Virus record (IMG/VR): IMGVR_UViG_3300049483_000263
Coordinates: 1-36,015 of that record
Direction: 5' to 3' (one strand)
DNA from: a virus
Length of the DNA: 36,015 nt
Shown here in pieces: positions 1 through 36,015 of this stretch. The number at the start of each line of letters is the position of its first letter. Positions within the stretch are counted from its first letter, which is position 1. The position numbers and the translations under genes are program-made. Under the pieces are notes generated by a model that saw only the letters and a list, made by a program, of their open reading frames with translations, was not told where the DNA came from and made no database searches.

Positions 1-12
1 AGTTAGTAATGT
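1..12. repeat. Left copy of 12-bp terminal direct repeat
   Basis: The bases AGTTAGTAATGT open the window and also close it (36004-36015). A chance exact 12-base match at both ends is very unlikely. With the gene that reads across the junction, this indicates a circular molecule of 36,003 bp or circularly closing ends. A filled-in 12-base cohesive end would give the same picture, but here the repeat lies inside a coding frame. Confidence 0.85.
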
Positions 13-26
13 ACGGGGTTACTAAC
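2..26. promoter_or_regulatory. 8-bp perfect inverted repeat before the primase gene
   Basis: GTTAGTAA (2-9) and TTACTAAC (19-26) are perfect inverted arms around a 9-base spacer holding GGGG. The right arm ends two bases before the primase ATG, so an mRNA hairpin here would cover the ribosome-binding region. The element also contains the stop codon (23-25) of the gene crossing the circular junction. It could act as a translational regulator or a protein-binding site; nothing in the sequence decides between these. Confidence 0.5.
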
Positions 27-27
27 C

Positions 28-2430
28 ATGGCTGCTAATTACGAGGATGTGCTCGCGCAATTGACCTGTTTTGGGCTACAGGTAAATCGTCTGGATGTCG
101 GGCGGATGGTTCGTTGCCGTATTGAAGGCGATCGTGAAAAACGTGGCTGGTACATCATTCATGAGGTCACGCTGTCAGGCGGTGATACCGTTCTGGTCGG
201 CTCTTATGGAATTTGGCAGGGCGCTGAATCCAATGCACAAAAAATTGAGCTTGCCAAAATTGAATTAAGCGATGATCAGAAAGCCGTTATCAAGCAGCGC
301 ATTGCTGATGATAAAAAACGCGCTGACCGGGAACAAAAGAAACGCGCGGAACAATCGGCATTGCGTGCAGATAAAGCCTGGCGTAATTTGCAGACTGACG
401 GTGACTGCGATTACCTGCACCGCAAAGGCATAGCGGCGCACGGCGTAAGATTTACCTCAAAAGGCGCTTTGGCTGTGCCGATGCTGGATACCTCCGGGCG
501 CATTCATGGCCTGCAATTCATACTCGATAAATCCAAACAAAAAGAACTGATCGAAAAGCACAATGGCCGCGACAAACAATTCTGGCCAGCGGGTGTTGTC
601 AAGAAAGCGCATTTCCATTTGATTGGATCCCCGGCCAATTTACTGCTGGTTGCAGAAGGCTACGCAACGGCGTCCAGTCTGCATGAAGCAACCGGCTTCC
701 CGGTAGCAGTCGCCTTTGATGCTGGCAACCTGCAAAGCGTTGTCCAGGCATTAAAGAAGCGCTATCCCCATGCCAATATTTTAGTTTGTGCCGATGATGA
801 TGCATTTAGCGCCTGCAAGCATTGTCAACAACCAGTAAATATTAACCTGTCTGCTACCTGTCCGCACTGCAACGAGCCGCACGGCAAGCGTAATGCCGGT
901 GCTGAATATGCAGAACTGGCGGCGCTCGCTGTCAATGGCCGCGTCATAGCGCCGCGTTTTGCCGATCCTGCCGCACGTTTTGACCATTACTGCCGCAACC
1001 AAGGCAAGCTCACCGATTTTAACGACCTGCATTTGACCGACGGGTTACACACGGTAAGGATTCAAGTAGAAAGCGCCTTGCTCCAGTTCGGGTGGCTGGC
1101 TACCGCCAAAGCGCGGGACGAAACGCAGCAGGGGGGCGGGGAAAGCGCTAATTTAAAACCTATCGATACCACCGACGAATTGCTGGAACGTTTCAGCCTG
1201 GTCTATGGCAAAGGTGGCACGCTGTTTGATCATCATGAGCATGTGCTGGTTACGCTCTCGGATATGCGGGACGCTTGCCAGTCGCGGGAAATACACAGGC
1301 GCTGGTCAGAGTCACCGCAACGCCGCATCGTCCGCCCTGAAAATGTCGGCTTTGATCCGGCCGGTGAAGACAAAAACATCACCTGTAATCTATGGGCGGG
1401 CTGGCCGACTGAAGCCAAAGCGGGAAAGTGTGATGCGCTGCTAGGTCTGCTTTATCACATGTGCAGCGATGAGCATAACTCGATGGATTTGGCGCAATGG
1501 GTTATCAAATGGCTGGCCTATCCACTCCAGAATCCCGGCGCAAAAATGCGCACGACCTTGGTTTTGCACGGTCCACAAGGAACCGGAAAAAACCTGTTCT
1601 TTGAGGCGATCATGGATATGTACGGCTGCTATGGCCGCATCATCGACCAGTCCGCCATTGAAGATAAGTTCAACGACTGGGCCAGCCGCAAACTGTTTTT
1701 AATCGCCGATGAAGTTGTGGCTCGCTCTGATCTTTACCACGTCAAAAACAAACTGAAAGCCTTTATCACTGGCGAATGGATACGGGTCAACCCCAAGAAC
1801 ATGGCGGCATACGAAGAACGCAACCACGTTAACCTGGTGTTTTTGTCGAATGAACGGATGCCGGTGGTGATCGAAGAAGATGACCGGCGGCATTGCGTGA
1901 TCTGGACGCCGCCTAAAAAAGAGGCGGACTACTATAAGACTGTCTCGGAAGAGATAAAAAACGGCGGTATAGCTGCGCTGCATGACTGGCTGCTTAATAT
2001 TGATCTGGGCGATTTCAACGAACACGCCAAGCCGCCAATGACCAATGCCAAACAGGAACTGCTTAACCTCGGCAAGGATTCCATTTTGCGCTTCTACGAT
2101 GACTGGATAGGCGGCGAAATTGATGGCGTCCCCAACATGCCGGTATTGTCCGATGACATTTACGATCTGTACAAGCATTGGTGCGGCCGTCAAGGCGTCA
2201 AGGCCTCGCCGATGAACAAGGCCATTGACCATATCGCCAAACGCCCGGGCATGCGCAAGGAGCGCAAGCGTTACCTGAACGGCACCAAGCCCAGCAACCC
2301 CAAGTTTTTTGTATACCCGCCCCAATGTCTTGAAATGAATCCAGGCAACAGTGAAACCGGCTGGCTGGGACAGTGTGTCGAGGATTTCAGGATCGCTGTC
2401 AAAGAATACAAAGGCGGCGCTTATGATTGA
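28..2430 (+). CDS. Phage primase-helicase (Toprim plus SF3/D5-like ATPase, DUF5906 type)
   Basis: An 800-residue replication protein expected to prime and unwind phage DNA. The N-terminal third has a charged coiled segment (about 80-115). A Toprim core follows: VAEGYATA at about 208-215 with E210, and CADDD at about 254-258. A four-cysteine zinc knuckle (C263, C266, C278, C281) is inserted in this region. The C-terminal helicase has Walker A GPQGTGKN at about 515 and Walker B LIADE at about 557-561, then FLSNE as a sensor-like strand. Toprim followed by a DUF5906-type helicase is a common single-chain replication protein of temperate phages. The start is ATG at 28, with an in-frame stop at 7-9 and GGGG at 15-18 as a weak ribosome site. 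It is probably the last early gene of the operon that crosses the circular junction. Confidence 0.92.
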   Translation: MAANYEDVLAQLTCFGLQVNRLDVGRMVRCRIEGDREKRGWYIIHEVTLSGGDTVLVGSYGIWQGAESNAQKIELAKIELSDDQKAVIKQRIADDKKRADREQKKRAEQSALRADKAWRNLQTDGDCDYLHRKGIAAHGVRFTSKGALAVPMLDTSGRIHGLQFILDKSKQKELIEKHNGRDKQFWPAGVVKKAHFHLIGSPANLLLVAEGYATASSLHEATGFPVAVAFDAGNLQSVVQALKKRYPHANILVCADDDAFSACKHCQQPVNINLSATCPHCNEPHGKRNAGAEYAELAALAVNGRVIAPRFADPAARFDHYCRNQGKLTDFNDLHLTDGLHTVRIQVESALLQFGWLATAKARDETQQGGGESANLKPIDTTDELLERFSLVYGKGGTLFDHHEHVLVTLSDMRDACQSREIHRRWSESPQRRIVRPENVGFDPAGEDKNITCNLWAGWPTEAKAGKCDALLGLLYHMCSDEHNSMDLAQWVIKWLAYPLQNPGAKMRTTLVLHGPQGTGKNLFFEAIMDMYGCYGRIIDQSAIEDKFNDWASRKLFLIADEVVARSDLYHVKNKLKAFITGEWIRVNPKNMAAYEERNHVNLVFLSNERMPVVIEEDDRRHCVIWTPPKKEADYYKTVSEEIKNGGIAALHDWLLNIDLGDFNEHAKPPMTNAKQELLNLGKDSILRFYDDWIGGEIDGVPNMPVLSDDIYDLYKHWCGRQGVKASPMNKAIDHIAKRPGMRKERKRYLNGTKPSNPKFFVYPPQCLEMNPGNSETGWLGQCVEDFRIAVKEYKGGAYD

Positions 2431-2455
2431 TTGTTGCTTAAAACAAACAAAAGCT

Positions 2456-2724
2456 GTGCAGGGTGTGCAGGGTGTGCAGGGTCAAATTTTCCCTACCCTG
2501 CACAGCTGCAAGCCACGCGCGGCGCTGGTTTGCGCGGTGTTGTGCAGGGTGTGCAGGGTGAACCTACGTGCCTGTGCGCGAGCGATTTACAAAACCATTC
2601 TCTCTATAAATATCACGTCTCGCGTGTATATGTACCCTGCACACCCTGCACACCCTGCACAGGCCACGTTATGCGTAGCTTGCAGCTGTGCATGGTACAA
2701 ACGCGCACCCTGCACACCCTGCAC
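2456..2724. repeat. Array of eleven 9-bp repeats in both orientations (candidate origin or packaging/regulatory site)
   Basis: The unit GTGCAGGGT occurs three times in tandem (2456-2482) and twice in tandem (2542-2559). Its inverse ACCCTGCAC occurs once (2495-2503), three times in tandem (2634-2660) and twice in tandem (2707-2724). Longer inverted pairs are superimposed: a 13-bp pair (2452-2464 with 2495-2507) and a 15-bp pair (2499-2513 with 2678-2692). The stretch from 2431 to 2746 has no convincing gene. Reading frames stay open because the unit is 9 bp, giving Cys-Ala-Gly or Val-Gln-Gly repeats in translation. The location right after the primase and before the terminase suits a replication origin with initiator sites, or a terminase/packaging recognition region. 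Confidence 0.85.
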
Positions 2725-2746
2725 TACTCTTTTTTTATTAAAAAAT

Positions 2747-3088
2747 ATGAAGAAGTTAATTTGTGGAAAAGAAAATATAGAAAGCTTTAGGGGCGAATTA
2801 AAGGCTGCTACGCCCGTTTTTTATTCACTGGCAAAGGAACTCTACACCTCCGGCATGATTTCAGGATTACGCGGCGCTACGCTTGAATTTATGCCATTTA
2901 CTGAACCCGCCCTTGTCGATGATCAACAAGAACGGCAAGAACAAAGAACCTGTGAAGATTGCGGGCAGTGGCAACGCGATAACGTCGGCGATGGCGCCGG
3001 CATAGGCTTGTGCCTGTTAAACATCAATCCCAAGCAAGTTAAATGGCCGGGCATTGCGGCCTGCCACAAAATAGAGGCGATAGCATGA
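2747..3088 (+). CDS. Small zinc-knuckle-like phage protein upstream of terminase
   Basis: A 113-residue protein of unknown function. The C-terminal half has a cysteine pattern: CEDCGQW (near 79-85), then GLCL, then AACHKIEA at the end. This suggests a small metal-binding fold. Similar short Cys-rich proteins often follow phage primases. The frame stays open far upstream through the 9-bp repeat array, but I start at ATG 2747 because the upstream part is repeat-derived. There is no clear ribosome site, so the start is uncertain. The stop overlaps the next ATG (ATGA at 3085-3088), which ties it to the packaging operon. Confidence 0.6.
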   Translation: MKKLICGKENIESFRGELKAATPVFYSLAKELYTSGMISGLRGATLEFMPFTEPALVDDQQERQEQRTCEDCGQWQRDNVGDGAGIGLCLLNINPKQVKWPGIAACHKIEAIA

Positions 3089-3663
3089 GCCTGATGAGTC
3101 AAGCCGAATTCGCCAAACACATCGGCAGGACATCGGGCTATATAACCCAGTTGAAAGATGCTGGCCGGATCGTGATGCAAGGCCGCATGGTGGATGTTGA
3201 AGCATCCATCAGTCTGATGAACGAAACCCAAGACCCAAGCAAGGCAGGCGTAGCCGAACGCCACGAACAGGCACGCGAACAACGCGCCCTGAGCGTAGCC
3301 GAAGGGAAGCAACCCGGCACTTCGGCTCCGCTCAGGGCAAGCGCAGCAATGGACGACACGGCTGGCAATGCGGGCAGCTCTTACCAGCAGTCGCGGGCGA
3401 TGAAGGAAAAATATAACGCCCTACAGGCCCAAATAGCCTACGAAAAAGAAGTGGGGCTGTTGCTGGTAGCTAATGAAGCCCGTGCCGCCGTGGCCGACGG
3501 TGACGCGATCATCCGTAACCGTCTGGAATCCCTGCCCGATATGCTTGCTCCGCAACTGGCTGCCGAAAGCGATGAGCAGAAAATACGCACGCTGCTAATG
3601 GATCAGGTTGAACAGCTGCTTGGGGAATTGTCCCGCACTTTTCACGGCATGATTAAGTCATGA
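3085..3663 (+). CDS. Terminase small subunit (Nu1/DUF1441-like)
   Basis: A 192-residue protein expected to recognise phage DNA for packaging and recruit the large subunit. The N-terminus (SQAEFAKHIGRTSGYITQLKDAG) looks like a winged-helix DNA-binding domain. The C-terminal helical part (about 105-192, from MKEKYNALQAQIAYEKEVG) resembles DUF1441/Nu1-type oligomerisation regions. The start at 3085 is chosen because it overlaps the previous stop as ATGA and has AGAGGCGAT upstream. An in-frame upstream ATG at 3043 lies inside the preceding gene. It overlaps the large subunit by ATGA at 3660-3663. Confidence 0.8.
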   Translation: MSLMSQAEFAKHIGRTSGYITQLKDAGRIVMQGRMVDVEASISLMNETQDPSKAGVAERHEQAREQRALSVAEGKQPGTSAPLRASAAMDDTAGNAGSSYQQSRAMKEKYNALQAQIAYEKEVGLLLVANEARAAVADGDAIIRNRLESLPDMLAPQLAAESDEQKIRTLLMDQVEQLLGELSRTFHGMIKS

Positions 3664-5579
3664 GCGCCTTGACTGTCATCGAGCAAAGTAGCAGCGCGTA
3701 CAGCAATGCCGCACCCATCATCCACGCCACCCGCGCGAAAGCCTTCGCCCCGCGCAAGACATTGACCGTGTCCGAATGGGCCGATGCCGAGCGCCGGTTG
3801 TCGAAGAAGGGCAGCACCGAGCCGGGGCCATGGCGGACAGACAGAAATCCGCCGTTGCGTGAACCGATGGATTGCTTGTCTGCCCGATCAACGGTGCATG
3901 ATGTGGTATTGATGTTCCCGATCCAGATGGGCAAAACCGAAGTGGCATTAAATGCGCTCGGTTACATCATGGATCACACACAGGGCCCGGTCATGGTTTG
4001 TCTGCCCGGTGAAGTCTCACAAAGCAAATGGATCAACCAGAAGCTTAATCCGATGCTGGAAGAAACGCCCGCGGTACAACGGACATTAACCAGCACCAAT
4101 AGCCGCAATTCCAGCAATACCAAAGAGTTCAAGGACTTCATCGGCGGCCAGCTCTACATCGAGCACGCGGGCAGTCCGGCACGGCTTAAATCAACGACGG
4201 TTAAATACCTGATCGTGGACGAGCTGACCGAGTTCGCCGGAAACCTGCAAACCGGTGATGATCCGCTGATGATGCTGGAAGACCGCACATCGGCATTCCC
4301 GGCAACCTACAAGCGCCTATACATTTCCAGCCCTGGCATAAAAGGCATTTGCCGCACGCACGAGCTTTACGAAAAGTCTGACCAGCGCAAGTTCTTCATG
4401 CCCTGCCCGCATTGCGGAGATAACATCGTTTTTGAATGGTCTGGATTGCACTGGACACAAGGCGGACGTGATGTGCGGTATGTTTGCCCGGAATGCGCCT
4501 GTGAGATTGAAGAGCATTACAAAACCGATATGATCAAGAAAGGCCGCTGGATTGCGACAAATCCGGGGCCAGCATTACGCGGTTATCACATCAACGCGCT
4601 GTATTATCAAATCGGCCTGGGGCCGCGCTGGGCGGTTCTGGTTGATATGTGGTTACAGGCTTATAACGACCCGTCACGGTTGAAAACCTTTCTGAACAGC
4701 CGCCTGGCTGAGGCATGGGAAGACCCGTCCATGCGGCAGGTAAAACTTAACGTGATTGCCGACCGCGCCGAACCTTACCGCTTGCGGGTAGCTCCCATAG
4801 GTGTCGCGGCAATTACTGCCGGTGTCGATACCCAAGACAACCGCCTGGCCGTGCAAATTGTCGGCTGGGGTAAAGGCATGGCCTGTTGGGTGCTGGATTA
4901 CGTAGAATTGATGGGCGACCCTGCCGATGATGCCGTTTGGGTATCGCTCACCGAGCTGTTAAACCGGCCTATCGAGCATATCAACGGCCATAAATTGCCC
5001 ATTATCGCGACCGCCATTGACGCGGGCGGCCACCGCACCGAAGCCGTCAAGGATTATGTAAGACGTCGGCAAATACGCCGCCCGATGGTGATCTTTGGCG
5101 CCGTTCCCAACAATGCGCCGGTGTTGTCCAAGGCCAAGGCTCAGGATGTTAACTGGCGCGGCCGTATCGACAAGCGCGGCGTGCATATCCATCACGTTGG
5201 CACCGTGGCAGTCAAAAACGTATTGTTCGGACGTCTGGCAACCGATGGCGACAAAGCCAATGATGCCCGCTTGGTGCATATCTCAGAAGATTTGCCGCAA
5301 GAATATTTTACCGGGATCGTCTCGGAAACCTACGACCCGCGGACAAACCGTTTCGTGAAAAAGCGCGGCGCCAGAAACGAGCCGCTGGATACATTTGTTT
5401 ATGCCTACGCCGCCGCCCACAATCCAGAATTGCGGCTACATTTGCACACACAAGCAAAATGGGCAGAACTTTTGGAACAGTATGCAAAACCGCTGGACGC
5501 ACAAAGCCGTCTGGCGCAAACCGAAGAAGCAACCAGCATTTCAACCGGAATAGACCTATCAGGATGGGGCCGCAAATGA
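3660..5579 (+). CDS. Terminase large subunit, lambda gpA family
   Basis: A 639-residue packaging motor and nuclease. The ATPase has a GpA-type Walker A in FPIQMGKTE (K92) and Walker B in YLIVDEL (about 184-190). A zinc-binding insert has CPHC (about 248-251) and CPEC (about 278-281). The C-terminal nuclease part includes GVDTQDNRLAVQIVGWG and AIDAGGHRTEAV, matching the GpA nuclease layout. The length is typical of the family. GpA-type terminases often cut at cos sites, so cohesive ends are possible. It is coupled to its neighbours by ATGA overlaps on both sides. Confidence 0.95.
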   Translation: MSALTVIEQSSSAYSNAAPIIHATRAKAFAPRKTLTVSEWADAERRLSKKGSTEPGPWRTDRNPPLREPMDCLSARSTVHDVVLMFPIQMGKTEVALNALGYIMDHTQGPVMVCLPGEVSQSKWINQKLNPMLEETPAVQRTLTSTNSRNSSNTKEFKDFIGGQLYIEHAGSPARLKSTTVKYLIVDELTEFAGNLQTGDDPLMMLEDRTSAFPATYKRLYISSPGIKGICRTHELYEKSDQRKFFMPCPHCGDNIVFEWSGLHWTQGGRDVRYVCPECACEIEEHYKTDMIKKGRWIATNPGPALRGYHINALYYQIGLGPRWAVLVDMWLQAYNDPSRLKTFLNSRLAEAWEDPSMRQVKLNVIADRAEPYRLRVAPIGVAAITAGVDTQDNRLAVQIVGWGKGMACWVLDYVELMGDPADDAVWVSLTELLNRPIEHINGHKLPIIATAIDAGGHRTEAVKDYVRRRQIRRPMVIFGAVPNNAPVLSKAKAQDVNWRGRIDKRGVHIHHVGTVAVKNVLFGRLATDGDKANDARLVHISEDLPQEYFTGIVSETYDPRTNRFVKKRGARNEPLDTFVYAYAAAHNPELRLHLHTQAKWAELLEQYAKPLDAQSRLAQTEEATSISTGIDLSGWGRK

Positions 5580-5848
5580 CCGACATTATTACCAGCATCA
5601 TTGAAACATTCAAAGAGCATGTATCGACGATCACCCCGGAGCTAGCCAAAGACATCGAGGGCGTTATCCGCAAGCAATGGGGCGGCGAACAGGCCTATAT
5701 TGCCAAGCGCCTAGCCATCGTAGACAGCAAAAAACAAACCATCAATAACGAATTGCGGGCGGGTTACAGCATTATGCAGATTGAGCATAAGCACGGCATC
5801 CCGCGCCGCACTATTTACCGACTCATTAACCACAAACAGAGGGCATAA
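5576..5848 (+). CDS. Mor-like HTH transcription regulator
   Basis: A 90-residue protein starting at the ATG that overlaps the terminase stop. The middle contains GGEQAYIAK, and the end contains a helix-turn-helix, GYSIMQIEHKHGIPRRTIYRLI. This is the pattern of the Mor/C activator family that turns on middle or late genes in Mu-like phages. Its placement between terminase and head genes is unusual. It may activate late transcription here, but no target promoter was identified. An in-frame extension upstream of 5576 lies inside the terminase gene and is not real. Confidence 0.65.
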   Translation: MTDIITSIIETFKEHVSTITPELAKDIEGVIRKQWGGEQAYIAKRLAIVDSKKQTINNELRAGYSIMQIEHKHGIPRRTIYRLINHKQRA

Positions 5849-5850
5849 CC

Positions 5851-6078
5851 ATGGCAGGATTAACACTGGCAGACGCTGAAGCAAGATTGGCCGGATGGCT
5901 GTCTGCCGATGCTGAGCTGCAAACCGGACAAACCGTAAAATTCAATGACCGCTTGTTGACCCGCGCCGATGCGCTGGAAGTGCGCAACAACATCGATTAC
6001 TGGCAAAAGAAATGCCAGGAACTGGAAGCCTCGAAATCGGGGCGCGGCCGGTCGCGCACCGTATCACCCAACTGGTAA
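5851..6078 (+). CDS. gpW/DUF6148-like head-tail joining protein
   Basis: A 75-residue protein beginning MAGLTLADAEARLAGW. It has a helix, then TVKFNDRLLTRADALEVRNNIDYW, then a second helix and a basic tail (SGRGRSRTVSPNW). The helix-hairpin-helix pattern, size and position just before the portal match gpW-type head completion proteins. These bind the portal ring and let the tail join. It starts two bases after the previous stop. Confidence 0.7.
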   Translation: MAGLTLADAEARLAGWLSADAELQTGQTVKFNDRLLTRADALEVRNNIDYWQKKCQELEASKSGRGRSRTVSPNW

Positions 6079-6082
6079 GGTC

Positions 6083-6616
6083 ATGAACAAGCCCATAAAA
6101 TTTCCCGTCAACAATGCCACTATCGACCTGATCAAGCATGCCGAATCTTTACACGATGGCGATTTGTCAAAGATAGGCCTGCAACCCAAACGCTGCCCGG
6201 CCGGAATTTGGACGTATGGCTACGGGCATGCGTTATTTGACAACAGCGGGCAATTATTGAGCAGGCAAAGCGATAAGGAAGAGGCTTACCGGCAGGCCGC
6301 CCGTCTTGAAGAATCAGGGGCAGTGGTCTTGCTAGCGCAGGACTTGGAAAAATATGCGTCATCGGTAAAAGGCCTGCTAAAGGTTTCGGTTTTAGAAAAC
6401 AAATTGGGGGCTATGGTATCCCTGGCCTACAACATCGGCATCAATGCCTTTAAAACATCAACCGTTTTAAAGCGGGTTAATCAGCGTGATTTCGATAGCG
6501 CTGCCAATGCGTTCCTGCTCTGGAACAAAGGCCGGGACAGGAATGAAAAACTAATAGTCATGGCAGGATTAACAAACCGGCGCAATGCAGAAAAGGCGCT
6601 TTTTTTACAAAACTAA
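6083..6616 (+). CDS. Phage lysozyme (GH24 endolysin-like)
   Basis: A 177-residue muramidase expected to cut peptidoglycan at the end of infection. The catalytic glutamate lies in IKHAESLHDG, and the signature CPAGIWTYGYGHA supplies the active-site threonine. The usual aspartate between them is replaced by cysteine (RCPAG), a variant I recall from other phage lysozymes. About ten residues are inserted between Glu and this motif. AYNIGINAF and NKGRDRNEKLIVMAGLTNRRNAE match the conserved C-terminal lobe. There is no signal peptide, so it needs a holin, and the likely holin is 6 kb downstream. The start at 6083 follows AAGG. Confidence 0.88.
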   Translation: MNKPIKFPVNNATIDLIKHAESLHDGDLSKIGLQPKRCPAGIWTYGYGHALFDNSGQLLSRQSDKEEAYRQAARLEESGAVVLLAQDLEKYASSVKGLLKVSVLENKLGAMVSLAYNIGINAFKTSTVLKRVNQRDFDSAANAFLLWNKGRDRNEKLIVMAGLTNRRNAEKALFLQN

Positions 6617-6632
6617 ATAACCGGAAATCACA

Positions 6633-8186
6633 ATGAGAAAAACCCTGTCAGACAAAATAACCGAATATTTCAGTCCGCAAACAGCCGTTAGGCGCTACAA
6701 GGCTAGGGCGATGATTGGCGCTTATGAGCAAGGCGGCTATAACGGCGCATCGCGCACCCGGGCGGCCGTAGGCAATTACAACCCGGTCAGCGGCGACGTC
6801 AATGACGATACGATCAGCGACTTGCCAACATTACGGGCAAGGACCCGCGACCTGGTGCGCAATACGCCAATCGCAGGGGGCGCAGTCAATACGATGGTGA
6901 CGTATGTGGTCGGCACCGGCTTAACGCTGCGTGCCGCCATCGATGGCAGCAAGCTGGGCTTGGCCAGCGGTGAGGGCGGGGTCTGGCAGGATGAAGTGAA
7001 TGCGCGTTTTTCTGCCTGGGCAGAATCTACCGATTGCGATGCGGCGCGGGGGCTTAATTTTTATGGCATCCAGGCGCTGGCTTTCCGTTCCATGCTGGAA
7101 TCCGGCGACGTGTTTGCCTTGTTGTCACAAGTGGATCGGGGCGGGAGGTTACACCCGGTTGTGCAGTTGATAGAAGCAGACCGTGTTTGCAACAAGGACA
7201 GTGTTAGAGATACCAATGATCTGATAGCAGGCGTTGAAATTGACAGCATGGGCGCACCGGTGGCCTACTACATTTGCAACCAGCATCCGACGCAGTGGAA
7301 GCCCGGCATTAAGAAGAGCTGGACACGAGTGGAAGCCTTTGGGGCGCAAACCGGGCGCCGCAATGTGATCCATTTGCTTGAACGCCGCCGCCCAGGGCAG
7401 GTACGCGGCGTGCCTATACTGTCGCCGGTGATTGAGCCGCTCAAGCAGCTGGCACGCTATACCGAAGCCGAATTGCAGGCCGCCGTCGTGTCCGGAGCAT
7501 TCGCCGTGTTTTTGAAGATGGACCCGAATGCCTTCTCTGACCTGTTCGACGACAACGGCAAGAAACAATACATGGATTCAGCCAGCAAATGGAAGGGTGA
7601 CTATCCGTCAAGCATGGAAGGCCCGGGCAAAGCGGTTAACCTTTTGCCTGGTGAAGAAATCGTTGAATCAAACCCGGGGCGGCCTAACAGCGAATTTGAC
7701 CCGTTTGTGCAGGCAATTTTACGGCAAATCGGTTGTGAATTGGGCTTGCCATTTGAGGTGCTGATCAAGCATTTTACCAGCAGTTACAGCGCCGCCCGCG
7801 CAGCCTTGCTGGATGCGTGGCGGGTATTTAGGGTACGCCGTGAAATGTTGAGCGCGTATTTTTGCCAGCCGATTTATGAAGACTGGCTGGCGCGTGAAAT
7901 TGCCGCTGGAAACATTGTCGCCCGTGGCTTTTTTGAAGACCCATTGATCCGGCATTACTGGTGCCAATCTGACTGGATCGGCGACGGCCCCGGCAGCATA
8001 GACCCGTCAAAAGAAGCCGATGCCGCGCAAAAACGGATAGACATAGGTATCTCCACGATTGCCGCCGAATCCATATTGCATGATGGCGGCGATTGGTGGG
8101 CAAAGCACAAGCAGCGTGCGAATGAGCGGCGTATGCGCGTGGGCGCAAATCTTGAACCGGAGCAATTGCCGGTCGCCCGTCCCTGA
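6633..8186 (+). CDS. Portal protein, lambda gpB family
   Basis: A 517-residue protein forming the dodecameric ring at one capsid vertex through which DNA enters. Family features include RARTRDLVRNTPIAGGAVNTMV, GTGLTLRA and SMLESGDVFALL. Others are RPGQVRGVPILSPVIEPLKQLARYTEAELQAAVVSGAF and LPFEVLIKHFTSSYSAARAALLDAWR. Length and order (terminase, gpW-like, portal, protease) fit the lambda type. CCGGAAA upstream is a modest ribosome site. Confidence 0.95.
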   Translation: MRKTLSDKITEYFSPQTAVRRYKARAMIGAYEQGGYNGASRTRAAVGNYNPVSGDVNDDTISDLPTLRARTRDLVRNTPIAGGAVNTMVTYVVGTGLTLRAAIDGSKLGLASGEGGVWQDEVNARFSAWAESTDCDAARGLNFYGIQALAFRSMLESGDVFALLSQVDRGGRLHPVVQLIEADRVCNKDSVRDTNDLIAGVEIDSMGAPVAYYICNQHPTQWKPGIKKSWTRVEAFGAQTGRRNVIHLLERRRPGQVRGVPILSPVIEPLKQLARYTEAELQAAVVSGAFAVFLKMDPNAFSDLFDDNGKKQYMDSASKWKGDYPSSMEGPGKAVNLLPGEEIVESNPGRPNSEFDPFVQAILRQIGCELGLPFEVLIKHFTSSYSAARAALLDAWRVFRVRREMLSAYFCQPIYEDWLAREIAAGNIVARGFFEDPLIRHYWCQSDWIGDGPGSIDPSKEADAAQKRIDIGISTIAAESILHDGGDWWAKHKQRANERRMRVGANLEPEQLPVARP

Positions 8187-8203
8187 TAACATCAGGATTC
8201 GTT

Positions 8204-8473
8204 ATGTTCAACTGGCCTGATTTATGGTTTCCCGCCATCAATCTTTGGACTGTTCCAAAACAAAACCCACACAAAAACAAACCGATGAATAATTGCAGAG
8301 AAGCGATAGACGATGACCTTGATTATTTTTATGATCATGCCGAAAAAGTAGGCAAGCGTACAACTGAAAAGCAGGAAGAGCAGTTTTGCAGCAGGGTGCT
8401 TTATCTGACCAGAGCTGAAAAAGTCAGTGACATTGAGGCGAGGCGCGTAGCCTTTACGGAGATGTTCGGATGA
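8204..8473 (+). CDS. Small phage protein of unknown function
   Basis: An 89-residue protein with an aromatic, proline-rich start (MFNWPDLWFPAINLW), then a charged helical part ending in ARRVAFTEMFG. No family is recognised. AGGA lies just upstream of the ATG. It sits between portal and protease, and its stop overlaps the next possible start as ATGA. Confidence 0.6.
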   Translation: MFNWPDLWFPAINLWTVPKQNPHKNKPMNNCREAIDDDLDYFYDHAEKVGKRTTEKQEEQFCSRVLYLTRAEKVSDIEARRVAFTEMFG

Positions 8474-8574
8474 GTAATATCAAAATGAAACTGCATTATA
8501 ACCACGCTCTGGTTGAGCGTTTTATTAGGCTTTGGAGTAACAATAAAAATGAGTTTAATACAAGATATAACTAA
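8470..8574 (+). CDS. Possible 34-residue small ORF
   Basis: ATG at 8470 overlaps the preceding stop (ATGA), and the frame runs 34 codons to TAA at 8572. The product is basic and aromatic (MSNIKMKLHYNHALVERFIR). The tight overlap is the gene-coupling pattern used throughout this phage, which is the main support. It overlaps the start of the next ORF. It could be a leader peptide or chance. Confidence 0.35.
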   Translation: MSNIKMKLHYNHALVERFIRLWSNNKNEFNTRYN

Positions 8575-8839
8575 GCTTGAAAAAGATATTGCTCAAATGA
8601 AAGTAAAAATCACCCGGCAACAAATGATTTATTACACAATAATTGATGGCTTGGTACTTCTGAGCCAAAAACATAGAGTTTCAAAAAATTATACAGTTTC
8701 TGACGAACTAAGGAATTTACTTACATCTGTTGGTGTTAAGATCAAACAAGGTACAGATGGATATAAATATGAAGAAATACCCAAATCCTTAATGGGAATG
8801 ACTGTAAACGATCAATGGTACTTTGATGATAGCGAATAA
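8549..8839 (+). CDS. AT-rich small protein of unknown function
   Basis: A 96-residue protein beginning MSLIQDITKLEKDIAQMKVKIT, predicted as a coiled coil, followed by YYTIIDGLVLLSQKHR and an acidic aromatic end (WYFDDSE). ATG 8549 is preceded by GGAG 11 bases upstream. The region is clearly more AT-rich than the portal and protease genes, suggesting a later insertion into the head operon. No family is recognised. Confidence 0.55.
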   Translation: MSLIQDITKLEKDIAQMKVKITRQQMIYYTIIDGLVLLSQKHRVSKNYTVSDELRNLLTSVGVKIKQGTDGYKYEEIPKSLMGMTVNDQWYFDDSE

Positions 8840-8874
8840 CGCAAGTTATATAACATAGTTATTGCCCAAAAAAA

Positions 8875-8901
8875 GTGCCATTTCTTACCTGCAAATGGCA
8901 C
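8875..8901 (-). terminator. Perfect 9-bp hairpin with T tract on the minus strand
   Basis: GTGCCATTT (8875-8883) and AAATGGCAC (8893-8901) form a perfect stem with a 9-base loop. A run of A residues (8868-8874) precedes it on the plus strand, so it reads as an intrinsic terminator in the minus direction. Going right there is no T run, so plus-strand termination would be poor. No minus-strand gene lies just to the right, so its purpose is unclear; it may block antisense transcription. Confidence 0.5.
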
Positions 8902-8918
8902 AACTAATCCGATAATCT

Positions 8919-8947
8919 ATAGGCTCACACAAAAACAGTGAGCCTAT
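8919..8947 (+). promoter_or_regulatory. Hairpin covering the start codon of the prohead protease gene
   Basis: ATAGGCTCAC (8919-8928) and GTGAGCCTAT (8938-8947) are perfect 10-bp arms around an A-rich 9-base loop. The right arm contains the only candidate ribosome site (GTGAG) and the first two bases of the ATG at 8946. In RNA this would hide the start of the protease-scaffold gene. It is probably a translational control element. Confidence 0.55.
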
Positions 8948-10271
8948 GTCTAACAACAAACACATCCTGACCGCCATTCAATCCGAATTGTGGGCTATCA
9001 CACCTGAAGCCTTGCAGCAGGTTGTCGCCATTGCGCAAGGCTTTGGCGATCCTGAAGCGCTGGCCGCCAAGCTTGGCAAACCCCTGACCAATACCCGTAC
9101 TGTTACTGTCCGTGATGGCGTCGCCGTGGTTCCAGTTATCGGGCCCATTATGCGTTATGCCAATGTGTTCACAGAAATATCCGGCGCCACATCCATTCAA
9201 ATGCTGGCTACCGATCTGCAAGCTGCTGTCGATGATCCGGCTATTAAAGCCATTATCCTTGAAATCGACAGCCCGGGCGGGCAAGTCGCCGGGGTGTCAG
9301 AATTCGCCGCACAAATCCGCGCCGCCAACAGCATTAAGCCGGTTGTCGCTTATATCTCGGATACCGGCGCGTCCGCTGCTTACTGGATAGCGGCGTCTGC
9401 CGGTTCCATCGTTGCCAGCGACACAGCGCGAATTGGTTCAATCGGCGTCGTCATGCAGGCCTCAATTGAAGCCGATGCCGGTACTGTTAAATTCATCAGC
9501 AGCCAGTCACCGCTTAAGCATGCCAGCCCCGGCACTGATTCAGGCAAAACCCAATATCAAAAAACGGTTGATTCCCTCGCAGAAGTATTCATCGGCGCGG
9601 TTGCCGATTTTCGCGGCGTCTCACGGGAAACAGTCATAGCCAATTTCGGCAACGGCGGCATGCTCATCGCCGCCGATGCCATTTCCGCAGGTATGGCGGA
9701 CAAACTCGGCTCTATGGAGTCGCTTATTGCTCAACTATCGAGCGGAAAAACACAAACCACTTCTAAAAAAGGAAATATCACCATGACAGACATCACCCGC
9801 GAAACCATCGCCAGTGATTACCCTGACATCGCCAAGGCATTCACCGATGACGGTTATGCGGCAGGCTTGTCGGCAGGTAAATTACTGGGCGCTGAAGCAG
9901 AGCGCGTCCGCATTCAGGCTATTGAGGCGCTGGCTATGCCGGGCCATGAGGCATTAATCGCGCAAATCAAATTTGATGGCGCAACCACAGCCGCAGAAGC
10001 CGCGCTGCAAATCATCGGCGCAGAAAAGACTAACCGCACCGTAATGGCTGAAAAGCTGGCCGCCGATACGCCCAAGCCGGTTTCCCATGCCAATGCCGCA
10101 TTTAATGACGGTGGCAATGATGGCAGCGATCAGTTAACCGGATCTGAAAAATGGGAACATGAATGGAAACATTCAGCCGCCTTGCAATCCGAATTTAAAA
10201 CAATAGGCGCTTATGTAGCCTACCAATCAGCGTCTGAAAAAGGCCTGGTCAAACGCTTAGGAGCTAACTAA
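8946..10271 (+). CDS. Prohead protease of S49/SppA type with C-terminal scaffold
   Basis: A 441-residue protein. The N-terminal 230 residues carry an SppA-like ClpP fold: VVPVIGPIMRY, then AIILEIDSPGGQVAG, then DTGASAAYWIA with the likely catalytic Ser143. SPLKHASPG follows with the likely Lys191 partner. After a linker (residues 250-279) the rest is charged and helical, typical of an assembly scaffold. Lambda gpC has this same layout. The protease is expected to process the prohead and remove the scaffold. The start lies in a hairpin. The stop overlaps the next ATG (TAATG). Confidence 0.9.
   Translation: MSNNKHILTAIQSELWAITPEALQQVVAIAQGFGDPEALAAKLGKPLTNTRTVTVRDGVAVVPVIGPIMRYANVFTEISGATSIQMLATDLQAAVDDPAIKAIILEIDSPGGQVAGVSEFAAQIRAANSIKPVVAYISDTGASAAYWIAASAGSIVASDTARIGSIGVVMQASIEADAGTVKFISSQSPLKHASPGTDSGKTQYQKTVDSLAEVFIGAVADFRGVSRETVIANFGNGGMLIAADAISAGMADKLGSMESLIAQLSSGKTQTTSKKGNITMTDITRETIASDYPDIAKAFTDDGYAAGLSAGKLLGAEAERVRIQAIEALAMPGHEALIAQIKFDGATTAAEAALQIIGAEKTNRTVMAEKLAADTPKPVSHANAAFNDGGNDGSDQLTGSEKWEHEWKHSAALQSEFKTIGAYVAYQSASEKGLVKRLGAN
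9783..10271 (+). CDS. Nested in-frame scaffold protein (Nu3-like internal start)
   Basis: Codon 280 of the protease gene is an ATG, preceded by AAAAAAGGAAAT with about 9 bases of spacing, the best ribosome site nearby. Starting here gives a 162-residue protein (MTDITRETIASDYPDIAKAF...) consisting only of the helical scaffold part. Lambda makes Nu3 from the end of its C gene in the same way. The internal start is visible; its use is inferred. Confidence 0.6.
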   Translation: MTDITRETIASDYPDIAKAFTDDGYAAGLSAGKLLGAEAERVRIQAIEALAMPGHEALIAQIKFDGATTAAEAALQIIGAEKTNRTVMAEKLAADTPKPVSHANAAFNDGGNDGSDQLTGSEKWEHEWKHSAALQSEFKTIGAYVAYQSASEKGLVKRLGAN

Positions 10272-10675
10272 TGGCAACGGCAACTGCGGATACCCCGCGC
10301 GATTATCAACTGGCAGAGCTGGAACAATATCCCGTTATTGCCACACAGGTTATCTGGGAAGGCTGTGCGGTAGGCAGTAACGGTGCAGGCTATGCCCGCA
10401 AACTGGTTGCCGCCGACCCGTTCCTGGGGTTTGCAACGATGGTTGCAGATAACCTTTTAGGTGCGGCCGGTGACAAGCTGGTGCAGGTTAAAGCCAAAGG
10501 CCGCATCAAGCTGCCTATTGCTGGCTTGGCAATTACCAGCAGCCGTCCGGCAGTCTATGCCTCAGACGACAACACATTTACGCTTACAGCAGCAGGTAAC
10601 AGCAAAATAGGCTGGGTATCTCGCTGGATTTCCACCGGCGTTGCAATCGTCGAATTTGACGCAGTGAAGGTATAA
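10271..10675 (+). CDS. Capsid decoration (cement) protein
   Basis: A 134-residue beta-rich protein with PVIATQVIWEGCAVGSNGAGYARKLVAADPFLGFA. It then has VKAKGRIKLPIAGL and a final block, VYASDDNTFTLTA...SKIGWVSRWISTGVAIVEFD. This is the pattern of the small head-stabilising proteins found between protease and major capsid genes. It overlaps the protease stop and ends two bases before the capsid gene. Confidence 0.75.
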   Translation: MATATADTPRDYQLAELEQYPVIATQVIWEGCAVGSNGAGYARKLVAADPFLGFATMVADNLLGAAGDKLVQVKAKGRIKLPIAGLAITSSRPAVYASDDNTFTLTAAGNSKIGWVSRWISTGVAIVEFDAVKV

Positions 10676-10677
10676 CC

Positions 10678-11607
10678 ATGGGCGCATCAACATTATCAAG
10701 CCGGTCGATTGTCGGCCAGTTCTATCATGCCCTAGAGCAGAATGAGCACATGTCATGGGTAGACCCATTGTCGATGTTGTTCCAGTCTGATCAGGAATCA
10801 GAAACCTATAAATGGCTGGGCGCATCACCGATGATGCGCGAATGGGTAGGTGGCCGTAACGCCAAAGGCCTGCGCGAAAACGGCATCACGATCGCCAACA
10901 AGAAATTTGAAGCGACGCTGGAAATACCGGCCGACTGGATGCGCCGCGATAAAACCGGGCAAATCAACGTCCGCGTTAATGAATTGGCCAGACGCGCCAA
11001 TGCGCATTGGGCCAGTTTATTATCCCAATTGATCATCGCCGGAGAGTCGGCCGTTTGTTACGACGGCCAGTATTTCTTTGATACAGATCATCTCGAAGGC
11101 GACAGCGGCGTTCAGTCCAACAAAATCAACTCGGACATTCTAGTGCCAGCGGCCCCAACGGCCGGTGAAATGCAAACGGCTATTTTAACGGCAATACAGT
11201 CCATTTATGGATTCTTGGATGACCAGGGGCAGCCGTTGAATGAAGGTGCTAGCAATTTTACCGTGATGGTGCCGGTTCCCTTTCTGCAAGCAGCAGGTTC
11301 GGCGCTGGGTGCAACCGTAGTGGCACAAACCTCAAACGTCCTTCAGGCCGTCGGCTCACTGGGTGGTTTTACTGTCAATTTGGCTGTTAATCCGCGCCTT
11401 AACTGGACTACCAAGATGGCGGTTTTCCGTGCTGATGGCGACGTTGCGCCTTTCATCCGTCAGGAAGAAGCACCCATTTCCATCGCGGCAATAGCCGAAG
11501 GCTCAGAGCTGGAATTTAACACTGACCTGCATCAATACGGCATTAAGGCGTTGCGCAATGTCGGCTATGGCTACTGGCAAAAATCTTGCCTGGTCACGAT
11601 GATTTAA
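10678..11607 (+). CDS. Major capsid protein, Mu gpT type
   Basis: A 309-residue protein expected to build the icosahedral shell. Recognisable blocks are YKWLGASPMMREWVGGRNAK, ITIANKKFEATLEIPADWM and CYDGQYFFDTDHLEGDSG, with NVGYGYWQKS at the end. These match the Mu-like gpT major head subunit family and not lambda gpE. It lies directly after the decoration gene. Finding it beside a lambda-type portal and terminase marks a mosaic head module. Confidence 0.88.
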   Translation: MGASTLSSRSIVGQFYHALEQNEHMSWVDPLSMLFQSDQESETYKWLGASPMMREWVGGRNAKGLRENGITIANKKFEATLEIPADWMRRDKTGQINVRVNELARRANAHWASLLSQLIIAGESAVCYDGQYFFDTDHLEGDSGVQSNKINSDILVPAAPTAGEMQTAILTAIQSIYGFLDDQGQPLNEGASNFTVMVPVPFLQAAGSALGATVVAQTSNVLQAVGSLGGFTVNLAVNPRLNWTTKMAVFRADGDVAPFIRQEEAPISIAAIAEGSELEFNTDLHQYGIKALRNVGYGYWQKSCLVTMI

Positions 11608-11621
11608 TGAGGGGTGCAGTG

Positions 11622-11879
11622 ATGAAAATCACATTTGATACTGTGATATCTATTCCCGCCGGGGTCGCGCTCAGGTTAACGCCTGAGCAGGCCGCAGCCC
11701 GTTATTTTGCACTTGAGCCGTATGGCAAGCAAAAAGGCGTGGTGGTCGGCACTCAGGCTTTGCAGTTTAAAGCCGGTGAAACTGTGGAAATTGCCGGTGA
11801 TTTGCCGAAAGGCATTTTGCCGGTTTATGACCGCTTGCAAGAAGACATGGAAATAAAGCCGGAAATCCCGGCGTCGTAA
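11622..11879 (+). CDS. Small structural-region protein, unknown
   Basis: An 85-residue, mostly beta protein (MKITFDTVISIPAGVALRLTPEQAAARYFALEPY). It has a second half with FKAGETVEIAGDLPKGILPVYDRLQ. ATG 11622 is chosen because GAGGGG lies seven bases upstream; an earlier in-frame ATG at 11607 overlaps the capsid stop. Position after the capsid gene suggests a head accessory or connector role, which is inference. Confidence 0.6.
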   Translation: MKITFDTVISIPAGVALRLTPEQAAARYFALEPYGKQKGVVVGTQALQFKAGETVEIAGDLPKGILPVYDRLQEDMEIKPEIPAS

Positions 11880-11906
11880 TTTATTAATCAACAATAGGCA
11901 ATAGAA

Positions 11907-12227
11907 ATGTTTGAAATTCATCAAGGTTTTAAAAGAATCATCACGCCACAATATACCAAGTCAGACGGCACGCCTGGCCAAATCGAAGGCGCACCTGTTT
12001 GGGCTGTTACCCCGGCTGAAACATCAGTGCTGACTGTCGCTGAAGATGGCCTGTCTGCCGAGCTTGCATGGGCTGGCAGTGGTGATGGCGCAGTATTGAC
12101 CATCACAGCCGATGGCGATCTGGGCACTGGCGTGTTTCCGGTAGTCATTACCGAAACTTTCAACTTTGTGGCTCCATTGGGCGCTGTAGCAGGTACAGTC
12201 ACCGTGGGCGCTGAAGTCGCTGCCTAA
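11907..12227 (+). CDS. Small Ig-like (BIG2-type) virion protein
   Basis: A 106-residue protein with alternating beta-strand patterns: YTKSDGTPGQIEGAPVWAVTPAETSVLTVAEDGLSAELAWAGSGDGAVLTITADGDLG. The sequence DGTPG...VWAVTP...VLTV resembles bacterial Ig-like (BIG2) domains often displayed on heads or tails. A capsid- or tail-surface role is likely. It overlaps the next gene by TAATG. Confidence 0.65.
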   Translation: MFEIHQGFKRIITPQYTKSDGTPGQIEGAPVWAVTPAETSVLTVAEDGLSAELAWAGSGDGAVLTITADGDLGTGVFPVVITETFNFVAPLGAVAGTVTVGAEVAA

Positions 12228-12589
12228 TGGCCATCATCCGGCAATTGCTCGATGAGCTGACCACTGCGCAAGATTTTGAATCGGTGCGTATCACGGGTTA
12301 TCTGGAATTATTGTCATTTCCGGGTAATTTGCTCAGTGATTTAGCCCGCACCGAAGTCAATGAGGCTTATCAGTGGTCTCATCAGCGCCGGTCTTTGATC
12401 ATGCAGGCGATAGTTTGCATTGAAGCGCTAATGGCAGATAGTTACCCGGAACGCTTGCAACAAATCGCCCCTCTGGAAGCGATTGAAGAATTCAGAAACG
12501 GCCTGGTTGCCATGCAGCTGGCTATAGCAGAATTTGAAGAAGTTGCCGCCGGATCGTTATCGGTCAGTGAAGAAATTGCAGTAAATTGA
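12227..12589 (+). CDS. Helical protein of unknown function in the head region
   Basis: A 120-residue, mostly helical and acidic protein (MAIIRQLLDELTTAQDFESVR...). It has leucine-rich segments and an acidic end (EFEEVAAGSLSVSEEIAVN). No family is recognised. It starts at the overlapping TAATG of the preceding gene and is the last gene before a hairpin-rich gap. A connector or assembly role is possible from position only. Confidence 0.6.
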   Translation: MAIIRQLLDELTTAQDFESVRITGYLELLSFPGNLLSDLARTEVNEAYQWSHQRRSLIMQAIVCIEALMADSYPERLQQIAPLEAIEEFRNGLVAMQLAIAEFEEVAAGSLSVSEEIAVN

Positions 12590-12592
12590 AAT

Positions 12593-12645
12593 CAGCGCCC
12601 TACCCTGGGCGCTGTGTTTATCCTCATAGAGTCCATTAATGGACT
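12593..12645 (+). terminator. Two hairpins between head and lysis genes (possible terminator)
   Basis: CAGCGCCC (12593-12600) and GGGCGCTG (12607-12614) form a GC-rich 8-bp stem with a 6-base loop, but only a weak T run follows. A 16-bp perfect palindrome, AGTCCATTAATGGACT (12630-12645), follows and is trailed by TTT. The pair may attenuate the head transcript. The palindrome could instead be an operator for the holin region. Confidence 0.5.
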
Positions 12646-12658
12646 TTTCACAAATTAA

Positions 12659-12988
12659 ATGGATGCGATATTTATGCCTATAAAAGACCCGACAAATTGG
12701 TCTTACACAACATGGCTTCTGGCGATTAGCATGGCATCCAGTGGCGGCATTATCAATTGGATTTCACGTATTAAGCAGGGCAAAACCCGCGCATTCAATA
12801 TTATTGAGCTGATAGGCGAGGTCTTTACCAGCGGCTTTGTCGGTGTCGGCGTTTTTATGGTGCTTGAGTCAATAGGCCAGCCTATTGGCCTTTGTGCAGC
12901 GGCAGCCGGGATAGGCGGCCATATGGCAACACGCTTGTTGTTTTTGATAGAAAGATTAATCGAGGGAAAATTTAAAAGAATAGAATGA
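12659..12988 (+). CDS. Holin, LydA-like
   Basis: A 109-residue membrane protein with three hydrophobic stretches (about 17-35, 47-72 and 76-101). The pattern KDPTNWSYTTWLL...NIIELIGEVFTSGFVGVGVF...GIGGHMATRLLFLIERL matches LydA-type holins. These make holes in the inner membrane and release the lysozyme. Two in-frame ATGs lie five codons apart. The second (12674) has GGATG upstream and gives the usual MPIKDP start. The two starts could make two forms, as in lambda S. It overlaps the next gene by ATGA. Confidence 0.8.
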   Translation: MDAIFMPIKDPTNWSYTTWLLAISMASSGGIINWISRIKQGKTRAFNIIELIGEVFTSGFVGVGVFMVLESIGQPIGLCAAAAGIGGHMATRLLFLIERLIEGKFKRIE

Positions 12989-13173
12989 AAAAGCAGATGG
13001 TTGATTCTATTGAGAATATTGAAATAATAATGTGCAATTTGTATGGATTGATTTACTCACAAAATGAACTGATCAGCCGGTTGAATTGCAAAGTAGCCAG
13101 TTCACAGAACATGTTAAATTTATTAGAAATACAAATTGCAGACCTAAAATCGAAAAAAAATAATCCTACATAA
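12985..13173 (+). CDS. Small coiled-coil protein after the holin
   Basis: A 62-residue protein, helical throughout, with leucine and isoleucine spacing suited to a coiled coil (SRLNCKVASSQNMLNLLEIQIADLKSK). No membrane segment or lipobox is seen, so it is not an obvious spanin. Overlaps with both neighbours (ATGA and TAATG) show translational coupling. It is AT-rich, like the holin. Function unknown; a holin partner is possible. Confidence 0.55.
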   Translation: MKKQMVDSIENIEIIMCNLYGLIYSQNELISRLNCKVASSQNMLNLLEIQIADLKSKKNNPT

Positions 13174-16076
13174 TGGCCGTCTATACCTCCATACGCTCCG
13201 GTTTAACCAGCGATACCAACCCAGCAACCAATCCGTGGGGTAATGCAATATTACCCGTAGTTGGTGATAAGGTGACTATTGCAACCGGACATATTGTGAC
13301 GATAGATTCTGTGGTTTATTGGGGGAATGATACGGCTACAGCGATCAGCTTGTTGGGCACATTAGAAGCCTCCCGCACAGCCTCTAGTCAATTGACTTGC
13401 AGAGGCGATTTAGTTGTTGCCGGGGTGCTTGATTATGGTACTGAGGCCGACCCCATACCTGACCCCTTTGTCGCCAAACTTATCATAAATGACTCAGCCA
13501 CGCCAGCCGATAATAAGTGGAGCATTCGAGTAGAGACGGCCAATAATAACTGGTCTGGTATCCGTTTTTGGGGAGCTGATAAGTTAGCAATTACCACGCT
13601 TACAACTGCTGCGCTTTCCACCGATACCGTGCTAAATGTTGGAGACACTACCAACTGGAAGATTGGCGACTATCTAGGCTTCGCACCCTCTATTGCAACC
13701 ATTGGCCTGCCTACTATATACAGGGCGATAACTGCCGTTACGTCGAATACAGTTACCCTGGGCGCTAGCATAGGCACCTCTAGGCTAGCGGGCACTAAGG
13801 TCATGAATGTAACCCGCAACGTTAGGTTGTCTGGTGCCATAGGCCAAACTTGGCTAGCCAGTATGGTCATTAGCATTAATGCCTCGTATGCGACTGCTAA
13901 CAGCATTGAGCTTGGCAACTTTGAGTTCTCCGTGGCAGGAGGGGGCGGTTCTGGTAATAACACCGGGGGTATTAATATATTTTTTAATGCTACTACGACC
14001 GGTTACCCCAATATCATTAAAAAAATAAAGGGTGTGGTGGCGCATTCTGTGTACAGCGTATCTGGCAGCACCATCGTGTATGCAAAAGGTGTCATTTCTA
14101 CAGCCGCTGGCATGCTGCTTTTTAAGGGCAACCTCAGTTATAAGCCTGTGGTAGAAAGTTTTTATGCCTGTCTGCACGGTTCTAATAGTATTTGTTTTTC
14201 AGGCGGTTCAACTGTAGACGTGAATGCACTGTACGTCATAGCCTCCAATCGTGGGATTACTAGCCAAGGCACAGGTGGTGCCATAGACTGTAATGTTTAC
14301 AGTGGTTACTTGGTAGGTGGCGTGACCCCTGTCGCGGGTAACGGCATATCCATTTCTCTACAAAACATGGAAATAGATGGTTACGGCAGGGTTGTTAGTG
14401 AACTAACATCGTTTGGGTCGGTTACTTACAAAAACTGTACCTTTGGGGCTTTGATTGGTTTTACCTTAGCTACTGATATGTATCTCCCCAGCTACGGCTA
14501 TTTAGCCCCAGCCCTAATTGATACTCCCATTATGGGTTCTGGGCTCTCTGTCAGTATGACTTCTGTTAATTATAAGAATCAGCATTCAGCTAATAGCTTG
14601 GTTATAAAGAACAAAAATAATGACCCTCAAAACTACGAAAAATACGTTAAAGGCGGAAGATCGTTCAGGCAGAATGCTGTTAATTATAGATCGCAATACG
14701 CCATGCAGTTCGACTGTATTAATTCTGCACAAGCGATCACAGAAACTACTCTTGTGCCTGTTTCGTCTGGCGCTACCATTACGTTAAAAGGATTCGTCAG
14801 GTTTAATGCTGCATTCGGCATAGTTACACCGCCAACTGTAGGAGTTTCTGGCCTAGGCATTACCCAACAAGTATTTACATGTCCGGCGGTTGCGGATACC
14901 TGGCATCCATACACATTCACGATCACAAATCCGCAAAGTTATTCCGGCAACATTACCGTTTCTTTTTCTGCACAAACTGCCAGTGCAGGTGTTTCCTCAA
15001 GATGCTGGTTTGATGGCTTGATTACTGATCCGTGGGTAACTGACGCAAGACACTATGGCTTTAAACTTGACCAGCCAACAGCTGTACAAGTTATTGATCC
15101 GCTCTCGGTATTAAGCGAAAGCGCCGCCAATGCCTTAACCGGCATGGCTATTGATTTTGGCACCAACACAATCACCATTACCGAAAGCATCACGTTAAGG
15201 CAGCTCTACGATTGGCTGCATGCCCAGTTATGCAGCACTGTCAATCTATCGCAACCGGAGTTATTAACCAGTGTTGACGGGGTCAATTTTACCGGCGGCT
15301 ATAACCTGATTATTGATGGCGGAGCAATCACCGGCGGCGGAGCGCTATCAATGCCATTAATGACACTCAGTGTCATTAATGGCGGATCATCATCGGTAGC
15401 TATCACTCACAATGCAGGTGTTTATACCAAAATATCAGTAACGGGCTTGTTGTCTGGTTCCCGCGTACAGATTTACGATGTAACCAACAGTCTTGAATTG
15501 TATAACGCGATTGTTGCCGGTGCTTCGTTGACACTTAATAAAACTTGGACGAGTGATATTACAGTGCGCCTTCGTGTCACTTATTGCGTCGGCTTGTCCG
15601 CCAAGCTGCCAGTGCTGCAAACGGCAATATTTGGCGCTTCCGGCGCGGGCTTTTTGGTCGATCAACTGGATGATCAGGTTTACATCGGCAACAACATTGA
15701 TGGCAGCAGCGTAACAGAATTTACATCTAACTTTTCTACGGTATTGGTTGAAGTTAATGACCCCGATGGCGTGACCACGGTGCAGCGGCTTTATAACTGG
15801 TATATCTATGAGCTCACAGTTGCCAACGGCATAGCCGGTTATTTTGGCGCGGCCATTGCCGAGGACTCGGCGAATTACCGGATCAACGCCAGCCTGATCA
15901 ACCTTAAAATCAAGAGCGCACAAACCACGCCTATCCAGATAATCGGCGCCCGGCTTTATCGTGATGATGGCTCCAGCATATTTACTCCCGGATTAGGCCC
16001 GATACAACTTGAGCCCGGCAAGGCTTATCTTGCGGCCGGATCATCGCCTGCCGATATTTGGAATTACACGCAATGA
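13173..16076 (+). CDS. Large G8-like beta-helix fibre or adhesin
   Basis: A 967-residue protein. The N-terminus has a G8-like layout: GDKVTIATGHIVTID, then LLGTLEAS, then LTCRGDLVVAGVLDYG. WKIGDYLGF and VMNVTRNVRLSGAIG follow. Gly/Asn/Thr/Ser-rich repeating strands after this fit a right-handed beta-helix. The end, SPADIWNYTQ, is a common closing motif of phage virion proteins. G8 domains are known from carbohydrate-related proteins, so surface binding is likely. It sits between holin and head-tail joining genes and not after the tape measure, so it may be a head or neck fibre. It contains a 31-bp palindrome. Confidence 0.7.
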   Translation: MAVYTSIRSGLTSDTNPATNPWGNAILPVVGDKVTIATGHIVTIDSVVYWGNDTATAISLLGTLEASRTASSQLTCRGDLVVAGVLDYGTEADPIPDPFVAKLIINDSATPADNKWSIRVETANNNWSGIRFWGADKLAITTLTTAALSTDTVLNVGDTTNWKIGDYLGFAPSIATIGLPTIYRAITAVTSNTVTLGASIGTSRLAGTKVMNVTRNVRLSGAIGQTWLASMVISINASYATANSIELGNFEFSVAGGGGSGNNTGGINIFFNATTTGYPNIIKKIKGVVAHSVYSVSGSTIVYAKGVISTAAGMLLFKGNLSYKPVVESFYACLHGSNSICFSGGSTVDVNALYVIASNRGITSQGTGGAIDCNVYSGYLVGGVTPVAGNGISISLQNMEIDGYGRVVSELTSFGSVTYKNCTFGALIGFTLATDMYLPSYGYLAPALIDTPIMGSGLSVSMTSVNYKNQHSANSLVIKNKNNDPQNYEKYVKGGRSFRQNAVNYRSQYAMQFDCINSAQAITETTLVPVSSGATITLKGFVRFNAAFGIVTPPTVGVSGLGITQQVFTCPAVADTWHPYTFTITNPQSYSGNITVSFSAQTASAGVSSRCWFDGLITDPWVTDARHYGFKLDQPTAVQVIDPLSVLSESAANALTGMAIDFGTNTITITESITLRQLYDWLHAQLCSTVNLSQPELLTSVDGVNFTGGYNLIIDGGAITGGGALSMPLMTLSVINGGSSSVAITHNAGVYTKISVTGLLSGSRVQIYDVTNSLELYNAIVAGASLTLNKTWTSDITVRLRVTYCVGLSAKLPVLQTAIFGASGAGFLVDQLDDQVYIGNNIDGSSVTEFTSNFSTVLVEVNDPDGVTTVQRLYNWYIYELTVANGIAGYFGAAIAEDSANYRINASLINLKIKSAQTTPIQIIGARLYRDDGSSIFTPGLGPIQLEPGKAYLAAGSSPADIWNYTQ
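15353..15383. repeat. 31-bp palindrome inside the G8-like gene
   Basis: Arms GCCATTAATGACACT (15353-15367) and AGTGTCATTAATGGC (15369-15383) are perfect 15-bp inverted copies around one base. It is in frame and fully coding (PLMTLSVING). Its core CCATTAATG resembles the palindrome at 12630-12645 (TCCATTAATGGA). Confidence 0.8.
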
Positions 16077-16333
16077 CCGCCTGGAGTCTGTTAACAGCCC
16101 ATTCAACAGCGCCGGTTGGTTCCAGCGCCTGGGTGCATTTAAATAATCAAACCGGTGGAACCAGCAACATTATTGTCGGCGGCATGCGCAGTGCCTCGAT
16201 GCAGCTCTCATTAGGCGCGAATAAATTACAGGCTTTATCAACCAATGCCGGGAAAGGCTTGACGGCCAACCTGATCAACAAACAGCTTACAGCAACCATA
16301 AACCTGAATCGTGAGGCGATCTTATGTCAATAA
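16073..16333 (+). CDS. Small virion-region protein, unknown
   Basis: An 86-residue protein, Ser/Thr/Asn/Gly-rich and beta-like (MTAWSLLTAHSTAPVGSSAWVHLNNQ...). The start is ATG 16073, overlapping the fibre stop as ATGA. It overlaps the next gene by 10 bases. No family is recognised. Coupling to the G8-like gene suggests it works with that fibre. Confidence 0.55.
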   Translation: MTAWSLLTAHSTAPVGSSAWVHLNNQTGGTSNIIVGGMRSASMQLSLGANKLQALSTNAGKGLTANLINKQLTATINLNREAILCQ

Positions 16334-16650
16334 TTGTCACCGGCGATGATGTGGCGCTACCGGTTACGCTTAAAAAAGATGGCGTTACCTTTGCCATTGC
16401 CTCGGGCGCAAACATACAGGCGGCGCTGGTTAGTCAGGATCGTTCGGCTTTGCTGGCGGGACCCGTCACCTGTTTAAATTCAGCGCCCGGCGCTAACTGG
16501 GCGCAATCGCTGGTCGTTGTGCAGATACCCAGTGCAGCTACAGGCGCGGTGCTTGCCTACGGCCCCGCCTTGCTTGAAATACAAGTCAATGACGGCGGCA
16601 AACTGACCTGGTTCGTCTCGGTTGAGATCGTCAAGGGGACTATTGCATGA
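16324..16650 (+). CDS. Small Ig-like/BppU-N-terminus-like protein
   Basis: A 108-residue beta-rich protein (MSIIVTGDDVALPVTLKKDGVTFAIASGANIQAALVSQDR...). Its pattern resembles short baseplate or fibre-base domains with an Ig-like fold. It ends with TWFVSVEIVKGTIA and overlaps the next ATG (ATGATGA). It is probably a structural adaptor for the preceding fibre; the family is uncertain. Confidence 0.55.
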   Translation: MSIIVTGDDVALPVTLKKDGVTFAIASGANIQAALVSQDRSALLAGPVTCLNSAPGANWAQSLVVVQIPSAATGAVLAYGPALLEIQVNDGGKLTWFVSVEIVKGTIA

Positions 16651-16958
16651 TGAATTTCGCCGATATTTTTCCCGACAACATCATGATGCAAACCTTGGGC
16701 GATGACGTGACCTATATCGCCAAAGGCGGCCAGAGTGCAGCGATCAAGGTCATCGTCAATTATGGCATTCAACAAACCTTTGCTACCGATGCCTATGTGC
16801 CTGAAAAACATGTTGTGATCGATGCCTTAAAGTCTGCTGTGCCGAATGTTGGCAAGGGTGCCCAGTTTATCCATAAAGGCGTGACGTTCGTTGTCGATGC
16901 AGTTATGCAGGATGATGGCCATGTTGTGCAATTGGCGGTGCGCAGATGGCAGGCGTAA
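16647..16958 (+). CDS. Head-tail joining protein (gpFII-like)
   Basis: A 103-residue protein (MMNFADIFPDNIMMQTLGDDVTYIAKGGQSAAIKVIVNYG...GAQFIHKGVTFVVDAVMQDDGHVVQLAVRRW). The predicted strands, size and position before gpZ- and gpU-like genes match the lambda gpFII/Gifsy-2 type adaptor that connects head to tail. It overlaps the next gene by 13 bases. Confidence 0.7.
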   Translation: MMNFADIFPDNIMMQTLGDDVTYIAKGGQSAAIKVIVNYGIQQTFATDAYVPEKHVVIDALKSAVPNVGKGAQFIHKGVTFVVDAVMQDDGHVVQLAVRRWQA

Positions 16959-17533
16959 CAGTCCAATTTAACCAGCAGCAGATCGACGAGGTTTATTACC
17001 TGTTGTCGAATATCAGAAATGGTGCCGAGCGGGCTATCAGGACATCACTCAATCGCACGCTCGATGGCGCGGTGACATTGACTGCCAAGCGCATAGGCGA
17101 AACGGTGACGCTTAAATCCGGCTTGATAAAAAGTAACATCACCAAGGAGCGGGCGACGAATTACGAGCTGGGCGCGATGATGCGCATGAAAAGCCGCCGC
17201 ATGCCGTTGGCTGCATTTTCGACCAACCCAAGTGCCGCCAATATGCAAACCCGCGATAACGGCAATGGCGTTTCGGTGAAGGTTTTCAAGAATAAGCCGC
17301 CGGTGCGCTTTCGTCATGCGTTTTTTGCGCAGTTGTCGAATGGTTATATTGGCCTGTTCGAGCGGCGTACAGCAAAGCGCCTGGCTATCGATGAATTAAA
17401 GGGGCCTTTTCTGGCATCTGTTTATGAGAACACGCCCGGCCTTGCCAACGAAATCGAACAAACTTCAGCAGAACGCCTGCTTAGAGAGCTTGCACACCAA
17501 ACCGATTATTTATTGGGGCTGAACAATGGCTAA
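16946..17533 (+). CDS. Minor tail protein gpZ-like
   Basis: A 195-residue protein. It has the pattern LSNIRNGAERAIRTSLNRTLDGAVTLTAKRIGETVTLKSGLIKSNI. Later parts include PLAAFSTNP, FRHAFFAQLSNGYIGLFERR and IDELKGPFLASVYEN. This fits the prophage minor tail protein Z family, which works in tail completion and head-tail joining. It overlaps the tail terminator gene by 8 bases. Confidence 0.85.
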   Translation: MAGVTVQFNQQQIDEVYYLLSNIRNGAERAIRTSLNRTLDGAVTLTAKRIGETVTLKSGLIKSNITKERATNYELGAMMRMKSRRMPLAAFSTNPSAANMQTRDNGNGVSVKVFKNKPPVRFRHAFFAQLSNGYIGLFERRTAKRLAIDELKGPFLASVYENTPGLANEIEQTSAERLLRELAHQTDYLLGLNNG

Positions 17534-17957
17534 TACCATCCGTGAAAGAATCATTGCAGCCTTCTCTGTACGCGCCCAGGCATTATCCAATTTGCCGGTA
17601 AATCGTGCCGAGCGCTCAGTTGGCGAAAGCAATGAGCGTTTTGTCTCGATCTGGGACGGAGAAGACCAGGCACAAGGGGTTCAATACGACAAACAGCGGC
17701 TGCAATTCCCGATTGCAGTCGAATGCATAGTCAAAACCATTGACCACAGCACCGAAGCGAATGCCATTATCGGTGAAATAGTGGCTTTATTCCTTGGCAC
17801 CAACCGGACTTTCACCGGCTTAACGCTGAAAACAGAATTAGCCGTTGCATCACCCGGCTATCCGCAAGATGGCGGCAATTACACCACGATAACCGTTATT
17901 TTCAACATCACCTATGAAACTGTTCTTGGTGATCCTTTTACCCAAAAAACACCTTAA
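17526..17957 (+). CDS. Tail terminator protein (gpU-like)
   Basis: A 143-residue protein with MANTIRERIIAAFSVRAQALSNL at the start. A strand-rich core follows (RLQFPIAVECIVKTIDHSTEANAIIGEIVALFLG) and FNITYETVLGDPFTQ at the end. The size and the order gpZ-like, this gene, tail tube are those of the lambda gpU-type protein that caps the growing tail and fixes its length. Confidence 0.75.
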   Translation: MANTIRERIIAAFSVRAQALSNLPVNRAERSVGESNERFVSIWDGEDQAQGVQYDKQRLQFPIAVECIVKTIDHSTEANAIIGEIVALFLGTNRTFTGLTLKTELAVASPGYPQDGGNYTTITVIFNITYETVLGDPFTQKTP

Positions 17958-17970
17958 CAGGAGCACGACC

Positions 17971-18957
17971 ATGGCAACTGCCGAAAATGCAAAACTACAA
18001 TATGAAGCAGGACAGACCGTTTACGGGATGGCTGCATTAACCAATACAGGCGATGCCAAGAATTTCGATTCAGCCGCCGCATTGTTCTCAAAAAAAGCAG
18101 GTTATGCGCCTGATGTACGACCCAATGGCTTGATCACTGGCGGCGCGGTTATACCGTCTGTTACCGTAGCGAACAACAATATCGACGTGGCCGCACTAAC
18201 CTGTTACCTGGCTGGCGTTAAAACCTCCGTGTCTGCCGCCGTCAACCAGGCGTGTACACGGGCGGCAACCAACGTCAGCAAGATTAACTCGATTACCGTA
18301 ACCAGTGCCGGGGCAATTGCCATTATCGCCGGTACTGATGGTGCGACTTCTGCATTGTCAGAAACCCGTGCCGTTGCAGGTGGCCCCCCATTAATTCCGG
18401 TCGGATCGATTGAAATCGCCCAGGTTCGTTATACCGGCAATACCGCAGCTGCTGTGTTGGCTGCTGAAGTATTCCAGGTGGTTGGCTTGCATCAAGAGCG
18501 CTATGACTATCCGCTGTTTGATCTGGACTACGTTAACGGCAATGTCATTTTTACCTCGGCATTGCCATTGATCCATACTGGCACGTTTCCCAAGGGCGTT
18601 TTTGCCTCTTGTGCCGCGCCAATCTTTGCTGATATTGCCTTGGCGTCTGATTTTGTCCCGGCCGAAACATCCAACAGTGTCAGCTCTACGCAGGTTTATG
18701 GCACGACGCTGGGATCCAGCTCCAATTCATTGGGTCAGGGCGCATTTACCGCTTATTTGAATGACGGAATCGGTGATTCTCTCGTCGGTCTCAAGAATGC
18801 AATTTTATGGTTCAAGTTTTTCCCTGACCGTTATAAAACGCCGTACATGCTGACCCAAGGCAAGCTGGGCATTGCCCGCACGTTCCCGGCCGGTGACAGC
18901 ATCAAGGCGTCTTGCACCATCACTGCAGACAGCCAATCTGTCGAGGTCAATGTTTAA
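17971..18957 (+). CDS. Major tail tube protein
   Basis: A 328-residue protein, alanine- and valine-rich, beta-strand dominated (MATAENAKLQYEAGQTVYGMAALTNTGDAKNFDSAAALFSKKAGY...). It ends FPAGDSIKASCTITADSQSVEVNV. ATG 17971 is preceded by a strong AGGAG. Position between tail terminator and tail chaperones identifies the tube subunit. It is longer than lambda gpV, with GAIAIIAGTDGATSA-like and QVVGLHQERYDYPLFDLDY segments. Confidence 0.75.
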   Translation: MATAENAKLQYEAGQTVYGMAALTNTGDAKNFDSAAALFSKKAGYAPDVRPNGLITGGAVIPSVTVANNNIDVAALTCYLAGVKTSVSAAVNQACTRAATNVSKINSITVTSAGAIAIIAGTDGATSALSETRAVAGGPPLIPVGSIEIAQVRYTGNTAAAVLAAEVFQVVGLHQERYDYPLFDLDYVNGNVIFTSALPLIHTGTFPKGVFASCAAPIFADIALASDFVPAETSNSVSSTQVYGTTLGSSSNSLGQGAFTAYLNDGIGDSLVGLKNAILWFKFFPDRYKTPYMLTQGKLGIARTFPAGDSIKASCTITADSQSVEVNV

Positions 18958-19421
18958 TGCCATTCAATAGCCAAAAGTTTATGGCTGCGCAATTTGAGCC
19001 AAGGACGGCTCAGGTTGATATGCCTGGGTTGGTTGACTGGTTTGACGAAGGCGAACCGCCAGTTTGGGTGATTCGTGGTCAAACCGCCAATGAGGTGGCG
19101 TTGGCGATGGACGCCACCGCCAAGCATAAAAACATTGATGCCATCATCAAGGCCATTGCTGCCAATCATGACCAGATAGGCGAGCTTAAAAAAGCCATAG
19201 GCATTGAAAAAGATACGCCGGTTGAGGTGGTAAAGCGCCTTGAGCAATTGGTGCAGTGCAGCGTTGATCCGGTTATCACGCTGGATGTTGCCGTTAAACT
19301 GGGGGAAGCCCGCCCGGTTGAGTTTTATCAGCTGACCAATGAAATACTGCGGCTGACCGGCCTTGGCATGGACATAAAAAAGCCGAAAGCCTCTGGCGTA
19401 GCGACGAAGTCAGGGGCTTGA
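18957..19421 (+). CDS. Tail assembly chaperone (gpG-like)
   Basis: A 154-residue protein (MPFNSQKFMAAQFEPRTAQVDMPGLVDWFDEGEPPVWVIRG...) with a helical C-terminus. It starts at the TAATG overlap with the tube gene and lies directly before the tape measure region. That is the position of lambda G, whose product holds the tape measure during tail assembly. It contains a slippery heptamer near its end that would make a longer form. Confidence 0.82.
   Translation: MPFNSQKFMAAQFEPRTAQVDMPGLVDWFDEGEPPVWVIRGQTANEVALAMDATAKHKNIDAIIKAIAANHDQIGELKKAIGIEKDTPVEVVKRLEQLVQCSVDPVITLDVAVKLGEARPVEFYQLTNEILRLTGLGMDIKKPKASGVATKSGA
19376..19416 (+). promoter_or_regulatory. Programmed -1 ribosomal frameshift site
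   Basis: The slippery heptamer A-AAA-AAG (19376-19382) is in the correct zero-frame register (codons ATA AAA AAG). A possible stimulating hairpin pairs CCTCTG (19390-19395) with CAGGGG (19411-19416), seven bases after the heptamer. Sliding back one base opens a frame that runs without a stop to 19555. A_AAA_AAG is a well-known efficient bacterial -1 site. Confidence 0.85.
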
Positions 19422-19555
19422 TGACATTGCTCGATGTGCGCGGCGGCTATTTGTACCAGCATAAGCAAAGCCTGTTCCCTGGCGGTGAAATTACCGGCAC
19501 GGAGCAGGTGCTTTGGGAGCTGTATTATCATGAAAAGAACCAGCGGACTAAGTAA
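19421..19555 (+). CDS. Frameshift extension of tail chaperone (gpT-like part of gpGT)
   Basis: This frame encodes GGYLYQHKQSLFPGGEITGTEQVLWELYYHEKNQ. It is expected to be made mainly as a fusion: the first 142 residues of the chaperone join after the slip to 57 residues read from 19382 to 19552, giving 199 residues. An ATG at 19421 overlapping the zero-frame stop (TGATG) might also allow a free 44-residue product. The stop overlaps the tape measure start. In lambda the corresponding gpGT recruits the tube subunit to the tape measure. Confidence 0.75.
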   Translation: MTLLDVRGGYLYQHKQSLFPGGEITGTEQVLWELYYHEKNQRTK

Positions 19556-22314
19556 TGGCGGATATTCAAAGAACGGTTGAGATTATCTTTGGTGCGGTAG
19601 ATAACACTGGCAGCGGAATGTCCAGTGTTGCCAGCAGCTTAAACAGCACGGTTAATGCCGCGTCGAATATTACCAAGCCATTATCCGAGGTCGCAGATTT
19701 CGCGTTAAAGGCTGAGGCGGCGGTGTTGGCGATGGGAGCGACGTTTTTAACGGTAGCTGTCAATGAAGCATCAAAGTTCGGCGAAAAGATTGAAGAAATC
19801 AATTCGCTGGTTAACGGATCGCCTGAAGACTACCAGAAATTAAAAAGCTCAATTCAGGATTTCGCCGCCAATTCAACCAGCGGATTTGACGCCATTGGTC
19901 AGGCGATGTATATCGCCACCTCAAACCTTGGCAGCACATCAAAGGCGTTAGACATTTTAACGGTTGCTGAAAAGGGTGCAATTGTTGGCGCGACCGATAT
20001 TGAATCAACGACCGCGCTGCTGACTCGCACCATGAATGCTTATGGTCTGGTGACTAATGATAGTGCCACCAATACGGCCAATGCTGAGCGGGTAATGGCC
20101 GCCATGTTTGCCACCGTACAAAATGGTGACATTAACATGCAGGCGTTATCCGATAACCTTGGCAAGGTGGCATCAACAGCCAGCGCGGCCGGTGTTCCGA
20201 TTGAAACAGTTGGCGCGGCGGTGGCGGCGTTGACCGGCGCCGGTATTAATGCTGATCAGTCAATGACGCTGTTAAACTCGGTGTTAAAAGAATTATTAAG
20301 CCCGTCCGATGATTTGAAAAAAGCCTTGGGCGGCGTTTCTGTTACCGCCAATGGCCTGCCTGCCGTGCTGAACGCATTAAAGCAGGCGACCGGCGGCAGT
20401 GCCGATAAAATCTATGAATTATTCAGCAGTTCAGAGGCTGCTAAGGGCGCTTTGATTCTGGTCAATGATAACGCTGGTAAGTTTGACGCCACGCTGAAAG
20501 CGATGGATGGCAGCGTTAATGCATTTAACACCAACTATAAAACCATGGTTGGCGGCGTTAAAGACTCCACGCAAATTTTGGTTAATCAAGCTACGATATT
20601 GCTGCAAAAAGTGGGTGATCCTTTACAGGATGGCTGGGCGGATATATTGGACGGCTTGTCGGCGATGATGGCAGGCTTTTCGGTATCCATTGACCAAGGC
20701 GCATTTGATGATGTCTTCAGAGCTTTCGACGGCTTTTCAGATGATATAGCCAAAACAATGCAGCAGATCGCCAAAAACCTGCCCGCTGCACTTGAAAAGG
20801 TGGATTTCTCGGGCTTGATAAAATCGCTGTCAGGCTTGGGTCTTGAGATTGGCGACCTGTTTGGGGACATCGATTTATCAACGCCCGAAGGTTTGGCAAA
20901 AGCTATCCAGTTTGTGGTTGATTCGTTTGAATCACTTAACCATGTTATTTCAGGGATTATTGATGCATGGAGGCCTGTTGTTAAGGGCTTTATTGCAGGG
21001 ACAGAAGCCTTTAATGGCCTGGATGGTAGCGCAAAGAAGACCGTGGGGCAATTCCTAGGGCTTGCGCAAATATTTGAAACCCTTAAAGGTGCGGTAATAT
21101 CCGGTGCAGATGCGCTAGATACGATCGGCAAGGCCATGCAGGCGATAGCTGGCATACAGGCTAGCCAACAGATAGTTGCAATCGCTACAGCGCTGGGTGG
21201 GGCAACTTTTGCAGCGGGCGCGGCAGCATTAGCGGCCGTGGGTTTTGCCATCAAAGCAAATGCCGATGCCTGGCAGGAATATAAAGCGCGTCAAGACTCG
21301 GTTGCAGATTCAACCGAGCACCTGAAAGCCAGCCAGACAGGCATTAAGGACAAGCTTGAAGAAATAAGCAAAAGCACCGGCATTGCTGTCAACAGCATGG
21401 ATGAGCTGAACAAAGCCGTAGATGATGGACGCCTGGTGTTTAATGAGGCTTCTGGAGCTTATGAAAAGGCCGGTTCTGGTGTACGTGATTATGATGCTGA
21501 AGTCGCCGCTGCATCCAAAAGCGGCACTTGGTTTGCCGATGCGGTTAATGATGTCGCCAAAAGCCTAGGCGTTGCCAATGAAGCGGCTACCGATGCCGCC
21601 GGGACATTTGCCACGCTGGCAGAAGCCGAAGCCGCCGCCTTGAAGGAAATCGATAAAGGCCACACTACGTCAATCACGTTTGCTGATGGCCTTTATACGC
21701 TGCACAGTGTGCAAAAGCAGGCGGCAGAATCATCCAAAGAATTGGGCGATGCTACCAAGAATTCCGCTGAAGCCGCAAAAGTGGGCTCCAGCGCATGGAA
21801 AACTGTGCAGGATGTGTTGCTGGCCACGCAAAAACAAACCGATGACTTCACGATCAAGCTGGGTGAGCTGGCCAACAAGCGCTACGAAATCGATGTGCGC
21901 GCCAACGTAGATCTGAAGACTGCTGAAATCGTCGCGCAAACCGCCCGTATCGCTTCCGCATTTCAAGCCATATCAGAAGTTGTCGGCGCATTGTCCCCTG
22001 AGATTTCAAACCTGTGGAAACTGTTTTCTGACAAAGCCGGTTTTGTCGGCGGCAAAGAGCTTCAAGAAGCGGCCATACGCATGGAAGAGCGGCTCGATAA
22101 AGAGCTGGAACAAAAACAAAAATTGACTGATGCCATCATCGCTAAAACAAACGCCCAGGCGGACAGGTTCCGTTCTGGTGATGCCCTGATCAGCATTGAT
22201 TCCGGCGATCTTGCACCCGAGCTGGATAGTTTGTTTTTAAAAGTGTTAAAGAAAGTACAAATTAAGGCGACTGAAGAGGGTTTTAATTTGTTAATGGGAC
22301 TTGGAGCGGATTAA
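19555..22314 (+). CDS. Tail tape measure protein
   Basis: A 919-residue protein that sets tail length and is ejected into the host during infection. It has the TP901-type pattern: NEASKFGEKIEEINSLVNGSPEDYQKLKSSIQDFAANSTSG, then IGQAMYIATSNLG, LTVAEKGAIVGATDIE and AGINADQSMTLLNSVLKELLSP. Long alanine-rich and hydrophobic helical segments fill the centre (about 530-570), with coiled coil near the end. By the usual ruler of about 1.5 angstrom per residue the tail would be near 140 nm. It overlaps neighbours at both ends. Confidence 0.95.
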   Translation: MADIQRTVEIIFGAVDNTGSGMSSVASSLNSTVNAASNITKPLSEVADFALKAEAAVLAMGATFLTVAVNEASKFGEKIEEINSLVNGSPEDYQKLKSSIQDFAANSTSGFDAIGQAMYIATSNLGSTSKALDILTVAEKGAIVGATDIESTTALLTRTMNAYGLVTNDSATNTANAERVMAAMFATVQNGDINMQALSDNLGKVASTASAAGVPIETVGAAVAALTGAGINADQSMTLLNSVLKELLSPSDDLKKALGGVSVTANGLPAVLNALKQATGGSADKIYELFSSSEAAKGALILVNDNAGKFDATLKAMDGSVNAFNTNYKTMVGGVKDSTQILVNQATILLQKVGDPLQDGWADILDGLSAMMAGFSVSIDQGAFDDVFRAFDGFSDDIAKTMQQIAKNLPAALEKVDFSGLIKSLSGLGLEIGDLFGDIDLSTPEGLAKAIQFVVDSFESLNHVISGIIDAWRPVVKGFIAGTEAFNGLDGSAKKTVGQFLGLAQIFETLKGAVISGADALDTIGKAMQAIAGIQASQQIVAIATALGGATFAAGAAALAAVGFAIKANADAWQEYKARQDSVADSTEHLKASQTGIKDKLEEISKSTGIAVNSMDELNKAVDDGRLVFNEASGAYEKAGSGVRDYDAEVAAASKSGTWFADAVNDVAKSLGVANEAATDAAGTFATLAEAEAAALKEIDKGHTTSITFADGLYTLHSVQKQAAESSKELGDATKNSAEAAKVGSSAWKTVQDVLLATQKQTDDFTIKLGELANKRYEIDVRANVDLKTAEIVAQTARIASAFQAISEVVGALSPEISNLWKLFSDKAGFVGGKELQEAAIRMEERLDKELEQKQKLTDAIIAKTNAQADRFRSGDALISIDSGDLAPELDSLFLKVLKKVQIKATEEGFNLLMGLGAD

Positions 22315-22670
22315 TGATAGTCAGCCTATGCACGCAGTTATACAACCCGGTTGGAAATGTAATCCTTACGATAAGCGATAGCACCGAGATTGCTTTTTTA
22401 TCGCGCAGGCTGTCAAGGGTAGCAACATTAGATGGCGGCGCTGTTATTGTTGACAACGGCTTCTCGCCGTCGGATGGGGCAATCAATCTGGTCATCGATG
22501 CAGGCGCTAATAGCCTGGCTGTTTATAAACTCGTTGCCGATATGATAAAGAGCTTTGGAATGGTAACGGTATCAACTGTTGACGGTGTTTTTTTAGCGGC
22601 ACTGGAATCGATCACCAACAACAAAACAAGGTTGGTGATTAAATTATTGATTAAAAGCCAGTTGGCTTAA
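22314..22670 (+). CDS. Small tail protein, unknown
   Basis: A 118-residue beta-rich protein (MIVSLCTQLYNPVGNVILTISDSTEIAFLSRRLSRVATLDGGAVIVDNGFSPSDG...). It starts at the TAATG overlap with the tape measure gene. The position is where a distal-tail or gpM-like protein is expected, but no such family is recognised. Likely a tail-tip component. Confidence 0.6.
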   Translation: MIVSLCTQLYNPVGNVILTISDSTEIAFLSRRLSRVATLDGGAVIVDNGFSPSDGAINLVIDAGANSLAVYKLVADMIKSFGMVTVSTVDGVFLAALESITNNKTRLVIKLLIKSQLA

Positions 22671-22689
22671 CTTACAAGAGAGGATTGTT

Positions 22690-23100
22690 ATGGCAGGTGT
22701 AACCGCCGACGAAGGCGCAAAAGTGATGGCTGATTTGGTTTATGTTGGCAGCAATGTAGATCGAGGTGCTTCATTGCAAATTGGCTTATTTACGAATAGT
22801 GTCAGCATAGGCACGCTTAAGGGGTATTTATTATCACAGATAACTGAACCAACGGGAGGCGGCTATGCAAGAAAGACGCTGGCAAATGCAAGCTGGACGC
22901 GAGCAGTTGGATTGTCTACCTACGCCTTGCAGTCTTTTGTCGCAACAGCGGGCGGGTTTACGGGGTCAATTTATGGCTATTTTATAGCCACAACTGGAAC
23001 GACTCCACGGTTACTTGTTGTCGAAATTGACCCGGCCGGGCCTATTACAGTAGCAGCTGGTGATCATTATGATGTAACCCCAAGCATCTTAACCTCTTAA
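22690..23100 (+). CDS. Small tail-tip or fibre-base protein
   Basis: A 136-residue protein (MAGVTADEGAKVMADLVYVGSNVDRGASLQIGLFTNSVS...). It has GGGYARKTLANASWTR and a repeated strand pattern up to DHYDVTPSILTS. Short proteins with an N-terminal helix, LxIGLFTN and GYARKTL-like motifs are common in phage tail-tip clusters; their role is not settled. AGAGAGG gives a good ribosome site. Confidence 0.6.
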   Translation: MAGVTADEGAKVMADLVYVGSNVDRGASLQIGLFTNSVSIGTLKGYLLSQITEPTGGGYARKTLANASWTRAVGLSTYALQSFVATAGGFTGSIYGYFIATTGTTPRLLVVEIDPAGPITVAAGDHYDVTPSILTS

Positions 23101-23106
23101 GTCAAA

Positions 23107-24861
23107 ATGGCTTCTGATCCTTTTTTTGCCAATGTGCAGTTATTATGCCCTTTTGATGGGGCCGATGGCAGCACAACCATTACCGACATTAAGGGTCATG
23201 TTTTAACAGCGACGGCCCCAGCTGCTATAAGCACGCTGCAATCAAAATGGGGCGGTTCCTCTTTAAAAACCACCGTATCACCGGGGGCAGTCCAAAGCGC
23301 CCCAAGTGCCGACTATGGCATAGATGATGATGTTGATTGGTGCATTGAGTTTTGGATGTATACCCCGACCCTGCACACGGCAAAACTTTTTAGTGTGGGG
23401 AAAACCAACGGGACTAATGTTAATTATAGTCTAACCATGAGCTCATCTAGTCTGGTGGTTAGATGGGGCGGGTCTGGAGCGGGGACATTCTTTAGAACAT
23501 ATACAGTTATTACTGCGGGAGTCTGGCAATACTTTAAAGTGTCCATGACTAGCCGTGTTTTAAAGGTTTTTAAAGATGGGGTTCAACAAGGTTTAAACAT
23601 CACTATAAACCCGGCTAGTGAGCCTTTTACGCCAAGCGCCACTGATTATGTTCTTTTTGGTAAAAGCGGCGCCAATACCAATTATTATAATGGGTATTTA
23701 GATGATTTTAGATTAACGATAGGCAATTCAAGGTCTGCTACTGACTTAGTGGTTCCCACTGAAGCGCACCCGACGGCCGGGGGTGCGCTTGGCATTATCG
23801 GAAATGTAACAACTACGCATGTCCCAAGCTCAGTGATGAGCATTGTTCGGCGCGGGATCATCGGCAATATCACAACTACACATATCCCGTCGGCGGTCAT
23901 GGCCCTTGTGTCGCCATTCGTCTCCCATCTTGTTGTTGGGCTTGCCTATACCGCCATGGTGCCTTCGGCCATCATGGCTAAGGTATCAAGCTATCTTAAG
24001 TCGGGATTTGTCAATGTGCGCAATGTTCCAGCCGCTAACATGGTTTATGTCAAGAGCATCCCTGACAACTGGATCAGCAAGCAATACCAATGCTTGCTGA
24101 CGGGAAGTCCTGATTTAGAGTTACCTATAAATTCTTTCAACGCTGATTTAACAGTCTCAGGTTTAAGTACGCTCAGTGTTGTAGTTCATGGCGCTACAGA
24201 CATTTTAAGCAGCATTATTGCCAGATCGAATGGTGATTTGGTTTTAAGACGTAAGTACGTATATGCCAATGGCTCTATTTCATTTAAAGAATTCATGCGC
24301 ATGAAATATGACACGGTAAATATAGCTACTGGGGCGCGATCTGGTACAACGACTACATTGTATGCCAGTAAGATTTTAAAGGCTGTGGCTTCCAAGGATG
24401 TGAAAATAAGTGCTGTGAGTTTTAAAAGTTTTTCAGCCGGAACGCTGAGGATACAAACGGTAATAAATGATTCTGTAAGCTTAGGCGACAGGGTTGTAGT
24501 GGATGGGTCATCTTTTATTGTTGGCAGGCTTGCTTATAATGCCAATCCTTCCAGCGAGGGATTAAGCATAGTCCAATATCGCCCGGACGGTTCAGATATT
24601 GGGGTTTCAATAGGCACTAATGCGCGATTAAAGCCATTAATTGCCTCTGTCGTTAGTTCAAGTTATCCAAATTATGGCTTATGGAAAGCTTCCGGTTATT
24701 TTTATAACGGCATACCGGTAAATAGCGAGACCGTTGGTAGGTCATTTAATCTTTATTACGATTCAAATAAATTGCTATGGTATTTAGATGGGTATCAGGG
24801 CTTGGCTAACGTCCCTGTTTATTTATCTGATGGGACTACACAAGCCACAGTAACTATTTAG
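23107..24861 (+). CDS. LamG-domain tail-tip protein, first paralogue
   Basis: A 584-residue protein. Residues 1-225 form a concanavalin-like LamG domain (LLCPFDGADGSTTITDIKG, WCIEFWMYT, WQYFKVS, NGYLDDFRLTIG), a fold used for sugar binding. Residues 225-315 hold about four degenerate repeats of roughly 22 residues with the pattern GxxGN(V/I)TTTHxPSxVMxxV. The C-terminal 260 residues are beta-rich, with INDSVSLGDRVVVDGSSFIVG and a closing LLWYLDGYQGLANVPVYLSDGT. The next gene is a full-length relative. Likely a tail-tip hub or receptor-binding protein. Confidence 0.72.
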   Translation: MASDPFFANVQLLCPFDGADGSTTITDIKGHVLTATAPAAISTLQSKWGGSSLKTTVSPGAVQSAPSADYGIDDDVDWCIEFWMYTPTLHTAKLFSVGKTNGTNVNYSLTMSSSSLVVRWGGSGAGTFFRTYTVITAGVWQYFKVSMTSRVLKVFKDGVQQGLNITINPASEPFTPSATDYVLFGKSGANTNYYNGYLDDFRLTIGNSRSATDLVVPTEAHPTAGGALGIIGNVTTTHVPSSVMSIVRRGIIGNITTTHIPSAVMALVSPFVSHLVVGLAYTAMVPSAIMAKVSSYLKSGFVNVRNVPAANMVYVKSIPDNWISKQYQCLLTGSPDLELPINSFNADLTVSGLSTLSVVVHGATDILSSIIARSNGDLVLRRKYVYANGSISFKEFMRMKYDTVNIATGARSGTTTTLYASKILKAVASKDVKISAVSFKSFSAGTLRIQTVINDSVSLGDRVVVDGSSFIVGRLAYNANPSSEGLSIVQYRPDGSDIGVSIGTNARLKPLIASVVSSSYPNYGLWKASGYFYNGIPVNSETVGRSFNLYYDSNKLLWYLDGYQGLANVPVYLSDGTTQATVTI

Positions 24862-24869
24862 GGGGCGCT

Positions 24870-26495
24870 ATGGCCTATGATGATCTATTTAGTAAGGTTG
24901 CCATATTATGCCCGATGGATGGCGCTAATGGAGCCACCACCATACCGGAAATTAAAGGAGCCGCCTTAACCGCCATTGGCGCAGCGAAGTTAAACACGGG
25001 TGTGCTCAAATTTGGCACAGCTTGTTTAGACCTTATCACGGGTGGTTATGTTACCGGTTACGCTACTAACGCCAGCTCATGGACTGACTTCGCAATTCAA
25101 TGCTGGGTATATGTGCCAACAGGTATTAGTGGGCAGATAGCCACGTTTGGCAACTATTCCCTGACCGTTCGTAGTGATAGAGCACTGCAAGTTAATGTTG
25201 GCGGTTCTTCATGGTGGGGTGCTTCGGGTCAAATATCTGAAAACACCTGGTCATTTTTAAAACTCGACATCATCTCTGGTGTTGCAAATATTAGATGCAA
25301 CGGTGGCTCTGCGCTATCTAATGCAACAACAGGGGCCGCTACGGGGACAGCTGGCACACAGGTTACTATTGGCGCTGCACATGGCGGCGGCACTCCATTC
25401 AGTGGGTATATTGACGATATACGTATAACCGCCGGGGATGGCAGAACCTCTGAAAACCTTACAGTACCCAGTACCGCCTTTCCGACACAGGGAATGCCAG
25501 CGATCATAGGCAATGTAAATGTTAAATTCACGCCTAATGCCTACCATACCCCGTTAATTTATATTCTCAACGGTTATGTCAATACCATTCATAGCTTAGT
25601 ATCTGAGCTGGCACATTTCACGCCTATTGGAATATTGTCCGGCATGGTAGTAAGCAGGTCTACACCGATAAGCAACATGGTTAAAGTGAGCAAGGAGCCT
25701 GTCGGAATAATAGGGTCCCGGTATGTTGGGCGATTGTCAGATGCTGAAGATTTGGCCTTTTCTGTGATTTCTTTTGAAGCGGGTTTGTCAGCATCAGGGG
25801 ATAGTTTTTTACGTGTTGTTACTGGTTTGCCTTTGGGGTCAATAGATAATATTTCAATCAAATATGACGGTAAAATCATCATAAGCAGGGTTTTATTATT
25901 AAGTGATGACACATCAATAACCCAAGATTTTATTAACGTTAACTACAATGGTATAGGCTACAAAGAAGAAACCGCTAATAACGGAATAGTGTTGTTAGGT
26001 ACAAAAAAGATAAAAGTAACCAGCTCGAAAATAGTAGTTATCCGTGTAGCCATATCCAGAGAATATAGGGATAACATTATCAGTTACACTTGCGAGATAA
26101 ATTCAAGTCTTTCGATAGGTGATAATTTAGTTATCAATGGTGAGTCTTTAATTGTTGGCAGTATCACATATAACATGGCAGCTAATACCGGCTATATGAT
26201 AGTCACCCAGTATGTTGCAACAGGGTCTGAGGTTGGGGCGGAAATTGGCGGTAATAGTTTGCCGGAGCCCCTTATAGAATATTCTGTGACTGTAGATAAT
26301 TTGTTATATGCCGCTTATGTGGATAAGGCTTTTTTCTATAATGGCTTATCGAATACTGGTTTTAATATAGGTAGAGCCTATTCCTTGTATCATGATGCCG
26401 ACGGTTGGTTATGGTATTTGAATGGTTACGCAGGGCACAGTAATATCCCGGTATTGAAGGTGGATAACGTCACACAAGAAAATTTACATGTCTAA
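24870..26495 (+). CDS. LamG-domain tail-tip protein, second paralogue
   Basis: A 541-residue protein with the same order as its neighbour. It has a LamG domain (LCPMDGANGATTIPEIKG, FAIQCWVYVP, FSGYIDDIRITAG). A more divergent repeat section follows (AIIGNVNVKF..., STPISNMVKVS). The C-terminal domain has INSSLSIGDNLVINGESLIVG and ends LWYLNGYAGHSNIPVLKVDN. Matching both ends shows the pair arose by gene duplication. It overlaps the next gene by 8 bases. Role probably tail tip and host-surface binding. Confidence 0.7.
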   Translation: MAYDDLFSKVAILCPMDGANGATTIPEIKGAALTAIGAAKLNTGVLKFGTACLDLITGGYVTGYATNASSWTDFAIQCWVYVPTGISGQIATFGNYSLTVRSDRALQVNVGGSSWWGASGQISENTWSFLKLDIISGVANIRCNGGSALSNATTGAATGTAGTQVTIGAAHGGGTPFSGYIDDIRITAGDGRTSENLTVPSTAFPTQGMPAIIGNVNVKFTPNAYHTPLIYILNGYVNTIHSLVSELAHFTPIGILSGMVVSRSTPISNMVKVSKEPVGIIGSRYVGRLSDAEDLAFSVISFEAGLSASGDSFLRVVTGLPLGSIDNISIKYDGKIIISRVLLLSDDTSITQDFINVNYNGIGYKEETANNGIVLLGTKKIKVTSSKIVVIRVAISREYRDNIISYTCEINSSLSIGDNLVINGESLIVGSITYNMAANTGYMIVTQYVATGSEVGAEIGGNSLPEPLIEYSVTVDNLLYAAYVDKAFFYNGLSNTGFNIGRAYSLYHDADGWLWYLNGYAGHSNIPVLKVDNVTQENLHV

Positions 26496-29109
26496 GGCAA
26501 TTATAATAAAACATATTGGTAGAGCTAAATATCGGGTAGCCATTCAAACCGACATAAGAATCCTTAAAGAAAGAATAAAGATTTTAGAAAAACAGATAGA
26601 AAAATCCAATATTTTAATAGCTTATGATCTGCAAAATGCCGTGGATAACGCTCTTGCTGAATTGCAATCCATTCCGGTTCCCATAGGCCCTATTGAAGAT
26701 AGCCAATATTTTGCGGAGCTATCAAGCCGCATACTACCGGCAAGGGAAAAATATGATAAATCTTTGGAGGCTTTAAACAAGGAAAAAATTGTAAGGGAAG
26801 ATGCCAGGGTTGAACGTGGAAAATTAGTGCCTTATGAGGCTGAACGAGAAATGGATGTCTGGTGTGCTGATTATTCCGTTAATTTAAAGGAAGGGGATGC
26901 GGTAGGTTTAATTGACTTTTATCAATACCGTGGCAAGCAAACAGTTGGTGATCCTGTTATTGTCCCCGGCTATATAACCGGCCAGGAGAATGTTTATAAT
27001 CCGGTTAGGGATGGTGTTAATATTCCTGTAGTGGCTTTGTCTACTATGCAATGGTGGTATGCCATGGGCATGGTATCTGGTCTTGAACGGTTCAATCCCC
27101 ATTACCATAAGGCTACAATTACAGCCGTGAATGGCGAGGGCACGGTAAATGTTGCAGTGGATGCCATATACACCCAATTATTGCGATCAGAAGCACATGC
27201 AATGCCTGGCGATGAAGTTAATTTGACGAAAGTTCCAGTCAGGTATTTGACTTGCAATGCGGGCGCTTTTTCAGTTGATGACCGCGTAATAATCGAATAT
27301 CCGCGTAAGAACATCCACGCAGGGTTGATCGAGGAATATAGAGGGGTAATTGCTGGCTTGGGCGCTAAGGTAATCGAATACAATGCAAAAAAAGTAAGTA
27401 TTGCCTCAAGTATTGCCGGCAAGAAAAGTGAAATAGCGGGGTTAGAATCTGAAATAGCTTTAAAAATAATTGAACTGAATGCTATTGATCCAGCAGTTAA
27501 CACGGCGGCTTATAAGCTGGCTGAATTTCAGTTGCAAACATTGACAGAAAATAAAGAACAAGCCGGGCGCAGTTTGAATGGGTTAATGATTGATAGTGTT
27601 ACCATCGATGCTCAAATTGTTGATATGGATATTAAAATCAACAAACTCTATATCAGCATAGCGCGCGAAGAAGGCAATAGTATTGCATTAGAAGCTTACA
27701 CAAAAACAAGGCCAAAAGAAATCACTGTCATTGGCTTTGTAGAGAAGCCAAAAGCTTGCACAGGGATAGCTTATCAAGATAAAAACAGTGCTTGGAGACT
27801 GATAAAAGCAGACGGAAGGGATATTCCGCTATCAACACCGCCGCCAATAATAGGCGATGTTAATATGGGCAAGCCTAATAAGGATGGCGAGTATGATCGT
27901 CCTTGCATGTGGAACTCTACATCTTACCGGTTCCGGGGCAATACTTACGGAATTGGAGCCGGGTACACTATTCATGCAATGGGGGTTATCCGTGATGCTC
28001 CCTATGAAGGCATGGATACCGTTAATTTCTTACTGACTAATGATGCGGGCGGCACCGGTAAGGCAGAACAAAGAACAATCGTATTTGATAAAAACGGCAG
28101 TTCCATTACTAGCACCACTTTTCAAATAACGATGCAGGATTCCAGTTTAAATGAAGACACGAATCAACTTCTAAGGCTGCATTTTGCTTCAGAAACTACC
28201 TATATAGGCCCAAACTCAGTAGTGCGAGCTGAAACTGTTACCAAAGGATTAATAGATAAGGGCGGCAAGTTTGCCATCGTAATAACAGTCCAAGATTTTG
28301 ACGCCTATGACATGGGTTTGAATCAACATTTGGGGCCCCCGCGTGGAGGTATGTGTTATATCTGGTATGTTGATTTAGAGGCACATTCGCGCAGGCTTAT
28401 TAATGAGTTTTATTACGTTACTGATTTTGATGTTGTTCCAGATAATAAGACTAATGTTATTCAGTATAATAATTTAGATGGCAGTATTCGTGGTTTTGAA
28501 CAGCGATTTGGTGCCGTAAAATGTGAACTTGATTGCATTTTTTATGACAGTGATGGTGATATTGGCTCCATAGCCATGGCCAATGTGAAGCATTATGGTG
28601 GTGTATGGGATAAGGATTTTTCAGGCATCTATAACCGCATTTCATTTAAAAATGGGGTTATGTCTGTCAAGAAACAGCTATATGAGAGCCGATATAATCA
28701 TCAGGTTTCTGGCAGCACAACGGCACTACTAACAACGGTAGTTGCTAATGAAGCAGTGCTCCCAATTCGTATCCAGTTAAATACACTTGGTTTTTCTGGT
28801 GATGCTGGCAGTTCTGGGTCAGCAAAAATAATAACTCCTAGCCAGGATGTTTTTATAAGGAATGCGGCGGCAGAACCTGCCGGAAACAGAGACTTCACTC
28901 AAATATTTACCCGCATGCAGTTGGCCGGTGAGGTTTCCGAAGCTTCAGTTAGGTCGTTTTCGGCGGGTTGTCTCAAGGTGAGATACGATAAACCACCAAC
29001 AGGCTATGATAATAGGACAACGTGGACAGCTAACATGTGGCTTGAATATCGCGGAGAATCTGCCCGGTTAGTTATGGCTCCATCAACAAATTACACGGCC
29101 ATTATTTAG
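26488..29109 (+). CDS. Large terminal tail protein, unknown family
   Basis: An 873-residue protein. It opens KAIIIKHIGRAKYRVAIQTDIRILKERIKILEKQIEK, a short strand then a coiled coil (about 20-50). It has a second long coiled coil at about 290-390. Between and after these lie beta-rich segments (WCADYSVNLKEGDAVGLIDFYQYRG; CMWNSTSYRFRGNTYGIGAGYTIHAMG). Its place as last gene of the tail operon fits a central tail-tip or fibre protein, although it is not recognisable as lambda gpJ. It is AT-rich compared with the head genes. Confidence 0.62.
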   Translation: MSKAIIIKHIGRAKYRVAIQTDIRILKERIKILEKQIEKSNILIAYDLQNAVDNALAELQSIPVPIGPIEDSQYFAELSSRILPAREKYDKSLEALNKEKIVREDARVERGKLVPYEAEREMDVWCADYSVNLKEGDAVGLIDFYQYRGKQTVGDPVIVPGYITGQENVYNPVRDGVNIPVVALSTMQWWYAMGMVSGLERFNPHYHKATITAVNGEGTVNVAVDAIYTQLLRSEAHAMPGDEVNLTKVPVRYLTCNAGAFSVDDRVIIEYPRKNIHAGLIEEYRGVIAGLGAKVIEYNAKKVSIASSIAGKKSEIAGLESEIALKIIELNAIDPAVNTAAYKLAEFQLQTLTENKEQAGRSLNGLMIDSVTIDAQIVDMDIKINKLYISIAREEGNSIALEAYTKTRPKEITVIGFVEKPKACTGIAYQDKNSAWRLIKADGRDIPLSTPPPIIGDVNMGKPNKDGEYDRPCMWNSTSYRFRGNTYGIGAGYTIHAMGVIRDAPYEGMDTVNFLLTNDAGGTGKAEQRTIVFDKNGSSITSTTFQITMQDSSLNEDTNQLLRLHFASETTYIGPNSVVRAETVTKGLIDKGGKFAIVITVQDFDAYDMGLNQHLGPPRGGMCYIWYVDLEAHSRRLINEFYYVTDFDVVPDNKTNVIQYNNLDGSIRGFEQRFGAVKCELDCIFYDSDGDIGSIAMANVKHYGGVWDKDFSGIYNRISFKNGVMSVKKQLYESRYNHQVSGSTTALLTTVVANEAVLPIRIQLNTLGFSGDAGSSGSAKIITPSQDVFIRNAAAEPAGNRDFTQIFTRMQLAGEVSEASVRSFSAGCLKVRYDKPPTGYDNRTTWTANMWLEYRGESARLVMAPSTNYTAII

Positions 29110-29141
29110 TTGGCGTAATCAAGTTAAAACATGAAGCAATG

Positions 29142-29162
29142 TTGAAGCATTAAGTGCTTCAA
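29142..29162. repeat. Left integrase arm-type site (inverted and direct repeat)
   Basis: TTGAAGCATTA (29142-29152) recurs at 29348-29358, on the other side of the attP core. At this left position it is also half of an inverted repeat: TTGAAGCA (29142-29149) with TGCTTCAA (29155-29162). Such repeats flanking a core are typical arm-binding sites for tyrosine integrase or its accessory factor. Confidence 0.6.
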
Positions 29163-29256
29163 AACATGAAAAATCATGACATATTATAAAAAATATAATC
29201 CTTAATAATCATTGGCTTAGATTATATGCTTTTGATTTACAAGCATTAAAAAGGGA

Positions 29257-29301
29257 TTCATAACCCCGGGGTCGGTGGTTCAAGTCCACCTATCGCCACC
29301 A
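29257..29301 (+). other. attP: attP core: 3' fragment of a tRNA gene (CAT anticodon)
   Basis: The 45 bases match the 3' part of a tRNA. They comprise an anticodon loop TTCATAA (29257-29263), a variable loop GGGTC, a perfect T arm GGTGG-TTCAAGT-CCACC (29274-29290), an acceptor strand TATCGCC, a discriminator A and CCA (29299-29301). The 5' half of a tRNA is missing, so this is an attachment site and not a gene. Integration would rebuild the 3' end of a host tRNA-Met or tRNA-Ile with CAT anticodon and a 5' GGCGATA acceptor. The host tRNA identity is inferred. Confidence 0.85.
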
Positions 29302-29347
29302 AATAAATCAATAAGTTATCGCTATTTAGTCAAAAATTCTAAAGCAT

Positions 29348-29358
29348 TTGAAGCATTA
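29348..29358. repeat. Right integrase arm-type site
   Basis: TTGAAGCATTA is identical to 29142-29152. It lies 46 bases right of the attP core and 55 bases before the integrase ATG. AAGCATT also occurs just before it (29342-29348). Binding here could regulate the integrase promoter as well as recombination. The rest of the 29110-29412 gap is AT-rich and holds no gene. Confidence 0.55.
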
Positions 29359-29412
29359 CAGATGCACTGATAAAAATTGATGATACCAAAAAGTAGCCTA
29401 CAATTATCTCCT

Positions 29413-30375
29413 ATGGCTACTTATACACAACGAAAATCAGGCTGGTATGTCCAAGTCAGGCGGAAAGGCCACAAGACTATCGGGCGCACATTCAATACTA
29501 AGGCTGAAGGTGAGCGCTGGGCGCTGACTATTGAATCCGGCATGGGCGTCGGCACTTATATTGATAACAGGGAGGCGTTATCAACCACGCTTGCTGAATG
29601 TCTTGACCGGTATGCTTCTGAAATAATCCCCCATAAAAAAGGCGCTGCTCGTGAAATTTACCGGGTTAATCTGTGGAAGCGTGATCCGTTGTCGGCAAGG
29701 GGTATTGGCACGATCAAGCAGTTAGACGTTGCGCGATGGCGTGATGCTCGGATTGCTTCAGGTGTAAGCGGGAGCACTGTTCAAAAAGACCTGGCATTGC
29801 TTTCTCACGTTTTCACCATCGTAGTAAAGGAATGGGGCTTTCCCTTAACTAATCCGGTAGCCATGATAAGGAAGCCAAAAGCTAATCAGGCGCGTGATCG
29901 TCGGTTACAGCATGGCGAGGAAGAAAGGTTGCTGGAGCATTGCGCTCCAGAGCTTAAGGTTTATGTGACGCTGGCTATCGAGACAGCAATGAGGCGTAGC
30001 GAGTTGGTGGGCTTGCAAAGGAACTGGATAAAGGGACGTGTCGCCTGCTTGCCGGACACCAAGAATGGATCGTCCAGGGCGGTGCCTTTATCCATAAGCG
30101 CTTTAGAGGCCATCAGGTCTTTACCTTTGCGTATCGATGGCAAGCTGTTTGAGTTTAAGGCGGATCATTACACGAAGGTTTTTATTAGGGCCTGCCGTAA
30201 TGCAGGTATTGAAGATTTACATGTCCATGATCTGCGCCATGAGGCTACCAGCCGCTTATTTGAAAAGGGGCTTGATGTTATGCAGGTGGCAAGTATAACG
30301 GGGCATAAAAGCCTGCAAATGTTGAAAATATATACCCACCTTAAAGCTGATGAATTGGCCAAGTTGCTGGGTTAA
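29413..30375 (+). CDS. int: Tyrosine-family site-specific integrase
   Basis: A 320-residue recombinase that inserts and, with an excision factor, removes the phage. The N-terminal part is an arm/core-binding region (MATYTQRKSGWYVQVRRKGHKTIGRTFNTKAEGERW). The catalytic part shows Arg in AMRRSELVGL, His and Arg in HDLRHEA, His in GHKS and the nucleophile Tyr in KIYTHL. I start at ATG 29413 because homologues open with this segment; in-frame starts at 29377/29380 add a short tail. It lies just after attP and converges with the minus-strand regulators, overlapping the last one by 4 bases. Confidence 0.95.
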   Translation: MATYTQRKSGWYVQVRRKGHKTIGRTFNTKAEGERWALTIESGMGVGTYIDNREALSTTLAECLDRYASEIIPHKKGAAREIYRVNLWKRDPLSARGIGTIKQLDVARWRDARIASGVSGSTVQKDLALLSHVFTIVVKEWGFPLTNPVAMIRKPKANQARDRRLQHGEEERLLEHCAPELKVYVTLAIETAMRRSELVGLQRNWIKGRVACLPDTKNGSSRAVPLSISALEAIRSLPLRIDGKLFEFKADHYTKVFIRACRNAGIEDLHVHDLRHEATSRLFEKGLDVMQVASITGHKSLQMLKIYTHLKADELAKLLG

Positions 30376-30653
30376 TAATTCATCCGGTTTAACAGTGATG
30401 GGTTGCAAAAAAGAATGATGGCTCTCTGGTCGCCGCTGTAAACAAAGGATGATTTCGGCTTAGGCTTTTTTTTAGGCCTAATAAGCGGTTTTGTTTCTAT
30501 CCAGTTTAATATTGCTTTGCGGTCATAATAAACGGCGCCTTTGATAATTTCTTTCTCCGCAGGTATTCGATTATCATCATCCAATCGGCAAACGGATTGC
30601 GTGACAATGCCTAATAATTCGGCAATTTCTTTGCGTGATATTTTGTCGTTCAT
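30372..30653 (-). CDS. Second excisionase/MerR-like HTH protein
   Basis: A 93-residue protein (MNDKISRKEIAELLGIVTQSVCRLDDDNRIPAEKEIIKGAVYYDRKAILNWIETK). The winged-helix pattern is that of phage excisionases and AlpA-like regulators. It has a basic linker (RPKKKPKPKSS) and a nonconserved tail. The start overlaps the stop of the upstream AlpA-like gene as ATGA. Its end overlaps the integrase end. Likely a recombination directionality factor or regulator. Confidence 0.65.
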   Translation of the reverse strand: MNDKISRKEIAELLGIVTQSVCRLDDDNRIPAEKEIIKGAVYYDRKAILNWIETKPLIRPKKKPKPKSSFVYSGDQRAIILFCNPSLLNRMNY

Positions 30654-30871
30654 ACTGACAGCCTTGGCCTTCCCCGTTTGGTTTGTGATGGTGGCGCTGT
30701 TCCATTTGCCAGCTGTTCGCTCCACGCGTCCAAGTCTTTAACTCGATAGCGCACGTTTCCGTCGATAACAACCGGACTAGGGAACCTCTTCTCAGCTACC
30801 AGACGCCTTATTTTTGATTCGCTTAGTGAGACATAGCCGACTGTTTCACCGATGGTTAATAAAAGTTTCAT
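30650..30871 (-). CDS. AlpA-family regulator / excisionase
   Basis: A 73-residue protein (MKLLLTIGETVGYVSLSESKIRRLVAEKRFPSPVVIDGNVRYRVKDLDAWSEQL...KRGRPRLSV). The winged-helix with RFPSPV and VRYRVKDLDAW matches AlpA, a family that activates excision in prophages. It is coupled by ATGA to the following HTH gene, so two Xis-like proteins are made together. It is transcribed toward the integrase. Confidence 0.85.
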   Translation of the reverse strand: MKLLLTIGETVGYVSLSESKIRRLVAEKRFPSPVVIDGNVRYRVKDLDAWSEQLANGTAPPSQTKRGRPRLSV

Positions 30872-30877
30872 TTCATG

Positions 30878-31069
30878 TTACCAGTGGCCATTAAATTCAA
30901 GGTGATAGGAGCAATAAAAATGCCCTATCGGCTTGCATTCTTTTATCAGTGTGTAGTGCATGGCCAAGTCATATAGAACACAGAAAAACACTGCGCCAAA
31001 AATTACACAGAAGATGATGTTGATTAATGGGTAAATAGACATGGGTGGTTTGTGTGTGTTTCTTGGCAT
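30878..31069 (-). CDS. Small single-pass membrane protein
   Basis: A 63-residue protein with one hydrophobic helix (about 12-37, YPLINIIFCVIFGAVFFCVLYDLAM) and a Cys/His-containing tail (KECKPIGHFYCSYHLEFNGHW). GGAATAGAGG precedes ATG 31069. It ends six bases before the AlpA-like gene. Function unknown. Membrane proteins expressed from the lysogeny side of a phage sometimes block superinfection; that is only a possibility here. Confidence 0.5.
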   Translation of the reverse strand: MPRNTHKPPMSIYPLINIIFCVIFGAVFFCVLYDLAMHYTLIKECKPIGHFYCSYHLEFNGHW

Positions 31070-31086
31070 GGCCTCTATTCCAAATT

Positions 31087-31305
31087 TCAGGCGGGTTTGT
31101 GGCTGATGCCGTGCTGCTGGTTATAAGTTGCCGTGAAGTCACGGATTATTTCCAGCAAATCACTGAATTTGAATGCCGTGATATGCCGGTCAGTTTTTGA
31201 AATAGTTTCATAAAGTCCACTTTGAAAGGCGTAATCTGCTTCAAGGACGTTATTTATTTCCTGTAGCAGTTCTTTCAAGCGGGTTAGTTCTTTATCATTG
31301 CTCAT
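31087..31305 (-). CDS. Small acidic helical protein, unknown
   Basis: A 72-residue protein (MSNDKELTRLKELLQEINNVLEADYAFQSGLYETISKTDRHITAFKFSDLLEIIRDFTATYNQQHGISHKPA). A strong AGGAGAG ribosome site lies upstream. It is predicted to be all-helical. No family recognised. It belongs to the minus-strand operon that leads into the excisionase genes. Confidence 0.6.
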   Translation of the reverse strand: MSNDKELTRLKELLQEINNVLEADYAFQSGLYETISKTDRHITAFKFSDLLEIIRDFTATYNQQHGISHKPA

Positions 31306-31435
31306 CGATCTCTCCTGTTTTTAGTTTGCCGGTTACGTTGTCCGGCGTCTTGCGACCGTATTGCGGCGGTTTCTTAAAGCCATCTGGTCTTACTGACTCC
31401 CGTCTTTTTTCGGTGCGAGAGGACACCGGCCGCAA
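31295..31435 (-). CDS. Possible small basic protein (TTG or GTG start)
   Basis: An open frame on the minus strand fills the 143-base gap between two operon genes and ends overlapping the next gene start by 11 bases. From TTG 31435 it has 46 residues, from GTG 31426 it has 43. It is very basic (SSRTEKRRESVRPDGFKKPP, then QYGRKTPDNVTGKLKTG). There is no ATG and only a weak ribosome site, so the call is tentative. Confidence 0.3.
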   Translation of the reverse strand: MRPVSSRTEKRRESVRPDGFKKPPQYGRKTPDNVTGKLKTGEIDEQ

Positions 31436-31448
31436 ATTCTTTAACGCT

Positions 31449-31730
31449 TTATGCGTTTTTAATGTCTGTTAGCAACTTGTCCATGTTGCCGGGTGTTTTG
31501 TAATGGCAATAAGCCATAAGCCGCATGCCGTTGGCGACGCCCTGCTCTATTGCGCTGGCTGCTGACGCGCCGCCTAGCAGTGCCACCAATGCGGCCAGTG
31601 CGGCGCTGTCTTGGTCACTGGGTCTGCCACCCTTTATTTTTATCCGGTAGGCGGCTGTGACCTTGACCAATTTTATGCGGAACAGGATTCTTTTCTCGAG
31701 TTCTTGCGCCCAGCTGGTTTGGGGTTTCAT
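31449..31730 (-). CDS. Small protein of the minus-strand accessory operon, unknown
   Basis: A 93-residue protein (MKPQTSWAQELEKRILFRIKLVKVTAAYRIKIKGGRPSDQDSAALAALVALLGGASAASAIEQGVANGMRLMAYCHYKTPG...). The basic N-terminus is followed by an alanine-rich helical part that could pack or touch a membrane. Its start overlaps the upstream stop as ATGA. No family recognised. Confidence 0.6.
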   Translation of the reverse strand: MKPQTSWAQELEKRILFRIKLVKVTAAYRIKIKGGRPSDQDSAALAALVALLGGASAASAIEQGVANGMRLMAYCHYKTPGNMDKLLTDIKNA

Positions 31731-32005
31731 AAACTGCCCCAGCGGGCGGACTGTATTCTGGTTGCTTTGAGCGCTCTAGCGCAGAATTCATAAGCTGATG
31801 CACCGCTGTAGCCTCTGTCCATCATTGCCATCGCGATATTGATTACGGCGTTTATTTCTTGTATTGCCGAATTTAATCCGGTGCCCAGATAATAAAGGTA
31901 AGCCGCTACCGCAGCACAGCGTTGCTCATGCTGGTCTTTGTTTTTCCAGTAGCTTTCAAATACCGGTTGGCTGGCGGGTTGGTTTTTGGTTAGTGCGGGT
32001 TTCAT
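31727..32005 (-). CDS. Small helical protein downstream of the Gly-Ser-Tyr gene, unknown
   Basis: A 92-residue protein (MKPALTKNQPASQPVFESYWKNKDQHEQRCAAVAAYLYYLGTGLNSAIQEINAVINIAMAMMDRGYSGASAYEFCARALKA). The start is ATG 32005, with GGAGA upstream. It lies 31 bases after the stop of the repeat protein and overlaps the next gene by ATGA, so all are probably one transcript. Function unknown. Confidence 0.6.
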   Translation of the reverse strand: MKPALTKNQPASQPVFESYWKNKDQHEQRCAAVAAYLYYLGTGLNSAIQEINAVINIAMAMMDRGYSGASAYEFCARALKATRIQSARWGSL

Positions 32006-32036
32006 GGCTATCTCCAAATATTTTTATAATGTTTTT

Positions 32037-32257
<221 letters not shown>

Positions 32258-32270
<13 letters not shown>

Positions 32271-32545
32271 ACTGGCACCGCTTCAATAGATGCTTTTGCT
32301 TTGTCTGTGATAGGTATTATTTCTATTATTTCGGTTAGCAAAACTTCATTAACGGCAGCTGGGAATTTGCATTTTTTAGGCTCGCTGGTGCCATCAGTTG
32401 CTAATTGCGATAATGATGCAGCACCAGACCAGTACCAGATGCGGCGAGCATTTGTTAAAATTCCTTCTTTGCCATTGCGTTCTTTTAGCGTTCCCGCAAA
32501 AACACCTGCTGAATAAGTTCTTACCATGCAATATTTTCCGATCAT
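32258..32545 (-). CDS. DUF6948-like protein
   Basis: A 95-residue protein (MIGKYCMVRTYSAGVFAGTLKERNGKEGILTNARRIWYWSGAASLSQLATDGTSEPKKCKFPAAVNEVLLTEIIEIIPITDKAKASIEAVPVW). The motifs VRTYSAGVF.GTL, ARRIWYWSGAASLSQLA and the end VPVW are those of a phage and plasmid family that I recall as DUF6948, with no known function. AGGAG precedes the start. A strong promoter lies about 90-120 bases upstream, and the gene is first in the minus operon. Confidence 0.75.
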
Positions 32546-32583
32546 CTTATTTTCTCCTGGTTATATTTAAATTAAGTCATTCC

Positions 32584-32608
32584 AAAAAACCCCTGCTTTG
32601 CAGCAGGG
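32584..32608 (-). terminator. Hairpin with T tract in the DUF6948 leader
   Basis: CCCTGC (32591-32596) pairs with GCAGGG (32603-32608). The run of A at 32584-32589 becomes a T tract when transcribed leftward, giving a good intrinsic terminator on the minus strand. It lies between the promoter at 32638-32666 and the DUF6948-like gene, so it could attenuate that operon; alternatively it backs up the terminator at 32732. Confidence 0.65.
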
Positions 32609-32637
32609 TAGTTAGGTGGGCTGCTTTGTTGAGTTAA

Positions 32638-32666
32638 AATATAAACAATAAGTTTGTATTTGTCAA
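32638..32666 (-). promoter_or_regulatory. Near-consensus sigma70 promoter for the DUF6948 operon
   Basis: Read on the minus strand, TTGACA (32666-32661) and TATATT (32643-32638) are separated by exactly 17 bases. The -35 box is perfect and the -10 has one mismatch. Transcription would start near 32631 and run into the DUF6948-like and Gly-Ser-Tyr genes. The -35 box overlaps a repressor-type palindrome. Confidence 0.8.
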
Positions 32667-32678
32667 ACTACTTGTTTG
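32664..32678. promoter_or_regulatory. Operator-like palindrome CAAAC-N5-GTTTG over the -35 box
   Basis: CAAAC (32664-32668) and GTTTG (32674-32678) flank TACTT. The same 15-bp pattern occurs twice in the repressor/Cro gap (34053-34067 exact, 34075-34089 with one mismatch). A second inverted pair, AGTTTG (32651-32656) and CAAACT (32664-32669), overlaps it. Binding here would block the promoter. Confidence 0.6.
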
Positions 32679-32731
32679 TAATTTTCGAAAAATAAATTTT
32701 ATTTATTGTTTTTGGGGAGATTTCAGGCAAT

Positions 32732-32756
32732 AAAAAACCCGCTAAAGCGGGCTTTT
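32732..32756 (-). terminator. Terminator of the repressor operon
   Basis: CCCGC (32738-32742) and GCGGG (32747-32751) form a tight stem with a TAAA loop. The A run (32732-32737) gives six T residues on the minus strand, and CTTTT follows on the plus strand. It lies 22 bases past the stop of the secreted protein gene, so it ends the repressor transcript and works best leftward. Confidence 0.8.
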
Positions 32757-32777
32757 GGTCTTAGGATAAGTTTTATT

Positions 32778-33578
32778 TTATTGTTTTAGCTCTTGATATG
32801 CTTTTATGTCACTTTCAAATAATGTTTGTATTAACGATATGCTAGGATAATAGCGCTTCAAATGTTTGTTAAGAACTTCGATAGCAATATCATCAACCTG
32901 TATCGCACATAATTCGTCGTAACTAGACATGTTACTGTCTAGTAGGCTTTTTTGCAGTCTGTATGATCCCGGATATTTGCTTGTTAAGTTGTTTTTTATG
33001 TCGGCCGAAAGCTTTTCTTTATTGATTTCACAAATTGGATTTAATTGCTTTACGTTTTTATTATTTTGAGTTTCATGTGATTTTTCAGCGTACTTTTCAA
33101 GTTGATTGCTTTCGGCTTGCTTAAGCTCTCCATTAAGGCGCGCGATTCTAAACTGTCTCCTTTCTTGGTCGCTTGCTGTAGCAAAAAATTTTAATTCTTC
33201 ATTTCGGTATTTTTCAGCATCTTGTCTTTGTTTTTCATTCCAATCGTTTCTTTTTTGTTCAATTTCTAATTTTCTATTTTGTTCGGATTTGGCTATTTCT
33301 GCCTGGTTTAAAAATATTTGCTCAATGGACCTTGGTGTCATTCCTGCTCGCGCTATATCTTCAGTTAATGTCCAGGAATAAATATAATCCGTGCTGGGCG
33401 CGTATGCCTGCTTGGTTTTTCCATCAATACTGATTGTAAATTTTTTATCTATTTTTGCCGCAATAGCTTTCATTATTGCCTCTTTTCCATAGATTTCTAT
33501 GAGGCGTTCAACGGTAGTTGAATTGACTGGCGTGGCAAATAACAGCATTGATAATGATGCAATTAATTTTATTTTCAT
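32778..33578 (-). CDS. Secreted coiled-coil protein in the repressor operon
   Basis: A 266-residue protein with a classical signal peptide: MKIKLIASLSMLLFATPVNS, with likely cleavage after NS near residue 20. The mature part has a long charged coiled coil (about 85-170, Glu/Lys/Gln-rich, with EQNRKLEIEQKRNDWNEKQRQ). A C-terminal half follows with two repeated segments, SYRLQKSLLDSNMSSYDELC and SISLIQTLFESDIKAYQELK. ATG 33578 is six bases after the repressor stop, so it should be expressed in lysogens. No family recognised. A periplasmic lysogenic-conversion or superinfection-exclusion role is possible. Confidence 0.65.
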   Translation of the reverse strand: MKIKLIASLSMLLFATPVNSTTVERLIEIYGKEAIMKAIAAKIDKKFTISIDGKTKQAYAPSTDYIYSWTLTEDIARAGMTPRSIEQIFLNQAEIAKSEQNRKLEIEQKRNDWNEKQRQDAEKYRNEELKFFATASDQERRQFRIARLNGELKQAESNQLEKYAEKSHETQNNKNVKQLNPICEINKEKLSADIKNNLTSKYPGSYRLQKSLLDSNMSSYDELCAIQVDDIAIEVLNKHLKRYYPSISLIQTLFESDIKAYQELKQ

Positions 33579-33583
33579 AGCGT

Positions 33584-34021
33584 TCAAATTTTTTCTTTCA
33601 ATTCTTTAATGATTTGTTCGTTTTTACGGGCAATTTCTTGTGCGTTTGTTATAACAGATTGTTGTTGTTCAATTGTTAGCCTTCTAAATGCGCTTAATAA
33701 CGTTGCTTCGTTTTCAGTGTTCAAATAACCATTGCGGCACTCAGATACTTCTGTTTTTGAAATGGATTGTTTTTCATACGCTGCATATTTTTCGCCCTTT
33801 CCTACAGCTAACCAATCAGTTTTAACGCCAATAATAGCGGCTATCCTTATGAATTCATTTGATGGTAAGCCTCTATTTTTCCAATTATTCCAATTTTGTG
33901 AATCAATATTTAATGTCTTTTGAAAGTCAGCCGGTTTAATGTTTTTTTCACGCAATACGCTTTCCATTCGTGAAAATGCGCCTTTTTTAATCTCTTCATT
34001 TATTTTTTTTCTCATAAACAT
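33584..34021 (-). CDS. CI-like repressor without protease domain
   Basis: A 145-residue regulator. The HTH domain is MESVLREKNIKPADFQKTLNIDSQNWNNWKNRGLPSNEFIRIAAIIGVKTDWLAVGKGEKY, the CI repressor type (PF07022-like). The C-terminal part is a short coiled coil (LTIEQQQSVITNAQEIARKNEQIIKELKEKI) where a LexA-like S24 peptidase domain would normally sit. It cannot be inactivated by RecA-stimulated self-cleavage, so induction must work differently. The start could be 34021 or 34015; neither has a good ribosome site. It is divergent from the Cro-like gene across an operator region. Confidence 0.82.
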   Translation of the reverse strand: MFMRKKINEEIKKGAFSRMESVLREKNIKPADFQKTLNIDSQNWNNWKNRGLPSNEFIRIAAIIGVKTDWLAVGKGEKYAAYEKQSISKTEVSECRNGYLNTENEATLLSAFRRLTIEQQQSVITNAQEIARKNEQIIKELKEKI

Positions 34022-34052
34022 AAAGTTTACATTTAATATTTCATAAATAACA

Positions 34053-34093
34053 CAAACAAACGGTTTGCAATTAACAAACCTATCGTTTATAGT
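34053..34093. promoter_or_regulatory. Lysogeny switch: two operators and the Cro promoter
   Basis: Two copies of the CAAAC-N5-GTTTG pattern lie 22 bases apart: 34053-34067 (exact) and 34075-34089 (last base A). A plus-strand promoter fits inside: TTGCAA (34065-34070), 17 bases, TATAGT (34088-34093). Start would fall near 34100, right at the Cro ATG. TTGCAA is its own reverse complement, so it may also serve the leftward repressor promoter. The second operator overlaps the Cro -10 box. Confidence 0.7.
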
Positions 34094-34100
34094 TATAGCC

Positions 34101-34370
34101 ATGTCAAATATTCAACTAGCTATAGATTATTTTGGAAGCCAAGCAGCCCTGGCCAAAGCCTTGGGAGTTAATCCTATGGCTGTTACTCAGTGGAAAAAAC
34201 GGGGGCTTCCGCCAGTTCGGGCAATGCAAATATCAAAATGTACTCATGGCGCAATTAAACCGGATGAGCTTTTGCCGGATTTTTTTAATTTATCCTTCCA
34301 AGAATCAATAGCTGATGTGCGTCTTGATAGACGGGCAACAGACAAAAGACGATTAACGGATCAGCATTAA
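34101..34370 (+). CDS. Cro/YdaS-like HTH regulator
   Basis: An 89-residue protein (MSNIQLAIDYFGSQAALAKALGVNPMAVTQWKKRGLPPVRAMQISKCTHGAIKPDELLPDFF). The HTH (about 12-33) and IKPDELLPDFF match the Cro/YdaS group that opposes the repressor. The start at 34101 lacks a ribosome site and coincides with the expected transcription start, so the mRNA may be leaderless. It is the first gene of the rightward early transcript. Confidence 0.85.
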   Translation: MSNIQLAIDYFGSQAALAKALGVNPMAVTQWKKRGLPPVRAMQISKCTHGAIKPDELLPDFFNLSFQESIADVRLDRRATDKRRLTDQH

Positions 34371-34450
34371 TGAATCATCACACTCGCCATAGTTGGAACC
34401 GGCTTCCCATTACGTTGAAGCGATCCTATGTTGGGTGTGTCCCTTTTAAT

Positions 34451-34526
34451 AGCGGAGTAGCTCAATGGTAGAGCAGCATGCGTTTATCCTGATAAGACAT
34501 GGGTTCGATTCCCTTCTCTGCGTCCA
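34451..34526 (+). tRNA. tRNA-like sequence, probably degenerate
   Basis: The 76 bases carry an acceptor stem (six of seven pairs with 34516-34522), TA, a perfect D arm (GCTC-AATGGTA-GAGC), a T loop TTCGATT with four of five stem pairs, and encoded CCA (34524-34526). The anticodon arm does not fold: GCATG faces CCTGA, so no anticodon can be assigned. A separate hairpin (GTTTAT/ATAAGAC) forms there instead. Total length is right for a tRNA. It is either a decayed phage tRNA or a tRNA-like RNA element. Confidence 0.5.
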
Positions 34527-34556
34527 AATACCGCTTCCTCTCCTGGTGTTATGCCT

Positions 34557-34581
34557 GTCCCGTTACGGCGGGACTTTTTTT
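34557..34581 (+). terminator. Strong intrinsic terminator after the tRNA-like element
   Basis: GTCCCG (34557-34562) and CGGGAC (34569-34574) form a 6-bp GC stem followed by seven T residues (34575-34581). It lies inside the rightward early region after Cro. Genes beyond it need read-through, antitermination or their own promoter. Confidence 0.85.
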
Positions 34582-34592
34582 AGCTTTTTCTA

Positions 34593-34748
34593 ATGCCTGA
34601 GTTAAGGGTTGAAATGCCTCTGTTTACTACCGCTGTTTTAGATGCGTATTGCTCCGCGTCCGGTAAGTGCAGGACAGAGTTAGTTAATGAAATTCTTGCT
34701 GATTGGGCGCATCAAGAGCATCACAAGGCAAAAATATTTTACGGGTAG
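34593..34748 (+). CDS. Small ribbon-helix-helix (Arc-like) protein
   Basis: A 51-residue protein: MPELRVEMPLFTTAVLDAYCSASGKCRTELVNEILADWAHQEHHKAKIFYG. A short strand (LRVEMP) followed by two helices with DAYCSASGKCRTELVNEIL is the ribbon-helix-helix DNA-binding pattern seen in small phage regulators. ATG 34593 keeps the strand. ATG 34614 has a better ribosome site (AAGGG) but would lose it. It lies just after the terminator. Confidence 0.6.
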   Translation: MPELRVEMPLFTTAVLDAYCSASGKCRTELVNEILADWAHQEHHKAKIFYG

Positions 34749-34782
34749 CTGGTGAAAGTTCGGATGCTTCAGGCCGACGCAA

Positions 34783-34938
34783 ATGATGAGCTCATTAGTC
34801 GCCGCCAACAATCCAGAAGTACCGGAAAAACACCAGATGTTTAACGGCACTCATGGCTTTAGCTGTTGGGTTCTTAACAATAAAAAAATGAAAAGGACAG
34901 AAAACAGAATGATCAGTGCAGAAGCTAATGCTAATTAA
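34783..34938 (+). CDS. Possible small early protein
   Basis: A 51-residue open frame (MMSSLVAANNPEVPEKHQMFNGTHGFSCWVLNNKKMKRTENRMISAEANAN) fills the space between the RHH gene and the membrane protein gene. No family recognised and no strong ribosome site. Support comes from gene density only. Confidence 0.35.
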   Translation: MMSSLVAANNPEVPEKHQMFNGTHGFSCWVLNNKKMKRTENRMISAEANAN

Positions 34939-34945
34939 ATCAAAT

Positions 34946-35101
34946 ATGAAAAACAGTAATTTTTATGGGCAAATAATAGGTTTGTTTCTGTTTATGCTGG
35001 GTGTTTTGGCGTTGCTGGGATTGTGGATAGGTTATGCGATGGTTATTAATTTTCAGCGTGTTTTGAATTGGTTTATTGATGGCATTCTTGGGAGCTGGTA
35101 A
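34946..35101 (+). CDS. Small membrane protein of the early region
   Basis: A 51-residue protein with one long hydrophobic segment (about 8-33, IIGLFLFMLGVLALLGLWIGYAMVI) and an amphipathic tail (NFQRVLNWFIDGILGSW). The stop overlaps the kinase start as TAATG. Upstream in-frame starts (34928, GTG 34916) are possible. Function unknown. Confidence 0.55.
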   Translation: MKNSNFYGQIIGLFLFMLGVLALLGLWIGYAMVINFQRVLNWFIDGILGSW

Positions 35102-35658
35102 TGGGTAAAACAATAATCGGCCTGGCCGGGCGTAAACAGTGCGGCAAAACATCAGCCGCGCTTAAGCTGGAAAAGTCCGGGTTTGTCAGGTTGTCGTTTG
35201 CATCGCCCATGCGTGAAATGTTGAAGGCATTGCTGCTTGATTGCGGTTATCTGCATACGGATATCGAGTTGATGTTCTCGGTATCGGAGCGTAAGGAGAA
35301 GCCGATTGCGTTTATTGGCAGGTCAACTAGGTATTTGCTGCAAACGCTTGGCACAGAATGGGGGCGTAATTGTGTTAATTCTGAGTTGTGGGTATTAGCT
35401 GCAAAGCTAAAGATTGAAGCTTCTGATTCTGATTACATTGTTTTTGATGATGTCCGCTTTGAGAACGAAGCGGATATGATTCGTGACTTGGGTGGTTTGA
35501 TTATCCATATCGATAGGGGTGACTTGATCAGTGATCGGCACGCCAGTGAGACGGGGATATTAGATCACCATAGTGATGCATTTATTGATAATGATCATTC
35601 TCTACAAGACTTTCTGTTGGATGTTTCAATCATTGTTGCAGGACATATTGGCAGATGA
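35101..35658 (+). CDS. Deoxynucleoside monophosphate kinase
   Basis: A 185-residue kinase expected to phosphorylate dNMPs for phage DNA synthesis. The P-loop is GRKQCGKTS (residues 10-18). FASPMREMLKALL, RYLLQTLGTEWGRN and FDDVRFENEADMIRDLGGLIIHIDR are typical of the T4 gp1-type phage dNMP kinase family. It overlaps the membrane protein gene before it and the next gene by ATGA. It feeds the replication module that continues across the junction into the primase-helicase. Confidence 0.85.
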   Translation: MGKTIIGLAGRKQCGKTSAALKLEKSGFVRLSFASPMREMLKALLLDCGYLHTDIELMFSVSERKEKPIAFIGRSTRYLLQTLGTEWGRNCVNSELWVLAAKLKIEASDSDYIVFDDVRFENEADMIRDLGGLIIHIDRGDLISDRHASETGILDHHSDAFIDNDHSLQDFLLDVSIIVAGHIGR

Positions 35659-35858
35659 GAACACCCACAGGAAAATACCGGATTGATTTCTTTAACAAGT
35701 ACGGGGAACGGATAGTGGGCGAATCAATGATAGCCGATTCATTAACTACTTCACATGAAATAGCCCGAGCAAGCCTGCCGCTTCCAGACGTTGAAGCAAC
35801 AAGCTATACCATCCAACGCTGTGTGTTTAACTCATTAGACAGGGATGCCAACCTGTGA
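35655..35858 (+). CDS. Small early protein, unknown
   Basis: A 67-residue protein (MRTPTGKYRIDFFNKYGERIVGESMIADSLTTSHEIARASLPLPDVEATSYTIQRCVFNSLDRDANL). A strand-helix-strand layout is suggested. ATG overlaps the kinase stop as ATGA. Its TGA overlaps the next gene's GTG start. No family recognised; coupled to replication genes. Confidence 0.65.
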   Translation: MRTPTGKYRIDFFNKYGERIVGESMIADSLTTSHEIARASLPLPDVEATSYTIQRCVFNSLDRDANL

Positions 35859-36015
35859 TTTGCCCCGTCCCCCTTATAATAATCAAATCGATTTTTGATT
35901 TAGCAAAACAACTGCTTTCATCAACAACTGACAACCAATCGCCGGTAAAAAGGTACTTCTGGACACCTCCTAATGCGGATACAAATGCCCGCGATTTCTG
36001 TGTAGTTAGTAATGT
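35855..36015 (+). CDS. Small gene crossing the circular junction (partial in window)
   Basis: GTG 35855 overlaps the previous stop (GTGA), with AGGGA (35841-35845) nine bases upstream. The frame is open to the window end. After the shared 12 bases it continues at base 13 and stops at TAA 23-25, two bases before the primase ATG. The whole product would be 57 residues, starting MICPVPLIIIKSIFDLAKQLL and including KRYFWTPPNADTNARDFCVV. Function unknown. The fit on both sides is strong evidence for circularity and for one operon from the kinase into the primase. Confidence 0.6.
   Translation, partial: MICPVPLIIIKSIFDLAKQLLSSTTDNQSPVKRYFWTPPNADTNARDFCVVSN
36004..36015. repeat. Right copy of 12-bp terminal direct repeat
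   Basis: AGTTAGTAATGT is identical to bases 1-12. See the left copy for interpretation. Confidence 0.85.

Follow-up and report, generated by a model that had tools for sequence, protein, structure and literature searches.

Paired operators predict a lambda-type switch over a DUF6948-headed left operon in a viral genome

The window analyzed here, a stretch of viral DNA of 36,015 nucleotides (IMG/VR record IMGVR_UViG_3300049483_000263, positions 1 to 36,015), very probably contains a lambda-type OR/PR-cI-OL/PL switch, whose repressor/Cro pair controls a left early operon headed by a DUF6948 gene (Table 1). We base this assignment on a second operator pair lying over PL and on the recurrence of the same arrangement around cI in other phages. 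The cI gene (minus strand) and the cro gene (plus strand) are divergent, with OR1 to OR3 between them at 34015-34089, and the same operator is found at a second promoter beyond cI, which is transcribed away from cI (32642-32678 over PL, minus strand). The initial annotation had proposed that the switch repressor, Cro, or both control the DUF6948 operon, and the layout and the comparison with other phages strongly support this proposal. It described the operon as accessory; we find no isolated unit with a borrowed operator here, but an operon that sits in the PL position of the predicted switch and extends up to the convergent integrase.

Table 1 Predicted features of the switch region and its neighborhood, in order of position within the window.
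Feature	Position	Strand	Description
Tyrosine integrase	29377-30375	+	Convergent with the PL operon
Two excisionase-type HTH genes	30372-30871 (30372-30725, 30650-30871)	-	End of the PL operon; HTH_17, phrog_66
Two small ORFs	30878-31305 (30878-31069, 31087-31305)	-	No family
Two small ORFs of the PL operon	31449-32017 (31449-31730, 31727-32017)	-	No family
(G-S/Y)n low-complexity protein	32037-32270	-	13-nt overlap of its start with the DUF6948 stop
DUF6948 gene	32258-32545	-	First gene of the PL operon; predicted Sm-like fold
PL leader terminator (intrinsic)	32584-32608	-	CCCTGCTGCAAAGCAGGG and T6 tract; stem 32591-32608
PL	32638-32666	-	Predicted promoter; TTGACA-N17-TATATT, 11 of 12 consensus bases
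OL1-equivalent	32642-32656	-	Predicted operator; CAAACTTATTGTTTA, by coordinates TAAACAATAAGTTTG; ends at the PL -10
OL2-equivalent	32664-32678	-	Predicted operator; CAAACAAGTAGTTTG; shares 3 bases with the start of the PL -35
Terminator after the cI-cargo unit	32732-32755 (about)	-	From sequence; CCCGCTTTAGCGGG then T6; stem also listed on the plus strand
Cargo gene between cI and PL	32778-33587	-	No family match; hydrophobic N-terminus by eye (exported?)
CI-like repressor	33584-34015	-	143 aa; HTH domain, with a long helix at the C-terminus
OR3	34015-34029	-	Predicted operator; TAAACTTTATGTTTA on the minus strand, by coordinates TAAACATAAAGTTTA; 38 bp from OR2
OR2	34053-34067	+	Predicted operator; CAAACAAACGGTTTG; overlaps the PR -35; 22 bp from OR1
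PR	34065-34093	+	Predicted promoter of cro; TTGCAA-N17-TATAGT
OR1	34075-34089	+	Predicted operator from motif scan; CAAACCTATCGTTTA; terminates within the PR -10
cro-like gene	34101-34370	+	P22_Cro/YdaS family

The sites are paired at both promoters with a spacing of 22 bp (34053/34075 before cro and 32642/32664 before DUF6948), and the last base of OR3 is the A of the repressor ATG, so that the first base of the start codon lies inside the site. The composite CAAAC-N5-GTTTG-N7-CAAAC-N5-GTTTA has exactly two copies in the 36,015-base record, without mismatches and on opposite strands, and no further copy is found in the record even when three mismatches are allowed, its own reverse complement aside. 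According to the promoter matches for PR and PL, both composites are placed identically over a sigma-70 promoter. The two modules share 30 identities over 41 aligned nt, and the rest of the window reaches at most 23 identities to the module, excluding palindromic reverse complements (26-27). When the 36 kb were scanned for further copies, the strict form YAAAC-N5-GTTTR was found five times (at 32642, 32664, 34015, 34053, and 34075), always within the 1.45-kb immunity region (32642-34089), with none of the many unrelated copies elsewhere that would have spoken against a shared operator. The expectation for such strict sites is 0.20-0.32, and the maximum across 900 Markov sequences of order 1 to 3 is three. 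Three strict sites belong to OR (34015, 34053, 34075), a layout that is also seen in loci L203, L204, and L221. At OL, the strict scan of the record gives two sites and no third one; a degenerate third site is possible.

All three sites listed in the initial annotation are recovered, at 32664-32678 and 34053-34067 without mismatch and at 34075-34089 with one mismatch, but the list was incomplete, as the partner site at 32642-32656 and OR3 at 34015-34029 had been overlooked. The site at 32664-32678 had also been described as covering the TTGACA hexamer of PL, whereas it overlaps only TTG (32664-32666; hexamer at 32666-32661, minus strand).

The single motif, CAAAC-N5-GTTTG with one mismatch, gives six matches in the window where 2.0 are expected by chance. 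Taken alone it is modest evidence, and it would allow the PL motif to be a palindrome that arose by chance in AT-rich promoter DNA; we consider, nevertheless, that the pairing at the same 22-bp register is decisive. Two site pairs are observed against zero expected in the Markov controls, with identical spacing and promoter register, and the two-module layout recurs in eight other phages or prophages, which makes a chance palindrome extremely improbable. Chance or AT-richness as the origin of the sites is thus ruled out at the sequence level by the Markov controls and the recurrence.

PL is the best promoter match in the scanned 30.0-35.2 kb. At PR, the distance from the OR2 start to the cro ATG is 47-49 nt in all eight promoters compared (the window, L003, L203-L207, and L221), and in five of the eight (the window, L003, L203, L207, and L221) the -10 that scores best in the expected register stops 6-7 nt short of this ATG. 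This predicts a PR start site at or beside the cro ATG (34088-34101 in the window) and a leaderless cro mRNA in most of the eight phages. Just after cro, positions 34451-34523 (plus strand) match the Rfam tRNA model with 39.7 bits and are not reported by ARAGORN; this tRNA-like sequence is degenerate and is followed by a terminator.

Among 2.9 million viral contigs (IMG/VR), four matched the exact composite. In L003 and L005, the composite is present on both sides of cI and points outwards, as in the window. Six more two-module loci, which came from relaxed scans and repressor searches and are therefore partly motif-selected, were L007/L208, L066/L206, L008/L205, L026/L209, a prophage in a Methylobacter MAG (L203), and Sedimenticola selenatireducens BK-1 (L204). 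AAAC-N5-GTTT pairs thus flank cI on both sides in eight other phages or prophages, the operator core in this site tally being invariant by construction of the search. The spacing within pairs is mostly 22 bp, with 21 bp at the PL of L007 and L203 and 24 bp at the PR of L066, and two strict OR sites are 35 bp apart in L026 and 38 bp apart in L007. The Methylobacter MAG and BK-1 are bacterial genomes (3.3 and 4.0 Mb), in which the pair pattern is confined to the two prophage places.

A motif-independent test was provided by six cI-cro loci found through repressor protein similarity alone (L007, L210, L211, L212, L221, and L222). A strict site marks the cI start in each of the six, for an expectation of 0-0.13 per locus, and five have a second strict site beyond cI, the contig of the sixth, L221, stopping 0.9 kb past cI. 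L221 encodes the short repressor in a 132-aa ORF and shows the OR1-OR2-OR3 layout of the window (22 and 37 bp). OR3 at the repressor start reads YAAAC-N5-GTTT-ATG in the window, L203, L204, L221, L222, L210, L211, and L212, and a variant with a GTG start (GTTT-GTG) is found in L208. Few matches came from a repressor search restricted to the order and class to which the Methylobacter genome belongs, and among them L220 and L223-L225, which had no Cro neighbor under the test used, were set aside. The blastn comparison of the region with phages returned only a GGAGCC repeat.

The composite is also found in bacterial genomes, where 26 of the 32 matches are in Bacteroidota (L076-L107), many of them in Prevotella. 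In L004, which was read closely, it lies beside an unrelated HTH repressor. These Bacteroidota and L004 composites may be due to chance where promoters are rich in TTTG, or to an operator that arose by convergence, and the composite sequence without a cI-cro context is therefore not proof of such a switch. L081 (Thiodiazotropha) carries the composite with no cI seen nearby, and most of the 72 loci from the relaxed composite scan have no cI homologue and are probably due to chance; only loci matched by cI/Cro were used.

The repressor lacks an S24 peptidase domain: profile searches return HTH families only, and the structure model contains the HTH domain and a helix. It scores 21.8 bits against Phage_CI_repr (PF07022), for a curated cut-off of 22. 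The C-terminal helix, modeled with moderate confidence, spans residues 103-142 and could serve oligomerization. No relative was found by PDB sequence search, and the fold matches in the structure comparison are generic HTH domains (TP901-1 CI, 186 CI, and ImmR). The relatives in L003, L203, L204, and L066 are longer repressors, which look S24-like by eye. Cro exceeds the cut-offs of the P22_Cro and YdaS families (PF14549, PF15943), with 59.6 bits against 30.2 and 58.4 against 30, and has PDB relatives (5w8y, 3bd1, 1rzs); its match to the NCBIfam DicC model is weak and below the cut-off.

We favor CI as a reader of all sites, because its recognition region is near-invariant while two types of Cro are found on the same operator core. 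Repressors that are 15-40% identical to that of the window retain, in their recognition region, Q..NNW..RG or a close variant of it, and among the repressors compared Q40, W45, R48, and G49 do not vary, while N44 is almost constant. The two sequence types of Cro over one operator core are exemplified by the window and L003 versus L205, L206, and L209. A W-x-x-R-G turn follows the recognition helix in both CI and Cro, and Cro probably also reads the operator sites, as in known switches. Alternatively, Cro, of the P22_Cro/YdaS type, might be the only protein to read the PL motif, with the repressor acting at OR via other contacts, in which case PL would be active in the lysogen and would close late in lytic growth. 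The clear identification of Cro as a P22_Cro-family member with solved relatives and the plausibility of half-site recognition by Cro fit this alternative, but the two Cro types on the same core, next to a near-invariant CI recognition region, speak against it. Moreover, deletion of dicA in the Qin prophage raises dicBp 22-fold and deletion of dicC does not (PMC10448788). We thus regard control of PL by Cro alone as very unlikely.

With CI as a reader of these sites, dimers of the short repressor would occupy OR1/OR2 at PR and OL1/OL2 at PL in the lysogen and would shut both early operons, that of cro and that of DUF6948, and OR3, located on the repressor's own start codon, would let the repressor and/or Cro damp cI. 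Upon loss or neutralization of the repressor, PR would make Cro and PL the left early operon, from DUF6948 through the excisionase-like genes, such that excision and early functions would start together with the lytic program; Cro would then lower cI and, later, both promoters. We infer CI and Cro as readers, this direction of regulation, and any looping between OL and OR; cooperative binding and such looping would be possible, as both are compatible with the 22-bp spacing and the separation of about 1.4 kb. Of the two options in the initial annotation, namely an operon shut in the lysogen and released on induction or the reverse under Cro, the model agrees with the first, but a release by RecA-stimulated self-cleavage does not suit a repressor without S24 domain. 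Simple induction by RecA cleavage is unlikely by analogy, and an antirepressor or another signal is a likelier trigger, since DicA and PaaR2 also lack this domain.

The PL operon may not be controlled by the repressor alone, because an intrinsic terminator lies in the PL leader, about 23 nt downstream of the predicted start site and before DUF6948. It is conceivable, though somewhat less than probable, that this terminator sets the output of the operon and that an antiterminator or the Sm-like DUF6948 protein releases it, which is compatible with the switch proposed above. The hairpin and its T6 tract are directly in the leader, and a hairpin is located at the corresponding place in the leader of the related Methylobacter prophage L203 (6549-6640), albeit with a weaker U tract. 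Nevertheless, no antiterminator gene and no nut- or put-like site were found, family profile searches detected no N-like family among the PL-operon genes, and the leaders of L066 and L026 show no obvious hairpin by eye.

Another 5' hairpin, with a TACACCAAC loop, is located right after PL in both L003 (4410-4493) and L207 (6117-6150, corresponding to L005), although the first PL genes of these two are unrelated. Its 3' arm contains the Shine-Dalgarno sequence, and its z values are -4.3 and -3.4. The leader motif of L003 and L005, GTTTATT-N-TT-N3-CCTACACCAAC, was rejected as a general PL element after a scan of viral contigs, its sole other matches being within apparent structural genes of L108 and L109, which represent one phage type.

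The first gene of the PL operon matches DUF6948 (PF22253) with 112.7 bits for a cut-off of 27. In 80 DUF6948 loci of other phages (L123-L202), a repressor or Cro of the window's kind is rarely nearby, and we rejected the idea that DUF6948 generally accompanies this switch. Of the other PL operons read, none was seen to begin with DUF6948; the switch is linked to the PL position and not to DUF6948 itself. A (G-S/Y/D)n low-complexity gene adjoins DUF6948 in 42 of 79 loci, mostly overlapping its stop by 13 nt, and these genes (32037-32545 in the window) form a conserved, probably translationally coupled cassette.

The structure model of DUF6948 has a pLDDT of 97.9, from an alignment of 48 sequences, and the PDB matches listed are all Sm/Lsm proteins or complexes that include them. 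A phage Sm-like protein is thus possible, although the scores are middling, with Foldseek E values of 3e-3 or worse and a best Z of 8.0. No mention of DUF6948 was found in the literature searched. A further idea, which we consider improbable, is that DUF6948, as an Sm-like protein binding RNA, is the first product of PL and works together with its coupled (G-S/Y/D)n partner on the U-tract terminator in the leader of its own transcript, or on other RNAs of the early phase. If true, this would amount to an early regulator that resembles N but is based on an Sm ring, with a lysogeny operator in control of it.

The cargo gene between cI and PL is probably co-transcribed with cI. Profile searches found no defense-system family for the PL or cargo genes, and a marginal Cas12f match for one cargo gene of L203 was disregarded. 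Genes in the cI-PL interval often appear by eye to encode small exported or membrane proteins (a lipoprotein, a zinc ribbon plus helix), at 32778-33587 in the window, 4583-5814 in L203, 8076-8993 in L204, 5278-6027 in L207, and 1642-2230 in L066; they are perhaps superinfection or lysogenic-conversion genes. In the Methylobacter prophage L203, a pair resembling HigB-HigA by eye (5831-6443) lies on the opposite strand between the cargo genes and PL.

These results define a testable operator code, AAAC-N5-GTTT in 22-bp pairs with one site on the cI start codon, which is common to repressors only 15-40% identical to that of the window, in phages of several hosts (Methylobacter, Sedimenticola, Pseudomonas). 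For many phages that lack annotation, such a code could call the immunity type and the early-left promoter from sequence alone. In the phage studied here, it places the excisionase-like genes and the widespread DUF6948 family under predicted lysogeny control, with an inducing signal that is probably not direct repressor cleavage.

In phage lambda (OR/PR-cI-rexAB-OL/PL), OR1 and OR2 lie over PR, OR3 at the cI end, and OL over PL, with cargo between cI and PL; the left operon carries xis at its distal end. The window has the same gene order and polarity (PL - cargo - cI - PR - cro), the same placement of OR1/OR2, OR3, and OL, cargo between cI and PL, and xis-type genes distal in the left operon. 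It differs from lambda in its repressor without self-cleaving domain, in the two OL sites found, in that no N gene or nut site was found, and in operator, Cro, and repressor sequences that are unrelated or remote. Three temperate Pseudomonas phages, vB_PaeP-D14S, vB_Pae_U5, and YMC/01/01/P52_PAE_BP, have CI homologues of 31-33% identity and TAAAC-N5-GTTTA on the cI start codon, with one copy beyond cI; unlike in the window, their repressors are longer and their PR/PL pairs are degenerate under the strict pattern.

Given the 143-aa repressor without S24 domain, we file the switch in the short-repressor DicA/PaaR2 class rather than with the lambda CI switch proper. Indeed, it combines a short peptidase-less repressor, a Cro of the P22_Cro/YdaS type, and shared operators at PR and PL. 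Its nearest worked-out precedents are the switches of Qin and CP-933P in E. coli. The Qin prophage of E. coli K-12 likewise has a short repressor without peptidase (DicA, 135 aa, relieved by the antirepressor Rem), a divergent Cro-like DicC, and one kind of operator at the cro promoter and at dicBp, the PL-like promoter of the neighboring operon (PMC10448788). Its PL operon holds dicBF, whereas that of the window holds DUF6948, the (GX)n gene, and xis-like genes, and the window also has a cargo gene between cI and PL. In CP-933P of E. coli O157:H7, for which binding and reporter activity were demonstrated, a peptidase-less repressor (PaaR2, octameric and unresponsive to mitomycin C), a YdaS-type Cro, OR and OL operators, cargo (paaA2-parE2) between the cI analogue and PL (PL933P), and a leaderless repressor mRNA are found (PMC8630535). 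The CP-933P operators are 18-bp palindromes with the half-site GTTTAGTAA, in contrast to AAAC-N5-GTTT in the window, and its cargo is a toxin-antitoxin pair. The layout of the switch is thus of a known type, while its operator sequence and some of its genes look new.
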